The position numbers and the translations under genes are program-made. A model generated the notes under the pieces. The model was not told the origin of the DNA, searched no databases, and saw only the letters and a list, made by a program, of their open reading frames with translations. A stretch of DNA of 64,000 nucleotides, taken from Leuconostoc mesenteroides subsp. mesenteroides (GTDB taxonomy: Bacteria > Bacillota > Bacilli > Lactobacillales > Lactobacillaceae). The DNA lies in NCBI GenBank assembly GCA_009676745.1, contig CP046062.1:1535501-1599500 (forward strand), written 5' to 3'. The first letter of the stretch is position 1. Each line of letters begins with the position of its first letter. Positions 1-64,000 of the stretch are shown piece after piece.

Positions 1-678
1 GACACCGCAAAAACTGCCGAAGAAGTCAAAAAGGTGTTCAAGCTTGATTACCCAGGGGATATTGATGTCTTTGATGGGGGCAACAATGATTCTGGTTCAA
101 GCGATACCTCAGACGATGCCAATTCAAGCGCTATGTCTGATGCTTCATGTGACACAGGTTTGGATACCAACACAGATGGCTTACCAGTTAAAGGAAAGTA
201 CAACATAACAGGAGGCTATCCTAACTATGCAGGTCTAACAGGTGCAGAACATTATGGTGTTGATTTTCAAACTGTCAACCACACCATGACTGGTGGTGAA
301 AGTAATGTCTATGCTGTCCATGATGGTGTGGTTGTAGCTAAAAGTTTTGATAGTGTGGGTGGTAATTGGGTTGTCATTAAAGGCACTGATGGTGTGTTCA
401 CTTATTATGGTCATGCGCCTACACAGTCAGCCATTGTCGTCAATACAGGTGATAAAGTCTCTGCTGGTCAACACATCAGTCACGAAGGGCAAACTGGTGA
501 AGCAACAGGTATTCACGTTCACTTCGCTGTGCAGACAAAAGATCAATACAATTGGGCGCCCGAAAGTAAAGGACTAAAATCCCCTGGTCTTTATCTCAAG
601 TTACCTGCAAAGGCAGGCACTAACGTTGTTATTCCTAGTGGGCCATTTGATTCTAGTACGGGTAAAAAGGATAAATAG
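1..678 (+). CDS. M23-family peptidase of a conjugation module, 5' end outside the window
   Basis: The reading frame is open from base 1, so the gene starts upstream and only the C-terminal part is seen. An Asp/Ser-rich linker is followed by an M23 (LytM-type) endopeptidase domain. The zinc-site pattern is present: His and Asp in EHYGVDF, then YYGHA and the HVH of GIHVHF. Such domains cut peptidoglycan cross-bridges. In Gram-positive conjugation they are usually the second half of a VirB1-like hydrolase that opens the wall for the transfer channel. The unseen N-terminus could carry a lysozyme-like domain. The gene is followed 12 bases later by the thioredoxin-like gene and reads as part of the same operon. 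The domain is clear; the exact transfer-protein name is not. Confidence 0.82.
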   Translation, partial: DTAKTAEEVKKVFKLDYPGDIDVFDGGNNDSGSSDTSDDANSSAMSDASCDTGLDTNTDGLPVKGKYNITGGYPNYAGLTGAEHYGVDFQTVNHTMTGGESNVYAVHDGVVVAKSFDSVGGNWVVIKGTDGVFTYYGHAPTQSAIVVNTGDKVSAGQHISHEGQTGEATGIHVHFAVQTKDQYNWAPESKGLKSPGLYLKLPAKAGTNVVIPSGPFDSSTGKKDK

Positions 679-690
679 GAGTATTTAAAC

Positions 691-1116
691 ATGAGTAATT
701 TGAAAAAATGGGGCATAGCAGTATTTTCTTTAGCCGTCATTGCGATATTGACTGCAATTGGTGGAACTTATTACTACAACACAGAGGTGAATGGTTATCC
801 AGATACCAAAAACTTCGCAGACAAAATTGACCAACTAGACAGCAAAAGCCAGAAGAAGACAGTCATAATCTTTCATAAGCCTGGTTGCCCTGACTGTAAG
901 CAAGCGCGTAGCACGATTAAAAAGGGCATCAAGGCGCATCAAAACTCCATTGATTATGTTGTCGTCAATGTTAAAAAATCTGATGCACAAACTTACTTAG
1001 CCAAGTATGGTGTGACACAAGTGCCAACAGTGATTGCCTTAAAAGGTAATCAAGTGATTGACAGTACCAGTTCAACCAACAACAAAACCATTGCCAAAGT
1101 GGTTGCAGGAGAATAA
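691..1116 (+). CDS. Membrane-anchored thioredoxin-like protein
   Basis: A 141-residue protein with one N-terminal membrane segment (about residues 8-27) and an extracytoplasmic thioredoxin fold. The redox motif CPDC lies in KPGCPDCKQ and a cis-proline loop QVPT follows, as in thioredoxins. It would form or reduce disulfides in surface or transfer proteins outside the membrane. Thioredoxin-like genes recur in lactic acid bacterial conjugative plasmids. Here it sits between the wall hydrolase and two membrane-anchored transfer proteins with very short gaps, which supports a role in assembling the transfer apparatus. The ribosome binding site GGAG lies about 10 bases before the ATG. Confidence 0.8.
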   Translation: MSNLKKWGIAVFSLAVIAILTAIGGTYYYNTEVNGYPDTKNFADKIDQLDSKSQKKTVIIFHKPGCPDCKQARSTIKKGIKAHQNSIDYVVVNVKKSDAQTYLAKYGVTQVPTVIALKGNQVIDSTSSTNNKTIAKVVAGE

Positions 1117-1118
1117 CC

Positions 1119-1676
1119 ATGACAAAGTTCAATTTAAAATGGGTTTACGCGTTTGTGTTAACGCTTGCTTGCCTGTTTTTAGTCCAGCAAGGACTTAGCT
1201 ATCAACGCACGGTCAAGAGTGTTAATATCGTGCATCAAGAAATCAAAGCAACAAAAGCTAAGACAAGTCAGTACGTTGGCCAGGCTAAACAACTTGATAA
1301 GGTTCAAACCGCTGATATTCGAGATACCCAAAACATTCAAAAAATTGGCAATACTTTCCTCAAAGAAATGTTTGCCATCCTACCAAAGTTAAATAAATCA
1401 GATGCTAAAAGCAGCGTAGCGACTGATAAAGTGGTGTCAGCTTTTCTAGGGGCAACGTTTGGCGGTGATGTGGATGAAGGGGTGCCAACTTTTCATTTAG
1501 AAAGTAATGATATTGTCTATTCCAAAGCAGCCGATGGTTCAGGTCTAGGATTTGGAACGGTTAAATATAAATTAGGCAAAGAAGAAACCAGTACAACACT
1601 ATTGATGCACATTGAAAATGGCAAAATCACTGAACTACAAACTGGTGCTGTAAAAGATACCTCAGGAAGGAAATGA
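1119..1676 (+). CDS. Membrane-anchored conjugation protein, unknown function
   Basis: A 185-residue protein with one N-terminal membrane segment (about residues 9-25), a polar helical stretch (about 35-85), and a C-terminal domain that reads as alternating strands ending in a Gly/Ser/Lys tail. This layout is like the VirB8/TcpC-type scaffold proteins of type IV secretion systems, but no family motif was recognised and this is inference. It starts two bases after the thioredoxin-like gene. Its stop overlaps the next gene's upstream region, so translation is probably coupled. The next gene has the same layout and similar length and may be a distant paralogue. Confidence 0.6.
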   Translation: MTKFNLKWVYAFVLTLACLFLVQQGLSYQRTVKSVNIVHQEIKATKAKTSQYVGQAKQLDKVQTADIRDTQNIQKIGNTFLKEMFAILPKLNKSDAKSSVATDKVVSAFLGATFGGDVDEGVPTFHLESNDIVYSKAADGSGLGFGTVKYKLGKEETSTTLLMHIENGKITELQTGAVKDTSGRK

Positions 1677-1678
1677 CC

Positions 1679-2275
1679 ATGTCAAAAGTTAATAAAAAAA
1701 TAGCCTTATTGTGGGCTATTCCGGTGTTGGTGGTGGTTGCTGGACTGGGCTTTTGGTTAGCTATTCAAGTCGCAGTTAAAACGCATCAAAGTGCCTCAAA
1801 TGAACTTGCGGTACAACAAAGCAAACTCATCAACAAAAAATCAAAAGTCGATACGGTACTAGATTCAAAGCAACCTAATGTGTCGGCTGCCTCAAACTTG
1901 CTTGATAAACTGTTTACCCTAGATTGGACAATTGCCTCGCAAAAGGAATTTGATGCCAAAGCCAAACAGATGACACCTTATGTCACTCAGGATGTCGTCA
2001 AAAATAGTTTAGATTTCAAGGCTGATCCCGATAAAATGATTACACAGACAGGTGTGGTAATGACCTATGATCACATGGATTTCCTACCCACCTCAGCTAG
2101 CGCCACAGAAGTGAAGGGAAAGGTGATTGTCTTTGTTAAAAGCCACCTCAAGGACTCGGCAGATGCCACCACACGTTTTGTCTATAATGTCAGCTACAAT
2201 CCTAAAACAAATCTTGTGACACAATTAGATCGGATTGGGACTTATCAATTACAAAGTGACAGCAGTGTGTTATGA
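1679..2275 (+). CDS. Membrane-anchored conjugation protein, VirB8/TcpC-like layout
   Basis: The protein is 198 residues from the ATG at 1679, chosen because AAGGAA lies at good spacing before it; an ATG two codons earlier is too close to that site. It has one N-terminal membrane segment (about residues 8-30), a short helical linker and a C-terminal alpha/beta domain. The domain includes an NTF2-like pattern (an LDWTIAS segment, then VVMTYDHMDF and RFVYNVSYN strands). VirB8-like proteins share this anchored NTF2-like layout and scaffold the channel; the match here is by architecture only. It is the last gene before a strong terminator at 2351-2399. Confidence 0.6.
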   Translation: MSKVNKKIALLWAIPVLVVVAGLGFWLAIQVAVKTHQSASNELAVQQSKLINKKSKVDTVLDSKQPNVSAASNLLDKLFTLDWTIASQKEFDAKAKQMTPYVTQDVVKNSLDFKADPDKMITQTGVVMTYDHMDFLPTSASATEVKGKVIVFVKSHLKDSADATTRFVYNVSYNPKTNLVTQLDRIGTYQLQSDSSVL

Positions 2276-2350
2276 GTAAATATAAATTATCTGATTTGTA
2301 TTTCTAAGCCATTTTGATATATTGAAATTATAAACTAATGTTTATTTTTG

Positions 2351-2399
2351 CTCGATGTGTTCCAGCTCGCCAAAGTAGGAACGACACATCGAGTTTTTT
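2351..2399 (+). terminator. Intrinsic terminator after the first conjugation gene block
   Basis: CTCGATGTGT (2351-2360) pairs perfectly with ACACATCGAG (2384-2393). An inner TCC/GGA extension is present, and six T follow directly. It closes the transcript of the genes at 1-2275. Confidence 0.85.
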
Positions 2400-2441
2400 A
2401 TTTTCTAGTCCCTAAAAATTAAAATAAACTTTATTCTCACA

Positions 2442-2468
2442 GTTCGTCCATTTGGACGGACCTTTTTG
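2442..2468 (+). terminator. Second intrinsic terminator-like hairpin upstream of the pilin-like gene
   Basis: GTTCGTCCA (2442-2450) pairs with TGGACGGAC (2453-2461) with one G-U pair, followed by CTTTTTG. It lies 43 bases after the first terminator and 100 bases before the next gene. It may be a backup terminator or the end of a short transcript. Confidence 0.6.
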
Positions 2469-2569
2469 TTTGCCTCAGGAAAAACCATTTACCTTTATGA
2501 CAATTTTTTGATTCTTGTTATTCTGTGCGTGTGTTGATAACACAACAAAGAAAAAGGAGGACTTTTTGA

Positions 2570-2959
2570 ATGAAAAAGTCAAATGCACATAACAAGTTTC
2601 TATGGGAGCGTCGTCCGATTTCACGCTTACAACAAACATTAGCGGGATTGGTTGCTTCATTACCAATGTGGCTACCGACTGTTGCCTCAGCGGACATTGG
2701 TGATGCTGCCAAAACAAGTGGTTCAAAGGTCATCACAATTCTTTATATTGTGTTGATTGTTGTTGGCGCTATTTGCTTATTGATTGGTTTCATCATGCGT
2801 GCAACTGGTAATGAACAGATGGCGCAAAAGAGTAACAGTAAGCTTATGCACGCCATGTTCGGTATTGGTGGTGGTGCCTTAACTGGCCTATTGTTGACAT
2901 GGATTTGGCAAACAGCCACAACTGCTGGTGGCGGAAACGTCATCAACTGGCCATTCTAA
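2570..2959 (+). CDS. VirB2/TrbC-like small membrane protein (putative pilin or channel subunit)
   Basis: A 129-residue protein with an N-terminal export-like segment (about residues 24-41, ending VASA before DIGDAAK) and two further membrane segments (about 53-75 and 92-112) separated by a short positive loop. A signal sequence plus two membrane helices in about 130 residues is the pattern of VirB2/TrbC/PrgF-type subunits of type IV secretion systems. No motif makes this certain. A very strong AAGGAGG lies 10 bases before the ATG, in keeping with high expression. It heads a second transcription unit with the coiled-coil, sortase and adhesin genes. Confidence 0.6.
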   Translation: MKKSNAHNKFLWERRPISRLQQTLAGLVASLPMWLPTVASADIGDAAKTSGSKVITILYIVLIVVGAICLLIGFIMRATGNEQMAQKSNSKLMHAMFGIGGGALTGLLLTWIWQTATTAGGGNVINWPF

Positions 2960-2974
2960 ACGGGGGAATAAGAT

Positions 2975-5113
2975 ATGTTTGGAAAGAAAAAACAAACTAG
3001 TATCGGTGATCCATTTTTTGCCCGCGTTGAACAATCCGAGATTGATCTCAATGATGAGGTAATTCAAGATTTGGCCGAAAAAAGTGGTGTGAGTGAAAGC
3101 TGGCCAAATGTATCACTGGCTGGACTACAACAATTCGCTGCGGGTTTAGTCAATGATGTGGTGCGTGCAGGTGATCATGACGTCCGTCTAGGTAATGTTG
3201 TCTACTTTATAACTAACGAAAAAGGTCGTGCTGAGCCAACAGGATTAAGTTGGGAAAGGGCAACTCTAACAGCAGGGTTTGAAAACATTGTTGTTAGCAC
3301 CGCTGATCATATTTTCAACGACACAGAAATTCGTCAAGATGAAGATATGACCTATGACATTATCGTTGAAGCCTTACAGCCTTTAATGGATGCGGTCATT
3401 GCAGATGGTAGTCTGTCATCAGATGATTTGCCAGACTTACCTTCTGAGGAACAATTTAGACAAGCGCGTGAAACTGGTGAAGTCATAACAGTTGAGCCTA
3501 ATAAGTTCCAACGCACAACGATTGAAGTCAAGCCACCAGTGGTTCAAGCTGTTGAAAATGAAACTAGTGACCAATCACAGGAAAAGGTCGTAAAGACTGT
3601 ACCTGATATTCCTAAGCTAGTTGAACAGCCAAAGCAACCTTCCACTGCTGGAACAGTGAAGCCAATTGTTCAAGCTGTTGTTCCGACTCAAGACAACGCA
3701 GAGGCTGTCATGACTGAAAGTGATCCCACACAAAAGTTAATTGATCGTGTCAACCTGGCACCAAATGCATTTGAAATGAGTGATGTCCAACCTGACTTAC
3801 CTGCGGAACACCCAGATTATGTGGTTAGCCGTTTGAACGCAGACAAAGCCAAAGCAAACGACTTTCTGAACGACACCAGCAATATTTACACGCAAAAAAT
3901 TCGCAAGGCTATGGCTGACTTGTTGACACAACAACAAGCAAAGACTAAAGCCGCAGTGGCGCAATTGCGTGAAACTGATGTATCTGAGACAGTTGACGCC
4001 CAAATGAAAGAAGAACGGGCTAATGAATTTGAAACCCGCTATGCACAAGCTCACCAAGCTCGTGAAGCAGGTTATCGCACGGCTGTGGAAGATGAGAATG
4101 CGCGTCATGATAATACACTCAAAACGCTCAAGAGTGACTTTGTAAGCGACTTAGAGGCATTGAAGGTATCTGTTAATCAAGAGCTGGATAACTGGTTTAT
4201 AGAACGTTCTAAGGACTTGCAAAGCAATCTTCAAGCCACAGTGGACGATCAAGTCTCAGAAGTGACGTCACAAGCGCAAACAGAGATGCTAACCAGTCTT
4301 AAAGCTTTGCGTGATGAGTTATTAGCTCAAAACACACAATCTTTGCTAGACATGCATCAAAAGCTGGAAGAAGACATCAGTAACAAGCGGGCACAATATC
4401 AATCAGAGCATGAACAAGCAATGATCAGTGCCACTGAGTTAGAAAGTGCTAAAACGCATGCTGGTAACCTCAGTGAACTTGAGCAACAAGTCCAAATTTT
4501 GAAGCAAACTAATCTAAACCTCGAGCAACAATTAAAAGGTAAAGATGCTGTCAATAGTGATGAGGTTTCCCAACTTCGTCAACAGTTACAAATGCTTCAA
4601 AATGCCCCCAAGACAACATCACATGATGAAACTAACCAACAATTGATGACTTTGTTAGCAGCGCAAATGAAGCAGCCTCAAGTTGAACAAAAGAAAACAA
4701 GTGCTTGGCAATCAGCGGCGATTGGTGTCTTGGCTGTTCTGGCTATTGGTGGTGCGGGCTTTGGTGGTTATGCAATGGCCCAACACAAAACAGATAGCGC
4801 CACACAATCATCAAAAGCAGTCTCTGCGAGTAGTCACAACGCAGGCAACGCAACCGTAACCTTAGCACCTGAATCATCTGAGGCTGATTCTTCTTCAAAG
4901 GTTAGTGCTTCAAGTAGTCAATCAAGCTCATCTAGCTCATCTAGCTCACAAGCTAACAGTTCTTCTACGTTAGCTGACCGTTACCATGTCGGTGAAGACG
5001 TTGATGCCACAATCAATGGTCAAACAGTCACAGCTAAAGTCGTTTCGGTACAAGACAAAACCATTACAGTGCATCATGATGGCTACGATTATGTTGTACC
5101 ATTTGACAATTAG
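2975..5113 (+). CDS. Large coiled-coil membrane protein of the conjugation module, unknown function
   Basis: A 712-residue protein not recognised as a named family. In order: a globular acidic N-terminal region (about 1-150), a Pro/Val/Gln-rich linker (about 165-260), a long charged Gln/Glu/Lys-rich region with strong coiled-coil character (about 290-560), one membrane segment (about 583-602), a Ser-rich spacer (about 610-665) and a small beta-rich C-terminal domain of about 45 residues resembling an SH3-like fold. There is no signal peptide, so the long N-terminal part is probably cytoplasmic and only the small C-terminal domain outside. The Ser stretch is encoded by a short tandem repeat near 4925-4950. 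It may tether a cytoplasmic transfer component to the channel. Confidence 0.6.
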   Translation: MFGKKKQTSIGDPFFARVEQSEIDLNDEVIQDLAEKSGVSESWPNVSLAGLQQFAAGLVNDVVRAGDHDVRLGNVVYFITNEKGRAEPTGLSWERATLTAGFENIVVSTADHIFNDTEIRQDEDMTYDIIVEALQPLMDAVIADGSLSSDDLPDLPSEEQFRQARETGEVITVEPNKFQRTTIEVKPPVVQAVENETSDQSQEKVVKTVPDIPKLVEQPKQPSTAGTVKPIVQAVVPTQDNAEAVMTESDPTQKLIDRVNLAPNAFEMSDVQPDLPAEHPDYVVSRLNADKAKANDFLNDTSNIYTQKIRKAMADLLTQQQAKTKAAVAQLRETDVSETVDAQMKEERANEFETRYAQAHQAREAGYRTAVEDENARHDNTLKTLKSDFVSDLEALKVSVNQELDNWFIERSKDLQSNLQATVDDQVSEVTSQAQTEMLTSLKALRDELLAQNTQSLLDMHQKLEEDISNKRAQYQSEHEQAMISATELESAKTHAGNLSELEQQVQILKQTNLNLEQQLKGKDAVNSDEVSQLRQQLQMLQNAPKTTSHDETNQQLMTLLAAQMKQPQVEQKKTSAWQSAAIGVLAVLAIGGAGFGGYAMAQHKTDSATQSSKAVSASSHNAGNATVTLAPESSEADSSSKVSASSSQSSSSSSSSSQANSSSTLADRYHVGEDVDATINGQTVTAKVVSVQDKTITVHHDGYDYVVPFDN

Positions 5114-5123
5114 GCGGTGAACT

Positions 5124-6005
5124 ATGGCAATCAACATTGAACAAGTCAAGCGCCGTCGAACGACAGCGCAACCTAGACGTCCAAATTTCTATCGTTTGAA
5201 AAGGCACCATCCAATTCTAAAAACACTGTTATTAGCTTTGATTGGCATCATAATCGTCACGGGTGCCGTAATTTATGGTAATCATACCCAGTGGCAAACC
5301 GCTCAAAGTGTCCAAAAAGCTAGTCACAAGGCAGTTACGAAAGCCAAAAAGCAACCCATTGTCAAAGCCAGTCAAGTCAAACAAGTTGCGGCACAAAAAA
5401 GTGTTAAACCTGATTACTCAGGCACTGGCGGCTTGTCTAGCAAAGAAGATATGCTAAAGCTAGCGCAAAGCAATCAGGCTGAAATTCTACGTGGTCATGT
5501 GGCTGTGCCTAGTTTTAGCATTAGTGAGCCAATCTATGAAGGTACAAGTAACCACGTCTTAGCCATTGGTGCGGGTATGAATGCGCCCAATCTAAAGTTT
5601 GGCACTGGCTTAGTGCCAATATTTGCGCACAATATGGGTGATTATAACGCCGTGTGGCCATACCATCCAACCAAGTTTAGTGCTTTACAGAACATGACTG
5701 AGAAAACCATTTTAGGGAAAGATATTTATCTCTCTGATGGTCAAACAGTTTATCGTTATAAAGCCACCAAATTAGATTATGGTATCGCTGTGGGCGTGAT
5801 GAATCAAGAAATAGCTGTTGAAAATACAGGCAAGGCTAAGGTTAAGCTGATTGCCTGTTTGGAAGATCAAGAATTTTGGCAACAAGTCAAAGCGAGTCAT
5901 TACACAAATTTCACCGCTAAAAAGCGAATCGTGCTCACGGGTGAACTGATTGGAAAACAGTCAATCAATTCACTGGACAACAATTTAAAGCAACAACTGC
6001 AATAA
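5124..6005 (+). CDS. Sortase (class A-like) paired with the downstream adhesin
   Basis: A 293-residue membrane-anchored protein. A basic N-terminus precedes one membrane segment (about 36-51), then a Lys-rich stalk and a sortase barrel from about residue 115. The catalytic triad is visible: His in IFAHNMG, Cys in KLIACLED and Arg in AKKRIVLTGEL. The usual TLxTC around the Cys is changed to LIAC, so it is a divergent enzyme. Sortases cut a C-terminal sorting signal and join the protein to peptidoglycan. The gene lies 66 bases before an adhesin whose sorting signal is also non-standard, which suggests a dedicated enzyme-substrate pair carried by the conjugative element. Confidence 0.85.
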   Translation: MAINIEQVKRRRTTAQPRRPNFYRLKRHHPILKTLLLALIGIIIVTGAVIYGNHTQWQTAQSVQKASHKAVTKAKKQPIVKASQVKQVAAQKSVKPDYSGTGGLSSKEDMLKLAQSNQAEILRGHVAVPSFSISEPIYEGTSNHVLAIGAGMNAPNLKFGTGLVPIFAHNMGDYNAVWPYHPTKFSALQNMTEKTILGKDIYLSDGQTVYRYKATKLDYGIAVGVMNQEIAVENTGKAKVKLIACLEDQEFWQQVKASHYTNFTAKKRIVLTGELIGKQSINSLDNNLKQQLQ

Positions 6006-6071
6006 AACCTATTAAATAGCATGGGGTGGTAAACCACCACCCCCCACAAACCGAAAGAGAGAATATTTATC

Positions 6072-8084
6072 ATGACAAATAACATTAAGCACAAATTACG
6101 CCATCGTATTTTTGAAAGCGCGGCCATTGCCACCATTATGATTCCAATGGCTTCACCTATCATTGCACACGCCACTGATACTGCGACACCAGTTAAGGTA
6201 TCGACGACTGGGACAAAGGTAAAAATTGATGATGCCGCTTTGAAAAAAGCTATCGCGGAAGCCAAAGCTGCTGGTGTAGAGTTAACGCAGGAAAAGACTG
6301 ATACACAAACAGTTAAATCTAGTGAAGTAGCCTCAGCTAAAAGTAAGATCACAGAGGGGTACAAATCACAAATAACTACCCTTGAGGCCGCTACTAAAGC
6401 GCAAAAAGCCCAAGATGATGATTACAACAAAAAGGAGGCGCAATACGAAAAAGACAAGGCTGCTTTTGACAAACAAGAAGAGGAAAATAAAGACAAGGAT
6501 GGTCATCCATCTGAAACTGTTCTACAACAACTCCTTCTTCAAGCGGAAGATGATGCCAAAATTTCTGGTAAAATTGACTCAGCCGATGGTAATTTCGTTG
6601 ACAATGATGGTAAAGACAATGGTCAGACACCTGCTTTGGTTTATCGTAACGGTGATAAAGACTTTGAGAAGAACAAAAACGCCAACGGTGTTTCAATCAA
6701 TTGGTATCATGTCTTCTTAAACAACGGCAAGAGCTTCACGACTACGCACGAAAACCTTAAAAACGCTAGTTATAAGGGACGTAAAATCACTAAAATGGTG
6801 CAAACTGTTAAAAATGTCGGTAATTCAACGGCTGACAATGTCAGTCTTTGGGTTGCCTCAGATCCATCAATGGGAATTTGGTACTCAGGAATCGTTGATA
6901 AAGGTAAAGGGGCAACTCGTGAGGTAGTGGATAGCCGCACGTATTACTATGAGGATGGCTCTAAAGTCGTCTTTGATGATGATAACGCCTATATCAGTGT
7001 TGGTTCACTGAATGCTGGTTATCAGTCTAACAGTGGGAATGGTTTAGGTAATTCAAAACACGTTGAGAAAAGTAAAATGGCTGATGCCTCATTAATTTCA
7101 ATCAACGGTGGCACAATCAAAGCGCAGTCAGATGGTTGGGACTATGCAGATATGAATAGCTGGTTCAACAAAGATGGTAGTGTCTTTCAAACGCCATTTG
7201 GAAATGGTAATGACTACTTACCCGAGCATACTTGGGACACTGGTACATCTGATAAACGGTGGTACGGTACAGCGGTTTATAAGCTAAAGGCGGGAACAAG
7301 CACGATTACAATGTCTGCTCGAACTGATTCACAGGCTTACGATACTAATGGTGCTACCTGGTGGACATCATCAACGACCATGCCTTTCAATACAGCGCCA
7401 ATTCCACCTGTAAAGCCGACACCTAAAAAAGCAACTTATAAGCTTAGTGAGCTTTACACAACGCCAGAGCCACACAAATCAGAAACAGATGATAGTGGTA
7501 AGGACAACAACGGTCAAAATGTTAAGCCAGGTCAAACTTTGCATTACAAGTTGACGTGGGACTTGAAAGGTTTAGAAGCCATTGACGTGGATAAGGATAC
7601 TTTAGCTAAGGGCTTGTCATTCATGGATGATTATGATGAGACTAAGCTAGATATTACCGATCAAACTAAAAAAGAGTTCACTGTCATTGATGCTAAAACA
7701 CAAAAGTCAGTGATGGAGGAACTCCAACAGGATTGGGATATTAAGAACGGTAAATGGACTTTGAAAGCAAAGAACGTTCAAGACTTTTTGAAAAATCATG
7801 CTGGTCATGAATTGACAATCACTTTTAATCCAGTTGTCAAAAAGGATGCCTCAGGTACGGTAACAAACACCGCGGTTCAAAACGACTTTGGTCAGGATTT
7901 CGATACGGAAACAGTGAAGAATCCAATCACGCCCGATGCGCCAAAACCTGATACACCTAATACACCAAACACAAGCTATGGTGAAGCGCCAAAGGGTTGG
8001 TTATATGGTGCGATTGCAGCGATTGCATTAGCAGGAGCCGCCTTTGGATTCCGCAAACCAATCAAGAAGTGGTTCCACAAATAA
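6072..8084 (+). CDS. Antigen I/II-type surface adhesin (PrgB/GbpC-like aggregation substance)
   Basis: A 670-residue surface protein. A signal peptide (about 1-35, ending IIAHA) is followed by a charged coiled-coil stretch (about 70-145) and a GbpC/Spa-like lectin domain (about 175-440; landmarks VSINWYHVF, VSLWVASDPSMGIWYSG, TWWTSSTTMPF). A domain like the antigen I/II C-terminal isopeptide-forming domain follows (about 455-625; begins KATYKLSELY), then a Pro/Thr linker, a hydrophobic helix and a basic tail. Such proteins (PrgB of pCF10 is the model) promote mating-pair aggregation. There is no LPxTG; the linker reads TPNTSYGEAPK. It follows the sortase gene and ends at a terminator. Confidence 0.85.
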   Translation: MTNNIKHKLRHRIFESAAIATIMIPMASPIIAHATDTATPVKVSTTGTKVKIDDAALKKAIAEAKAAGVELTQEKTDTQTVKSSEVASAKSKITEGYKSQITTLEAATKAQKAQDDDYNKKEAQYEKDKAAFDKQEEENKDKDGHPSETVLQQLLLQAEDDAKISGKIDSADGNFVDNDGKDNGQTPALVYRNGDKDFEKNKNANGVSINWYHVFLNNGKSFTTTHENLKNASYKGRKITKMVQTVKNVGNSTADNVSLWVASDPSMGIWYSGIVDKGKGATREVVDSRTYYYEDGSKVVFDDDNAYISVGSLNAGYQSNSGNGLGNSKHVEKSKMADASLISINGGTIKAQSDGWDYADMNSWFNKDGSVFQTPFGNGNDYLPEHTWDTGTSDKRWYGTAVYKLKAGTSTITMSARTDSQAYDTNGATWWTSSTTMPFNTAPIPPVKPTPKKATYKLSELYTTPEPHKSETDDSGKDNNGQNVKPGQTLHYKLTWDLKGLEAIDVDKDTLAKGLSFMDDYDETKLDITDQTKKEFTVIDAKTQKSVMEELQQDWDIKNGKWTLKAKNVQDFLKNHAGHELTITFNPVVKKDASGTVTNTAVQNDFGQDFDTETVKNPITPDAPKPDTPNTPNTSYGEAPKGWLYGAIAAIALAGAAFGFRKPIKKWFHK

Positions 8085-8092
8085 CAATGGTT

Positions 8093-8118
8093 AACAGTGC
8101 CTTAGGGCATTGTTTTTT
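8093..8118 (+). terminator. Intrinsic terminator of the adhesin gene
   Basis: AACAGTGCC (8093-8101) and GGCATTGTT (8106-8114) pair with one G-U, loop TTAG, and a T-rich tail follows. It lies just after the adhesin stop codon. Confidence 0.85.
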
Positions 8119-8540
8119 GTTTTGTCCTTATCAAGCGATAAAATAATGAACAATATATCTTGTTTTGTTCTTCACAAAGTGGTATATTAAAGAGGTTCAG
8201 AAGAGGTCTTGACATGCAATATCAGTAGTTTGCTTTCAGAATTTTCACAGTTAACTTGCAAGAAATTATCATATCTCACTTCATATAAATACTGTTGTTG
8301 CATGGCTTTTCAGAACATTTTTCCTAAGTTAAACAGTGAGTCAATCAGACCTGATTTACTGCGCAAATAAAGCCATCCACTGATGGCTTTTTTGTGTGCG
8401 ATTATAAACAATCGCACTTGACAAGGTGGATGGACATAGCAAATTGACTGCTATTAGGTAAATTAATTAACTCAATATTATGAGAAAATAAACCAATGTT
8501 TTGATTTAAAATCTAGTCTATTATCAATGTCAATATCAGT
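8119..8540. other. Non-coding stretch with structured-RNA signs between adhesin and palindromic tract
   Basis: No supportable gene in either direction. Two perfect hairpins are seen. The first is AAAGCCATC/GATGGCTTT with a T run (about 8370-8393), a good + strand terminator. The second is GTGCGATT (8396-8403) with AATCGCAC (8410-8417). CCATCCAC (8373-8380), inside the first hairpin, is also complementary to GTGGATGG (8426-8433). A terminator without an obvious gene suggests a small RNA, such as a plasmid copy-control or antisense RNA; this is inference. Confidence 0.45.
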
Positions 8541-8690
8541 CTAATGGCTAATATACACGTATATATAACACAAACATATTCACGTATATACTAGCCACTA
8601 TATACGTATATATATGTGTATATATACACCATTATGTTAGCCATTATAGTGGTGTTATATACACGAACATATATACATTATATACATCTT
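8541..8690. repeat. AT-rich tract of nested palindromes and TATACACGTATATA-like repeats
   Basis: About 150 bases made almost wholly of ATAC/GTAT steps. TAATGGCTAA (8542-8551) is the inverse of TTAGCCATTA (8637-8646). ACACCATTAT (8626-8635) nearly pairs with ATAGTGGTGT (8646-8655). CACGTATATA-type units recur at 8556, 8581 and 8604. Such tracts are seen at plasmid origins, partition sites and oriT regions, but none can be assigned here. Confidence 0.6.
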
Positions 8691-8750
8691 AAAACCTTGC
8701 TATAACAATATTTGCGCAGTTGTTCACTTTTGTTTTTCTTAACATTTTAA

Positions 8751-9884
8751 CTATTGACCGAATGTCAATTTTATAGTCTTATTGAGAGAAGGAATAATTG
8801 CCACATGACTAAAAAAAATCCCCAATCCAAATACGCACGTTTAGATTTTAGTGAGCGTATCACGATCAAAAATATGATTGACGCGGGTAAAACCAATGCG
8901 GAAATTGCTCGAAAACTAAACCGTCCTCGAGCTACCATTACACATGAATTGCAGCGTAATGCCCGTGTCATGACTTGGCGTGGCAAAAAGAAAATATTGC
9001 GCCATACATACGAACCTGTGCAAGCGACAAGACGGGCTGAGTATTATCAATCAAAAGGACACCATTCACAGCCAAAAATTACGCCTAAAAAACGTGAAAA
9101 GATTGATTATTATCTCAAAAAGAAACATTGGTCACCAGAACAACTTGCACATGGTGTGCCACGAATTGGTGTCTGCACAAGGACAATCTATAACTGGATA
9201 CTTAACCGCAACCTGAGTGCAACCATAAATGATTTACCGCTTAAAGGCAAAAGGCGCAGGCATCTTAGGGCAAAACCAGTTAATCCAGAACATAAACGGA
9301 TGATGATTGAAACACGTTCAATACACAACCGTCCAGAAGTCATCAATAATCGCTCAACATTTGGTCATTGGGAAATTGATGGGGTGATGAGTCCGCAAGA
9401 CTCCCAGTCTTTTGTGATCACTTTTGTGGAACGTAAAACACGCTTTATGGTTGGTGTCAAAGCAAAAAGTAGGAATTCAGAAGATGTCAAAACAGCCATA
9501 GATACCTTTATGTCAAGGTTTGAGAATGTCTGTGACAGTATCACATGTGATCGTGGCTCAGAATTCACCAGTAGTTTATTTATTTACAGCATTGAAAATA
9601 CGTACGGTAAAAAGTTATATTACGCTGATCCACAATCACCAGGTCAACGTGGTACAAACGAACGCATGAATCGTGAATTAAGGCGTGTATTTCCTGCGGG
9701 CTATGACTTTACTAAAATCACGCAACGTAAGCTTCAAAACGCCATTCAGGACATCAATGAGCGTCCCAGAAATGTACTCAGGTTCAAAACACCTGAAAAA
9801 GTCTTTACTAAGCGAATCATGGCAGCTTAATCATCAATAGATGCTAAAAAATCGCTAATTGTTAAGACAGTTCAAAGTCAATAG
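8751..9884 (+). mobile_element. IS30-family insertion sequence (ends tentative)
   Basis: The element is defined by its transposase gene. Candidate ends are CTATTGAC at 8751-8758 and its inverse GTCAATAG at 9877-9884, with weaker similarity inward. No flanking target duplication of 2-3 bases was found, so the ends are provisional. Total length of about 1.1 kb fits the family. Confidence 0.55.
8805..9830 (+). CDS. IS30-family transposase
   Basis: A 341-residue DDE transposase from the ATG at 8805, chosen because GAGAGAAGGAA lies 10-20 bases before it; an in-frame TTG at 8754 has no such site. The N-terminal helix-turn-helix (about 10-45, landmark NAEIARKLNRPRATITHEL) is typical of IS30. The catalytic residues are D in HWEIDGV, D in CDRGSEF and E in GTNERMNRELR, followed by the IS30 tail NERPRNVLRFKTPEKVF. 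The frame is intact, so the enzyme is probably active. It inserts the element into the accessory DNA between the adhesin and the small genes. Confidence 0.92.
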   Translation: MTKKNPQSKYARLDFSERITIKNMIDAGKTNAEIARKLNRPRATITHELQRNARVMTWRGKKKILRHTYEPVQATRRAEYYQSKGHHSQPKITPKKREKIDYYLKKKHWSPEQLAHGVPRIGVCTRTIYNWILNRNLSATINDLPLKGKRRRHLRAKPVNPEHKRMMIETRSIHNRPEVINNRSTFGHWEIDGVMSPQDSQSFVITFVERKTRFMVGVKAKSRNSEDVKTAIDTFMSRFENVCDSITCDRGSEFTSSLFIYSIENTYGKKLYYADPQSPGQRGTNERMNRELRRVFPAGYDFTKITQRKLQNAIQDINERPRNVLRFKTPEKVFTKRIMAA

Positions 9885-10335
9885 CTTTGGGCTGCATTTT
9901 TGCGTATAATAATAACCAGATAAAGACGAATTAAGTGCTTAAATAACTTTTGAAGCAGTCTAGATTGTCAACGGAAAGTCTAAATTGAGGATCAAAAACA
10001 ACAATAAATTATTTTTGGTCAGCTTTAGAATGGCAAAACGACAAATGGCACTAAAACAGTCTCTGTAATGAGATTGTAAAGAAATCCGCTATCACAACAG
10101 CGACAACGGATTAGCGTAATTAAATTCAATTTTTTTAGTTTATTTGTTACTTTAGGGGTTGACAAATTCAATACCAATTAAAGTTAACATAATATATATT
10201 ATCAAAAGTAATTATTCAGTGGGCAGATGTCAACGTAATTTTTCTATCTGTAAAGGTTTATTAAAGTTTCTGTTACATTCTGTAATTTGTAATGAGTTTG
10301 AAATTCTTATTGAACACACTTAATCAAAACGTTTC
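9885..10335. other. Non-coding stretch after the IS element
   Basis: About 450 AT-rich bases without a supportable gene. A TATAAT at about 9905 and a TTGACA at about 10159 are seen, but neither has a convincing partner element. AATCCG/CGGATT can form a loose hairpin near 10083-10117 before a T run. Confidence 0.35.
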
Positions 10336-10503
10336 TTAACTTATATCATCAATATTAACCTTGACATCTTTATCATTATCAATAAATGCATTGATTTCTT
10401 CGGCTAACTTTTGTTCATATTGTACTCGTGTTAGCTTGTTTGACCAACTACCTTGCACAGCTAAGGATATTTTCTTATCCCCTGCTTTTTCTCTTTCACT
10501 CAT
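10336..10503 (-). CDS. Small hypothetical protein (55 residues)
   Basis: Reads MSEREKAGDKKISLA and so on to INIDDIS-like acidic end (…VNIDDIS). It is a soluble, charged protein with a VQYEQKLAEEI helix. No family recognised. Its ATG lies inside the last codons of the upstream 70-residue gene (sequence TATGAGTGA), an 8-base overlap that implies translational coupling. No separate well-placed ribosome binding site is seen, which supports coupling. Coding support is moderate: length and codon use are reasonable and the overlap is of an operon type. Confidence 0.5.
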   Translation of the reverse strand: MSEREKAGDKKISLAVQGSWSNKLTRVQYEQKLAEEINAFIDNDKDVKVNIDDIS

Positions 10504-10708
10504 AATATCGTTTAAACGTCCTTTCTAACTGATGATATTCAGTACGCATATACTCACTAGGCGCTTTATAGTTTTCTTCGGTAATAAGCCCAGAAAGTCC
10601 CGGGTTTTCTATAAAGAAAGCCATGAGTTCAATATCGGTAGATAACGGTTTCCATTCATTCAGAGATGGTTCTTTTTCAGTACGCATCTCATTTTTTATT
10701 TCAGCCAT
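10496..10708 (-). CDS. Small hypothetical protein (70 residues)
   Basis: A 70-residue soluble protein with ENPGLSGLITEENYK in the middle and a basic/aromatic C-terminus (QLERTFKRYYE). Not recognised. GGAAG lies 10 bases before the ATG. It forms a two-gene unit with the overlapping 55-residue gene. It sits about 185 bases downstream of the SIR2 gene on the same strand, so it may be transcribed with it, though AT-rich DNA with weak hairpins lies between. Such paired small genes are common in plasmid and mobile-element DNA. Confidence 0.55.
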   Translation of the reverse strand: MAEIKNEMRTEKEPSLNEWKPLSTDIELMAFFIENPGLSGLITEENYKAPSEYMRTEYHQLERTFKRYYE

Positions 10709-10892
10709 AGGCTACCAACTTCCAATATAAAAAGCACTTAAAAAATACTGAGTAAAAATTAAGTGCATATTTGCTATTCTTTGTTTTGATGAACGTACTT
10801 AACCCAGTTCGTTTGTTAACGGACTAAATTCTCATGAACTTTATCTAAAAGTGAAATATTGCCACATTTTAACAGAAAAGTTCCTGTTTGTT

Positions 10893-13800
10893 TTATATTG
10901 TTGGATATTTTGTTAACAGTCGGCTATATAGTCCCTCGTCAAGTTGCGCATGGAGAACTTCAAAAATACCGGTTCGTTCACTTTTTTGACTCTCGGTCAA
11001 AACTATGTTGATTATCTCCAAATCTAGTTTCTTAAGTGAAATTCGTTTGCTTTTTATAATTTGAGATAATAACTCAATATACAATTCTTGCAAATCTTCG
11101 TTGATCCTATCAAAATTGGCGGGAATGTAACCCAAATTGAAACTAGTATCACTGGCAGATATTATTTTCTGTAAAGATGATGATGATATTAGTTGTTTCA
11201 AATTGTTTTGTACAACATCTACTGGACTGTAAAATAGTAAAATCAGTTTTCTAAAATATTTTTCAGATTGTTCTTTGAAAAACATTTCTAACCACTGTTT
11301 TTGAAATTTAAAATCATATGATGCATGGAAAATCAATTCAAATATATTTGTACCGTTTAGTTTATCCCAGTCAAAAGAAACTTCTATCAAAGGATCAATT
11401 TGCTCCAAAGCAATCACAGCTACATTTTGTTCAATCCAAGTATCATGTACACTAGAATTCAGGATTGATATTACAACTTCTTTAAAAACAACTGTCATAT
11501 CTATGTTCATTTTATATCGTGAAGAAAATCCCTTAAAGGCAAAAATATTTTTTAATTGCTCATCAGGGAAGTATTCATAGTGACGTCCATACATGAAACT
11601 TTTAACGTTTGCAAAAGAAATATCATTAATTTTATCAATAATATCTGAATCTAAAGTATTTATTTTTTTTTCGATTGAAGCAAAAAGATTTAGAAACTTA
11701 CCAATTGGTGACTGAAAAAATTCTTCGTATGTAAAGTCATCATGAGAAGGCACAACATCTGGGAATTTCTTGACATCGATATTCAACAAAAAATTGCTTG
11801 CTTGTTCTACATAATCATCTAAATTTAATAAGTTTTCAAAAAAATCAGCGTCAAGGAAATCAAAAAAACCCATGTTTTTGTTTGCATAATGATCAAAAAT
11901 CTGTTGAATCATACTTTCACTGGAAGTCAAATTATTTTCTTTATCACCAAATAGATGCCATATATATAGCTTCTTGTATGCAGTGTAGAGTTGCGCCACG
12001 TTATTTTGCAGAAGCATGCTTACTATTTCTGCAACTTTCGTGGTTTGTTGTTGTAAAAGTTCTTTAAAAAAATCAATAGTTTCATCAACTTTTTGGAGGA
12101 ATTCATTTTGAAAAAAAATGTCGTCATTATTGTCTTCAGTAATGAGAATATCCACAATCACTGTTTCATCTAAGGTTAACAATTGTTGTTCATTAACAAG
12201 TGCATTTTCTCTTACAAAGCCCGACGACAAGTCAAAAATTCCGTCTACGTAATCTATCTTTTTAATTTCCGGATGTAGTCTCTTTATTTCTTCTTCATTA
12301 TCTTTATAGAAATCGTTAAATAGTTTCCCGTACATGGGTTCGGAGAAGTCACTAATTTGAATTATTTTAGTTACTACGTTCTCCGGTAATAAATTGTCTT
12401 TATACAATAACATAAATAATTTAATAAAGATGGGACTGGAAATTAATTTATCAGGAATACCATCTGTCCAATCAATATCCTCAAAGGTTATTGAATTCTT
12501 TAATAGTGCTTGATACAATGCACCAAAGACAGGTCGTTTCACTATCATTTCAGCGGATTCAAATTTTATCATACTTAAATTAGATTGATTATCTTCAAAA
12601 CAGTCTTCCAGCTTTTTTACAGCTTCATGCACCAAATTATATTTCAAATCACTATTATTGAAAAACAAAGTAGCATCGACATCTTCCGATATCTCGAAAA
12701 CTAACTTCCATCCTAATATGTTCGGATTTTTTGAAAAAGAAGTATATTCAATATCAGCTTTATCCCCCATCATCATTTCGAACCGATCTCTCGTCTCTTC
12801 TTCTAGAGTGAGTTTGCCAATTAGCTCATGAACATCTTCATACCTATATGACATATTATTTCCTAAAACATATTCAATAATTTTGTCTATTCCTTTGGAA
12901 TTAATGATATTAATATTTGCTAATAAAATACTCCAAACTTGAAACGGAAGTTCCTGATCTTTTTCAGAGAAAATACTGCTAGCTAATAATTGTCGCGCCC
13001 TTTGCTTGGCCAAATCAGAAGTTAAATTTAAGTCCCGTAAATATGCTTGTAAAATGTCTTTTTCTGAATGATCAATGATTTCAATAATTGTATCATCTTC
13101 TGCACTGACGTCTTTAAACAAATGCCAATTACCAAGTTCACGATTTTCGGCTTCAGGATAAGTGACCCTATTAACATCGTCAACCAATTTTTCGATAAAT
13201 CCTGCTAATTCTGAAAATTCACTACCGTACCAATAAACCTGAGTATTGTTTGTATGTGAATGGTAATCTTCAATCAAATGCCGAATTGCTTTCTTTCCAG
13301 GAACATTAGTCTTTTCAGCTGTAAGAAAAGCAATATTTTTGGTTGTCCCATCAGACAGAAGTGATAGTACCTCGTCTTCTTCCATGCTTGAACCGATAAA
13401 TATTAACAATAATTCTTTTTCTTTAATCAGCCTACGCAACCTTTCAATATCAGGGTTGTTAGAGTAATAATGTTTTTTATAGGATGACGAAGAACTTATA
13501 AAATGTTCAACCTGTCCGCTTGGTGTTCCATGTAAATGAATAACACTGTTTACTGTAATATTATCCGTTAACTCAGCTATGTCTTTTACGGGTACACTTA
13601 TAGTTTTCATGTCGTCCAGATGTTTTTCAATCTGATTATCGTAATTCGTTGTTAAATAAACTGCGTCTAACTTAGTCAACTGAGTTAACACTGGATTTTG
13701 AGATACGATTGGGACTAGTTCGTTAAAATAATAACGCTCAAATTCGACTTTTTTTGTTGCAAACGTTTCTGAATCAAATACATTTTCAAGCAATTGATAT

Positions 13801-14096
13801 AATATATCAACCTTACGCTTGTTTGAAATATGTGACTTCGCCAGTTCTCTGATTGTTTCTACATTTAACATTGATTCTGGATTGGTATTACTATCTCTGA
13901 GATGTGACTGCCAATACACCAAAAGATTGTCAATATATTCGTCCCAACTAGGATATCCCTGAATTCTAGAAATACCCGCTCCCACAAAAAAAACTAAACG
14001 TCCTTTTTTCATTGCATCAGACATGCTATTAACAATGTTTTGGTATGCATCTTCTGAATTAAAAATATCTGTCGAATCAGTTTTCAAAATATTCAA
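10893..14096 (-). CDS. Large SIR2-domain protein, probable anti-phage effector
   Basis: A 1067-residue protein. The N-terminal SIR2-like NAD-binding domain (about 25-305) shows GAGIS at 39-43, TTNYD at 149-153 (Asn151), HLHG at 187-190 (catalytic His189) and FIGSS at 233-237. The remaining about 750 residues are helical, acidic and lack a P-loop, so it is not a STAND/AVS protein. Known SIR2 defence proteins (ThsA, DSR1/DSR2, SIR2-DUF4020 types) degrade NAD+ on phage infection; by layout this resembles DSR2 and DUF4020 proteins. The marked start is TTG with no ideal ribosome site; a second TTG three codons on or Met25 are alternatives. It is AT-rich and stands alone in mobile DNA. The defence role is inference. 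Confidence 0.75.
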   Translation of the reverse strand: MNILKTDSTDIFNSEDAYQNIVNSMSDAMKKGRLVFFVGAGISRIQGYPSWDEYIDNLLVYWQSHLRDSNTNPESMLNVETIRELAKSHISNKRKVDILYQLLENVFDSETFATKKVEFERYYFNELVPIVSQNPVLTQLTKLDAVYLTTNYDNQIEKHLDDMKTISVPVKDIAELTDNITVNSVIHLHGTPSGQVEHFISSSSSYKKHYYSNNPDIERLRRLIKEKELLLIFIGSSMEEDEVLSLLSDGTTKNIAFLTAEKTNVPGKKAIRHLIEDYHSHTNNTQVYWYGSEFSELAGFIEKLVDDVNRVTYPEAENRELGNWHLFKDVSAEDDTIIEIIDHSEKDILQAYLRDLNLTSDLAKQRARQLLASSIFSEKDQELPFQVWSILLANINIINSKGIDKIIEYVLGNNMSYRYEDVHELIGKLTLEEETRDRFEMMMGDKADIEYTSFSKNPNILGWKLVFEISEDVDATLFFNNSDLKYNLVHEAVKKLEDCFEDNQSNLSMIKFESAEMIVKRPVFGALYQALLKNSITFEDIDWTDGIPDKLISSPIFIKLFMLLYKDNLLPENVVTKIIQISDFSEPMYGKLFNDFYKDNEEEIKRLHPEIKKIDYVDGIFDLSSGFVRENALVNEQQLLTLDETVIVDILITEDNNDDIFFQNEFLQKVDETIDFFKELLQQQTTKVAEIVSMLLQNNVAQLYTAYKKLYIWHLFGDKENNLTSSESMIQQIFDHYANKNMGFFDFLDADFFENLLNLDDYVEQASNFLLNIDVKKFPDVVPSHDDFTYEEFFQSPIGKFLNLFASIEKKINTLDSDIIDKINDISFANVKSFMYGRHYEYFPDEQLKNIFAFKGFSSRYKMNIDMTVVFKEVVISILNSSVHDTWIEQNVAVIALEQIDPLIEVSFDWDKLNGTNIFELIFHASYDFKFQKQWLEMFFKEQSEKYFRKLILLFYSPVDVVQNNLKQLISSSSLQKIISASDTSFNLGYIPANFDRINEDLQELYIELLSQIIKSKRISLKKLDLEIINIVLTESQKSERTGIFEVLHAQLDEGLYSRLLTKYPTI

Positions 14097-14103
14097 ATTC
14101 CAT

Positions 14104-14412
14104 TTCTTTTTTTATAAACTAATTATAGTACATTTATTTTTCAGAATTCATATTTCTTTGTAGAAACTAATTTATGCGTTAGTGTTTTAATTCTGTCATC
14201 AAACAGTTTCGCTCAACTATGCTAATTTTGAAAATGCTAAAAAGTCAATCCCGATGCGGTGCATTTTCACGACACTCTTAGGCTCTGCCCTTTTACGAAA
14301 TGTAATCTAGCACCTTACATCTCTCGACATGTCGTTTTTTGATATTGGAGCAGCAATTGTGACCAATTCAAATGTTCTAGATGTTTATCTCTTACTGGTT
14401 ACAATCTCCGGA
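14104..14412. other. Intergenic stretch upstream of the SIR2 gene
   Basis: No supportable gene. A TATAAT near 14123-14128 on the minus strand is a possible -10 for the SIR2 gene, but the -35 is poor. A short minus-strand frame near 14215-14300 (RKRAEPK… then stop) reads like the tail of a decayed transposase, too short to assign. Confidence 0.3.
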
Positions 14413-14441
14413 TTGAACACATTGCTAAATTAGCGTATACT
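14413..14441 (+). promoter_or_regulatory. Sigma-A type promoter for a candidate small RNA
   Basis: TTGAAC (14413-14418), 17-base spacer, TATACT (14436-14441). Transcription would start near 14448. No gene follows on this strand before the terminator at 14536-14582. Confidence 0.6.
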
Positions 14442-14447
14442 ACAAGT

Positions 14448-14582
14448 TACAGAAACTTTGTAATATGACTATTTAATATCCGCGGTAGGGAATTAAGACT
14501 GTGTCAATCAATATAAAGTTTTCAATGTACAAGAGCCAATTTCAAATTCATCTGCAGATGTTTGTGAAGTTGGTTTTTTTTT
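14448..14582 (+). ncRNA. Candidate free-standing small RNA of about 135 nt
   Basis: Bounded by the promoter at 14413-14441 and a strong intrinsic terminator. The terminator stem is CCAATTTCA (14536-14544) with TGAAGTTGG (14565-14573), an inner perfect palindrome CATCTGCAGATG (14549-14560) and nine T. A TTACA/TGTAA hairpin lies at the 5' end. No ribosome site or frame of note. It could be an antisense or regulatory RNA of the defence/mobile region, or just a terminator with a chance promoter. Confidence 0.45.
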
Positions 14583-14766
14583 GCATTTTTCTTATCTTAA
14601 TATTTTCTTAACATTCAAAAGCAATATGATTTAAAAAAAGCACTTCGATTGTTACAAACGTGTTTCAACGTCTGCACCAATCTCTATGCTTTTAAGTTTA
14701 CGCTCTTCGCCTATTATTCATTTCATTTTTTGACTTTTAACCGATTTTTTATTTTCACAGCAGTAA

Positions 14767-15111
14767 CTACCACTTATCACATAACAATATTTCAATAGCT
14801 AAAACACCATAATACTTCTCTTGTTCAGGAGTATATATTTTATAAGTGTCATTAACCATTTTTTGGATATCATCCGTTGGATTACTACCAACTATTGCAC
14901 CGTGAAATCGCTCATACAGATCTGAAAACGTAGTGAATTTGTATAATTGTGTTACACTAACCGTAATTTGATTATCATTCTCTAAATCAGTAAATAAAAT
15001 TTTATGCCCAATTTTTAAACGTGATCGCTTCTCATCATAGAGTCTTATTTCAATTGTTTTTGTACCTTGCTGTACTAAAACAAATTGATCATGATTTAAT
15101 CCCATTAACAT
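14767..15111 (-). CDS. ASCH-domain (PUA-like) protein
   Basis: A 114-residue protein from the ATG at 15111. GGAG lies 9 bases before this codon; the ATGs at 15117 and 15126 have no usable site. The ASCH pattern is visible: an N-terminal strand with a basic TIEIRLYDEKR segment, then IGHKILFTDLEN, and a C-terminal YYGVLAIEI strand. ASCH domains share a fold with PUA domains and are thought to bind RNA or modified nucleotides. The gene stands alone between the mobile region and the core chromosome, with a terminator downstream of the SDR gene on its far side. Target unknown. Confidence 0.75.
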   Translation of the reverse strand: MLMGLNHDQFVLVQQGTKTIEIRLYDEKRSRLKIGHKILFTDLENDNQITVSVTQLYKFTTFSDLYERFHGAIVGSNPTDDIQKMVNDTYKIYTPEQEKYYGVLAIEILLCDKW

Positions 15112-15238
15112 AATCATTTTCTCCATACTAAAGATTTATTATAAGACACAAAGACTGCTATGTCGACATGTTTTAATATATGACCGATTCTCATATATAA
15201 ACAGTAACATACTTTTACAAGCTTTTTATTATGATATC

Positions 15239-15274
15239 AAAAACCGAAACCAATAAAATTTGGTTTCGGTTTTT
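15239..15274. terminator. Bidirectional intrinsic terminator
   Basis: AAAAACCGAAACCAA (15239-15253) and TTGGTTTCGGTTTTT (15260-15274) pair perfectly with a TAAAAT loop. It ends the SDR transcript on the minus strand and shields the core operon from the accessory side. Confidence 0.9.
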
Positions 15275-15306
15275 CAAAATAACCAAAGACTTATAAAAAT
15301 AACGAA

Positions 15307-16068
15307 TTATACGTAATTAATTCCACCATCAACTAAAATAGACTGACCGGTGATATAATTTGATTTTTCATCAGCCAAAAATGACACTAGGTTGGCAACA
15401 TCAGCTGGTTCTTCACCACGACCCAATGCAATACCATCAATGTATTCTTGCTTTGTCTCCCCTAATGGGCGGTCGTAAATTTTAGCCATTGCAGCATCAA
15501 TTTGATCCCACATCGGTGTCAAGACGATACCAGGACAATAAGCATTTACAGTAATTTTATCCTTTGCTAACTCTTTAGCTGCAGCTTGTGTAATACCACG
15601 TACCGCAAACTTGGTGGCCGAATAAATACCTAACAACTCAACAGCTTGGTGACCGGCAATAGAACAAGCATTTATAATCTTTCCACCCCTGCCTTGTTTC
15701 TTAAATTGCTTAGCAGCAGCTTGAATACCATATATTGTTCCATTGACATTGATATTAAAAATCTTAGTAATTTCATCAGGTTTAGCATCTACAATGGCGG
15801 CAATCTGTGCAATGCCTGCATTGTTAACAAAAACATCTAGTTGACCGAAATCATTCACAACGTCATCTACTAACTTGAACATGTCCTCATGACTTGATAT
15901 ATCAACATAGTAACCCTTTGAGTCATTACCAACTTCTTTGGCAACTTTCACCGCATTATCTTTGTTTAAATCAGCAACTGCAACAGTGAATCCATCTGAA
16001 GCGAGTTGCTTAACAATACCCTCGCCAATTCCTTGTCCACCACCAGTAACCACTGCAACTTTAACCAT
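15307..16068 (-). CDS. butA: Short-chain dehydrogenase, acetoin (diacetyl) reductase type
   Basis: A 253-residue classical SDR. NAD(P) motif TGGGQGIG at 8-15, NNAG in the fourth strand, catalytic Ser in ACSIAGHQ and YSATK. The sequence ([49 protein letters not shown]) matches the acetoin reductase/meso-2,3-butanediol dehydrogenase group. That group reduces diacetyl to acetoin and acetoin to butanediol with NADH, a redox outlet in heterofermentative lactic acid bacteria. AAAGGAGG lies 9 bases before the ATG. Single gene with its own promoter (16099-16127) and terminator. Substrate is inferred from family similarity. Confidence 0.85.
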
Positions 16069-16098
16069 GTGAATTTCCTCCTTTTTAATTACAACTAC

Positions 16099-16127
16099 AT
16101 TATAAACTTGTAAGCCTTTACATTCAA
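16099..16127 (-). promoter_or_regulatory. Promoter of the SDR gene
   Basis: On the minus strand TTGAAT, 17-base spacer, TATAAT, about 30 bases upstream of the start codon. Confidence 0.7.
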
Positions 16128-16199
16128 GTTTTCAAATATATTTGTGAATATTACAACATTTATTTCGTAAACAGAAAAAATAATTGCCTAATAAATTAA

Positions 16200-16256
16200 A
16201 GAAAATAAAAAACGCTACCTCCGGAGAGATAGCGGGTAGGTAGATAGATACTACCC
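16200..16256 (-). terminator. Terminator of the aro operon
   Basis: On the minus strand a CGCTATCTC/GAGGTAGCG hairpin (16213-16234) is followed by TTTTTTATTTT. A second hairpin, GGGTAG/CTACCC (16234-16256), precedes it. It lies directly after aroD. Confidence 0.85.
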
Positions 16257-16281
16257 AGTTGGTCTTAATTAGTATAGCACT

Positions 16282-17163
16282 TTATTGCCATGATTGCAAT
16301 AATTCATTAATTGTTAATTGGCCCGGAGCGCTTTGCTGTGTACCATCAAGTACTGCAAATGTCATTTCTGATCCATATTGATATCCCTCGATGCGGCTTC
16401 GTTTACCTATATCACCCATACTCATCGTAATTAGTGGTTGCGAAATATTGACATCCCCAGTTATTTTCAATAGGTAATCAACATCTTTTTCAGATTCAGG
16501 CATGACAGCCAGCTTGATAATATCCGCTGAAGTATCAGCCATATCGGTAATCAAAGCTGATAAATTTTTAGGAGTAGATTCAAAATCATGGTATGACAAT
16601 AATACGGGAACATTAGCTTTATGGGCCGCATCCATAATGCTTTGTCGTAGCGGCTCATCTAATGTATATTCAACATCAACAGCTGCAAACGGAAATCCCG
16701 AGTGTAATGCAGTAATAATAAAAGTGGCATACTCAGTGGGACTCATTTCACCATGACCACCCTGTGCAACCGTACGGTACGTTAACAGTACCGGAAAACC
16801 ACCAATACTATTAAACACCGTACCAGTTAATTCTTTAATAATTTGAACATTTATTTGTGGCCAATTTGTCATGAATTCTTGCTTGGCATTATCGATTTCT
16901 GATAACATTTTCGCTTCTGTCATAGCAGAAACGTTTTTTTGTGCCAATTCACTTTGTGCCCCAGCCTTGACTTGTTGCCACATAACCGCTTGACTAAAGT
17001 CATCAGCTATGTAATCTGCACGCCACTCGACAATGTCTGGATTTTGTTGTTGTAGTTTTTGTGCGAACGGACTAATTTTATCTGTGGGCCCTAAAGTTAA
17101 GGGGACTGCTATGATTGGCTTATCTGTGCTGCTGGGTATGTTTAATAGTTCTCTTAATGTCAT
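16282..17163 (-). CDS. aroD: 3-dehydroquinate dehydratase, type I, with an internal insertion
   Basis: A 293-residue enzyme from the ATG at 17163, whose ATGA overlaps the upstream stop; a TTG seven codons earlier is possible. It converts 3-dehydroquinate to 3-dehydroshikimate through a Schiff base. Landmarks: EWRAD 46-50, TYRT 128-131, YHDF 191-194 (catalytic His192), Lys217 in IIKLAVMP (Schiff-base Lys) and MGDIGKRSR 249-257. Type I enzymes are usually near 250 residues. Here about 45 extra residues lie between EWRAD and TYRT. All catalytic residues are kept. Last gene of the aro operon. Confidence 0.9.
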   Translation of the reverse strand: MTLRELLNIPSSTDKPIIAVPLTLGPTDKISPFAQKLQQQNPDIVEWRADYIADDFSQAVMWQQVKAGAQSELAQKNVSAMTEAKMLSEIDNAKQEFMTNWPQINVQIIKELTGTVFNSIGGFPVLLTYRTVAQGGHGEMSPTEYATFIITALHSGFPFAAVDVEYTLDEPLRQSIMDAAHKANVPVLLSYHDFESTPKNLSALITDMADTSADIIKLAVMPESEKDVDYLLKITGDVNISQPLITMSMGDIGKRSRIEGYQYGSEMTFAVLDGTQQSAPGQLTINELLQSWQ

Positions 17164-17714
17164 AGGACTCTGTAGACGATCCAAACCATTTGAGGCTTTA
17201 GCTGTTGCCTAATTTGATATTTTTCGTCTCTACTTTCAGGTAATTTTTTGAATTGATCTTCAGAAACAATTGTAAACCGATTTTGCTCTTTTATAAAGTC
17301 CTTTAGTGCAACAATTTTACTTGGTGAAAAAATCACTGAAGGTCCCCAAGCATTATCTAAATTCACAGATGTTAAATATCTTTTCATTAAGCCTTCTGTT
17401 GCTGCATGGACTACTGCTATATTTCGCTCAAATTTAGTATTTTCAATCACACTCATCGTCATTAAAGGCAGCGAAAATGTTTTTTCAATTGCTAGTTGTG
17501 CCCAATTTAAATAATTAAAGTCGGCCCAATTCAAATCTGGTTCCTGATTAGACTTAAATGCAACTGGTAAAATTATTTTATCTCCTTTATAGTCACCTAA
17601 ATGTAATAAAACTTCTTCAAAACTATTGTGTAAAACTAAGGTTTCGTCTGTTAAATAATATCGTGCTGCCTGTTCAGAATCTGTACCATTTGGTCCTAAT
17701 GTGTGAAGTTTCAT
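17160..17714 (-). CDS. Prephenate dehydratase-like protein without ACT domain (BacA/PheA superfamily)
   Basis: A 184-residue protein starting with TLGPNGTDSEQAA, the signature start of the prephenate dehydratase fold. Full PheA is about 275-280 residues with a TRF active-site motif and a C-terminal Phe-binding ACT domain. Here the ACT domain is absent and no clear TRF is found; ENRFTIVSE near residue 144 is the closest. The small size and TLGPxGTxSE start recall BacA-type prephenate decarboxylases of Bacillus. Its place next to the chorismate mutase fusion argues for a prephenate substrate. Whether it makes phenylpyruvate or another product cannot be told from the sequence. AGGTGA lies just before the ATG. 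Confidence 0.65.
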   Translation of the reverse strand: MKLHTLGPNGTDSEQAARYYLTDETLVLHNSFEEVLLHLGDYKGDKIILPVAFKSNQEPDLNWADFNYLNWAQLAIEKTFSLPLMTMSVIENTKFERNIAVVHAATEGLMKRYLTSVNLDNAWGPSVIFSPSKIVALKDFIKEQNRFTIVSEDQFKKLPESRDEKYQIRQQLKPQMVWIVYRVL

Positions 17715-17717
17715 AAA

Positions 17718-18518
17718 TCACCTATTTAATTGCCTATTTTCTTTGTCAATGGCAGCCTGCATCAAAATGGTCATGATACCATCGATCATCTCATCTGTTA
17801 TATCTACAGAAGCACTAAAATCTGACTTCAATTCTTTACGTAACTTTAACATACGATCCTGTTGAATCGTCGGTATATCAAATTTTTCTTTATAACGAGC
17901 TACCGCTTCAACAATCTGCAAACGCTCCGAAATAATTTTAAAAATTTGACGATCAAATGCATCTATTTGTGAGCGCATTTGTAGTAGTGCTAGTTCATCT
18001 TCATTGGCACTAAATAAAGCAATGATTTCAGCTGCAATACGCGCCGGTGTTTTACCAACTGTTTCTACGGTAAAATTGGCAACCTCTTCATACTTTGGAT
18101 CACGTTCCTGCCACAATGCAAAGAATTCCGCTGTTGATTTTTCTTGAAGTAATGGACGCTGCCCTTCAAGAATTAAGCGCCCAATCGTACTTTCTAAGTT
18201 ACCATGTAAATAGATAATTGTTGCAGGAGAATGACGCAGAATTTCTAAGTTTTCTGGTCGTTCTACTACACCACCACCCGTGGCAACAATACCATCAAAT
18301 GTTTGCACATCATTCAAAACCTCGGTTTCTAACTCACGGAAGCCAACTTCGCCACGCTCTTCAAAAATTTCTGCGATTGATTTACCAGCAGCACGTTCGA
18401 TTTCAGAATCAATATCTACAAACTTTGAATGATGTTGCCGAGCAATCTCTTTACCTACTGTTGTTTTCCCAGCGCCCATAAACCCAATAAGCATTAATGT
18501 ATCTGGTTCTTTAATCAT
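17718..18518 (-). CDS. aroK: Shikimate kinase-chorismate mutase fusion
   Basis: A 266-residue two-domain protein. Residues 1-170 are shikimate kinase: Walker A GFMGAGKT 12-19, Asp35/Asp37 in DIDSEIE, Arg61, GGG 81-83, RPLL 121-124 and the ERD lid region. Residues about 176-262 are an AroQ-type chorismate mutase: MRSQIDAFDRQI with the conserved Arg182, then ERLQIVEAVARYK with Lys210, and a C-terminal helix. It phosphorylates shikimate and separately turns chorismate into prephenate. Kinases alone are about 170 residues, so the extra domain is a true fusion with a short linker. It lies between tyrA and the prephenate protein, both of which use its second product. Confidence 0.9.
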   Translation of the reverse strand: MIKEPDTLMLIGFMGAGKTTVGKEIARQHHSKFVDIDSEIERAAGKSIAEIFEERGEVGFRELETEVLNDVQTFDGIVATGGGVVERPENLEILRHSPATIIYLHGNLESTIGRLILEGQRPLLQEKSTAEFFALWQERDPKYEEVANFTVETVGKTPARIAAEIIALFSANEDELALLQMRSQIDAFDRQIFKIISERLQIVEAVARYKEKFDIPTIQQDRMLKLRKELKSDFSASVDITDEMIDGIMTILMQAAIDKENRQLNR

Positions 18519-18525
18519 AATCTTC

Positions 18526-19377
18526 TCACTTTAACAATAAATTTTTTCTTGATTCTTGTGCTGACGAAATTAAAGCCATCAAAGTTGATGCATCATTATC
18601 TTCAATTGCTTGAGAAAATAATTTTAATTGCTCGATCATTAAAGATTGACTAGTTAATATTGCTTCTTTATTACTTAGCAATACATCAGTCCATAACTTT
18701 GGATCACTTTCTGCTATACGTGTCATATCTTTGAAGCCACCAGCCACATACTGTCCAAATGTCGTTGAATCGCCTAGCTGATAAGTGGCAGTATTCATTA
18801 ATGCAAAAGACGTAATATGTGGTATGTCACTGACTACAGCCATCAACTCATCGTGGTCCTCGACTGAAATAGGCATAAATTTAGCTGCAATAGGCTTAAG
18901 AATTACCTGTAACTTGTAAGCATTAGAAATTGAACTTGGAATCAAAAAGTACGTTACATCTTGATACAGTTTTTCATTCGCCCATTCAACTCCGCTTCGA
19001 TGTGTACCAGCCATAGCATGACCACCAACAAACTGAATATTTTTGGGTGTCAGAACTGTTTCCGCCACATCCATAATATCTCGTTTTGTCGATCCTGTAT
19101 CTGTAACTATCACCTCTTTTTTTAGTGATAGTTTAGATAATAAATGAATTAATTCTTCAATATAAGTTACTGGTGTCGCTAAAATAATAACATCAGCATG
19201 AGATGCAACATTTACTAATTTAGAATTTACATCAAAAACAATATCATGATCTTTTGCATAGCTGAGTGATTCTTCATTAATATCAACACCAATTACTTGA
19301 TTTTGTGGCTCTTTGCTTAAAATTTTGGCTAAAGATGCCCCCATTTCACCAAGACCCACAATAACGATATTTTTCAT
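18526..19377 (-). CDS. tyrA: Prephenate dehydrogenase
   Basis: A 283-residue NAD-dependent enzyme that oxidises and decarboxylates prephenate to 4-hydroxyphenylpyruvate on the way to Tyr. The Rossmann motif GLGEMGAS is at the N-terminus. Also present are TDTGSTK, the His of VGGHAMAGTHRSG and the helical C-terminal dimer domain (ITSFALM, GGFKDMTRIA). The start at 19377 is chosen because the ATGA overlaps the aroA stop and AGGGG lies 6 bases before; an ATG two codons earlier is too close to that site. No C-terminal ACT domain, so no direct Tyr feedback domain. Confidence 0.92.
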   Translation of the reverse strand: MKNIVIVGLGEMGASLAKILSKEPQNQVIGVDINEESLSYAKDHDIVFDVNSKLVNVASHADVIILATPVTYIEELIHLLSKLSLKKEVIVTDTGSTKRDIMDVAETVLTPKNIQFVGGHAMAGTHRSGVEWANEKLYQDVTYFLIPSSISNAYKLQVILKPIAAKFMPISVEDHDELMAVVSDIPHITSFALMNTATYQLGDSTTFGQYVAGGFKDMTRIAESDPKLWTDVLLSNKEAILTSQSLMIEQLKLFSQAIEDNDASTLMALISSAQESRKNLLLK

Positions 19378-20678
19378 AACCATCCCCTCTTAATTGAGGA
19401 CACATCTTCTATAAATCCAGGATACGAAACACTCATAGCTTCTTCACCGGTTAATACTACATCGCCTTCAGTAATGAGAGAAGCAATTACGTTCATCATA
19501 CCAATACGATGATCCCCATGTGAATCAAGTAACGTTGAACCATTTGATGCGTGTAGGGGCGTCCCACCATGAATGACCATGCCATCTGGTTTCTCATCAA
19601 TATCAGCACCCAATTTAGTTAACTCTCTAATAACTGTTGAAATTCTGTCCGTTTCCTTTACACGTAATTCCTCTGCACCACTTATAACTGTGTCTCCTAC
19701 AGCCTGTGTAGCAGCTAGAGCAAGAATAGGCAGTTCATCAACTGCACCAGGAATATCTTCAGCCGTAATTTCAATGCCGTGTAAAGTTTGTGCTTTGACC
19801 GTAATATCAGCCAACGGTTCTCCGTCAGATGTAATCGGCTGCTTAGAAATTTTTGCTCCCATTCGTTCGAGTAATTTGATCACACCGTCACGCGTTGGAT
19901 TGACACCAACTTTTTTAATAGTAATTTCCGAATTCGGTGTAATTAAACCAGCCACCATGAAAAAAGCAGCACTTGAGATATCTGATGGTACTAAAACATG
20001 CTGACCACTTAGTTTTGGCTGTTTTTTAACAGTAATTACACCATTATCTGTTTTAATTTGCCCACCAAACTGACGTAGCATACGCTCTGTATGATCTCTT
20101 GACGGTAGATCTTCGATAATCGTTGTCTCACCCTCAGCTTGTATGCCAGCCAATAAAATAGCACTTTTGACTTGCGCTGATGCTACCGGCATATGATAAG
20201 TAATACCACTTAGCTCAGTATTAGCCTTAATAACAGCTGGTAAAAATTCGTCATTAGATAATTCAAATTGAGCATTCATCATTGACAACGGATCCGTAAC
20301 ACGACGCAATGGCCGTTTACTTAGTGACGCATCACCAAAAATATGCAAATCAAACGGTTGCTTACTTAGCAATCCCATGAGCAGGCGAGTTGAAGTTCCT
20401 GAGTTGCCCATATCCAATCCAACAGATGGTGCCTTAAAATTTGTAAGACCTTTACCAATAACTGTCACTTGTGATTCGGTGTGGTTGATTTCCACACCAA
20501 GTGCACGAAAAACACCCATAGTATGCATCACATCGTCCGACATCAAGAAATTGTCAATGACTGTTTTCCCTTCAGCTATCGCACCGAACATCAATGCCCG
20601 ATGTGATATTGACTTGTCACCAGGAACCGTGATTTCTCCATGAAGGCCATTTTTTTCCGCTTTGGTCAATTTAATCAT
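19374..20678 (-). CDS. aroA: 5-enolpyruvylshikimate-3-phosphate synthase
   Basis: A 434-residue enzyme joining phosphoenolpyruvate to shikimate-3-phosphate. Family landmarks are complete: GDKSISHRA near the N-terminus, NSGTSTRLLMG, SKRPLRRV, SAQVKSA, LPSRDHTERML, VDELPILA, ELRVKETDR and DHRIGM. Normal length. AAAGGATG lies 7 bases before the ATG. The 46-base gap to aroC is the largest between genes in this part of the operon. Confidence 0.96.
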   Translation of the reverse strand: MIKLTKAEKNGLHGEITVPGDKSISHRALMFGAIAEGKTVIDNFLMSDDVMHTMGVFRALGVEINHTESQVTVIGKGLTNFKAPSVGLDMGNSGTSTRLLMGLLSKQPFDLHIFGDASLSKRPLRRVTDPLSMMNAQFELSNDEFLPAVIKANTELSGITYHMPVASAQVKSAILLAGIQAEGETTIIEDLPSRDHTERMLRQFGGQIKTDNGVITVKKQPKLSGQHVLVPSDISSAAFFMVAGLITPNSEITIKKVGVNPTRDGVIKLLERMGAKISKQPITSDGEPLADITVKAQTLHGIEITAEDIPGAVDELPILALAATQAVGDTVISGAEELRVKETDRISTVIRELTKLGADIDEKPDGMVIHGGTPLHASNGSTLLDSHGDHRIGMMNVIASLITEGDVVLTGEEAMSVSYPGFIEDVSSIKRGWL

Positions 20679-20724
20679 TTCTTTTCATCCTTTGTTCATA
20701 ATATGTACTATAGCCGAAGCTATA

Positions 20725-21903
20725 TTAAAAATTCCTTATTTCTTCACGATACACTGCCACTTGTTCTTTCATACGTTCAATGTTATCTGCATCAAATTTA
20801 TCCAAAACAGCTTTGGCTAGTTCAATTGCTACCATTGCTTCAGCAATTACAGCAGCTGCAGTGACCGCAGTAGTATCTGAGCGTTCTATAGAGGCCCGAT
20901 GGTCTTCGTGTGTATCGATGTCAACTGACTGCATCGGACGATACAAAGTAGGAATAGGCTTAACCACGCCACGAACAACAATTGCTTCTCCTGTCGTCAT
21001 ACCACCTTCAAAACCACCGAGATTATCAGAGCCACGATAAAAACCACGTTTTTCGTCCCAAAAAATTTCGTCCATAACTTGATCGCCATACTTTTCTGCG
21101 TTATCAAAACCACCACCAAATTGAACACCTTTGAAGGCATTGATACCAACAATAGCGTTGGCAATTTTAGCATCTAACTTCGTATCGGCTGATACATATG
21201 AACCCAATCCAACTGGCATCCCCGTTGCAATAACTTGAACTTGACCGCCTACAGTATTTGCATCACGTTTTGTTTTATCAATTACTTCTTTAATAGCTTC
21301 ATCAGCTTCTGCGTTTAAAGCACGTGTATCGAAACCTTCTGTCACAACGCGCAACTCTTGCAGGTTCTTATACTTAGTTAATTCATTCAGATCAGACTTA
21401 GCGGGCCCAACATTCACAACAAAGCCATGAACGTCAACGCCTATTTCGGCCAATAATTTTTTGGCAACAGCACCGACTGCGACACGCATTGTTGTTTCAC
21501 GAGCCGAAGATCTTTCCAAAACATTACGTAAATCTTCACGGTGACGGTACTTCATTCCACCAACCAAATCAGCATGTCCTGGACGCGGGCGTAATACCTT
21601 ACGGAGAGTATTTTCTGCTGTCGCTGGCGCGTTAGGGGCCATAATTTTTGACCAATTATTATGATCATCATTATGAACATTCAAAGTAATTGGTGATCCA
21701 AGGGTTGTTTGATGACGAATACCTGTCAGAAAGGTAACGGTATCAGTTTCGATTTTTTGACGTTCGCCACGACCATAACCGCGCTGACGTCGAGCTAATT
21801 GCTCATTGACATCCTCTTGACTAATCTGCAATCCCGCAGGAATACCTTCAATAACAGCAATTTCTTCAGGACCATGGCTTTCACCAGCAGTAACATATCT
21901 CAT
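20725..21903 (-). CDS. aroC: Chorismate synthase
   Basis: A 392-residue FMN-dependent enzyme that makes chorismate from EPSP. The start is the ATG at 21903 (MRYVTAGESHGPE), with GGAG 7 bases upstream; the longer in-frame form would lie inside aroB. Landmarks: GESHG, RRQRGYGRGERQKIETD, RPGHADL, ERSSARETTMRVAVGA, GGGFDNAEKYG, GGFEGGMTTGE and the C-terminal DTTAVTAAAVIAEAM. The full set of FMN and substrate residues appears present. It overlaps the aroB stop region by position and is likely coupled. Confidence 0.96.
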   Translation of the reverse strand: MRYVTAGESHGPEEIAVIEGIPAGLQISQEDVNEQLARRQRGYGRGERQKIETDTVTFLTGIRHQTTLGSPITLNVHNDDHNNWSKIMAPNAPATAENTLRKVLRPRPGHADLVGGMKYRHREDLRNVLERSSARETTMRVAVGAVAKKLLAEIGVDVHGFVVNVGPAKSDLNELTKYKNLQELRVVTEGFDTRALNAEADEAIKEVIDKTKRDANTVGGQVQVIATGMPVGLGSYVSADTKLDAKIANAIVGINAFKGVQFGGGFDNAEKYGDQVMDEIFWDEKRGFYRGSDNLGGFEGGMTTGEAIVVRGVVKPIPTLYRPMQSVDIDTHEDHRASIERSDTTAVTAAAVIAEAMVAIELAKAVLDKFDADNIERMKEQVAVYREEIRNF

Positions 21904-21904
21904 A

Positions 21905-22969
21905 TCAATTCTCCACAAATGCCGGCATGTCGGCAATTTTCTTCTTTACAATAATTGGCTGACCCACTTTTTCAAGAGCCACTAAATTCAAAACACCATC
22001 ATGATTCTTTTTGTCATTAATCAAATGATTAAAAAATTCAGTTGTTCCGATAAACTGCGAATGCGTTGGTAAACCGACGGCCTCTAAACGACTCAATAAT
22101 TCAGTGGTTAACCCGCTAGGCATTATACCCTGTTTCTCAAATCGGCTGCTAATGGCAATCATGCCAATCGCAACGGCTTCACCATGGCGTAGTTCACCAT
22201 GGGCCAAAAGCTCAATAGCGTGACCAAAAGTATGACCAAAATTCAAAAACTGGCGGTCTCCTGCTTCTTTTTCATCAGCCATCACTACACTAGCTTTATA
22301 AGCAATTGCACGTTTTGATAATTCTTGTGCGTGATGACGTATATCTGCTACCGAGTTAATCTGACCGGTAAAATCAAAAAAGTCTTGATTAGCCAATGCT
22401 GATGTTTTAACGACTTCCGCATATCCTTCCACTAAATCGCGGTCAGTCAGCGTATTCAAATATGTAACATCGACTAAGTCTAAATCTGGCTGATAAAAAG
22501 AACCAGCAATATTTTTTGTATTACCAAGGTTCACGGCTGTCTTACCACCAACCGACGAGTCAACTTGAGCTGTTAATGACGTTGCAATTTGAATAAAAGC
22601 AATGCCACGCATGTACAAAGAAGCGACTACGCCACCTAAATCACCAATTACGCCACCACCTAAGGCGATAACACCGTCACCACGAGTAAATCCAGCAGCT
22701 GCCATTTTAGCAATTAATTCACCAGCCACTGACAAAGATTTTGACGACTCTCCAGCAGGAACCTCTAACTCGAGTATATCAAACCCTGCTTCACTTAATT
22801 GATTTGCCGTATCCTTTAAATATAATGGCCCAACATTGCTATCTGTTAGTAATGCAATCTTTCGCGCAGACCACACAGCCGATATTTCTTCGCCAAGACG
22901 TGTGTGTAAAGTGTTATCAATTTTCACATCATATTTTTTTGTCGCTAAATCAACTGTAATTGTACTCAT
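21905..22969 (-). CDS. aroB: 3-dehydroquinate synthase
   Basis: A 354-residue NAD- and metal-dependent enzyme that cyclises DAHP to 3-dehydroquinate. Landmarks: LALGGGVIGDLGG-type loop (here ALGGGVIGDLGGVVAS), TSLTAQVDSSVGGKTAVN, the metal Glu of VEGYAEVVKTS and the His residues of NFGHTFGHAIE and HGEAVAIGM. Length is normal. Its ATGA start overlaps the aroG stop, a coupled junction. Confidence 0.96.
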   Translation of the reverse strand: MSTITVDLATKKYDVKIDNTLHTRLGEEISAVWSARKIALLTDSNVGPLYLKDTANQLSEAGFDILELEVPAGESSKSLSVAGELIAKMAAAGFTRGDGVIALGGGVIGDLGGVVASLYMRGIAFIQIATSLTAQVDSSVGGKTAVNLGNTKNIAGSFYQPDLDLVDVTYLNTLTDRDLVEGYAEVVKTSALANQDFFDFTGQINSVADIRHHAQELSKRAIAYKASVVMADEKEAGDRQFLNFGHTFGHAIELLAHGELRHGEAVAIGMIAISSRFEKQGIMPSGLTTELLSRLEAVGLPTHSQFIGTTEFFNHLINDKKNHDGVLNLVALEKVGQPIIVKKKIADMPAFVEN

Positions 22970-23958
22970 TTAATGGCCTCGCGCACCTTGTTTGCTTTCT
23001 GTGTTAATTGCTTGAATTGTGCCGGTGTTAATGCTTGAGCACCATCAACAAAGGCATGTGATGGATCATCATGTATTTCAGTCATCAAACCTTGAGCACC
23101 AGCTGCAATTGCAGCTAAGGCAAGTGGTTCAACAAACTTTGAAACACCAGCTGCATGTGAAGCATCTGCAATGACAGGATAGTGAGTTAACGATTGTAAA
23201 ACAGGGATAGCTGATACATCAAGCGTATTACGCGTGTATTTATTATCATACGTACGAATACCACGTTCCATCAAAATGATTTGGTCATTCCCGCCAGCAG
23301 CAATGTATTCAGCAGCATTGAGCAAATCATCAATAGTTGCTGACATACCACGTTTCAAAACTACTGGTTTGTTTTTCTTACCCAGCGCTTTAAGCAAAGC
23401 AAAGTTTTGCATATTACGCGTACCAACTTGGAAAATATCTGTGTAAGAATCTACTAAATCAACGTCTCGTGTATCTAAGATTTCAGTCACCATGTCCATC
23501 TCTAATGCATCTGCGGCTGCACGATGAGCTTTTAAGCCTTCTTCGCCATTACCTTGGAATGAATATGGGGATGTGCGTGGTTTGAAAGCCCCACCACGCA
23601 GGATAGTTGCCCCTGCCTGCTTAACATCTTCACCCATTTCTTTAACATGTTCTGGGGATTCAATTGAATCAGGGCCGGCCATGAAAACGAAATGACCGCC
23701 ACCAATGATGCTGTGTTTAGTTTTAATAATTGTATCCTCTGGGTGGAAGTCACGTGATGACTTGATGGCAGAGTGATGACTTGTGATTATCTCAACATTA
23801 TTTTGTGAAATATTATTCAATACCTCTTCAGGTAAACTTTTCACACCTGCTAAAGCAACTCTATTGCCATGAACAAATACTGGTTTAATAGGGTCTTTGG
23901 TATCCAATTGCGCTGCAATTTTTTCTGCTTCTTGACTTGTTTTTGCGATAATAATCAT
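22966..23958 (-). CDS. aroG: DAHP synthase (type I-beta) with a changed metal-site residue
   Basis: A 330-residue enzyme that condenses phosphoenolpyruvate and erythrose-4-phosphate, the first step of the pathway. The start at 23958 has GAGGA 8 bases upstream. An N-terminal ferredoxin-like regulatory domain of about 70-85 residues precedes the barrel, as in Thermotoga-type enzymes; this domain usually binds Phe/Tyr for feedback control. KPRTSPYSFQG is at 126-136. The highly conserved GPCS motif, whose Cys binds the metal, reads GPDS here (Asp97; codon GAT read directly). The other metal ligands appear kept (SHAAG, MTEIHDD). It may be active with Asp as ligand. Confidence 0.92.
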   Translation of the reverse strand: MIIIAKTSQEAEKIAAQLDTKDPIKPVFVHGNRVALAGVKSLPEEVLNNISQNNVEIITSHHSAIKSSRDFHPEDTIIKTKHSIIGGGHFVFMAGPDSIESPEHVKEMGEDVKQAGATILRGGAFKPRTSPYSFQGNGEEGLKAHRAAADALEMDMVTEILDTRDVDLVDSYTDIFQVGTRNMQNFALLKALGKKNKPVVLKRGMSATIDDLLNAAEYIAAGGNDQIILMERGIRTYDNKYTRNTLDVSAIPVLQSLTHYPVIADASHAAGVSKFVEPLALAAIAAGAQGLMTEIHDDPSHAFVDGAQALTPAQFKQLTQKANKVREAIK

Positions 23959-23962
23959 TGTT

Positions 23963-24787
23963 TTATTCCTCAATTGTTTTCTTCATAAGTTTTCTGTCCG
24001 CCGGCTTGTCGAACCAATACTCAAAGCTCAGCGCTCCCTGATTGACTAACATCGGCAAACCATTTAATGTTACTAATCCACGTTGGTTAGCAGATTTCAA
24101 TAATGTAGTTTGTTGATTACGGTAAATCATGTCTACCACTAAAGTGTGCTGCGGTAGTAATGCTATTTGTAAATCCGTTAATAGCGTCCGCAGATCATTC
24201 ATCCCCACGGTGGTGGCATTGATAAGCATGTCGGCACGCTTTAACGCTTTAGTGAGCACCTGATTATCTGCTAAATCCTCTAAATGCCCATTTCCTTCGC
24301 TAAGATAACTAATTTCTGTTTTTCGCTCATGCCAATCTTCATGAACTCTATTAAATACAATTAATTCTCTCACGCCATATAGTTTTGCAGTGGCAATCAC
24401 CGACCTAGCTGCTCCACCAGTTCCTAAGACAATTACCGTTTCTTTGGATTGATTGGAACTAATACTTTGCCAAAAACCATCCCCGTCTGTGTTAGTACCA
24501 ACTAGACGTCCCTTGATATTTTTAACTGTATTTACCGCATGAAGGCGCTGAGCAATTGGCGATAATTCATCTAAATATTGAATAATTTCATTTTTAAACG
24601 GTGTCGAAACATTGAATCCGCCTACGTGAAGAGCTTTTAGCCCGATAATAGCCTCTTCAAGTTTTTCTGGTGAAATGTCGAACGCGTGATAGTGTGCATC
24701 GATACCATACTCCATAATCATCTTATTTTGCATTTGTGGCGAACGTGAGTGTCCGGCCGGATGCGCGATTAACCCATATAAAGTCAT
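23963..24787 (-). CDS. aroE: Shikimate dehydrogenase
   Basis: A 274-residue NADP-dependent reductase of 3-dehydroshikimate. Landmarks: HSRSPQMQN shikimate-binding start, NVSTPFKNE with the catalytic Lys, NTD in GTNTDGDG, the nucleotide motif LGTGGAARSV and a C-terminal NQGALSFEYW. The ATGA start overlaps the transketolase stop. Normal length for the family. Confidence 0.94.
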   Translation of the reverse strand: MTLYGLIAHPAGHSRSPQMQNKMIMEYGIDAHYHAFDISPEKLEEAIIGLKALHVGGFNVSTPFKNEIIQYLDELSPIAQRLHAVNTVKNIKGRLVGTNTDGDGFWQSISSNQSKETVIVLGTGGAARSVIATAKLYGVRELIVFNRVHEDWHERKTEISYLSEGNGHLEDLADNQVLTKALKRADMLINATTVGMNDLRTLLTDLQIALLPQHTLVVDMIYRNQQTTLLKSANQRGLVTLNGLPMLVNQGALSFEYWFDKPADRKLMKKTIEE

Positions 24788-26706
24788 GATAGCTCCTGTG
24801 TGATTTTATCGGCGATATCCTCAGGATTAAATCCGAATTCATCAAGAGCTATTTGTGCTGCCGCACTCATACCAAATTCATCAATACCAAATACTATGCC
24901 ATCATTGCCAGCAATTCCTTGCCAACCTAATGTTGTTCCTGCCTCTATTATGACATTTTTTGTCCCCATTTCGGGGATAATTTGTTGCTTTTTATCATTA
25001 TCTAATGCTAAGAATCGAGATAGATTTGGCATAGAAACAACGTTTGAGGGTTGTGATAGTAATTCACTCACCTTCTGTGCTATTTGAACTTCGGATCCTG
25101 TAGCAATCAAGTTAATTTTAGCCTCGTCATGATGACTTATTTGTGCTGCGCCATTTTCAAGTGATTGTTTCGCTTGATCTTTATTGCCTTGAATGCCGAT
25201 TTCTCCACGACTTAAAATTAAGATTGTTGGTCGATCAGTTGACATCAAAGCTTGCTGCCAAGCACCGGCTATCTCTTCAGCTGTGCCTGGACGTAATACA
25301 TCCACACCAGGAATCAGGCGAAGCCCCATCAATTGTTCAACCGGCTGATGTGTCGGTCCATCCTCACCAACAGTAATACTATCATGAGTAAAAACATAAA
25401 TACTTGGTACATGTTGTAAGGCACTCAAACGGATAGCTGCTTTCATGTAATCCGAAAAAGCTAAGAATGTAGCACCGAATACTTTGGTACCACCATGTAA
25501 AGCAATACCGTTCATTACCGCACCCATACCAAACTCACGCACGCCAAACGCAATATTTCTGCCCAATCGATTATCAGCATTGAACAATGATGAATCGACT
25601 ACTTCAGCATTAGTCGATGCTACTAAATCAGCTGATCCACCCCATAACTGTGGCAATTGTGCCGCAAAATGTTGTAACACATATTTAGAAATTTTCCGCC
25701 CTGCTTGTATTTTTAAATCCGCAGGGAGCTCAGGTATCGTTAACGAATTTTTAGTTGAAAACGCTATGTAGTCCGTTAATTCGTCATTCAAAGGACGTTT
25801 TTGATGCAAAAGTCTATTCGAAATTTTAGCACGCATGTCTTCAAGTAAGTTACTTGGTAATTCAAAGTTCTGTATATGAACGTCTAGTGCTGATGCAAGA
25901 TCTTGCAATTGTTGACTATCTAACGGTGTACCGTGGGCCTTGTTAGTACCAGCGAATGGTCCAAAATCCCCAATAATCGTTTTCACGGCAATCAGTGTGG
26001 GCTCAGGAGACATTTTAGCATTTTCAATTGCATCATGAATAGCTTCTAAATCATTACCATCGTTGACCTCCCGTATATCCCACCCATAACTAGCAAAACG
26101 CGCTAGATTATTTGATATATCTGATCTTGGCTTCAAACCATCAAGACTGACGTCATTATCATCATATAGAACAACCAACTTACCGAGCTTTTGTTGACCA
26201 GCGAGCGATGCTACTTCATGACTCACCCCCTCCATTAGATCTCCATCACCAACTAACGCAAATGTAAAATGATTAATTACTGAGGGGAATTGGCTATTGA
26301 GTTTCGCTTCAGCCATTGCCATACCGACCGCCATACCTAATCCTTGACCAAGTGGTCCAGTCGTTGCTTCAACACCCGGTGTCAAGCCAACCTCTGGATG
26401 TCCAGGCGTTTTTGAGTGTGGTTGTCGAAATTCTGACAAGTCTTGGGCTGATAAGTCAAATCCAGCGGCATGTAAGGTTGCATAGAGTAATGCAGCACCA
26501 TGACCTGCAGACAGAACGAAACGATCACGATTAATCATATTAGGATTTTCTGGATCAATATTAAGTTGATTTGCATACAACTCATATAAAATCGGCGCAG
26601 CACCTAAGGCGATACCCGGATGTCCGGAACCAGCCTTGCTAATCATTTGGTTAGACAGTAACCTCAACGACTGAATTGTTTTTGTTGACAAAGATGATAT
26701 TTCCAT
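24784..26706 (-). CDS. tkt: Transketolase, first gene of the aro operon
   Basis: A 640-residue thiamine-diphosphate enzyme. The start is the ATG at 26706 with AAGGAG 6 bases upstream; the longer in-frame version would run back into the terminator hairpin. Landmarks: GSGHPGIALGAAP, TPGHPE, TGPLGQGLG, GDGDLMEG with YDDNDVSLDG, FGVREFGMGAVMNG and THDSITVGEDGPTHQPVEQ. In a phosphoketolase fermenter its use here is most likely to make erythrose-4-phosphate for AroG. Its place at the head of the aro operon, directly behind the aromatic-amino-acid attenuator, supports that. Confidence 0.95.
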   Translation of the reverse strand: MEISSLSTKTIQSLRLLSNQMISKAGSGHPGIALGAAPILYELYANQLNIDPENPNMINRDRFVLSAGHGAALLYATLHAAGFDLSAQDLSEFRQPHSKTPGHPEVGLTPGVEATTGPLGQGLGMAVGMAMAEAKLNSQFPSVINHFTFALVGDGDLMEGVSHEVASLAGQQKLGKLVVLYDDNDVSLDGLKPRSDISNNLARFASYGWDIREVNDGNDLEAIHDAIENAKMSPEPTLIAVKTIIGDFGPFAGTNKAHGTPLDSQQLQDLASALDVHIQNFELPSNLLEDMRAKISNRLLHQKRPLNDELTDYIAFSTKNSLTIPELPADLKIQAGRKISKYVLQHFAAQLPQLWGGSADLVASTNAEVVDSSLFNADNRLGRNIAFGVREFGMGAVMNGIALHGGTKVFGATFLAFSDYMKAAIRLSALQHVPSIYVFTHDSITVGEDGPTHQPVEQLMGLRLIPGVDVLRPGTAEEIAGAWQQALMSTDRPTILILSRGEIGIQGNKDQAKQSLENGAAQISHHDEAKINLIATGSEVQIAQKVSELLSQPSNVVSMPNLSRFLALDNDKKQQIIPEMGTKNVIIEAGTTLGWQGIAGNDGIVFGIDEFGMSAAAQIALDEFGFNPEDIADKITQELS

Positions 26707-26718
26707 GAGATTCTCCTT

Positions 26719-26760
26719 AAATAAAAATCGTACTAAGTGAGTAAACACCTAGTACGATTT
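26719..26760 (-). terminator. Second (promoter-distal) terminator of the aro leader, segments F and G
   Basis: On the minus strand AAATCGTACTAGGTG (26746-26760) pairs with CACTTAGTACGATTT (26725-26739), 15 pairs with one G-U and loop TTTACT. TTTTTATTT then runs straight into the tkt ribosome binding site (26713-26718). Segment F can pair instead with the 3' arm of the first terminator. Confidence 0.88.
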
Positions 26761-26779
26761 AACAGAAAATTCCACTTCT

Positions 26780-26823
26780 GAAAAATAAAAGTCACTAAGT
26801 GTTTACTATTAACACTTAGTGAC
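26780..26823 (-). terminator. First terminator of the aro leader, segments D and E
   Basis: On the minus strand GTCACTAAGTGTT (26811-26823) pairs perfectly with AACACTTAGTGAC (26791-26803), loop AATAGTA, then TTTTATTTTT. Its 5' arm can pair instead with segment C and its 3' arm with segment F. Confidence 0.92.
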
Positions 26824-26887
26824 TCAACCTTGAAAAGCTTCTGGTCGCTAAGTGCGTCGTAACCGACGCACTTGCAATGCGACGGTT

Positions 26888-26941
26888 CTACATAAACCAG
26901 AAGTAGTAATAACTATTATTTTTCAAGACTTTGTTGTTCAT
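26888..26941 (-). CDS. Aro operon leader peptide MNNKVLKNNSYYYFWFM
   Basis: A 17-codon frame, ATG at 26941 and TAG at 26888-26890, about 23 bases after the predicted transcription start. GAG lies 7 bases and AGGA 12 bases before the ATG. Codons 11-16 are Tyr-Tyr-Tyr-Phe-Trp-Phe, all three aromatic amino acids made by the downstream genes. This is the pattern of a leader peptide that senses charged tRNA by ribosome stalling. The first base after the stop begins RNA segment A, the switch segment. The peptide itself is unlikely to have a function. Confidence 0.88.
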   Translation of the reverse strand: MNNKVLKNNSYYYFWFM

Positions 26942-26970
26942 AATTTTTCTCATTCCTATTGATGTAATTA

Positions 26971-26999
26971 ACTATACATTTATTTATTATAAATGTCAA
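26971..26999 (-). promoter_or_regulatory. Promoter of the aro operon leader
   Basis: On the minus strand TTGACA (26994-26999), 17-base spacer, TATAGT (26971-26976), near consensus. Start predicted near 26964. Confidence 0.85.
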
Positions 27000-27000
27000 C

Positions 27001-27018
27001 AGTTTATTAAAATAAACT
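27001..27018. promoter_or_regulatory. Palindrome adjoining the -35 of the aro promoter (possible operator)
   Basis: AGTTTATT and AATAAACT form perfect 8-base arms around two bases, directly upstream of the -35 hexamer. It could bind a regulator, or act as a weak end-hairpin for the trp operon, which otherwise lacks a clear terminator here. Confidence 0.35.
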
Positions 27019-27085
27019 TCATTACACTATTAATTTCTCATGAAAAAGTTTTTTACTCTGGTTTTAAATTTAATTATTATAGTTT

Positions 27086-27658
27086 TTATTTTGCTTTTTC
27101 AGTTAATGCTATAAATTTTTCGATCATTGTTGATCCCATCGGTGTGCCAATGGATTCTGGGTGAAATTGGAAGCCAAACAGCGGCAAACTTTTATGTTGC
27201 ATAGCCATTATTTCATCGTCATCCTGTGCAATACCAACCACTTGGAAATCTTTTGGAAAGTTTTCTTTATCAAGAATGAGGGAGTGATAGCGCATAATTT
27301 CAACTGGTCCCGTGCTCAGTAAAGACGCTGTTTCTGCTGTTAGCATATCAGAAACCTTACCATGACGAATAACAGCTGCCTGCTTAACATGACCACCAAA
27401 AACTTCACCAATAGCTTGGTGACCTAGACAAATACCCAACATTGGTTTGCTGTTGGCATAACACCTAATCATGTTTTCCATTTCTCCTGCTTGATCAGGC
27501 TTCCCTGGGCCGGGCGAAAAAATAATTCCGTCAGCTTTATCAGCAGTTGAATACAGTTTCTGATCATCGTTTCTTAAAACAACTAAATCAGTTTTTGTGC
27601 CTACAATTTGTGCTAAATTATATGTAAAAGAATCATAATTATCTACAATTAAAATCAT
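27086..27658 (-). CDS. trpG: Anthranilate synthase, glutamine amidotransferase subunit
   Basis: A 190-residue class I amidotransferase that gives ammonia from Gln to TrpE. Landmarks: NYDSFTYNL start, FSPGPGKPD, nucleophile Cys in LGICLGHQAIGE and His-Glu in FHPESIGTPMG. The ATGA start overlaps the trpE stop, with GGAGGGG just upstream. It is the last trp gene. No convincing terminator follows before the aro promoter about 90 bases on. It could also serve 4-amino-4-deoxychorismate synthesis, as some bacterial TrpG do. Confidence 0.93.
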   Translation of the reverse strand: MILIVDNYDSFTYNLAQIVGTKTDLVVLRNDDQKLYSTADKADGIIFSPGPGKPDQAGEMENMIRCYANSKPMLGICLGHQAIGEVFGGHVKQAAVIRHGKVSDMLTAETASLLSTGPVEIMRYHSLILDKENFPKDFQVVGIAQDDDEIMAMQHKSLPLFGFQFHPESIGTPMGSTMIEKFIALTEKAK

Positions 27659-29019
27659 ACATCCCCTCCAACACGCAACAAAGCTTTAGCCTTGTTAAGC
27701 GTTTCTTGGTATTCATTTTCTGCTATAGAATCATAGACAATACCAGCACCCGCTTGTACATATCCTTTGTTATTTTTAACAATCATTGTTCGAATTGCAA
27801 TGGCAAAATCCATCTGGTTATCACGAGATAAATAACCAATTGCACCTGCATAAACACCTCTTTTAACGGGTTCCATTTCATAAATACGTTCTAGCGCACG
27901 AACCTTGGGCGCGCCAGAGACAGTTCCAGCTGGTAATGTAGCTTTCAAAGCTTCGATAGCAGGTGTGTGTGCCTTTAATTTACCACTAACTTCAGAAACC
28001 AGATGCATGATATAACGGTATTTTTGAATTTCTAACAACGTTGTGACTTTAACACTGCCATATTCAGAAACTTTGCCAAGATCATTGCGTCCAAGATCAA
28101 CTAACATACGATGTTCTGCTAGTTCTTTCTCATTTGTTTTTAACTCTTTAGCTATAGCAACGTCTTCTGTTAATGTTTGTCCTCGTCTACGCGTTCCCGC
28201 AATTGGATTAGTAGTTACTTTCTCTCCTCTTACCGTTACCAGGCTTTCTGGGGATGAACCAATAATTTGATAATCGCCGTAATCCATATAATACATATAT
28301 GGTGATGGATTAGTACGACGAAGTTGTCGATAAAAATCAAACGGTTTGTCCCGAAAGTCAAAACTAAATCGTTGCGACGGAACCATTTGAAACATATCGC
28401 CTTCTTGAATTAATTCTTTCGTACGATTAACGATATTTTTAAATTGCTCGGGCGTCACATTTGATTTTGGATTTAATTCATGTAACTTTACCGAAACAAG
28501 CTCATCAGCCACCGGTAATTTTAACTTATTTTCAATTGCAAGAACGACGTGTTCTAAGTTTTGACGCCCCGAATAAACATTATCAACGACAATTTTTATT
28601 TTTTCTTGATGATGATCGAAAATAACAAAAGTTTCATATAAAAATAAATGGCTGTCGGGCATACCCAAATCATCTTTGGGTTGGCCTTTTAGTTTTTCAT
28701 AACAAGCAACTGTATCAAAACCTACATAGCCAATGGCACCTCCTTGAAACGGTAACTCCTCTACAGGCTGCTCTTCCACAACTGCTAAGTTTTGCAATGC
28801 CAGTAAGGGGTCTTTACTTTCGCTAGTTTGACCATCAATAGTCACCAGCATGCCGTTTGTCTTAAACTCATGGACAGGATCAAGTGCGATAATTGAATAA
28901 CGTGATTGCTCACTATTTGTAGGTACAGATTCAAATAAAAAACTGTGTTCTCCGCGCAACCGAAAATAAGCACTGATTACTGTTAGAGTATCCGCATCAA
29001 TTGTCTTAATTTTGCGCAT
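27655..29019 (-). CDS. trpE: Anthranilate synthase component I
   Basis: A 454-residue chorismate-using enzyme. Landmarks: QGGAIGYVGFD-type N-terminal domain, VPSQRFSFD, GSSPESLV, NPIAGTRRRG, EHRMLVDLGRNDLGKV, LPAGTVSGAPKVRALE, GYLSRDNQMDFAIAIRT and QAGAGIVYDS. It makes anthranilate from chorismate with TrpG. The start overlaps the trpA end by 14 bases. Length is normal. Allosteric Trp-binding residues in the N-terminal domain could not be judged by eye. Confidence 0.95.
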   Translation of the reverse strand: MRKIKTIDADTLTVISAYFRLRGEHSFLFESVPTNSEQSRYSIIALDPVHEFKTNGMLVTIDGQTSESKDPLLALQNLAVVEEQPVEELPFQGGAIGYVGFDTVACYEKLKGQPKDDLGMPDSHLFLYETFVIFDHHQEKIKIVVDNVYSGRQNLEHVVLAIENKLKLPVADELVSVKLHELNPKSNVTPEQFKNIVNRTKELIQEGDMFQMVPSQRFSFDFRDKPFDFYRQLRRTNPSPYMYYMDYGDYQIIGSSPESLVTVRGEKVTTNPIAGTRRRGQTLTEDVAIAKELKTNEKELAEHRMLVDLGRNDLGKVSEYGSVKVTTLLEIQKYRYIMHLVSEVSGKLKAHTPAIEALKATLPAGTVSGAPKVRALERIYEMEPVKRGVYAGAIGYLSRDNQMDFAIAIRTMIVKNNKGYVQAGAGIVYDSIAENEYQETLNKAKALLRVGGDV

Positions 29020-29782
29020 GCCGCGCTCCCTTCATGTTTTTAATAAAATCTCTCAAATAGGATGTAGCATCCTCTGGGTGATCTTCAATAATTTTGACAA
29101 GTGCTGAACCAACAATAATTGCATCAGCAGATTTAAATTGTTTTGCCTGCTCATATGTCGTGATGCCAAAACCAACTGCAACTGGCAAATCTGTTAGACG
29201 CTTAATTTTAGTGACAATCTCATCAGCTTCATTTGACAATTCACCTCTAGAACCCGTTATTCCTAAGGAACTAACGACATATATAAATCCAGAGGCCCGT
29301 TCAACAATTTTCGGCAAACGATTTCCTGATTGTAATGTTACAAGTTGAATAAAGTCGCGGTCATACTGGTGGGCAAGTTTCAAAAATTCATCTTGCTCCT
29401 CCATAGGCATATCAGGTATAATGACACCCTGAATATCTAACGCTTCCATTTTACTGAGAAACTTTTCGTATCCATATTTAAATACTGGATTTGTATATGT
29501 TAGAAAAACTAAAGGTACATTCGTGTGTTTGCGAACTTCAGTAACCAAATTAAACACATCAGCTGTTGTTGAACCGTTTTCAAGAACCTTTTGGTCAGCA
29601 TTCATGATAGTGGGACCATCGGCACTCGGATCACTAAAAGCAATGCCGATTTCAATAAGATCTGCACCAGCCTCAGCCATATCAACAATATATTTTGCAC
29701 TCTTTTCAAAATCTGGATACCCAGCTACTGCGAAACCAATAAAAGCATTTTTATTTTGTAATGCTTGTGAAATTCTAGTCAT
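29006..29782 (-). CDS. trpA: Tryptophan synthase alpha chain
   Basis: A 258-residue barrel that releases indole from indole-3-glycerol phosphate. Landmarks: GYPDFEKS, catalytic Glu in LIEIGIAFSDPSADGP and Asp in GVIIPDMPMEEQDEF, SSLGITGSRGEL and VAVGFGITTYEQA. In most bacteria trpA follows trpB directly. Here trpD, trpC and trpF lie between them. ATGA overlap with trpF. Confidence 0.95.
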   Translation of the reverse strand: MTRISQALQNKNAFIGFAVAGYPDFEKSAKYIVDMAEAGADLIEIGIAFSDPSADGPTIMNADQKVLENGSTTADVFNLVTEVRKHTNVPLVFLTYTNPVFKYGYEKFLSKMEALDIQGVIIPDMPMEEQDEFLKLAHQYDRDFIQLVTLQSGNRLPKIVERASGFIYVVSSLGITGSRGELSNEADEIVTKIKRLTDLPVAVGFGITTYEQAKQFKSADAIIVGSALVKIIEDHPEDATSYLRDFIKNMKGARHAQN

Positions 29783-30354
29783 TTATTACTCCTTGCTATG
29801 CGAACCACTTCGCGCATCTTTTCTAAATTTTTTACACCGTTATATTCTATCCCTGAACTAATATCAACAACTTCTGGTTTTAACAAAGAGATTGCCTGTT
29901 GTAAATTATCAGGTGACAGTCCTCCAGCTAAGAAATCTAATGATTGTATTGGTCGAAAATTTTCCCAATCAAATGTTTTGCCAGTGCCCGCCCCTGCATC
30001 AATCATACGTCGCACGGCTTGTGTTTTATACTGATGGTCAGGCTTCATCACTTTAATAACCGGTAGTCCTGCTTTTTGAATTTTATTAATTTCCTGTTCT
30101 GACTCACTGCCATGCAATTGAACCATTTGAATAATCTCTTTATATTGCAAAATCTGATCTACCTCTTGATTCAAGAAAACACCAACTAATGGTATTTTGT
30201 CATCCAATTGCAAACGTATTTTTTGAGCAAGTGCAAAAGATACCGATCGTCGTTTGTTAGGAGCCAAAATAATGCCAGCTAAATCAGGTTGAACTTCATT
30301 CAAATAATCTATATCTTGTAAACGAAAATTCCCACATAATTTAACTAGCGTCAT
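29779..30354 (-). CDS. trpF: Phosphoribosylanthranilate isomerase
   Basis: A 191-residue barrel enzyme, third step of the Trp branch. Landmarks: KLCGN with the catalytic Cys, QLHGSE, the phosphate region DAGAGTGKTFDW, LAGGLSPDN and DISSGIEYNGVKN. Slightly short but complete. ATGA overlaps with trpC on one side and trpA on the other show tight coupling. Confidence 0.93.
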   Translation of the reverse strand: MTLVKLCGNFRLQDIDYLNEVQPDLAGIILAPNKRRSVSFALAQKIRLQLDDKIPLVGVFLNQEVDQILQYKEIIQMVQLHGSESEQEINKIQKAGLPVIKVMKPDHQYKTQAVRRMIDAGAGTGKTFDWENFRPIQSLDFLAGGLSPDNLQQAISLLKPEVVDISSGIEYNGVKNLEKMREVVRIARSNK

Positions 30355-31139
30355 TTTTCACCTCTTAACTGCTGTATAACCGCTAATTTATTTTCAGCTT
30401 TCATGAACGTCTCACCAACTAAAATACCGTCAACACCAATCTGTTCAAGAGCAGCAACATCTGATCGATTCTTTATACCGGACTCTGAAATAAAGAGAAT
30501 GTCTGATGGCACTAATTGCCTTAAGCGCTTAGTGTTATCAAAATCAACCGTGAAATCTTTTAAATTACGATTGTTCACACCAATAATTCGTGCATTTGCT
30601 TTTACTGCTCGGAGAATTTCTTCTTCATTGTGTGCTTCTACAATTGCTGACAATCCTAATTCGTCTGCTAAAGATAGATATTCTTTTAATTGTTCATCTG
30701 TTAAAATGGCAACGATTAATAAAACGATTTGCGAACCAGCTAATTTAGCCTCGTAAATCATGTATGGATCAATTGTAAAATCTTTGCGTAATACGGGAAT
30801 TGTAGAATCTGCTGCAACTGTTTTTAAAATCTCAAGAGATCCCTTGAAATAACGCTCTTCTGTCAAAACACTTATTGCATCAACGCCTGCCGTCTTATAG
30901 TCTTTTGCGATTTCTTGATAATCAAAGGATGAAGAAGGTACAATTTGTCCTTTCGATGGGGATGCTTGTTTAATTTCGGCAATAACCGATATCTTTTGTT
31001 GTGATAAATTATTTTCGAAAGGAAATTCTCTTGAAACTGTGATTTGTGACGCTTCTTTTTGTAAGTCATGAAGTGATTTTTGAGCTTGACGCACCAACAT
31101 ATTTTGATGTGTTACTGCTACTAGATCGTCTAATATCAT
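30351..31139 (-). CDS. trpC: Indole-3-glycerol phosphate synthase
   Basis: A 262-residue barrel that closes the indole ring. Landmarks: [13 protein letters not shown] with catalytic Lys, [51 protein letters not shown] and [15 protein letters not shown] overlaps with trpD and trpF. Normal length; not fused to trpF as it is in enterics. Confidence 0.95.
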
Positions 31140-32161
31140 GCTATCACCGCCCTAGAAGATACCCGCAGCGCCTCTAGTTGATCTAATGCTGCTCCACTAA
31201 TCAAAGTTTCTCTAGCTAGCTGAATAGCATCATCAATGGATGTCGCTTTTTTTGCAATGAATAATGCTAGCGCAGCATTTAAAATTGCAGTATCTGCCAT
31301 AGGACCCGTAATTTCCCCTGTCAAAATATGCTCCGTTATTTTAGCATTCTCATTTGGCGTACCTCCCTGTAAGGATTCAATAGAAACGTACTCAAAGCCA
31401 TAATCTTGTGGGTCGAAAATAGTCTCTCTAATATGACCATCTGATAATATGGCCAAATCAGTTTTAGTTGTTAACGTTACCTCATCTAAACCATCTTGTC
31501 CATGAACCAATATGGCTTCTTGAACGCCTAACTCTGACAATACATTTGCTAGCGGCACGAGCAACTCTTTTGCGTATACCCCTACCAACATTGTACGTGG
31601 ACGTGTTGGATTAGTTAACGGTCCAAGAACGTTAAAAATAGTACGAAATCCTAGATTTTTACGAATTAATCCAACATATTTCATTGCTGGATGAAACGAG
31701 CGTGCGAATAAAAACGTTTGTCCAGCCTTTGCTAAGACATCAGTCGCTTGTTTTGGCGTTAAATCAATGGCGACCCCAAGTGCTTCCAAGGCATCCGCTG
31801 TACCGGACTTAGAACTAGCAGCGCGATTTCCATGCTTAACAACAGGTACTCCTGCACCAGCTACAATAAAACTAGCTGTTGTTGAAATGTTGAATGTACC
31901 GGATAAATCACCACCGGTTCCGACAATATCCATTGCCTCAAATTCGGATGGCATTGTCTTTGCATGTTCAATCATGGCTCGTGCCGAACCAACTATTTCA
32001 GAAATTGCTTCTTTTTTTACGGCTAATCCCATTAAATAAGCTGCAATTTCAGGATCAGACACTTTACCGTCCATAATATCGTTCATTACTTTTTGTGCCA
32101 TATCATCTGTTAAATTTTTTTGCACGAGCAAAATTTTAAGTGCTTCTTGAATATTACTCAT
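31136..32161 (-). CDS. trpD: Anthranilate phosphoribosyltransferase
   Basis: A 341-residue enzyme joining anthranilate to PRPP. The start is the ATG at 32161, whose ATGAGTAA overlaps the trpB stop with AGGGG 9 bases before; an in-frame TTG three codons earlier is less likely. Landmarks: [56 protein letters not shown] and VHGQDGLDE. Normal length. Confidence 0.95.
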
Positions 32162-33341
32162 GAATATCAACCCCTTTATACCGAGCTATCGCAGCAACAT
32201 CTTTGTCACCTCTACCACTCAAATTAACCATGATTTGTTGATCTTTTCTCATTTTTGGTGCTAATTTCATTGCGTAGGCTACTGCATGTGCACTTTCAAT
32301 TGCAGCAATTACACCTTCTGTTTTTGCAATATATTCAAATGCAGCAACTGCTTCATCATCTGTAATCGGTACATAACTTGCTCGGTGGATATCCTTTAGA
32401 TAAACATGCTCCGGTCCAATTCCAGGATAATCCAATCCTGCAGATATACTGTAAACTGGGTCAATTTGCCCATCAGTTGATTGCAAAAATCGAGACTTCA
32501 TACCATGGAAAACGCCTTTTGAACCTAGTGCCATAGTGGCAGCCGTTTGATCAGTTTTTACGCCTTTCCCAGCAGCTTCAACACCTATTAATTCTACTTC
32601 TGCATCATCAATAAACTTCGCGAAGGCACCAATTGCATTAGATCCACCACCAACAGCAGCAATAACAGCGTCTGGCAGTTTTCCAGTCATTTCTAAGAAT
32701 TGCTTTCTGGCTTCCTCACTTATAACCGATTGGAAATATTTAACCATTTCTGGGAAGGGATATGGGCCAACTGCTGAACCAAGTACATAAAAAGTATCAT
32801 CGATTCTTTTTGTCCAATCTTGAAAAGTTGCGTTCACTGCATCTTTTAAGACTTGTGTTCCAGTTGTCACTGCATGAACTTTAGCCCCTAGTAGCTCCAT
32901 ACGATAAACATTCAACGCTTGTCGCTCTGTATCCTCCTTACCCATGAAAATTTCTGCTTCCATACCAAACAATGCTGCAGCAGTGGCCGTTGCCACACCA
33001 TGTTGTCCAGCACCCGTTTCAGCAATTAAACGTGTTTTACCCATTTTTTTGGCAATTAATGCTTGCCCCAAAACGTTGTTAATTTTATGCGCCCCTGTGT
33101 GATTTAAATCTTCTCTCTTTAGATAAATTTGCGCACCACCTAAATCTTTAGACATGTTTTTTGCATAATATAACATCGATGGTCGGTTCGCATAATTATC
33201 GAATAGATCTTTCAATTCACTTTTGAAATCTGGATCTTCTTTGTATCTGTTGAATGCCTCTGTGACTTCATTAATTGCCGGCATTAGTAATTCTGGAACA
33301 AATTGTCCCCCATATTCTCCGTAATAACCTTTTCTTGTCAT
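32154..33341 (-). CDS. trpB: Tryptophan synthase beta chain, first gene of the trp operon
   Basis: A 395-residue PLP enzyme that joins indole and Ser. Landmarks: [28 protein letters not shown] (PLP Lys), [27 protein letters not shown] and LSGRGDKD. It directly follows the T-box leader. Having trpB first, ahead of trpD-C-F-A-E-G, is unusual; many bacteria start with trpE. Confidence 0.96.
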
Positions 33342-33359
33342 CTTATTCCTCTTTCTTTA

Positions 33360-33680
33360 AGCAAACAAAAACCGTCCTGAAAAATTTGCTTTTGCAAAAA
33401 TTTCAGGACGGTTTTCCCGCGGTGCCACCTGATTTCGTTTAAATCAAATGGTACTCAAAAATCCCACTCGAGTTAAAACGCGTCTCAACAGTTATCTAAC
33501 AATAACCTGATCACTTACGTGGATCTTACGTTTGGCAGTACTTGAGATTGCTCTCGTTCAACCAACCCTCAACGGTCCATTTGCCATGCTGCGTTCGGCC
33601 CTACTTCCAGTAACAAGGGCTCCCTTTACGTGCACACATGGTTTGATCTCCGTCTCATCAGTTTATGACGTTTTTAAATT
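33360..33680 (-). promoter_or_regulatory. Tryptophan T-box riboswitch of the trp operon
   Basis: On the minus strand the T-box core TGGCACCGCGG lies at 33417-33427. A terminator stem follows, AAAACCGTCCTGAAA with TTTCAGGACGGTTTT (33367-33415), with a T run. Upstream the leader holds a long stem I region with a candidate specifier codon TGG (Trp) at 33577-33579. Uncharged tRNA-Trp would favour the antiterminator. The specifier choice was made by eye and by the downstream genes. Confidence 0.88.
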
Positions 33681-33686
33681 ACTATT

Positions 33687-33715
33687 AGTTTAAAACATTA
33701 TGGCAGATAATGCAA
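33687..33715 (-). promoter_or_regulatory. Promoter of the trp T-box leader
   Basis: On the minus strand TTGCAT (33710-33715), 17-base spacer, TAAACT (33687-33692). It lies just upstream of the T-box RNA. Confidence 0.6.
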
Positions 33716-33734
33716 CCTTTTTTCTTAATTCTAA

Positions 33735-33764
33735 TAAAAAAGCATTAATACCAGTGTATCAATG
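33735..33764 (-). terminator. Terminator after the aldose epimerase gene
   Basis: On the minus strand CATTGATAC and GTATTAATG pair with one G-U, loop ACTG, then CTTTTTT. It separates the epimerase gene from the trp promoter. Confidence 0.75.
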
Positions 33765-33770
33765 TTTTTA

Positions 33771-34649
33771 TTAGAAAAATTGTAAGCTATAGGTACCGTT
33801 AAATGTATCACCAGCAGCTAACACATTCGAACCAAATTTCTCTTTAAAGTTGCCTGTTGCATCTACCGTATCAGCCAGACCCCACCATGGTTCAAGCGCA
33901 ATAAATGGTGCTTGTTTACCAGCAGGTGTCCAAACACCAATAAATTGTGCGTTATCTAGTGTCATACGCAATCCATGCTGATTAGCCAAACGAGCCAACA
34001 AAAACGATGTTTTTTGTCGATTGAGTTTCAAAATAATCGCATCATCATGATAGTCTTCTTGACGCAAGCGTAGCGGAATACTAGCATTAAAGGGCGTAGG
34101 GTGGTTTGGATTAGAATACGGTCCGACTAGGCGCACACGATCATATATTTTTTCAGGTTCAATTGACAGATAGTAGTCTGAAAACTTTCCGCCATCAAGT
34201 GGTAAATTAAAAGCTGGATGCCCACCGACACTAAAGAATAAGGTTTCTTCCTTATCGGGATTATGTACAATATAAGCAATATGTAATGTGTCATCCTCTG
34301 TTAATTCATAACTGATATCTAATTGAAACTTAAAAGGATAAACACGTTGCGTTGACTCAGAATCAACAATACGAAAAACAGCTTTATTGTCGCTCTGTTC
34401 AACAACATCAAATAGCATGTTGCGTGCAAAACCATGTTGGTTCATATAATATGTCTCGCCTGCAACTCTAAATTGATCACCACGTAATCGACCCACGATA
34501 GGGAACAAATTTGAAGCATGTCGTCCCCAATATTTAGGGTCTGCAGTCCATATATACTCTAACTCAGCATTTTTATGCCAGACACTTGTCAATTCAGCGC
34601 CTTCTGGGTTAATTTTTACAATGAGGTGTTTATTTTCTAGCGTTATCAT
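33771..34649 (-). CDS. Aldose 1-epimerase family protein (LacX/YihR-like)
   Basis: A 292-residue beta-rich protein of the galactose mutarotase superfamily. Landmarks: GAELTSVWHK, RHASNLFPIVGRLRGD, the His of MNQHGFAR, FSVGGHPAFNLPL with the second His, and a C-terminal FIALEPWWGLAD with the likely catalytic Glu. It interconverts sugar anomers. The LacX-like group differs from classical GalM and its sugar is not known. Not in an operon with sugar genes here. Ribosome binding site weak. Confidence 0.82.
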   Translation of the reverse strand: MITLENKHLIVKINPEGAELTSVWHKNAELEYIWTADPKYWGRHASNLFPIVGRLRGDQFRVAGETYYMNQHGFARNMLFDVVEQSDNKAVFRIVDSESTQRVYPFKFQLDISYELTEDDTLHIAYIVHNPDKEETLFFSVGGHPAFNLPLDGGKFSDYYLSIEPEKIYDRVRLVGPYSNPNHPTPFNASIPLRLRQEDYHDDAIILKLNRQKTSFLLARLANQHGLRMTLDNAQFIGVWTPAGKQAPFIALEPWWGLADTVDATGNFKEKFGSNVLAAGDTFNGTYSLQFF

Positions 34650-34713
34650 AACTTTTATTTTACTATCTTTTCTTAGATTTGTGAAGCGTTTAATAAAGGA
34701 TTTTTGTAACCGT

Positions 34714-35616
34714 TTACTTATTGGCTCGCGGAAAGAAATTTTGATAATTTTTTTGTAAACTTTCTCGCGTCACGTGAGTATACATTTGCGTCGTTGACAA
34801 ATTAACATGGCCTAAAAGTTCCTGAACCGTTCTCATATCTGCCCCACGATTAATTAAATGTGTCGCAAAAGTATGACGCAACATGTGTGGATGAATTTTA
34901 CCGGTCAGTTCAGAATGTTTCATCATTTGGTTTAAAATGTAGGTAATACCTGCCGGTGTAATTGGTTCGCCACGATGGTTTACAAATACATATTCATGTT
35001 CTTGATTTACCGTTAATGATGCACGTAAATCTGTAATGTATTCTTTCATTATATTTTCAGCAAAATGCCCAAAAGGTACATAACGATCTTTATTTCCTTT
35101 ACCATGAATGAGCACCAAACGCTGTGAAAAATCTAGCTGGGATAATGTCAGTCCAGCAATTTCAGCTACTCTTATGCCAGTAGCATACAAAAATTCAAGT
35201 AAAGCCGCATTACGCTCCCATAAATAATTTTCATGATTGTAAGCCACCTCAAAAAGTTCATGCAGTTCATCTTCGTAAAAAAATTCTGGCAATTGATTCT
35301 GATGTTTCTTTAATGAGACACTATCAAATGGATTATCAATAGCAAAGTGATTAGTAATTAAAAATTGGTAAAACATGCGCAAACTGCTAATCTTTCTTGA
35401 AATCGTTGCACGTGCCAACTTTTTTTCATATAAATCATTCAAATAGACACGTACATCTAAAGCTTGAATGTCTTTAAATTTTGTAAATCCACCATTTTCA
35501 TGTAAATAGTTCTTAAATTCAGCTATATCTGTCAGATAAGCTTTCAGAGTTTGCGGTGAATATTGGCGTTCTGATTCTAAATAATCATGATAAAGTTGTT
35601 CTTCACGTGTTGTCAT
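34714..35616 (-). CDS. xerC: Tyrosine recombinase XerC
   Basis: A 300-residue site-specific recombinase. An N-terminal SAM-like DNA-binding domain (about 1-90) is followed by the catalytic domain with Arg in TGIRVAEIAG, Lys in HGKGNKDR, HMLRHTFATH, LLGHVNLSTTQ and Tyr in MYTHV. It resolves chromosome dimers at dif with a partner. The position among core genes and typical length favour the housekeeping enzyme, not the integrase of the upstream mobile region. Confidence 0.9.
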   Translation of the reverse strand: MTTREEQLYHDYLESERQYSPQTLKAYLTDIAEFKNYLHENGGFTKFKDIQALDVRVYLNDLYEKKLARATISRKISSLRMFYQFLITNHFAIDNPFDSVSLKKHQNQLPEFFYEDELHELFEVAYNHENYLWERNAALLEFLYATGIRVAEIAGLTLSQLDFSQRLVLIHGKGNKDRYVPFGHFAENIMKEYITDLRASLTVNQEHEYVFVNHRGEPITPAGITYILNQMMKHSELTGKIHPHMLRHTFATHLINRGADMRTVQELLGHVNLSTTQMYTHVTRESLQKNYQNFFPRANK

Positions 35617-35756
35617 ACCTTCATTATACTATCTATTGAAAAGATTAAGAACAATTAAATTTGTTTGCAATCATATAAACTCACCCAAATTTACCTTAAG
35701 ATGTCGTATAGTAAAGTTAAGACTTACAATTAACGTTGAAGATATGGAGATTAAAT

Positions 35757-36197
35757 ATGAAAGTACCAATATATAGCCCCATAGAGCAATTACGTGATCA
35801 CGTAATGAAATTACAAAACAAGGCAATGGTTAATATTGCTAATTTCCGAAAAAATGTCTTAAAAAATCGAGATGACCGACGTAAACGAATAGCTAAGTTA
35901 GCCAAAACACGTGAAATTTCTATTGTTCCTTATGAATCAACAGCCAGAGCCGTTGACACAAACAGCTTCGCCTATGCCTTAGAAGCCTCAATTACGGAGA
36001 GTGCAACACCGCAAAAAAAGCATTTTACCATTTCATATTATGTTAAAAACTTCTTCTATCACCCACTTCGTGTGTTATCTACTGTCATTATTCTAATTTT
36101 GTTAGTTTATATTGCGATTATGTTTTCTAAGGCCGTTTCCACAAATCAACATCCAATTACTGAAACACGGACACACCAATCTAAAAATACAAAATAA
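35757..36197 (+). CDS. Hypothetical single-pass membrane protein
   Basis: A 146-residue protein from the ATG at 35757, with GGAG 7 bases before; an in-frame TTG at 35736 lacks this. A basic helical N-terminal region (about 1-55, rich in Lys/Arg/Asn) and a mid polar region precede one membrane segment (about 108-130) and a short polar C-tail. No signal peptide, so most of the protein is cytoplasmic. Not recognised. Single gene between xerC and the UPF0210 gene, ending at a bidirectional terminator. Confidence 0.65.
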   Translation: MKVPIYSPIEQLRDHVMKLQNKAMVNIANFRKNVLKNRDDRRKRIAKLAKTREISIVPYESTARAVDTNSFAYALEASITESATPQKKHFTISYYVKNFFYHPLRVLSTVIILILLVYIAIMFSKAVSTNQHPITETRTHQSKNTK

Positions 36198-36201
36198 AAA
36201 A

Positions 36202-36231
36202 GTTGCGATGATTTTTATCGCAACTTTTTTA
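36202..36231. terminator. Bidirectional terminator between convergent genes
   Basis: GTTGCGAT (36202-36209) and ATCGCAAC (36217-36224) flank GATTTTT, with A and T runs on the two sides. Confidence 0.88.
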
Positions 36232-37575
36232 TTAGTTTTTAAACGAATGGATTGGTGCTGGAATGTGACCACCACGATTGATAAAGTCTGCACTTGACTT
36301 TTCTACAACTGGCATAACTGGAGCAGTACCTAACAAGCCCCCATAATCAACCATATCACCAACCTTTGTGCCCAAAGTCGGCAAAATACGGACAGCCGTA
36401 GTTTTATTATTTTGTACACCAATAGCAGCTTCATCAGCAATCATCGCACTAATTGTTGTTGCACTAGTATCTCCGGGAATAGCAATCATATCCAATCCAA
36501 CCGAACACACAGCAGTCATTGCTTCAAGCTTTGATAAAGTCAATGTGCCTGCTTTTGCTGCATCAATCATACCAGCATCCTCAGAAACTGGAATAAACGC
36601 ACCAGATAGACCTCCAACGCGTTGGGAAGCCATGACACCACCCTTTTTAACAGCATCATTCAATAGCATTAGTGCAGCTGTAGTTCCGTGCGTCCCCACT
36701 TGTTCAAGACCGATTTCTTCAAGTACTTCAGCCACAGAATCACCTCGTGCAGGTGTAGGCGCCAAACTCAAATCGACAATTCCAAATTCAACTCCAAGTC
36801 GTTCAGCCGCTAATGCACCAACCATTTGTCCAACACGCGTAATTTTGAAAGCTGTTTTTTTGACAGTTTCGGCAACTACTTGAATGGATTCGCCTTTTAC
36901 TTTTTCCAGTGCACGTTTTACAACGCCAGGGCCAGAAACACCAACGTTAATGACAACATCAGCTTCACTGACACCGTGAAAGGCGCCAGCCATGAAAGGA
37001 TTATCTTCGACAGCATTTGCAAAAATAACTAGCTTAGCATTAGCTGTATCAGATTTTTCAGAAATTCCTTTAACGGTTTCACCCATCAATTTAATTGCAT
37101 CAAGATTTATGCCTGCTTTAGTTGAACCAATATTAACACTCGACATCACTAAATCAGTTTCTGTTAGCGCACGCGGTAATGATTTGATTAATGCCAAATC
37201 CCCATTGGCAAAACCCTTTTGGACCAATGCTGAATAACCGCCAATGAAATCAACACCCACTGCTTTAGCTGCATCATCCAAGGCATGTGCGTAATAAAGC
37301 ATGTCATCCGGTGTTGCATGACCTGCAATCAAAGCAATTGGTGTTACACTGATACGTTTGTTTGTGATTGGAATACCGTATTCACGTTCAATTTGCTCAG
37401 CAACTTTTATCAAGTCTTTTGCATATGTTGTAACTTTTATATATATATTTTTTGCAGTTTGTTGTGGATCACCTGCGACTGTGTCGAGCAATGAAATACC
37501 CATTGTAACTGTACGGATATCAAGGTGTTCTTCCTCGACCATGTTGATTGTTTCTTGTATTTGCTTTGTTTCCAT
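36232..37575 (-). CDS. UPF0210 (DUF711, PFL-family) protein
   Basis: A 447-residue conserved protein. It has Gly-rich [12 protein letters not shown] near the start, [85 protein letters not shown] and [18 protein letters not shown]. The family is widespread in Firmicutes, has a glycyl-radical-like fold but no confirmed reaction. It follows the ACT-domain gene (UPF0237) as it does in many genomes, with a gap of about 50 bases. That pairing suggests a regulatory link, but the role is unknown. Confidence 0.88.
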
Positions 37576-37627
37576 GACTTCTCCAGATGATTCTATTTGT
37601 AAGTTGTTAGCAGATTAGCTACAAATA

Positions 37628-37906
37628 TTAAACTCTACTCATCGCATCAAATATTTCTTCACGTTGTGTATGAATAGTGACACCTAAATTAGTTCCTAAC
37701 TTATTCAAATCATCTTGCAACACATTGAATTGCCCTTCTAATTCTTCTAAATTAATTAGCATACTCATCGTGAAAATATCCCCCATAATTGTTTGAGAAA
37801 CATCTAAAATGTTGATATTATGATCTGCTAACGTGTTAGCCACCCCAGCAATAATTCCCGGTTTATCTTTACCAACAACTGTTACAACTGCTTTACTCAT
37901 AGTCAT
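37628..37906 (-). CDS. UPF0237 ACT-domain protein
   Basis: A 92-residue protein that is almost entirely an ACT-type ligand-binding domain: VVTVVGKDKPGIIAGVANTLADHNINILDVSQTIMGDIFTM-like start (read in parts), then LEELEGQFNVLQDDLNKLG. GGAG lies 7 bases before the ATG. It resembles GcvR-like small regulators and is found next to UPF0210 genes. A small-molecule sensor acting on its neighbour is the usual guess; nothing here proves it. Confidence 0.88.
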   Translation of the reverse strand: MTMSKAVVTVVGKDKPGIIAGVANTLADHNINILDVSQTIMGDIFTMSMLINLEELEGQFNVLQDDLNKLGTNLGVTIHTQREEIFDAMSRV

Positions 37907-37969
37907 ACAAATTCTCCATTAAAATTTACTTACAATATTATACCAGATTATATAGCAAACTATCTCGCA

Positions 37970-38011
37970 AAAACGAATAATTAATAGGATAGATCTTTTT
38001 TTATTCGTTTT
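37970..38011 (-). terminator. Hairpin downstream of the deoxyribosyltransferase gene
   Basis: AAAACGAATAA (37970-37980) and TTATTCGTTTT (38001-38011) pair perfectly around a 20-base loop. The T run is short, so this is a modest terminator candidate. Confidence 0.45.
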
Positions 38012-38123
38012 ATTATCTATTCAATATACGTTTAAATCGCTGTTATCAAACGCTTGACAAATAACGTCTAAATAACATCACATCTTTTGTTCTGAAGAAA
38101 AACTTCCAGTGCACTCTTGAAAA

Positions 38124-38567
38124 CTAAAAGATTTCACCACTAAATTCAATCTTTGGCGTCGTATCAAAGTCATAAGTCTCCAAATCTGAGATATCCGTGA
38201 TGTAGGCTGTTAATGGCATTCCCATCATTAGATTTACTGCACCAGCTTTTTCTTTCACAACGATTACCGGAATGTTTTTAGCTACTGCATAACCAAATTC
38301 CCAAGCAGTTCCCGGATCTACTTCCTGCCCAACATAATCAATAACCGCTACCATGACATCAGCTTGTTTAATTGCCTCAACATCACCATTAAAGGTTGCT
38401 ACACGCCACTCTGGACCAAACATTTCAAATTCTTCATGTTGGTGTTTACGTGGTGAAAAAATTGAGCTTAATGTTTTATTGGCGGCTAAAGCTTTTTCAA
38501 CACGCTCAACACGATCGATTTGCTCTTTATCGAAGAATGGACTCGCAAGGTAAACATTTTTTGACAT
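38124..38567 (-). CDS. Nucleoside 2-deoxyribosyltransferase
   Basis: A 147-residue enzyme from the ATG at 38567 (GGAG 6 bases upstream; the in-frame TTG further up has no site). Landmarks: VYLASPFFDKEQ, the aromatic/acidic substrate region, QADVMVAVIDYVGQEVDPGTAWEFGYAVAKNIPVI with the nucleophile Glu in PGTAWEFGYA. It swaps the base on 2'-deoxynucleosides, part of purine/pyrimidine salvage in lactobacilli. Single gene. Confidence 0.9.
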   Translation of the reverse strand: MSKNVYLASPFFDKEQIDRVERVEKALAANKTLSSIFSPRKHQHEEFEMFGPEWRVATFNGDVEAIKQADVMVAVIDYVGQEVDPGTAWEFGYAVAKNIPVIVVKEKAGAVNLMMGMPLTAYITDISDLETYDFDTTPKIEFSGEIF

Positions 38568-38695
38568 TTTAAACTCCAATATTATTTAATGCTATTAGTA
38601 TAACACACCTTTTGGTAAGATTAATCGGCCTAAAGGTATAAAATTTCTAAATGAATAACGTTTCGCAAAATGATTGATTAGTAGTTCCTTGATAC

Positions 38696-38724
38696 TTGAA
38701 ACAGACAATTATTTTAGATATAAT
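38696..38724 (+). promoter_or_regulatory. Promoter of the 70-nt structured RNA / downstream membrane gene
   Basis: TTGAAA (38696-38701), 17-base spacer, TATAAT (38719-38724). Start expected near 38731, at the base of the hairpin RNA. Confidence 0.8.
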
Positions 38725-38730
38725 GATATT

Positions 38731-38799
38731 GCAAGCGCTTAGCTATAATGGTGATACCGTGCCGGGACACGCTTCATCAGTTAAGCGCTTTTTCTTTTT
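38731..38799 (+). ncRNA. Compact structured RNA ending in an intrinsic terminator
   Basis: The RNA begins at the predicted start and folds as one rod. AAGCGCTTA (38733-38741) pairs with TAAGCGCTT (38782-38790), TGAT with ATCA, and CGTG (38758-38761) with CACG (38768-38771) around CCGGGA; a T-rich tail follows. The outer stem is the terminator stem, so nearly the whole transcript is the structure. It ends 22 bases before the membrane gene at 38821. It may be a free small RNA or a short riboswitch/attenuator for that gene. No known riboswitch class was recognised. Confidence 0.55.
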
Positions 38800-38820
38800 C
38801 AAAATAAGGGGGCTAAGAGA

Positions 38821-39456
38821 ATGATATTTTTATTCATCATTTTGTTTTTGTTAAGTATATTGTTTGTCAGTTTTACGATACAAAATAAGCAGCGGTATGG
38901 GACATTGCTGGTACCACTTATATTCTCTATATTATGTATTAGTGGTACAATTTTTTCTGGTTTTCAATTACCAGCAGTAATACAAAAGATACAAAAGAAT
39001 AATATTGCCCAGGCAAATTCAAAAAATCCAATCAAGGCACAACAAGCTCATTCACAATCAAATTTGGAAAATGGCAATACGACTGTAATATCCGATGCTA
39101 CAATGAAACAACAGCAGGAACAACTCAAATTAAAAGAGCAAGAGCTCACTCAGAAACTGGACACAGCTTATAGCAAAATTGGCGACGTCACTTTTAATAC
39201 TGATACCAAAACTTTCCAGCTCAAACTCTACACTGATTCAGATTTATCAAAGTCGGTTGGTCAAATAGAGACAGACCCAAGTCTAGCAGAAGAAGCACAC
39301 TGGTCGAATTTCACTGATTCACTTTTAGAAACGTCAAAAAACATCAAAAAATCCTTTCAAACAGGATACACTTTTGAACTAATGGGTGTTAATGATAGTA
39401 ATAAGGTGTTGTTTGCGGCAAAAGATGGTACTGAAATCAGTTCTATCGCAAAATGA
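38821..39456 (+). CDS. Hypothetical membrane protein with extracytoplasmic coiled-coil region
   Basis: A 211-residue protein. Two membrane segments near the N-terminus (about 1-19 and 29-49) precede a Gln/Lys/Glu-rich coiled-coil stretch (about 60-120) and a C-terminal alpha/beta domain (FNTDTKTFQLKLYTDSDLS, ending AKDGTEISSI). Not recognised. AGGGGG lies about 9 bases before the ATG. It follows the structured RNA at 38731-38799 and may depend on read-through of it. It ends at a strong terminator. Confidence 0.65.
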   Translation: MIFLFIILFLLSILFVSFTIQNKQRYGTLLVPLIFSILCISGTIFSGFQLPAVIQKIQKNNIAQANSKNPIKAQQAHSQSNLENGNTTVISDATMKQQQEQLKLKEQELTQKLDTAYSKIGDVTFNTDTKTFQLKLYTDSDLSKSVGQIETDPSLAEEAHWSNFTDSLLETSKNIKKSFQTGYTFELMGVNDSNKVLFAAKDGTEISSIAK

Positions 39457-39486
39457 AGAGATGCACAGGCATCTCTTCATTTTTTA
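39455..39486. terminator. Bidirectional terminator
   Basis: GAAGAGATGC (39455-39464) and GCATCTCTTC (39469-39478) pair perfectly with loop ACAG, followed by ATTTTTT. It serves both the + strand membrane gene and mvaS. Confidence 0.92.
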
Positions 39487-40641
39487 TTTATATTGTCTTC
39501 CACCATTTTTCCAACCTAAAAATTGAAAACGATCTGAATCGGTATAGTCAGATACAACGTTCTCATGTGAATCAAGAAGTTGTGAATTAAATATTTGTTC
39601 GTATTGATCCACAGATACTTTTTTCCGATCAGCTAATTCATCTTTAGTGTCTTTTGCTGGGACATATTTAAAGAAATTTTCTTGTAATGTCATAGAATAA
39701 AGTTCGGCCTCAGCGCCTGAACCATAACTAAATATGGCTAACTGCTCTCCTGCAACTAAATCTTGTGCGTAACTTAATAATGATAACAAGCTTAAATATA
39801 CAGAGCCAGTGTACAAATTCCCTACTTCTCGACTAAACTTTTGACTTGCATTTAGGTTGTTTAATAAACGTTTTTGCGTTATTTCATCTGCCTCATCTAT
39901 AATTTGATCAAAAGCTTTTTTACCCATTTTGGTATATGGTAGATGGAAAGCAAAACCTGCAAAATCAGTGATTTTCCTACCAGATTGCTCCTTATATCGC
40001 TGCCATAGTATCAAAAACATTTCCTTATAGACATCTGTTGATAGATGGCCATCCACTATGGCTTCCGTTCTATCAATAGGTCGCCAAAAATCTGCGACAT
40101 CTCGGCTCATATAAACTGAATCAGAATTAATAGCTGCAATGTGTGGGCTTTCTGAAATAATCATGGCAACAGCTCCACCCCCTTGGGTCACTTCACCAGG
40201 TGTATTTAATCCGTATCTAGCAATGTCTGATGCGATAACTAAAACTCGTTTACCGGAATGATTTGCAACGTAATCTCGGGCCTGCATTAGTCCTAATGTT
40301 CCCGCATAGCAAGCTTGTTTAATCTCGATTGTTCGCGAAAATTCAGATAGATTAAGTAATTTTTGAACATATAACGCACTTGATTTCGAGTTATCGATGC
40401 CAGATTCAGTAGCAAAAATAATTAAATCAATCTGCTGACGATCATCATCATCAATAATTTTTACAGCTGCATTGGCACCCATTGTAACAACATCTTCATA
40501 ATTCGGTATCACCGATTGTTTATCTTGACCTATGCCAATAGTATACTTATTTGGATCTACACCACGGTGTCGAGCTAATTCTACCAAATCTAATACATAT
40601 TCAGTCGTGTAAAATGATAATTTATCAATTCCAATTGACAT
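39484..40641 (-). CDS. mvaS: Hydroxymethylglutaryl-CoA synthase
   Basis: A 385-residue thiolase-fold enzyme from the ATG at 40641 (MSIGIDKLSFYT), with AGGAG 9 bases upstream; 23 in-frame residues further up are not part of the family. It condenses acetyl-CoA and acetoacetyl-CoA in the mevalonate route to isoprenoids. Landmarks: ATESGIDNSKS with catalytic Glu, EIKQACYAGTLGLM with the nucleophile Cys, FHLPYTKMGKKA with the His, and YGSGAEAELYS. Single gene here. Confidence 0.94.
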   Translation of the reverse strand: MSIGIDKLSFYTTEYVLDLVELARHRGVDPNKYTIGIGQDKQSVIPNYEDVVTMGANAAVKIIDDDDRQQIDLIIFATESGIDNSKSSALYVQKLLNLSEFSRTIEIKQACYAGTLGLMQARDYVANHSGKRVLVIASDIARYGLNTPGEVTQGGGAVAMIISESPHIAAINSDSVYMSRDVADFWRPIDRTEAIVDGHLSTDVYKEMFLILWQRYKEQSGRKITDFAGFAFHLPYTKMGKKAFDQIIDEADEITQKRLLNNLNASQKFSREVGNLYTGSVYLSLLSLLSYAQDLVAGEQLAIFSYGSGAEAELYSMTLQENFFKYVPAKDTKDELADRKKVSVDQYEQIFNSQLLDSHENVVSDYTDSDRFQFLGWKNGGRQYK

Positions 40642-40757
40642 TCTATTGATCTCCTGTTTCGTTGTAGCAAATATCAAAAAAGAATTAATAAGTCGACACT
40701 TAAAATTCATAACATGCTACAAATTATGATTTTGCGTCAGCTCATTAATTCAATTGA

Positions 40758-42380
40758 TTAGTAAAGTTCATTTACTTTGTCCTGAATGCTATCATTATTA
40801 ATAAATTCATCATACGTCGTATCAACGCGATCAACAACTCCCTTTGGGGATACTTCAACAATATGATTTGCTGTAGTTGCTAAGAATTCATGATCGTGTG
40901 ATGTCATAATAATTGAACCCTTGAATGCAATTACCGCATCATTTAGGGATTGAATAGATTCCAAATCCAAATGATTGGTTGGGTCATCCATCAATAGCAC
41001 ATTAGCCTTGAGCAACATCATCTTCGCCAAAACAATACGGACTTTCTCGCCTCCTGATAATACATTAATCTGTTTTAAGGAATCATCACCACGGAACAGC
41101 ATTTGTCCAAGCATACCACGTAAACTTGTGTTATCTTTCTCATCTTCTTCGGCAAAATCGCGCAACCAATCCAAGATAGTTACATCTTGGTTATCGAAGT
41201 TATCATTCAAATCTTTAGCAATATATGACTGTGATGTTGTAACACCCCAAGAAACGGTACCTTCATCCGGTGCCATCGTACCTGCTATGATTTGCATCAA
41301 TGTAGTTGTTGCTAAATCTGAACGTGATAAAATAGCAATTTTATCGTTTGGTCGACCAATAAAAGAAATATTATCTAATACTTTTTCGCCGTCAATTGTT
41401 TTTGAAACATTTTCAACGCGAACCATATCATTCCCAAGTTCACGATTCATGGGGAAATTAATAAATGGGTATTTTCTTGATGAAGGTTTGATATCATCTA
41501 AAGTAATTTTATCTAATTGCTTTTTTCGTGCTGTAGCCTGTTTTGACTTTGAAGCATTGGCTGAAAATCGAGCTACGAAATCTTGCAATTGTTTAATTTG
41601 TTCTTCCTTCTTAGCATTTTGTTGAGAAGCTAAACGTTGAGCTAATTCAGATGATTCACGCCAAAAATCATAGTTTCCAACAAAGGGTGTTATTTTTCCA
41701 AAATCAACATCCAAAATATTAGTTGAAACGGCATTCAAAAAATGACGATCATGAGAAACAACAATCACTAAGTTCGGAAAATCAGCAAGAAAGTCTTCTA
41801 ACCAGTTAATTGTTTGTACATCTAACCCGTTAGTTGGCTCGTCTAAAATCAAAATGTCTGGATTACCGAACAATGCCTGTGCAAGCAGAACTTTCACCTT
41901 ATCATTTTCAGTTAGCTCACTCATTAAGGTATCGTAAAAATTATCATTAATACCAAGTTTGCTCAACAATTGACCCGCCTCAACTTCAGCATTCCAACCA
42001 TCTAGTTCTTCAAATTCTGCACCTAAATCAGCAACACGCACACCGTCTTCATCATTAAAGTCTGGCTTAGCATAGATAGCATTCATCTCAGTTTTAACTT
42101 CGTACAATCGCTTATGACCTTGAATCACTGTATCTAAAACCGTAAATTGATCAAACGCAAAGTGATCTTGTTGCAAGGATGACATTCTCTCGTTGTCACC
42201 GATTGAAATGGTTCCTTCAGTTGGTTGTAGCTCTCCTTGCAATAACTTCAAAAAAGTAGACTTACCAGCACCATTAGCACCAATAATACCATAAGTATTA
42301 CCGGGTGTTAATTTCAAGTTAACATCTTGATAAATCTTAGGGCCTGAGAAACTAAAACCCATATCTGAAACTGTAATCAA
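40758..42380 (-). CDS. ABC-F ATPase (YkpA/YbiT-type) with one degenerate ATP site
   Basis: A 540-residue soluble protein with two ABC domains and no membrane segment, as in ribosome-binding ABC-F factors. The start is a TTG at 42380 with GGAGG 8 bases before (MITVSDMGFSF). Domain 1: Walker A GANGAGKST, Walker B LILDEPTNGLD, but the signature reads LTENDK. Domain 2: signature LSGGEKVR is intact, the Walker A region reads LSRSDLATTT, and Walker B is LLMDDPTNHLD with Asp in place of the catalytic Glu. So one composite site looks whole and the other dead. The degenerate second Walker A is, from memory, shared by YkpA; the others seem further changes. It likely aids translation, not drug resistance. 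Confidence 0.88.
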   Translation of the reverse strand: MITVSDMGFSFSGPKIYQDVNLKLTPGNTYGIIGANGAGKSTFLKLLQGELQPTEGTISIGDNERMSSLQQDHFAFDQFTVLDTVIQGHKRLYEVKTEMNAIYAKPDFNDEDGVRVADLGAEFEELDGWNAEVEAGQLLSKLGINDNFYDTLMSELTENDKVKVLLAQALFGNPDILILDEPTNGLDVQTINWLEDFLADFPNLVIVVSHDRHFLNAVSTNILDVDFGKITPFVGNYDFWRESSELAQRLASQQNAKKEEQIKQLQDFVARFSANASKSKQATARKKQLDKITLDDIKPSSRKYPFINFPMNRELGNDMVRVENVSKTIDGEKVLDNISFIGRPNDKIAILSRSDLATTTLMQIIAGTMAPDEGTVSWGVTTSQSYIAKDLNDNFDNQDVTILDWLRDFAEEDEKDNTSLRGMLGQMLFRGDDSLKQINVLSGGEKVRIVLAKMMLLKANVLLMDDPTNHLDLESIQSLNDAVIAFKGSIIMTSHDHEFLATTANHIVEVSPKGVVDRVDTTYDEFINNDSIQDKVNELY

Positions 42381-42495
42381 TGTAAAATCCTCCAATTAAG
42401 TAATGTAAAATGATCTCCTCAGTATTTATTAATATATGTATACTTTGAATAACAATCATTAAACACAAATGTAAAATATCCTATACCAGTGTAAC

Positions 42496-42525
42496 AGAAA
42501 AAGTGCGAAATATCGCACTTTTTCT
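42496..42525. terminator. Terminator after the small membrane gene
   Basis: AGAAAAAGTGCGA (42496-42508) and TCGCACTTTTTCT (42513-42525) pair perfectly around AATA. It ends the minus-strand gene at 42553-42981. Confidence 0.88.
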
Positions 42526-42552
42526 AGTTATTACTAATACTATTTATACTTC

Positions 42553-42981
42553 TCAGTTACCATCAACTGAAACTTGTCCGCTATTCTTTGTCTCACTTTT
42601 TAAATCATGAAATCCATTTTCAACTGGAATTTGATTTTCATCTGGATCATCGCGTGTATCTCCGAAAAAGGTAAATAAACTCAGTACGATATACATTAGT
42701 CCAAAATAAAATCCATACTGATGAGATACCAAATGAAGTGATGCTGTTGAAATTCCTGAGAATACTGCAGGCAAAGCAAGTAAAATGAGAGGCGACAGTC
42801 CACGCTTACGCACACTATACCCAAGATATAAAGTATAAAGACCATTAATGACCAGATAAAACCAGATAACCTTGTGTAACCCACTCATGCTAAGTAACTT
42901 ACCGATAAATGGTAGTAGCAAACCAAGTAAAAACGCAGCAAGCCACTGATACCCGTAGTATTTTTTGAATATCTTCAGCAT
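42553..42981 (-). CDS. Hypothetical integral membrane protein
   Basis: A 142-residue protein with about four membrane segments (about 12-31, 37-55, 62-80, 86-106) and a polar acidic C-terminal tail of about 35 residues. No family recognised. It sits between the ABC-F gene and rsmE, in the direction of the rsmE-prmA group but separated by about 50 bases. A shadow of short amphipathic motifs (GYQWLAAFLLG, FFGDTRDDPDEN) gives no functional hint. Confidence 0.7.
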   Translation of the reverse strand: MLKIFKKYYGYQWLAAFLLGLLLPFIGKLLSMSGLHKVIWFYLVINGLYTLYLGYSVRKRGLSPLILLALPAVFSGISTASLHLVSHQYGFYFGLMYIVLSLFTFFGDTRDDPDENQIPVENGFHDLKSETKNSGQVSVDGN

Positions 42982-43029
42982 TATTTCACCACCTATAGTT
43001 ATCTCATTTATTTATTATATTATAACGAA

Positions 43030-43767
43030 TTAATTTAGTTCACGCAATACGCTAACCGCCGACATTACATAGAGTGGCGCGGTTTCAGCTCTCAATATTC
43101 GAGGACCCAATCCAGCTAACTTAAAATTCCGCATTCTCAATTCCGTAATTTCATTGTCTGTTAGACCGCCTTCAGGGCCGAATACACAAGCAATTTTTTC
43201 TCCAGCGGGAACAGCAGAAATAGCCGCCACCAGCGCTGCGCTTTCTCCATCACGAGCTGATTCTTCCCAAGCAACAAGTCCGGTGTTTTTTGGCATTTTG
43301 ATAGTATCTTGCCACGTAGCAAAAATAATTTCTGGAATAACCAACCGATGTGCCTGCTCTGCTGCAGCTTGCGCTATTTTATTAAATCTTTTAACTTTCT
43401 TTTCTTGTTGCTTTTGCCAATCAGCAACTGTACGCTGCATCGAAGTAAAAACGATTGTTTTGACACCGAGCTCTGTTGCTTTTTGGATAAACCAATCAGA
43501 ACGATCATTCTTTAGAGGAGACACAATGAGTGTTACGTCAATCGGTAACTCAACATTTGAGTAATATCGATCAATCACTTGAATATCGATTACCTCGGAA
43601 TCAATTAAAATAACTTCTCCAAGGCAAATTTCCAAGTTATTACTAACAAATTCAGCTTTGGAACCCACTCGAGCTCGTAAAACTTTACCAAAGTGCTTAA
43701 AAATATCATTATTAGCTGTCAAGCGAATCGTATCGCTAATTGGTTCATTTAGAAAATAGCGTTGCAT
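43030..43767 (-). CDS. rsmE: 16S rRNA (uracil-1498-N3) methyltransferase
   Basis: A 245-residue SPOUT-class methyltransferase. A small N-terminal PUA-like domain (QRYFLNEPI…HFGKVLRARVG) precedes the knotted domain with PLKNDRSDWFIQKATELGV, RSVADWQKQ-like region and CVFGPEGGLTDNEI and LGPRILRAETAPLYV. It methylates uracil 1498 of 16S rRNA. Its start overlaps the prmA stop at one base, a common rsmE-prmA pair. Confidence 0.93.
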   Translation of the reverse strand: MQRYFLNEPISDTIRLTANNDIFKHFGKVLRARVGSKAEFVSNNLEICLGEVILIDSEVIDIQVIDRYYSNVELPIDVTLIVSPLKNDRSDWFIQKATELGVKTIVFTSMQRTVADWQKQQEKKVKRFNKIAQAAAEQAHRLVIPEIIFATWQDTIKMPKNTGLVAWEESARDGESAALVAAISAVPAGEKIACVFGPEGGLTDNEITELRMRNFKLAGLGPRILRAETAPLYVMSAVSVLRELN

Positions 43768-44657
43768 TATTTAGAATCCTTTTTTGCAATGAATGCATGC
43801 CAATCACCCATTGTTGTATGTTGAAAAATTTTATATCCTACTTGCTGTAACTGTTGTTCAATTAATCCTGAAATGTCATCATAGATTCCTGAAACCAAGA
43901 AGTAGCCACCTTGATTAAGTTTTGACCACGTCTGTGGAATAAGGCGTTCGATAACGTCAGCCAGAATATTAGCAACAATCAAGTCTACAGGTTTATCAAT
44001 AGTAATTGACTCCAGTAAATCACTAGCTATCACTGTAACATCATTGGCCACTGGGTTTAATGCTAAATTTTCTTTAGCAACGTTCACTGCCATCTCATCA
44101 ATATCTGTTGCTAAAATGTCTGCTACACCTAATTGTTTTGCAGCGACAGATAGTACTCCTGAACCCGTACCGACGTCTATCATACTTTCTCCACCCCGAA
44201 CGACAGTTTCTAGCGCTTGAATCATTAATCTTGTTGTCTCGTGAACACCAGTTCCAAAAGCTAGCTTAGGATCCATAATAATTGGATATTCATTCTTTTG
44301 GGCTGCAACAAAGTTTTCCCATGAGGGTACAACAGTAATGTGTCTTGTTATGCGAGTCGCGTGGTAATATTGTTTCCAATTGTTTTCCCAATCTGATTGG
44401 GAGACACCATTTAATGTAACAGTTGCAGGCGATGCATCAACCCCAAGCGTCATTAAATTTTTTAACTTTTCTTTTATCTGACTAACAATGCGAGGTAAAG
44501 ATGCGTCATCTTCAAAGTAAGCTGTCACTGTCACTGGTGAAATATCATCAATAATTTGCACGCCTTCTGCACCGCTTGACATCAATATATCAGCAACTAG
44601 CTCAATGCCATAATTGTTCGTCGCAACAGTGATTGCTTGCCATTTATTATTCATCAT
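43767..44657 (-). CDS. prmA: Ribosomal protein L11 methyltransferase
   Basis: A 296-residue SAM-dependent enzyme. N-terminal ferredoxin-like substrate domain, then the Rossmann domain with the SAM motif MIDVGTGSGVLSVAAKQLG, ATDIDEMAVNVAKEN and the active-site region VDLIVANILADV. It trimethylates L11 lysines. Two adjacent ATGs occur at the start; the first is used here and the second is equally possible. It overlaps the upstream oxidoreductase gene by 11 bases. Confidence 0.93.
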   Translation of the reverse strand: MMNNKWQAITVATNNYGIELVADILMSSGAEGVQIIDDISPVTVTAYFEDDASLPRIVSQIKEKLKNLMTLGVDASPATVTLNGVSQSDWENNWKQYYHATRITRHITVVPSWENFVAAQKNEYPIIMDPKLAFGTGVHETTRLMIQALETVVRGGESMIDVGTGSGVLSVAAKQLGVADILATDIDEMAVNVAKENLALNPVANDVTVIASDLLESITIDKPVDLIVANILADVIERLIPQTWSKLNQGGYFLVSGIYDDISGLIEQQLQQVGYKIFQHTTMGDWHAFIAKKDSK

Positions 44658-45714
44658 ACTTCACCACCACTTTGCCAATCATTCGTCCAGCTTCCACTTC
44701 TTTAGTAGCAGCACGGATATTTTCTACGGATAGTCCGTGATATGTTTTGGAAAGTGTCGTCTTGATTTTATTCTCATCAAGCAAATGTGCTACCAGATTC
44801 AATGCGTCCCCTTGAGACTGCATGTTAACACCATAGTTCCCCTTAGCAAACATGAAGACCCAGCTAAACTGTGCACCAATGTTTTTCAAAGGTCCCATAT
44901 CAATTGGATTTGTCGTTTCAACAATTGATGCAATTCGTCCAAATGGCTTAATAACGTATGTTGCAAGTGGCCAGTAATAATCTGTATCTTGCAAAATTGC
45001 AATATTATCAACTTTCTCGTGCTGAATCTTTCTCAATTGCTCGTTCAAATCTTGATGATAATCTAGGATATAATCAGCACCAAGCGACTTAACCCAAGTA
45101 ACAGATTCTGTGCGAGATGCTGTAGTAATGACTGTCATCCCGATATACTTTGCTAATTGAATTAATACAGATCCCACACCGCCAGCCCCATTCACAATTA
45201 AAATCGTGTGCCCTAAAGCACTATTTTCCTCAAAGTCGTAGCACAAGGCATCATGTAAGATTTCGTAAGCTGTAATTGATGTTAATGGCATAGCCGCAAT
45301 TTCTTCATCATTTAATGAAGCGGGGGCGTGACCGACTAATGCTTCATGAACAACTTGAAGTTCTGCGTTGGAGCCCGCCTTCAATTGTGATCCAGCATAG
45401 TAAACTTTGTCACCAGCACTAAAATGTTGAACATCTTGGCCAACGTCTACAACTACACCAACTGCATCAAAACCTACGATACGAAAAACACCATCATGAT
45501 CATAATTGGCTCTCATTTTTGTATCCACTGGATTAACAGAACTAGCCAAAACTTTAACTAATAATTCATCTTTATCTGGTTGTGGACGAGGGATAAACTT
45601 TTCCACAAAAGCTTCTGGTTGATCAATTAACAACGATTTTTCAAATCCAATGGCTCGTATTTTATGACTTTGACCAAATGGCCAAATATTTTTTATTTTA
45701 TCTAATAAATTCAT
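44647..45714 (-). CDS. Zinc-independent medium-chain dehydrogenase/reductase (quinone oxidoreductase type)
   Basis: A 355-residue MDR protein. GroES-like N-terminal domain with SSVNPVDTKMR and VGFDAVGVVVDVG, and a nucleotide domain with NGAGGVGSVLIQLAKY and TASRTESVTWVKSLGADYILDYH. The zinc-binding Cys/His set of alcohol dehydrogenases is absent. It resembles the 'zinc-binding alcohol dehydrogenase family' quinone/enone reductases common in lactobacilli. Substrate unknown. ATGA overlap with the upstream membrane-protein gene suggests coupled translation. Confidence 0.85.
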   Translation of the reverse strand: MNLLDKIKNIWPFGQSHKIRAIGFEKSLLIDQPEAFVEKFIPRPQPDKDELLVKVLASSVNPVDTKMRANYDHDGVFRIVGFDAVGVVVDVGQDVQHFSAGDKVYYAGSQLKAGSNAELQVVHEALVGHAPASLNDEEIAAMPLTSITAYEILHDALCYDFEENSALGHTILIVNGAGGVGSVLIQLAKYIGMTVITTASRTESVTWVKSLGADYILDYHQDLNEQLRKIQHEKVDNIAILQDTDYYWPLATYVIKPFGRIASIVETTNPIDMGPLKNIGAQFSWVFMFAKGNYGVNMQSQGDALNLVAHLLDENKIKTTLSKTYHGLSVENIRAATKEVEAGRMIGKVVVKYDE

Positions 45715-46511
45715 TCTGATAACCCACTATTTAAAATATTATTCAGCGTTTGTTTCGATACTTGGTAAATTGGTTTAAAATTCTCATGAGTATACAACAT
45801 TGTTATTGTCATATTCCTCGTCGCTGACGTTGGCATGTCATCTTTCAAAACACTCTGCCAGTGTTCAGCAATCATAGCATACTCAACTAAGCGCAACTGC
45901 TCTGAGGATAATTTGCTTGCCTCATTAGATTTTTTTTGTAATTCTTTTTCAACATAACTTTGAACTTTTTTCTGACCGGCAGGTAAATCGATAGGTGTTA
46001 CTTGATATTGAATCTTCGCATTATGGTATTGATCATACTTTATTTTTGTGATTTTATAGCTACGATCACGTTGTAAGGTCTTTACATATTGTTGCGATAA
46101 ATCATTTATGACTTGTTTCTTTTGATAATGATGACCATCAAAAGTAACTGAATTTGCTACTTTAGCGCTGCTCTTAAATGCTTTACCAATACTAGTCGCA
46201 ATTTCTGCTTGCCACGCTTTATTTGTTAAATGTACAACTTGTTTGGTACGTTTGTCATCAGAATGACCTGTCAGGCCAAATTGTAACGCAACTGCTGCAT
46301 CTTTTTGAAGGGTTTTCACGCGTGTTTCTTGGGAAATACCATCAAAATTAAAGACAACTCTGGCAACTGTCATACTAACCACTAATAGCATAAATATTAC
46401 TGAACAGACTGTTAGTATTATAGCTTTACGATGTGTTGGCTTTGACTGTTGAGATAAATTTCGTGCTAATCTAGAGCGCTTTGTGTTAGTTTCCTCGGGC
46501 ATATTGGGCAT
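45711..46511 (-). CDS. Hypothetical membrane-anchored protein
   Basis: About 266 residues with one N-terminal membrane segment (about residues 30-50) after a basic cytoplasmic tail, and an outside domain rich in Lys/Gln (landmarks [37 protein letters not shown], ending ILNSGLSE). Not recognised. The start is uncertain: the ATG at 46511 follows GGAGG by 3 bases, the ATG at 46502 by 12; both lie inside the end of lepA. It is translated in a chain with the oxidoreductase, prmA and rsmE. Confidence 0.6.
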
Positions 46512-48339
46512 CGTCCTCCGTTTTAAGCACCGCCATGAAAGCTTCTTGCGGTACTTCGACTGAACCAACCGACTTCATACGTGCCTTACCCCTTTTCTGC
46601 TTGTCGAGTAACTTTGCACGACGATCTGGATCACCTGTATGAATTTTAGCCGTAACATCTTTGCGGTAAGCCTTAATGTTTGTACGAGCTAGTATTTTAG
46701 CACCAATAGCTGCTTGAACTGGGATTTCAAAGTTTTGACGTGGAATAATCTCTTTCAGTTTAGAAGTAATAATCCGTCCTCGTTCTACAGCAAAGTCACG
46801 ATGAACAATGAAACTCAAGGCATCAACTTTCTCGCTATTTAACAGAATATCTATTTTGACCAAGTCGGACTGTCTGTAGGACGATAACTCGTAATCAAGT
46901 GAAGCGTAACCGCGCGTACTAGATTTTAGTTTATCAAAGAAATTGAAAATAATTTCTGACAACGGTATATAATACTTGACATTAACTCGTGTATCATCCA
47001 AATATTCCATTGTGTCAAATTCACCACGTTTACGTTGCGCAAGTTCCATAACAGCACCAACGTAATCATTAGGCACCATAATTTGGGCATGAACATAAGG
47101 CTCTTCAATGGATTTCACTTTAGGTGTATCTGGCATTTCTGATGGATTTTCAATTTCTATAATTTCTTCATCATTAGTTATCACGCGATAAGTAACAGAA
47201 GGAGCAGTCGTCACCAGGTCTAAATCAAATTCGCGTTCTAGTCGCTCTTGAATGACATCCATGTGGAGCAAACCTAAGAAGCCAACGCGATACCCAAATC
47301 CCAATGCTTGCGAGGTTTCTGGTTCAAAGGTTAACGCAGCATCATTGAGTTGTAGTTTTTCCAAAGCTTCTCGTAAATCCGTGTACTTAGCATTGTCTGA
47401 AGGATATAGACCAGAATAAACCATAGGGGTCATTGGATGATATCCAGACAATGGTTCACTGGCAGGATTATTTACTAGGGTGATAGTATCCCCAGAATGT
47501 GTCGTATGAATGTCCTTAATAGCTGCTGTTAAGTAACCAACATCCCCTGCCATCAAGTAATCGCGTTTCTGGGCATTTGGAGACATTACACCGACTTCGG
47601 TAACCTCGTATTCGGCGCCTGTATTCATCATACGAACCTTGTCACCAGGTTTTACAATGCCTTCTCGTACACGCATATTAACAACAACACCACGATAAGC
47701 ATCGTAAGCTGAATCAAAAATCAAGGCACGTAGTGGTGCATCAATATCACCGTGTGGTGCAGGTAAATCAGTCACAATTTTCTCAAGTAGTTCTGGAATA
47801 CCGATACCTTGTTTAGCTGACGCTAACACTGCCTCTGAAGCATCAATACCAATTACATCCTCAATTTCCGTACGAACCTTTTCAGCATCCGCCGCTGGTA
47901 AATCAATTTTGTTAATGACAGGTAAAATTTCCAAGTCATTATCTAGGGCCAAATAAACGTTAGCTAACGTTTGGGCTTCAACGCCTTGAGAAGCATCAAC
48001 AACAAGTATAGCTCCTTCAGCAGCGGCCAACGCCCGTGACACTTCATAGGAGAAGTCAACGTGCCCTGGTGTATCAATCAGATGGAAAATATAGGTTTCA
48101 CCATCTTTAGCGTCGTAATGAACTTCGACGGCATTCAGTTTAATCGTAATTCCACGTTCGCGTTCTAAATCCATTGTATCTAGTAACTGATTCTGCATGT
48201 CGCGTTCAGCGACAGTATGTGTCTGTTCTAGGATACGATCAGCAATAGTTGATTTCCCGTGGTCAATGTGTGCAACAATTGAAAAATTACGTATATGTTT
48301 TTGTCGTTCTTTAAGTTCATTCAAATTTAATTCTGTCAT
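46486..48339 (-). CDS. lepA: Elongation factor 4
   Basis: A 617-residue translational GTPase. G1 AHIDHGKST, switch region RERGITIK, G3 DTPGHVDF, G4 NKIDLP, then domains II-V and the LepA-specific C-terminal domain ending near [13 protein letters not shown]. It acts on stalled or mistranslocated ribosomes. Full length, no anomaly. The last codons overlap the next gene. Confidence 0.96.
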
Positions 48340-48433
48340 AATTTGGCATTTTTTCTTTCAGTTTTCTATCTACTTAATTCTACCATAAAGCCTTGCCTTA
48401 CTTTTCGAAAAAGACGCCGTTATGATAACAAAA

Positions 48434-48463
48434 TAAAAAAGCTAGGCTATTGCCAGCTTTTAA
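48434..48463 (-). terminator. Terminator of the Gfo/Idh/MocA gene
   Basis: On the minus strand AAAAGCTGGC and GCCTAGCTTTT pair with one bulged base around AATA, followed by TTTTTTATTTT-like sequence. It lies directly after the stop at 48467. Confidence 0.8.
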
Positions 48464-48466
48464 CTT

Positions 48467-49519
48467 TTATGAAAATTTAACGACGTGCGGTCCTTTTTCT
48501 TTCAACCCTGCAGACAGTATCTTCATCACAGTAATCATCGATTCATCGGAAACCAGTTTTGGTGTTCCTTTGACCAATGTGTTATAAACAGAATCATAGA
48601 CTCTACCATAATCACCCTGAATAGTAGGTATATATTTATCAATGCGATCACCACTCTGGTTGTAATATACTAAGTGTCCGTAGTTTTGTGGTGTATCAAC
48701 GCCAAATCGTGCGTCTCCAGGCATAACACCAGTTTTAAGATCGTTTTCCTGTTCATCAACTTCATACTTGATAAATGTACCTTGTGTACCACGCAATTGC
48801 CATTTTGGATATTGAATTGTTGCTAATTCTGTAGTCTGAATAGTTGCTTTAAAAGCTTGTGGATAAAAAAGATTAATCTCAATTTGATCGTCTACAGGAC
48901 TGTTCAATAATCGAGTGGAACGTATATCGTAAGTTGCAGAATTGGGTGCACCAAAGAGGCTCACAATTTGATCTGCCAAGTGAACCCCATGCCCAAATAG
49001 TGATCCGTCAATTTTACTACCAGTCAATTGCCCGTCATTTGGCCGATAATGGTCCATATGAACCTCAAGATCAACTAAACGACCAAGATACCCATTCTGA
49101 ATGACTCGTTGGACTGTTAAAAAGTCACTATCAAATCGCCTACTTTGAAACGGCATTAAAAATAACTTTTTATCATAAGCAATATTGACCAAATCACGAG
49201 CTTCAATATCATTAGCAGCCATTGGCTTGTCAACCATAACATTTTTTCCAGCCAGTAATAATTGCTTCGTCAGCTTATAATGACTAGCTGAGGGCGTTAC
49301 AACAACCACTAAGTCGATGGCTTCATCTTCAATAATATCATTAATATCTGTTGAAAATATAGTACCAGTAGCTTCTAACTCAGATTGATCTGACGGCCTT
49401 CTACCAAGTGTAGGTGTTACTATACGGCTCACGTGAAATTTATCTTGCCGTAACTTCAAGTAAGGTAAATGGTATCGATTGGTGCTTTTTCCAAAACCAA
49501 CGTAAGCAATATTCAACAT
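48467..49519 (-). CDS. Gfo/Idh/MocA family oxidoreductase
   Basis: A 350-residue NAD(P)-dependent oxidoreductase. N-terminal Rossmann domain (NIAYVGFGKSTNRYHLPYL, DLVVVVTPSASHYKLTKQLL, MVDKPMAAND with the conserved EKP-like Lys) and a C-terminal beta domain with DHYRPNDGQLTGSKIDGSLFGHGVHLADQ (read in parts; His is the likely catalytic residue). The family acts on sugars, inositols or related polyols; the substrate is unknown. Single gene with its own terminator. Confidence 0.88.
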   Translation of the reverse strand: MLNIAYVGFGKSTNRYHLPYLKLRQDKFHVSRIVTPTLGRRPSDQSELEATGTIFSTDINDIIEDEAIDLVVVVTPSASHYKLTKQLLLAGKNVMVDKPMAANDIEARDLVNIAYDKKLFLMPFQSRRFDSDFLTVQRVIQNGYLGRLVDLEVHMDHYRPNDGQLTGSKIDGSLFGHGVHLADQIVSLFGAPNSATYDIRSTRLLNSPVDDQIEINLFYPQAFKATIQTTELATIQYPKWQLRGTQGTFIKYEVDEQENDLKTGVMPGDARFGVDTPQNYGHLVYYNQSGDRIDKYIPTIQGDYGRVYDSVYNTLVKGTPKLVSDESMITVMKILSAGLKEKGPHVVKFS

Positions 49520-49562
49520 AATGACCTCCTACTTTCTAGTGACAAACTGTTATTCAATGATT

Positions 49563-51620
49563 CTACTTAATGACAATCTGTTCTAAATCACCCAATTCAC
49601 TAATAAAGCGATGAATAACATTCAGTTGTGCATAACGATTATTTTTAACATCTGTATCCTCAGCGTTAACCATTGTAGCTTCAAAATAAGTTGAAATAGG
49701 AGATTGTAACCCAGCCAACGCTGTATACACTTTGTCAGCACCATTTTTTACTAAATGGCTCAAGTTCAGTGCATATGTCGCCTGATACAATTCCTTTTCA
49801 GCATCATTTTCAAATAGAGATGGATTTACGCTATCATTGGTTAATTGCTTCACCGCCAAACGATCAACACGTGTCAATGATTCAATCACATCGCGAAAAT
49901 CATTATCTTTACTATGAGCAGCGAGTACATCAATACGATTGATGAGGTAGACCACGTCAGTATTTCCTGAGCGACTAACTCCTGCAGATACCAAATCTTG
50001 GCGAACACCATCATCTAATGTCAACTTACGCACGCGATCTAAGATAAACTCCAGTACAGCTGTGATATCAGCCGCAGCAACTTCTCCCTGTGACTGAGTA
50101 AACTTAGTTAATAGTGGTTTCAAAGCAACGTGCCAATTTTTTCCCTGTAATGTTCTTACGATACCTGTTGCTGCACGACGTAGTCCGTAAGGGTCATTTG
50201 AACCACTTGGTATCAAGTCAGCTGCAAAGAAAGTTACAATAGCGTCTAGTTTATCAGCGATTGCCAGTACAGCCCCTATGTCAGACTTAGCAATTTTCCC
50301 TGTTGCTGAAGTCGGCATGTAGTGCTCTTTAATCGCTTCAGCAACTGCGGGATTCTCGCCAAATAGTTTGGCGTAGTGTTCACCCATAATACCCTGCAAT
50401 TCGTCAAATTCACCGACCATACCGGTCATTAAGTCGAATTTATAGATTTCTGCTGCACGGCTCACGTTGGATAATTGTTGTTCATCAAAGCCTAGTGATT
50501 GTGCTATTGTCTGGGCCAAAACGCCAGTTCGTTGCATATGTTCATAAACACTACCAATTTTTTCATGGAAAACCAATTTTTTAACCTTTTCCATGTAGTC
50601 ATCAATCGTTTTAGTTTGGTCTTCTTTGTAAAAGAATTCTGCGTCTTCAAGACGAGCAACCAAAACCTTTTCATTACCAGCAATAACATTATCCAAATGC
50701 TCTCGATTACCATTACGCACTGACAAGAAGTGTGGCAACAGTTTCCCATCATGATTGGTAACAAAGAAGAAACGTTGATGTTCACGCATTGATGTAATTA
50801 ATACTTCATCAGGAATTTCCAAATATTTTTTATCAAAAGTACCAGCAAATGCCGTTGGCCATTCGACAATATTATTAACTTCTTCTAGCAAATCTTGTGC
50901 CGCATCAGTGTCTAATTCTAATGACCAATTATTTTGTTTAGCAATTGACGTCAATTGCGAACGAATTGTATTTTTTCGTGCCTCAGCATCAACTATAACA
51001 CTGGCTGATTCAAGTGTACTTACATAATCATCAGCAGAAGAAATTTCAACATGTTCATTTGACAAAAAACGGTGTCCTCTTGTAACACGGCCAGTCTGAA
51101 CATCTAATACATGAAAATCTACTACTTCATCACCAAACAAAGCGACAAGCCAACGAATTGGTCGCACATACAAGAAAGCATTATTTGCCCACTTCATGTA
51201 CGTTGAGAACTTCATCTCTGAAACTACCTCGGCACCAATTTTGACCAAAATATCCTTAGCAGGAACACCTTCAATATGCTTAGTTAACCACACATAACCA
51301 TCTCTTGTTTCAAAGTCATCTGGTGTTGCACCTTGACCGCGTGCAAATCCCATTGCTGCTTTAGTCCACTCGCCATTGGCATCTTTTGCTCTTTCAATTG
51401 ACGGACCACGCTTTTCTTCACTTAAACTTTCTGATTTTTCCGCTACATCAGTTAATTCAACAGCCAACCGGCGTGGCGTTGAATAAGGCTTGATATCACC
51501 GACAGTCAAGCGATGCTCAGCTAAAAATTTTTTTGTTCTTTCAATTAATTGATTTTCTGAACTTGTGACCAAATGTGCTGGCACTTCTTCAAGACCAATT
51601 TCTAATAAAAATGTTGACAT
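49563..51620 (-). CDS. glyS: Glycyl-tRNA synthetase beta subunit
   Basis: A 685-residue subunit of the bacterial alpha2beta2 glycyl-tRNA synthetase. Landmarks: LLEIGLEEVPAH start, the HD-like helical core (SVRNGNREHLDNVIAGNEKVL, KLVFHEKIGSVY) and PSGSNDPYGLRRAATGIVR. Normal length. It follows glyQ by 38 bases and is under the same T-box. Confidence 0.95.
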   Translation of the reverse strand: MSTFLLEIGLEEVPAHLVTSSENQLIERTKKFLAEHRLTVGDIKPYSTPRRLAVELTDVAEKSESLSEEKRGPSIERAKDANGEWTKAAMGFARGQGATPDDFETRDGYVWLTKHIEGVPAKDILVKIGAEVVSEMKFSTYMKWANNAFLYVRPIRWLVALFGDEVVDFHVLDVQTGRVTRGHRFLSNEHVEISSADDYVSTLESASVIVDAEARKNTIRSQLTSIAKQNNWSLELDTDAAQDLLEEVNNIVEWPTAFAGTFDKKYLEIPDEVLITSMREHQRFFFVTNHDGKLLPHFLSVRNGNREHLDNVIAGNEKVLVARLEDAEFFYKEDQTKTIDDYMEKVKKLVFHEKIGSVYEHMQRTGVLAQTIAQSLGFDEQQLSNVSRAAEIYKFDLMTGMVGEFDELQGIMGEHYAKLFGENPAVAEAIKEHYMPTSATGKIAKSDIGAVLAIADKLDAIVTFFAADLIPSGSNDPYGLRRAATGIVRTLQGKNWHVALKPLLTKFTQSQGEVAAADITAVLEFILDRVRKLTLDDGVRQDLVSAGVSRSGNTDVVYLINRIDVLAAHSKDNDFRDVIESLTRVDRLAVKQLTNDSVNPSLFENDAEKELYQATYALNLSHLVKNGADKVYTALAGLQSPISTYFEATMVNAEDTDVKNNRYAQLNVIHRFISELGDLEQIVIK

Positions 51621-51657
51621 AAATTATTCTCCAATATTGATTTTATTGCTGTTACAA

Positions 51658-52599
51658 TCAGGCATTTTCTTTGGTATATTTACCATTTTTACCAAGATAC
51701 TTATCACGTAATGTCTGATCCTTTAGCAAAGGAAAACCAAGCTTAGCACGTTCTTCAATAAATACTTTCGATACTTTACGAGCCATTGTTCGAATACGGT
51801 GTAAATAGCCTGCACGTTCTGTGACAGAAACTGTACCACGTGCATCTAAGAGATTAAATGTATGTGATGATTTTAAAATATAATCATAAGCCGGATGTAC
51901 CAAGCCCAGATCTAATAAACGAGTCGCTTCCGCTTCAAATTCTTCAAAGTGACGCAACAGCATATCTTGGTTTGATTCTTCAAAAGCGTACTTTGAATGT
52001 TCATATTCTGGTTCTTTGAAAATATCGCCGTATAACACGCCATTACCCCATTCAAGATCATAAACCGTCGGTACATCTTGAATGTATGAGGCCAATCGTT
52101 CTAGACCATAAGTCACTTCTGCTGTCACAGAATCTACTTCAATCCCACCAACTTGTTGGAAATAAGTAAACTGTGTCACTTCCATACCATCTAGCCAGAC
52201 TTCCCAACCAATTCCTGCAGCCCCCATAGAGGGATTTTCCCAGTTATCTTCAACGAAACGTATATCATGTTCTAGTGCTTTAATACCCAAAGCTTCTAAA
52301 GATCCTAGGTAAAGCTCTTGAATATTTTCAGGAGAAGGCTTCATCACTACTTGAAACTGATGATGTTGAAATAAACGATTTGGATTATCACCATAGCGGC
52401 CATCAGCTGGACGACGAGAAGGTTGAACATAAGCCGCATTCCAAGGTTCAGGACCATTCGCACGTAAAAAGGTATATGGCGACTGTGTTCCTGCCCCAAC
52501 TTCATTGTCATATGCTTGCATTAAGTTTGCACCTTGTTTAGCCCAATATTGCTGAAGGGTCAAGATGATATCTTGTAATGATAGTTTCTCATTTGTCAT
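51658..52599 (-). CDS. glyQ: Glycyl-tRNA synthetase alpha subunit
   Basis: A 313-residue class II catalytic subunit. Landmarks: [79 protein letters not shown] (read in parts) and [11 protein letters not shown]. It charges tRNA-Gly with the beta subunit. The Gly T-box lies directly upstream. Confidence 0.96.
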
Positions 52600-52669
52600 A
52601 ATTTTTCTTCCTTAACATTTATCAACAACTCAATACAGAGAATGTCGATGTTTGATTATATTTACCGGC

Positions 52670-52830
52670 ATCAAAAAACCACGTGTAAGTTCATCCGATG
52701 CCAAAATAGTTGACATCAGGACGCTTACGCGCGGTTCCACCTGACTTCCGAGTTATAAAACTCGACACTCGATTGTTTGTCCGTTCCACCAACGCCACTT
52801 GGCTTCATCACGTACAAAACTCATTAATGA
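52670..52830 (-). promoter_or_regulatory. Glycine T-box riboswitch of glyQS
   Basis: On the minus strand the T-box core TGGAACCGCG lies at 52730-52739. It is followed by a terminator stem (CCGCGCGTAAG with CTTACACGTGG, one mismatch) and TTTTTT before glyQ. A candidate GGC (Gly) specifier lies near 52793-52803. This is a short stem I, as is usual for glyQS leaders. Confidence 0.88.
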
Positions 52831-52831
52831 T

Positions 52832-52860
52832 ATTATGCACTCTCTATGACCAATCGTCAA
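52832..52860 (-). promoter_or_regulatory. Promoter of the glyQS T-box leader
   Basis: On the minus strand TTGACG (52855-52860), 17-base spacer, CATAAT (52832-52837). Confidence 0.7.
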
Positions 52861-52921
52861 GTAAAAATTTCTACATAAACTTAGTCATCGATGGTCCAAA
52901 ATTAAATAAAAATGGTTAAAA

Positions 52922-52949
52922 AATAAAAAGACTTGGATAGATCCAAGTC
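52922..52949 (-). terminator. Terminator of the frr transcript
   Basis: On the minus strand GACTTGGATC/GATCCAAGTC-type hairpin followed by TTTTTATTTTTT, 28 bases after the frr stop. Confidence 0.88.
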
Positions 52950-52976
52950 AAACATGCTCACAATATCTTACAAAGA

Positions 52977-53522
52977 TTAAATTGTTAACAATTCTTTTTC
53001 TTTTTCAGCTGCTATTTCATCAATTGCTTTGATATTTTCATCAGTCAACTTTTGTGTCTGATCTTCTGCCTTACGGGCATCATCTTCAGGCATCTCTTTG
53101 TCTTTTTTAATGTCATCCATAATATCACGACGAACATTACGAACTGAAACCTTCGCTTTCTCAGCTTCAGCCTTCACTTCTTTAGCAAGTTCTTTACGAC
53201 GTTCTTCTGTCATTTGTGGAATCGCCAAGCGCACAATATTACCGTCAGAAGCGGGATTCAAACCAAGATCAGACACGTTAATTGCATGTATAATGGCTTC
53301 CAAGGCACTTTTATCAAACGGTGTAATTAACAGTATGCGTGCTTCCGGAACTGAAATTGAAGCTACTTGGTTCAATGGTGTCATTGCCCCATAATATTCA
53401 ACTTCAACACGATTCAAAATATTAGGATTCGCGCGTCCTGTACGGATGTTAGCTAATTCACGTTGAAGTGCCTCTTGTGCCCCTTTCATACGTTCTTTGG
53501 CATTAGTTAAATCAAAAGTCAT
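52977..53522 (-). CDS. frr: Ribosome recycling factor
   Basis: A 181-residue factor that splits post-termination ribosomes with EF-G. Landmarks: ELANIRTGRANPNILNRVEVEYYG, TPLNQVASISVPEAR, NPASDGNIVRLAIPQMTEERRKEL (read in parts) and a C-terminal helical hairpin. Its ATG shares a base with the pyrH stop, the usual pyrH-frr pair. Confidence 0.96.
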   Translation of the reverse strand: MTFDLTNAKERMKGAQEALQRELANIRTGRANPNILNRVEVEYYGAMTPLNQVASISVPEARILLITPFDKSALEAIIHAINVSDLGLNPASDGNIVRLAIPQMTEERRKELAKEVKAEAEKAKVSVRNVRRDIMDDIKKDKEMPEDDARKAEDQTQKLTDENIKAIDEIAAEKEKELLTI

Positions 53523-54247
53523 TATTTTTCTCCTGTTACTGTTGTTCCGATTGCTTCACCAAGCACAACTCGTTTCAAGTTACCTGGTGTGTTAAGGTTA
53601 AACACCACCAACGGCATATTATTATCCATAGATAGCGAACTTGCTGTCGAATCCATTACCTTCAGACCTTTTTGCAAAATATCAAGGTGAGTCAATTCAG
53701 TAAACTTTATTGCATTCGCATTTTTATTTGGATCTGAGTCATAAATACCATCGACGCCATTTTTTCCCATCAAGATGGCGTCAGCATTAATTTCATTTGC
53801 ACGCAAAGCTGCCGTTGTGTCTGTAGAGAAATACGGAGAACCTGTACCCGCCGCAAAAATAACAATTCGTCCCTTTTCGAGATGGCGAATCGCACGACCG
53901 CGTATGTAAGGTTCAGCAATCTGCTGCATTGTAATAGCAGTTTGCACACGTGTTTGGACTCCAGCGCGTTCTAATGAATCTTGCAAAACTAGCGCATTCA
54001 TTGTTGTACCAAGCATACCAGTATAATCAGCACGAGACCGCTCCATACCAATTTTTGATGCCGGCTCTCCACGCCACAAGTTTCCACCGCCAACAACAAT
54101 GGCAATCTGAGTACCTAGGTCATGAACATCTTTTAGCTCTTCAGCAATTGCAGAAACAGTCTCAAGATCAATACCCTGCCCCTTATCTCCTGCCAATGCT
54201 TCACCAGAGAGCTTCATCAAAACGCGTTTGTACTTAATATCAGTCAT
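53522..54247 (-). CDS. pyrH: UMP kinase
   Basis: A 241-residue amino-acid-kinase-fold enzyme that makes UDP from UMP. Landmarks: [64 protein letters not shown] and [13 protein letters not shown]. Between tsf and frr in the conserved order rpsB-tsf-pyrH-frr; a terminator separates it from tsf here. Confidence 0.96.
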
Positions 54248-54302
54248 GTTTAACCTCTTTTATTTGCTTATACAAGTATATCAAAAAATTTCAAAAATTT
54301 CC

Positions 54303-54343
54303 GAAAAAAAAGTGCGCTATTTATATAATAGTACACTCTTTAG
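54303..54343 (-). terminator. Terminator after tsf
   Basis: On the minus strand AGTGTACTATT and AATAGCGCACT pair (one G-U, one mismatch) around ATATA, then eight T. It lies between tsf and pyrH. Confidence 0.8.
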
Positions 54344-54395
54344 CTAATTAATCTCATTAATAAACTAATTAATGGTAATTAGTAATTTTTAAATA

Positions 54396-55271
54396 TTAAC
54401 CAAGTTGCTTAGCAACTTCTTCGGCCAAATCAGTAACTTGCTTTTCAATACCATCACCAACTTGGTAACGAACAAATGACTTAACTGATCCATTTTGTGA
54501 AGCAATAAACTGTGCAACTGTTTGGTCACCATTCTTAACAAATGGTTGATCCAACAAAGAAATTTCTGCCAAGAACTTTTTAATGCGTCCTTCGACCATG
54601 CGTTCCTTGATGTTATCAGGCTTACCATTCAAATCTTCAGAAGCTAATTGTACTTCTTTTTCCTTAGCAATCACATCAGCAGGTACTTGATCATCAGATA
54701 CAAATTGTGGTGCAATAGCGGCAACATGCATCGCGATATCCTTGGCAGCTTCTTCTGAAGCACCATCAACAACAACCAATGCTGAAATTGAGCCTGCCAA
54801 GTGAGAATATGAACCAAAGTTTTCTGAATCTGACTTTTCTACTACTGAGAAACGACGCAAAGTAATCTTTTCACCAGTAATTTGAGTTGTTCCGATGATC
54901 TTGTCGTTCAAAGTTTGCCCTTCTTGAACCTCAAGTGCCAAAGCAGCTTCAACGTCAGCAGGTGCAAATTCAACGATTGTGTTAGCAACCGCATTAAGCA
55001 ATTCGTTGAATTCAGCGTTGCCGGCCACGAAGTCAGTTTCTGAGTTTAATTCGATGATTGCAGCACGGTTACCCTTAACCGCAACAGCTGTCATTCCTTC
55101 GGCAGCGACACGATCACCCTTTTTAGCGGCCTTTGCCATACCCTTTTCGCGCAATAAATCAATTGCCTTATCTAGGTCGCCATCAGCTTCAACCAATGCT
55201 TTTTTAGCATCCATCATTCCAACAGATGTCTTATCACGTAATTCCTTTACTTGTGCAGCAGTAATTGCCAT
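54396..55271 (-). CDS. tsf: Elongation factor Ts
   Basis: A 291-residue nucleotide-exchange factor for EF-Tu. N-terminal UBA-like domain ([34 protein letters not shown], read in parts), then [10 protein letters not shown], the typical TDFVAGN loop, and [12 protein letters not shown]. Normal length. Second gene of the rpsB-tsf unit. Confidence 0.96.
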
Positions 55272-55322
55272 TATAGTGCTCCTCTAAAATAGTTTAATAT
55301 ATTTTTATTATAACATATAAAA

Positions 55323-55363
55323 ATACCATTCCGCGTCCCGAACAGGTCCGCTAGGAACGGCAT
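55323..55363 (-). promoter_or_regulatory. rpsB-tsf intergenic hairpin
   Basis: On the minus strand ATGCCGTTCC pairs with GGAATGGTAT (two G-U pairs), followed by TTTTTAT, between the two genes. It can act as a partial terminator that sets the tsf to rpsB ratio. Confidence 0.6.
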
Positions 55364-55380
55364 TCATAGAATATAATTAA

Positions 55381-56157
55381 TTAGTTATTGCCTTCTTCAA
55401 CAATGTTAGCAATTTCTTCGATTGATTCTGTATTTTCGTCACCTTCAACGAATGCATCTTCAGGTGCTGAATCTTGGCCTTGACGGCCTTCAATAACAGC
55501 ATCAGCAATCTTTGACGTAATCAAACGTACGGCACGAATGGCATCATCGTTAGCAGGAATCTTAACATCGACTACATCTGGGTTAGCATTTGTATCAATC
55601 ATAGCTACGACTGGGATGTTCAACATGTTTGCTTCCTTGACGGCAATTTCTTCCTTCTTTGGATCAACAACAAACAATACATCTGGCAAACCAGGCATAT
55701 CTTGAATACCACCTAAGAACTTTTCCAACTTTTCACGTTGCTTGTTCAACAAAACAACTTCTTTTTTAGGCAATTGCTCAAATGTTCCGTCTTCGGCCAT
55801 TGTTTGCAAATCCTTCAAGCGTTGGATACGTGTCTTGATAGTGTTCCAGTTTGTCAATGTACCACCCAACCAGCGATGGTTGATGTAGTATTGACCAGCA
55901 CGTGTTGCTTCTTCAGCAATTGCATCAGAAGCTTGTTTCTTCGTACCAACGAATAATACATTAGCACCGTCAGTAGAAGCGTTACGAATAAAGTTATAAG
56001 CTTCATCAACTAACTTAACTGTCTTTTGTAAATCGATGATGTGAATACCATTACGTTCTGTAAAGATATATTCGTCCATCTTTGGGTCCCAACGACGTGT
56101 TTGGTGACCGAAGTGTACTCCTGCTTCGAGGAGTTCTTTCATTGAAATAACTGCCAT
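55381..56157 (-). CDS. rpsB: Ribosomal protein S2
   Basis: A 258-residue small-subunit protein. The start is the ATG at 56157 ([19 protein letters not shown]), with AGGAGG 8 bases upstream; the in-frame extension upstream belongs to the leader. Landmarks: [38 protein letters not shown] and [15 protein letters not shown] short acidic tail ends the protein. Confidence 0.96.
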
Positions 56158-56268
56158 GATATGGCCTCCTAGGTTTTTCCGCCGACAAATTCGTTGTTCA
56201 CGCTGACATTTCTGCACCTACGTGTTCTCATTTATCGTGTGTATTTGCCGCTTTTCGCAACATGTTTC

Positions 56269-56297
56269 ATTCTACATTAGTTTTAGCACCTTGGCAA
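56269..56297 (-). promoter_or_regulatory. Promoter of rpsB-tsf
   Basis: On the minus strand TTGCCA (56292-56297), 17-base spacer, TAGAAT (56269-56274). The 5' leader would be about 100 nt, long enough for S2-type autoregulation; no structure was assigned. Confidence 0.6.
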
Positions 56298-56302
56298 GTA
56301 CA

Positions 56303-56575
56303 TTACCAAATTTTGACCACGTGATGTGTTAGTAAGTACTGTTCCTTGTTAGTTCGTGTTAATTTCTTAAAATTCGCTTCTGCTTTTAACGCTTCGCTCT
56401 TTGTCTGAAACTCTTCATAGTGAATTAATTTTAATGGGTGTCGCGACTTTACTCGAGTAAACTTAGCACCTTTACCAGACTCATGTGTCGCTAGACGACG
56501 TTGTACATTGTCTGTGAATCCGCCATAAAAATAGCCATCAGCTGTATATAAAACATAAAAATAATAATATTTCAT
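56303..56575 (-). CDS. GIY-YIG domain protein (UPF0213)
   Basis: A 90-residue single-domain protein. YYFYVLYTADGYFYGGFTDNVQRRLATHESGKG (read in parts) holds the GIY-YIG-like pair of strands (YVLY…YYGG-like), and the Arg and Glu positions follow in KSRHPLKLI and EAL KAEANFKKL. Homologues such as YazA/YhbQ are small nucleases of unclear role. The TAATG start overlaps the upstream methyltransferase stop, a common pair in Firmicutes. Confidence 0.9.
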   Translation of the reverse strand: MKYYYFYVLYTADGYFYGGFTDNVQRRLATHESGKGAKFTRVKSRHPLKLIHYEEFQTKSEALKAEANFKKLTRTNKEQYLLTHHVVKIW

Positions 56576-57333
56576 TACCACATTTCACCATAGAGAATAT
56601 CGTGCACTTCTGGTGTATAGTTATTGTCGTCAGTATAGGCAATAAGAGGCGGCATAATACGTACACCACCTGGTCGACCAGATTTGATAGCTTCTATTAA
56701 GACCATATTAGCTTCACGGTTCTCTTTGCCATACACAAATTGAACTCTTTTAATCATAAGCTTTCGTGCAGCAAAAGCTGCAAATATATCTGCTAGTCTT
56801 TCCGGCCGATGTACCATATAGACCTTGCCATTATTTTTCAGCAGTTTATTAGTAATTTGGGCCAATTCAGGGAGGTTAATCATCAATTCGTGACGCGCAA
56901 TTTCATAATGTTTATCCATATTCGTCTTGGTCGTCTCATTTAAAGGAAAGTAAGGTGGATTGGTCAGAACAGTTTCAACAGATCCAGGTTTAATTTCGTT
57001 AAATATATCTTTCATGTCAGCTTGAACAACAGAAACACGTTCATGTAAATTATTCATTTCAATACTGCGTTGTGCCATTTCAGCTAATTCTGGTTGTATT
57101 TCTACTAACTTTATTTCTCCAGTCACTTTGGGGGCATAAAACAGGCCAACTGCGCCAGTACCCGATCCCAAGTCTACAGATAATCCTCTACCTTTCCCCT
57201 TTACGTCAGCAAAGTGCGCTAATAAAATTGCATCTAGAGAGTATGAAAACATGTCTGGATTCTGGATAATATTAATATGTTGTGATGGCAGTCCATCGAT
57301 ACGTTCATTTGTTTTAATAAATGGTTGTGTCAT
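56575..57333 (-). CDS. tRNA1(Val) adenine-N6 methyltransferase-like protein
   Basis: A 252-residue SAM-dependent methyltransferase. SAM motif VDLGSGTGAVGLFYAPK and the N6-adenine motif NPPYF in TVLTNPPYFPLNE. It is like TrmN6/YfiC/YabB, which methylate A37 of tRNA1-Val; the target here is inferred. Coupled to the GIY-YIG gene downstream. Confidence 0.88.
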   Translation of the reverse strand: MTQPFIKTNERIDGLPSQHINIIQNPDMFSYSLDAILLAHFADVKGKGRGLSVDLGSGTGAVGLFYAPKVTGEIKLVEIQPELAEMAQRSIEMNNLHERVSVVQADMKDIFNEIKPGSVETVLTNPPYFPLNETTKTNMDKHYEIARHELMINLPELAQITNKLLKNNGKVYMVHRPERLADIFAAFAARKLMIKRVQFVYGKENREANMVLIEAIKSGRPGGVRIMPPLIAYTDDNNYTPEVHDILYGEMW

Positions 57334-57392
57334 TTGCGTTTCTTTCTGTTTATCTGTAAAATTGAAATGATTAATTTATGAGGTAAATAAAT

Positions 57393-58031
57393 ATGAAATT
57401 CTATGATTTTTTACGTGGCATCGCTGTTGCTTTAATATGGACAGTTACTGGTCGCATTAAATATATGAATCGCGACAGAATACCCCAAGACGATAATTAT
57501 GTGCTAGTTGGTCCACACCGCACTTGGTGGGATCCAGTATGGTATGCCATGGCGGCCTACCCAAAGCACTTTATTTTCATGGCAAAAGTTGAATTATTTA
57601 AATTCAAGCCACTTGCATGGTTAATCAAATCAGCCGGGGCCTTCCCAGTCGATCGTGAAAATGTTGGCCCAAGCGTCATCAAAATTCCTGTACGCGAATT
57701 AAAAGATGGCAATCGTTCTTTAATCATGTTTCCTTCTGGTTCTAGACACAGTGACGAACTAAAATCAGGTTCAATTTTAATTGCAAGAATGGCAGGAAAA
57801 ACAATTGTACCAGCTGTCTATCAAGGTCCCGTTAAGTTCAGTCAACTTTTCAAACGTAATAATACCACAGTTAACTTTGGTGAACCAATTATTATTGATC
57901 GTAAAGATCGATTGAACAAAGAAAATATTGCTAAATATACTGAGCAGATGCAAACGGCCTTTCAAGAACTAGATGCTGAGATAGACCCCAATTGGAAATA
58001 TGTAGATCCAAAACGCTCAGAAAAAAAATAA
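57393..58031 (+). CDS. plsC: 1-acyl-sn-glycerol-3-phosphate acyltransferase
   Basis: A 212-residue membrane-associated acyltransferase of phospholipid synthesis. An N-terminal hydrophobic segment is followed by HRTWWDP (the HX4D catalytic motif), GAFPVDRENVG, the FPSGSRHSDELKSG substrate motif and a VPAVYQGP segment. It makes phosphatidic acid from lysophosphatidic acid. Single gene, ends at a bidirectional terminator. Confidence 0.9.
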   Translation: MKFYDFLRGIAVALIWTVTGRIKYMNRDRIPQDDNYVLVGPHRTWWDPVWYAMAAYPKHFIFMAKVELFKFKPLAWLIKSAGAFPVDRENVGPSVIKIPVRELKDGNRSLIMFPSGSRHSDELKSGSILIARMAGKTIVPAVYQGPVKFSQLFKRNNTTVNFGEPIIIDRKDRLNKENIAKYTEQMQTAFQELDAEIDPNWKYVDPKRSEKK

Positions 58032-58052
58032 GCCGATTGGCTTATTTTTTTT
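58023..58052. terminator. Bidirectional terminator between plsC and the UPF0154 gene
   Basis: AAAATAAGCC and GGCTTATTTT around GATT, overlapping the plsC stop, with A and T runs on the two sides. Confidence 0.88.
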
Positions 58053-58278
58053 GCGAATTGGCACTTTGTTGTTTCATCTGAGCCATCATTTGGTTCAATT
58101 TCTTTTGAGATGGTTTTTGTCCCATTGACATCATCATTGACTTCATCATTTCTTCTGAAATAGGTGGGTTTTTTGCAAGATAACTCTTCATTGAGTTACG
58201 TGCCAAGAAAAAGCCACCGACTAAACCAATAACTAAAGTTAACACTGCAATCAAAATTGCTAGCCATGTGCTAATCAT
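58042..58278 (-). CDS. UPF0154 (YneF-like) small membrane protein
   Basis: A 78-residue protein with one N-terminal membrane segment (about 4-25), then [22 protein letters not shown], an Met/Gln-rich [17 protein letters not shown] and a short polar tail. This is the whole of the UPF0154 family, found near lexA in many Firmicutes. Function unknown. It lies divergent to lexA. Confidence 0.9.
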
Positions 58279-58402
58279 GCATATTCTCCTTACTAAAATG
58301 TCTGATAGTTATTATAGCACAGCCAGCAAAGGCGTGCTATAATAACTTGCAGAGTTAACGTTTTCTATATGAACTATTTTGTTCTTTCAAAAAATAAATA
58401 AC

Positions 58403-58460
58403 ATAAATTTTTACGAAAATAACGAACAAACGTTTGATTTGTTCGTGTTTTTCCGTTATA
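58403..58460 (+). promoter_or_regulatory. LexA operator and lexA promoter
   Basis: A LexA box CGAACAAACGTTTG (58423-58436) fits the Gram-positive pattern CGAACnnnnGTTYG. It overlaps a likely promoter (TTTGAT at 58433-58438, 17 bases, then TTATAC). This supports self-repression of lexA and possibly control of the divergent UPF0154 gene. Confidence 0.82.
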
Positions 58461-58496
58461 CTGGTGATAGTAAATTCAACAAGTAGGAAATCCAAC

Positions 58497-59135
58497 ATGG
58501 CAATTACACAAGAAAGCAAACAAATTCAAGTGCTTCGATTTATCCACGAAGCACAATCAGAAAATGGTTACCCACCAACTGTCCGAGAAATTGGTGAAGC
58601 TGTTGGATTGTCATCTTCTTCAACTATTCACGGACACATTGAACGTTTGGTCAAAAAAGGTTATCTCTTAAAAGACGCTTCTAAACCAAGAGCACGTGCG
58701 ATTGAAGTAACCGATATTGGTTTAGAGATGCTTGGTATTTCAACAACACCAGGAAAGATTCCAGTACTTGGAATGGTGACAGCTGGCACACCAATCTTAG
58801 CAGTAGAAGAAGAAGCGACTGAATTTTTCCCTATCCCAGACAATTTAATGCAATTTGATGGTGACCTATTCATGTTGAATGTCCATGGTGATTCAATGAT
58901 TAACATTGGCATCCTAGATGGAGATAAAGTTATCGTACGTAAACAAGAGAATGCCGACAATGGTGACGTTGTTGTCGCAATGAATGATAGCAATGAAGCG
59001 ACCGTTAAGCGTTTCTTCCGTGAAGCTGATCATTATCGTCTACAACCTGAAAACAACAACATGGCATCAATTATTTTGCAAAAAGTTTCTATTTTAGGAA
59101 AAGTTATTGGATTATATCGCGACGCTATTTATTAA
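58497..59135 (+). CDS. lexA: LexA repressor
   Basis: A 212-residue SOS repressor from the ATG at 58497 with AGGA upstream. N-terminal winged helix ([24 protein letters not shown], read in parts) and a C-terminal self-cleavage domain: Ala96-Gly97 cut site in TAGTP, Ser133 in HGDSM and Lys171 in EATVKRF. It represses DNA-damage genes until cut in response to RecA. The LexA box lies about 65 bases upstream. Confidence 0.96.
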
Positions 59136-59144
59136 AAAACAAGT

Positions 59145-59173
59145 AAAAAGGCTCATCTCTGATGAGCCTTTTT
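59145..59173. terminator. Bidirectional terminator between lexA and pyrE
   Basis: GGCTCATC (59150-59157) and GATGAGCC (59161-59168) around TCT, with AAAAA and TTTTT on the sides. Confidence 0.92.
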
Positions 59174-59174
59174 A

Positions 59175-59807
59175 CTATGCTTGCCAAGCATTCGGATTTT
59201 TCTTCCAATTTTGTAAGGCTTCGACCTGTGTTTTTTCGAGATTTCCACGCTTTACGGCTGTTTCAATTAGTTGTGAGTATGTCGTTAGCGAATTAAATGT
59301 TAGTCCTGCTTCTGCAAAATTTTTCCTACCATCTGGTAATTCATAAGAAAATATGGAAACAACACCGAGGACAATTGCGCCCTCATTACGCACTGCTTTT
59401 ACTGCAGCCAATACAGATCCACCTGTTGATATTAAGTCATCAATCAAAACGACTTTACGATTTTTAACCAATGCACCCTCTGTTTGACGACCGGCCCCAT
59501 GATCTTTGGGTTTTGAACGTACATAGATCATTGGTTTATTCAATTCTTCAGCTACCCAAGCTGAGTGGGGAATCCCTGCAGTGGCAACACCACCAATAAT
59601 CTCGACGTCACCATACTCTCTTTTAATTAATTCAGCCAACCCTTTATAAATGTTTTGGCGTACCGAAGGAAATCCAATGGTCATTCGATTATCTGTATAT
59701 ATTGGACTTTTTATACCTGAAGCCCATGTGAAAGGTTCTTCTGGCGAAAACTTTACGGCACCAATTTCAAGTAAATCGTTAGCTACTTGTTGTTTATAGT
59801 CTGTCAT
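59175..59807 (-). CDS. pyrE: Orotate phosphoribosyltransferase
   Basis: A 210-residue PRPP-dependent enzyme that makes OMP. Landmarks: FTWASGIKSPIYTDNR, GGVATAGIPHSAWVAEEL, MIYVRSKPKDHGAGRQTEG and the PRPP motif VVLIDDLISTGGS. Last gene of the pyrimidine unit carA-carB-pyrF-pyrE seen here, ended by a strong terminator. Confidence 0.95.
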   Translation of the reverse strand: MTDYKQQVANDLLEIGAVKFSPEEPFTWASGIKSPIYTDNRMTIGFPSVRQNIYKGLAELIKREYGDVEIIGGVATAGIPHSAWVAEELNKPMIYVRSKPKDHGAGRQTEGALVKNRKVVLIDDLISTGGSVLAAVKAVRNEGAIVLGVVSIFSYELPDGRKNFAEAGLTFNSLTTYSQLIETAVKRGNLEKTQVEALQNWKKNPNAWQA

Positions 59808-60503
59808 TTATCTTCTCCATTCGTTAATAACACGTTGGTATGCAACTACTGGGTCAGTTGATTCTGTAATTGATCGACCAACTACTAATCCAGTTGAATT
59901 CAACTTCTTGGCTTCTGCTGGTGTTGTCACACGAACTTGATCTCCAACTGCATCACCAGATAAACGAATACCAGGTGTTATACGTAAAAATTGATCATCT
60001 GTGTGCAACTTAATTAAACGAGCTTCTAAAGGTGAACTAATTGTTCCATCAATTCCTACTGAGTAGGCGAGCTCAGCCAAATGTGCAACACTTTCTTCAA
60101 TAGTCGCTGTGGTTAATTGTATCTCTTGCATTTCAGCTTCAGAAAAAGAAGTTAATTGTGTCACCGCAAGTAATTTTAACGAATCACCTTTATTGGCGAC
60201 AGCTGCCTCTAACATTTTTTTTCCTCCAGCTGCATGTAAGGTTAAATATTGTACATCTAGTTTTGATATATTAGCGACTGCATGACCAACAGTATTTGGA
60301 ATATCGTAAAGTTTTAAATCTAAGAAAATCGTATAACCCAATGCACGTAGATCTGTGATGAACTCTGGTCCCATACGATAAAAGAGCTCCATACCAACTT
60401 TCAATGCAGGCTTTTCTAGCAAATCTGAGAAGGGTTTCAAAAATTGGTAAGTAGTGGTTGCATCAGGAAAGTCCAAAGCAATAAAGACTGGCTGTTCTGT
60501 CAT
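59808..60503 (-). CDS. pyrF: Orotidine 5'-phosphate decarboxylase
   Basis: A 231-residue barrel that makes UMP. Landmarks: IALDFPDATTT, VGMELFYRMGP, IFLDLKLYDIPNTVGHAV with the catalytic DxKxxD, GTISSPLEA and RITPGIRLSGDAVGDQ plus VVGRSITESTDP. Its stop abuts the pyrE start (TAAATG). Confidence 0.95.
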   Translation of the reverse strand: MTEQPVFIALDFPDATTTYQFLKPFSDLLEKPALKVGMELFYRMGPEFITDLRALGYTIFLDLKLYDIPNTVGHAVANISKLDVQYLTLHAAGGKKMLEAAVANKGDSLKLLAVTQLTSFSEAEMQEIQLTTATIEESVAHLAELAYSVGIDGTISSPLEARLIKLHTDDQFLRITPGIRLSGDAVGDQVRVTTPAEAKKLNSTGLVVGRSITESTDPVVAYQRVINEWRR

Positions 60504-60548
60504 TATGATCCTCCTATGTACATAAGCCGAAGCTTATTTGAAAAAATT

Positions 60549-63500
60549 TTAGTGCATTTCTTTCACTGTAAAACTGCGTGATTCTAATACTTCTAGGAAG
60601 GCACTAACTGTATCTAAGGCAGTAAACAAAGGTACAGCATTTTCAATCGCGGCGTTTCTAATTAACCGGCCATCACTTTCAGCACGATCATCTGCCTGAG
60701 TCGTGTTAATAACAACCTGCACTTTTTGCTGACGCAGTGCTGCAACCGCATTATTATCGGATTCCGAAATTTTATCGAGTACTTCCACGGGTAAGTCATT
60801 GTCTGACAAGTAAGCACCCGTACCTGCAGTGGCAAACAAAGCAAATCCCAAATCATTGAATCTCTTTGCTAATTCAAGCGCCTCTTCTTTGTCATCATCA
60901 GCAACTGTGAATAAGACATTACCGTAACGTGGTACTTTGATATTAGAAGCAATAAAGGCTTTATATAACGCTTTTGACAAGTTAATATCTGAACCCATGA
61001 CTTCACCAGTAGATTTCATCTCTGGTCCAAGCAAAGAATCAACATCGGGCAACTTCGTGAACGAGAATATTGGTGCTTTAACGTGTACCATATCATCGTT
61101 AGGAACAAGCCCCGTCTCAAATCCAATTTCTGACAATTTTTCACCTAACATCACTCTTGTTGCTAATTGAGCGAGCGGAAGATGTGTGACTTTAGAGATG
61201 AAAGGTACTGTACGTGATGCACGTGGATTTACCTCGATAACATATGCTGTATTTTCATGAATAACAAACTGTACGTTCATCAGTCCTATCGTATTCATAG
61301 CTTTAGCCAAGTTAATAGAGGCCTGCACCATTTCATCTTGAACTTTTTGTGACAAATATTGCGGTGGGTAAACTGACATGGAATCCCCTGAGTGAACCCC
61401 TGCTCGTTCGATATGCTCCATAATACCCGGGATTACAGCCGTCTCACCATCTGACAAGACATCTACTTCTGCTTCTTGGCCCACTAAGTACGAATCAATC
61501 AATACTGGATGATCATTTGAAACCTTGACTGCACGTTGCATATAATCCTGAAGTTCATCGTCAGAAGAAACAATCTCCATTGCTCGACCACCCAAAACAT
61601 ATGAAGGACGAATCAATACAGGATACCCAATGGATTGTGCGGCAACTAATGCACCGTCAACCGTGGTCGCTGTCTTACCAACAGGTTGTGGCAAAGCGAG
61701 TTCTTTTATAACCTGATCAAATGCTTCACGATCTTCGGCACGATTTAGATCCTCTACAGAAGTTCCCAAAATATTTACACCATTATCTAATAAAGGTTGA
61801 GCTAAATTAATTGCAGTTTGTCCACCGAATTGAACAACTGCACCGATTGGATTTTCTAAATCAATTACATTGAGAACATCTTCCAAGGTAAGTGGCTCAA
61901 AATATAATTTATCCGAGATAGAGAAATCTGTTGAAACAGTTTCTGGATTAGAATTCATAATAATTGCTTCGTATCCCGCCTGTTGAATAGCCTTAACTGC
62001 ATGAACAGTTGCATAATCGAATTCAACACCTTGCCCGATACGAATCGGTCCAGAACCTAGTACAAGTACTGATTTTTTTGTACTAATAATCGATTCGTTT
62101 TCCTGTTCATAGGTTGCATAATAATACGGTGTTGCCGATTCAAATTCCGCCGCAACAGTATCCACCATTTTATAAACTGGTTTAATTTCTTTATCTTTAC
62201 GTAATGTTCTAATTTCAGCAGCTGTCTTACCCCAGATTTTGGCAATAGTTTCGTCAGCAAATCCATTCTTTTTCGCATACTGCAACTGATCGCTATCTCC
62301 AACATGGTTGGCAAGGTCTCGCTCGATTTCAATAACATGCAATACTTTATCCAAGAAAAATTCATCAATTAATGTTTTATCATGAATCGTTTCAATTGAA
62401 ACGCCTCGACGTAATAAATCAGCAATCATAAACAAACGATCATCTCGAGCAGGCATTAACGCTGCTAACAGTTCGTCATCTGAAAAATCTTTATAAGTGA
62501 TATCATCTAAGCCAATAGCACCAATCTCTAGTGAGCGAACAGCCTTTAACATGGCTTCTTCCATATTGCGACCAATAGCCATCACTTCGCCAGTTGCCTT
62601 CATTTGTGTACCTAGGCTGCGATCTGCTGTTGAAAATTTATCGAATGGCCAGCGTGGAATTTTAAACACAACATAATCTAAAGCTGGTTCAAACTCTGCC
62701 TTTGTCGTGCCAGTTACCGGATTAATGATTTCATCAAGTGTCAAGCCTACAGCAATTTTTGCAGCCATTTTGGCAATCGGATATCCAGTCGCTTTTGAAG
62801 CTAATGCTGAAGAACGACTAACACGTGGATTGACTTCAATAATATAGTATTTGTATGAATCAGGATCAAGTGCCATTTGAATATTGACACCACCCTCAAT
62901 TTTTAATGCACGAATAATTTTTAACGCTGCGTCACGCATCATCTGAACTTCACGATCGGATAATGTTTGAACTGGTGCCGTAACAATTGAATCACCAGTA
63001 TGAACACCGACTGGATCAAAATTTTCCATTGAAGCAACAACCAACGCATTGTCATGAGCATCACGCATCACTTCAAATTCAATCTCTTTGTAACCCGCAA
63101 TCGAACGTTCAATCAACACTTGTGTTACAGGAGAAAGTTCTAATCCATTCGCCGTAATTTCCGAAAGTTCTTCATGCGTTTGAGCAATACCGCCGCCGGT
63201 ACCGCCTAGTGTATAGGCTGGACGAACAATTACTGGATAACCATGTGTGTCAGCAAAATTAAGAGATTCTTCTAAAGTAGTTGCAATGATAGACTCTGGA
63301 ATAGGTTCGTTCAAACGTTCCATCAAAGCTTTAAATTCTTCACGATCTTCGGCCTCTTCGATTGCCGATAACTTCGTTCCAAGTAACTCGATTTTTAGTT
63401 CATCCAAAATTCCTGCTTCGGAAAGGTCTTTAGCCATATTTAATCCAGTTTGACCACCTAATGTTGGCAAAATAGCATCTGGACGCTCTTTACGTAATAT

Positions 63501-63728
63501 ACGTTCAATAAAGTCAATTGATAGCGGCTCAATATATACTTTGTCAGCAATTTCAGCATCAGTCATAATCGTTGCCGGATTAGAATTGACTAAAATAACT
63601 TGATAGCCTTCTTCCTTTAGAGAAAGTGCAGCTTGTGTACCAGAATAATCAAATTCAGCTGCTTGACCAATAACAATTGGTCCGGAACCAATTACTAATA
63701 TTTTACTAATGTCTTGACGTTTAGGCAT
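60549..63728 (-). CDS. carB: Carbamoyl-phosphate synthase, large subunit
   Basis: A 1059-residue enzyme with two ATP-grasp halves (about 1-400 and 550-930), an oligomerisation part between them and a C-terminal MGS-like allosteric domain (about 930-1059). Landmarks: [32 protein letters not shown] and [15 protein letters not shown]-grasp loops, [22 protein letters not shown] and [17 protein letters not shown]. It makes carbamoyl phosphate from bicarbonate, ammonia and two ATP. The start overlaps the carA end by 8 bases. Confidence 0.96.
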
Positions 63729-64000
63729 TTGTAGTCTCCTTCTTTGATTCAGCTATCATATCCAAAAATTCATCGAATAAATATTCAGCATCGTGCGGGC
63801 CAGGTGCTGCATCTGGGTGGAATTGAACAGAGAAAGCATTGTAACCTTTCAGACGAACACCTTCAACAGTCTGATCATTGATTTCCTCATGTGTCACAAC
63901 TAGATCTGTTTTCTCTAAGCTGGCTCGTTCTACTGCATAGCCATGATTCTGTGATGTAAAGTCTAGTCTCGTTTTGGAAATTGTACGCACAGCATGATTG
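63721..64000 (-). CDS. carA: Carbamoyl-phosphate synthase, small subunit, C-terminal part (cut by window edge)
   Basis: The frame runs open to the window edge, so only the last about 93 residues are seen. [23 protein letters not shown] and [15 protein letters not shown] contain the His-Glu-type catalytic region of the glutamine amidotransferase (here the His of FHPD; CarA typically has HPE, so Asp here is noted). It supplies ammonia to CarB. The rest of the pyrimidine operon lies beyond the window. Confidence 0.9.

What the first reader, a model, noticed from the sequence alone, without database searches (positions are those of the whole stretch)
26719..26999. Relay-type ribosome-mediated attenuator with tandem terminators controlling the aro operon
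Seen: a consensus promoter, a 17-codon leader peptide with YYYFWF just before its stop, and seven RNA segments in which each pairs with either neighbour (A:B, C:D, E:F or B:C, D:E, F:G). Both final pairings D:E and F:G are strong terminators. Known: classical attenuators (trp, his, phe of enterics) use a leader peptide and 3-4 or more segments, while Firmicutes mostly use T-boxes for these genes. Inferred: a ribosome at the stop codon covers A, so B:C forms and both terminators form. A ribosome stalled on Tyr, Phe or Trp codons leaves A free and, domino-like, opens both terminators. A single peptide sensing all three aromatic amino acids and passing the signal through two terminators is elegant and may be undescribed in this group.
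Basis: partly seen in the sequence, partly recalled or inferred. Interest (0 to 1): 0.95.

Follow-up and report, generated by a model that had tools for sequence, protein, structure and literature searches.

The report
Two-terminator aromatic leader-peptide relay switch
In front of the aromatic amino acid genes of Leuconostoc and many related lactic acid bacteria lies a short RNA leader with a mini-gene ending in a run of Tyr, Phe and Trp codons, and its RNA segments are predicted to relay the position of a stalled ribosome through two transcription-stop hairpins in a row, which would turn the genes on only when these amino acids run short.

Summary
On the minus strand a near-consensus promoter is followed by a 17-codon ORF (MNNKVLKNNSYYYFWFM*), seven chain-pairing segments (A:B, C:D, E:F against B:C, D:E, F:G) and two intrinsic terminators, D:E and F:G, before tkt and the shikimate genes. 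The leader is in 18 of 19 genus genomes; in the 19th the contig starts inside tkt. The same architecture with different stems occurs in nine genus-level groups of the family and in Loigolactobacillus. A:B and E:F coevolve between genera; support for C:D is weaker. Full-length equilibrium folding always gives both terminators, so any switch must be kinetic. A coarse kinetic model of 42 leaders gives read-through above 0.5 in 33 with the ribosome on the first aromatic codon and in none with it at the stop codon. No Rfam family and none of the papers seen describes this. It is a new variant of ribosome-mediated attenuation. Nothing was tested in a cell; leader translation, starvation response and termination are inferred.

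The parts
26971..26999 (-). promoter-like site TTGACA-17-TATAGT
   Evidence: 11 of 12 matches
26888..26941 (-). leader peptide ORF MNNKVLKNNSYYYFWFM*; Tyr codons 26911-26903, Phe 26902-26900, Trp 26899-26897, Phe 26896-26894, stop 26890-26888
   Evidence: the ending Y[YF]YFWF[MIT] is in all 19 distinct leaders of alignment A1
26920..26927 (-). L1, CTTGAAAA in the leader codons, pairs with Ct1
   Evidence: supported on the Leuconostoc side, not within lactobacilli
26896..26903 (-). L2, CTTCTGGT (Tyr-Phe-Trp codons), pairs with Ct2
26878..26887 (-). segment A, AACCGTCGCA, directly after the stop codon; pairs with B
26861..26873 (-). segment B, AAGTGCGTCGGTT; pairs with A or C
26844..26859 (-). 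segment C, CGACGCACTTAGCGAC; 26859-26850 pairs with B, 26854-26844 with D
26838..26845 (-). Ct2, ACCAGAAG, tail of C that pairs with L2
26829..26836 (-). Ct1, TTTTCAAG, pairs with L1
26811..26825 (-). segment D, 5' arm of terminator 1; pairs with C or E
26789..26803 (-). segment E, 3' arm of terminator 1; pairs with D or F
26781..26790 (-). U tract of terminator 1
26763..26780 (-). small hairpin between the terminators, inside the E:F loop
   Evidence: weak
26742..26760 (-). segment F, 5' arm and part of the loop of terminator 2; 26754-26742 pairs with E
26725..26739 (-). segment G, 3' arm of terminator 2
24784..26706 (-). tkt (transketolase), first gene of the controlled operon
16282..24787 (-). 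aroE, DAHP synthase, aroB, aroC, aroA, tyrA, shikimate kinase-chorismate mutase, ORF 17160-17714 without a hit, dehydroquinase

Best explanation
The minus-strand leader 26999-26706 has a 17-codon ORF ending Tyr-Tyr-Tyr-Phe-Trp-Phe-Met and holds seven RNA segments whose alternate pairings would, depending on where the ribosome stands, form or block two predicted transcription terminators in front of tkt and the shikimate genes. A ribosome stalled on a Tyr codon or Phe14 (and on Trp15 if its footprint is short) for lack of charged tRNA would leave A free, so A:B forms first, then C:D, then E:F, and both terminators are lost (inferred). A ribosome that reaches the stop codon would cover A, so B:C, D:E and F:G form and transcription stops (inferred). 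If no ribosome is on the leader, the aromatic codons themselves would pair with the tail of C (L2:Ct2, in Leuconostoc also L1:Ct1), which keeps C from D and gives termination (inferred). Shown: the sequence elements, their conservation, compensatory changes, coevolution of pairings between genera, and the place before shikimate genes. The same design, with other stem sequences, is found in nine genus-level groups of the family and in Loigolactobacillus.
For: Found through tkt, not through the peptide: all 18 distinct loci with an intact 5' flank at 60% identity or more carry the leader. Alignment A1 (19 leaders): terminator pairs 98.2% of cells paired, 27 cells changed on both sides against 6.1 in shuffles; antiterminator pairs 94.6%, 9 against 3.3. 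Same architecture with different stems in other genera. Coevolution, 42 leaders in 10 groups: A:B -17.1 matched against -9.6 mismatched kcal/mol, 0 of 20000 permutations as good; C:D -14.7 against -10.8, 12; E:F -15.6 against -10.0, 0; L2:Ct2 4; L1:Ct1 0. Within lactobacilli (6 groups, 720 permutations): A:B 1, E:F 2; controls C:F 700, B:E 686, E:C 543, A:D 79. In one g14 leader (L222) E:F is a 16-pair helix that reaches into both terminator loops. When the RNA ends at D, A:B and C:D together exceed 0.5 in 22 of 42 leaders (ribosome on first aromatic codon), 26 (codon before Trp), 22 (Trp), 0 with no ribosome, 0 at the stop. Path barriers from A:B to B:C are 11.1-15.9 kcal/mol in 19 leaders. 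Kinetic model, 42 leaders: read-through above 0.5 in 33 (first aromatic codon), 33 (Trp), 0 (stop), 2 (no ribosome), and 33 without ribosome if the lock helix is left out.
Against: Full-length equilibrium folding of 19 leaders gives both terminators for every ribosome position tried. At the D point most Leuconostoc leaders still favour B:C at equilibrium (g1 mean C:D 0.23, ribosome on the first aromatic codon; of 19 leaders C:D exceeds 0.5 in 4, 9, 9, 6, 6 for Tyr1, Tyr2, Tyr3, Phe14, Trp15, footprint 12). With the ribosome at the stop the tail of C can still pair with D beside B:C (0.49 in the window; above 0.5 in 10 of 19; mean 0.46 of 42) until E is made. C:D has no pair changed on both sides in A1; within lactobacilli its 58 of 720 is hardly better than the control A:D (79), and on the Leuconostoc side it is 6 of 24, where controls C:F and A:D reach 2. 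In one search sliding the partners by +1 gives as many double changes (9 cells) as the true register, though only 32.8% of cells pair, and the number of pairs with double changes is reached by 18 of 500 shuffles, further pair types by 79. L1:Ct1 is not supported within lactobacilli (74 of 720); L2:Ct2 is no better than mismatches on the Leuconostoc side, where it hardly varies (24 of 24). In one search two of five measures of the lock are not above shuffles (112 and 300 of 500). Without a ribosome L2:Ct2 is near 0 at equilibrium in g47, 0.07 in g39, 0.09 in g18. Barriers for losing C:D to D:E are lower, 8.5-11.5. The kinetic model holds only helices that I named; at a tenfold rate constant 33 falls to 23 of 42. 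After terminator 1 is passed, terminator 2 is still above 0.5 in 9 of 42. L239 (g37) has no terminator 1 that my script found. Of 80 tkt loci from named genomes only 5 show such a leader. No RNA, ribosome or reporter data.
Confidence: 0.8

Rival explanations
1. Only terminator 1 is controlled by the ribosome. Terminator 2 is a plain second barrier or a leftover of hairpin duplication, and E:F is a by-product of arms that resemble each other.
For: B, D and F arms and C, E and G arms look alike in the window. In the kinetic model terminator 2 stays above 0.5 in 9 of 42 leaders after terminator 1 is passed, with means 0.37 in g1, 0.62 in g18 and 0.54 in g39.
Against: E:F coevolves between genera whose stems differ (0 of 20000; 2 of 720 within lactobacilli) while C:F, B:E and E:C do not within lactobacilli. 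E:F uses loop bases of terminator 2 that F:G does not pair (L119, L222, L230). Terminator 2 changed its stem in L. fallax and kept complementarity to E.
Confidence: 0.1
2. The conserved peptide acts by nascent-chain arrest, in the manner of TnaC (recalled), with free aromatic amino acid as ligand, instead of slow decoding of starved codons.
For: The ending [YF][YF]Y[YF]WF recurs across genera, although the search pattern itself asked for aromatic codons.
Against: The peptide varies between Tyr and Phe at three positions and in its residues after Trp-Phe, while the RNA partner Ct2 follows the codon changes. A ribosome held at the stop codon would give termination in this chain.
Confidence: 0.06
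3. The leader is a T-box, a riboswitch or a protein-bound attenuator, and the ORF is incidental.
For: T-boxes are common in the genus: 16 to 29 matches per genome in 19 genomes, and one precedes the trp operon in the window.
Against: No Rfam family reaches its threshold in the window or on the leaders of 14 relatives; the one hit there is a T-box elsewhere in L200. Up to E 10 the leader region matches only unrelated families, no T-box or amino acid leader. The aromatic run, its distance to A and the codon-following partner Ct2 are kept.
Confidence: 0.02

Closest known systems
his operon attenuator of enteric bacteria (recalled, not read)
   Same: leader peptide with a run of cognate codons; several segments in a chain, so that a stalled ribosome shifts every pairing by one
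   Different: one terminator and one amino acid there; here two terminators in one chain, aromatic codons of three kinds, and a separate leader-codon:C-tail pairing
uORFC-13-1 motif before aroF of Acholeplasma (PMC8632094, section 26 and passages seen)
   Same: predicted leader ORF with at least one Phe codon and a terminator before DAHP synthase
   Different: other lineage, one terminator described, Phe only; no relay or Tyr/Trp run in the section read
rimP-leader with a second terminator in tandem (PMC2965389, passages seen)
   Same: two terminators in tandem, the upstream one with a potential antiterminator
   Different: no leader peptide or amino acid sensing in the passages seen; Gammaproteobacteria
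Histidine leader-peptide attenuators of Firmicutes (PMC9413887 and PMC2965389, passages seen)
   Same: classical leader-peptide attenuation in Firmicutes in place of T-boxes
   Different: His codons; in PMC9413887 the Leuconostoc his operon is listed under T-boxes; no aromatic leader in the passages seen
Putative attenuator listed before an aro/tyrA gene cluster of Lactobacillus plantarum (PMC1173090, passages of Table 7 seen)
   Same: predicted attenuator before aromatic genes of a lactobacillus
   Different: a table entry; no leader peptide, segments or mechanism in the passages seen

Membership tests
ribosome-mediated (leader peptide) transcription attenuator | short ORF between promoter and first gene with a run of codons for the amino acids made by the operon | tested here: met
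ribosome-mediated (leader peptide) transcription attenuator | mutually exclusive antiterminator and intrinsic terminator structures, conserved | tested here: met
   C:D weakest
ribosome-mediated (leader peptide) transcription attenuator | ribosome position selects the structure (computed) | tested here: inconclusive
   full-length equilibrium: no; at the D point 22 to 26 of 42; kinetic model 33 of 42 against 0 of 42, 23 of 42 at a faster rate constant
ribosome-mediated (leader peptide) transcription attenuator | leader is translated, transcripts end in vivo and read through on starvation | not testable with these tools
   no RNA or reporter data on hand
his-type multi-segment relay (definition recalled) | three successive alternative pairings that shift register together | tested here: met
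   A:B, C:D, E:F against B:C, D:E, F:G; C:D moderately supported
his-type multi-segment relay (definition recalled) | a single terminator at the end | tested here: not met
   two terminator-like sites, 26825-26789 and 26760-26725
T-box (RF00230) | match to the covariance model | tested here: not met
   no match on the leader; the trp operon T-box 33667-33401 scores 69.5 bits, below the gathering score of 93
amino acid leader families of Rfam | match to any Rfam leader family | tested here: not met

The most novel reading that the evidence does not exclude
A Lactobacillaceae-wide class of leader RNA in which one mini-peptide reads the aromatic amino acids together and one seven-segment chain controls two terminators in series, with a built-in lock: the sensing codons themselves pair with the relay, so the RNA has three states (no ribosome: off; stalled ribosome: on; finished ribosome: off), and the two terminators in series multiply the fold control.
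Probability: 0.58. Interest if true: 0.8.

Novelty: new variant of a known kind. Interest (0 to 1): 0.72.

Why it matters
In Firmicutes amino acid operons are commonly seen as T-box territory (general knowledge). Leuconostoc has many T-boxes (16 to 29 matches per genome in 19 genus genomes), yet it and relatives appear to run the common aromatic pathway by classical attenuation with one peptide for several aromatic amino acids, which one T-box reading one tRNA would not do. The serial terminators and the lock are design ideas that can be tested with reporters, and the compensated segments are a ready comparative data set for models of co-transcriptional folding.

Tried and rejected
Equilibrium folding of the whole leader under ribosome masks does not show the switch, so I moved to D-point ensembles, barriers and a kinetic model. 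A first attempt at helix energies gave zero for every helix because of a wrongly used constraint and was replaced. One search stopped with an index error and was replaced. T-box, Rfam leader and riboswitch readings were rejected. In the genus, pattern matches with one mismatch (L129-L140) look by eye like parts of other genes or rRNA; not checked further. Of the weak model hits that I read (L163-L170) six are such leaders and two (L168, L170) are not; weaker ones were not read. In the order-wide search 20 loci were fetched (L201-L220); two of them show a short frame under my filter (L202, L213) and neither is followed by this architecture by eye; the other matches there were not examined. In the family search not every match was examined, so 45 of 397 genomes is a lower bound. 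Literature: ten searches. Three listed only part of the papers found (20 of 60, 15 of 44, 10 of 114). None of the titles and abstracts listed, and none of the passages read in four papers, describes this leader; subscription papers and preprints are not held.

Full report
What is there. The minus strand carries TTGACA-17-TATAGT (26999-26971), an ORF at 26941-26888 with the product MNNKVLKNNSYYYFWFM*, and then seven segments. A (26887-26878) follows the stop codon directly. B (26873-26861) can pair with A or C; C (26859-26844) with B or D; D (26825-26811) with C or E; E (26803-26789) with D or F; F (26760-26742) with E or G (26739-26725). D:E and F:G are the only two terminator-like sites found between 26500 and 27200. 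The tkt start codon is at 26706. Pfam identifies tkt and shikimate pathway genes behind it; ORF 17160-17714 has no hit at E 1e-10.

Conservation in the genus. Searching with the tkt protein brought 18 distinct loci, the window's own included, with at least 60% identity and an intact 5' flank; all 18 have the leader. A pattern search found an exact match in 18 of 19 genus genomes; in the 19th (G013) the contig begins inside tkt (L018). One genome (G009) has no tkt match and its leader stands directly before aroE. The peptide ends Y[YF]YFWF[MIT] in all 19 distinct leaders of alignment A1, which holds 17 genus leaders, L. fallax and the leader L033.

Both sets of pairings. On A1 the set B:C+D:E+F:G forms standard pairs in 98.2% of cells, with 27 cells changed on both sides (shuffles 6.1; no shuffle reaches any of the five measures). 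The set A:B+C:D+E:F has 94.6% and 9 cells (shuffles 3.3, 0 of 500), but the number of pairs with double changes (5) is reached by 18 of 500 and the further pair types by 79 of 500, and partners slid by +1 also give 9 such cells. Slid registers pair in 25 to 44% of cells. C:D has no pair changed on both sides in A1. The leader-codon set L1:Ct1+L2:Ct2 has 93.6% and 8 cells (shuffles 3.5, 2 of 500), but two measures are not above shuffles.

A wider family. A covariance model from 17 of the 19 leaders over 397 family genomes gave strong hits in the genus and in G267, G025, G086 and G024. Of eight weaker hits read, six are the same design with other stems. A codon pattern for the aromatic run found more. 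By my reading at least 45 of 397 family genomes, in 10 genus-level groups, carry the leader peptide at such a place: g1 18, g8 1, g18 1, g7 2, g55 4, g14 3, g39 1, g47 8, g3 6, g37 1. Among them one is decayed (L225), one is cut by a contig edge (L221) and one has no clear terminator 1 (L239, g37), so the full architecture was seen in nine groups, and in Loigolactobacillus jiayinensis (L044), whose genus may or may not be one of the unnamed groups. Of the 80 tkt loci fetched from named genomes only 5 show such a leader: three Leuconostoc (L. pseudomesenteroides, L. holzapfelii, L. fallax), the Lactobacillaceae MAG L033 and Loigolactobacillus; most of the rest are tkt genes at 44 to 49% identity whose operons I did not study. 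In the one example per group tested, the first gene is tkt, aroE, DAHP synthase or chorismate synthase. Peptide endings include NSYYYYWFT*, NRFYYYWFIK* and NSYYYYWFMK*.

Coevolution. For 42 leaders in 10 groups I compared the duplex energy of each segment with its own partner and with partners from other groups. A:B, B:C, D:E, E:F, F:G and L1:Ct1: 0 of 20000 permutations as good; C:D 12; L2:Ct2 4. Within lactobacilli (6 groups, 720 permutations): A:B, B:C, D:E and F:G 1, E:F 2, L2:Ct2 36, C:D 58, L1:Ct1 74; controls A:D 79, E:C 543, B:E 686, C:F 700. Within the Leuconostoc side (4 groups, 24 permutations): A:B, B:C, D:E, E:F, F:G and L1:Ct1 1, C:D 6, L2:Ct2 24; controls C:F 2, A:D 2, B:E 5, E:C 11. 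So A:B and E:F are well supported. C:D is supported over all groups, but inside each half it is about as good as, or worse than, the best control.

How it would work. Full-length equilibrium gives both terminators for every ribosome position tried in 19 leaders. When the RNA ends at D, C:D in the window leader is 0.93 with the ribosome on Tyr1 and 1.0 on Phe14 and Trp15 (footprint 12), 0 with no ribosome; at the stop B:C is 1.0 and A:B 0, while the tail of C still pairs with D at 0.49. Across 42 leaders A:B and C:D together exceed 0.5 in 22 (first aromatic codon), 26 (codon before Trp) and 22 (Trp), 0 without ribosome and 0 at the stop, where C:D alone averages 0.46 beside B:C. Most Leuconostoc leaders stay below 0.5, which speaks against an equilibrium switch. 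Path barriers in 19 leaders are 11.1 to 15.9 kcal/mol from A:B to B:C, and 8.5 to 11.5 for giving up C:D for D:E. A coarse kinetic model (named helices only, 40 nt/s, rate constant 1e6 per s, footprint 12) gives for 42 leaders: at the stop codon terminator 1 above 0.5 in all; on the first aromatic codon terminator 1 below 0.5 in 40, terminator 2 below 0.5 in 33, read-through of both above 0.5 in 33; on Trp 42, 35 and 33; with no ribosome read-through above 0.5 in 2, but in 33 if the lock helix is left out. With 1e7 the 33 on the first aromatic codon become 23. The window: 0.96 on Tyr2, 0.00 at the stop, 0.00 without ribosome; at 1e7 0.79 on Tyr2. The model contains what I put into it, so it shows that the mechanism is consistent, not that it occurs.

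The lock. L2 (Tyr/Phe-Trp codons) pairs with a segment just behind C, and the partner follows codon changes: TTCTGG with CCAGAA, TACTGG with CCAGTA, TATTGG with CCAATA. A ribosome on the aromatic codons or at the stop would hide L2. Without a ribosome A:B would form and the chain would read through; L2:Ct2 would prevent it by closing C off from D. I infer that this is why it is kept. In g47, g39 and g18 equilibrium folding shows little of L2:Ct2 (in g18 L1:Ct1 is at 1.0).

Amino acids sensed. With a 12-nt footprint, Tyr codons, Phe14 and Trp15 can give C:D in some leaders; with 15 nt, Trp15 gives it in 0 of 19; the last Phe codon gives it in 0 of 19 at 12 nt, and in 2 of 19 at 15 nt but without A:B. 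In g55 leaders (NSYYYYWFT*) the only Phe codon of the run is the last one, so Phe sensing there is doubtful.

Prior knowledge. No Rfam match in the window at gathering score; on the leader region only unrelated families up to E 10; on 14 relatives one T-box elsewhere in L200. Ten paper searches, three with capped lists, showed no description (see Tried and rejected). Nearest are the uORFC-13-1 motif of Acholeplasma (PMC8632094, section 26 read), Firmicute His leaders (PMC9413887 and PMC2965389, passages), the tandem rimP-leader (PMC2965389, passages) and a table entry for L. plantarum (PMC1173090, passages). The his relay of enterics and TnaC are recalled.

Verdict. Real, widespread and well supported by comparison; a new variant of a known kind; untested in cells.

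Noticed in passing
window 33667-33401, minus strand: A T-box before the trp operon (trpB, trpD, trpC, trpF, trpA, trpE, trpG) scores 69.5 bits, below Rfam's gathering score, so the default scan missed it. The trp genes lie directly upstream of the aromatic leader.
   Followed up: partly
window 26780-26763, minus strand, and relatives: A small hairpin between the two terminators: 38 of 42 leaders fold some hairpin there, but group mean z-scores run only from 0.0 to -2.3. It lies inside the E:F loop and may bring E and F together.
   Followed up: partly
L225: A leader with the peptide and two terminator-like hairpins, but segments A to C missing, and behind it only a dehydroquinate synthase fragment in the stretch fetched: probably a decayed operon.
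   Followed up: partly
L239: Leader before chorismate synthase with a recognisable peptide, B:C and terminator 2, but no clear terminator 1.
   Followed up: no
window 17160-17714, minus strand: A 184-aa ORF inside the aromatic operon has no Pfam hit at E 1e-10 and no NCBIfam hit at 1e-8.
   Followed up: no
L125: A genus member without a tkt match has the leader directly before aroE.
   Followed up: yes
window 26953, minus strand: In-frame upstream ATG (MRKI...) in the window and several genus leaders; which start is used is unknown.
   Followed up: no
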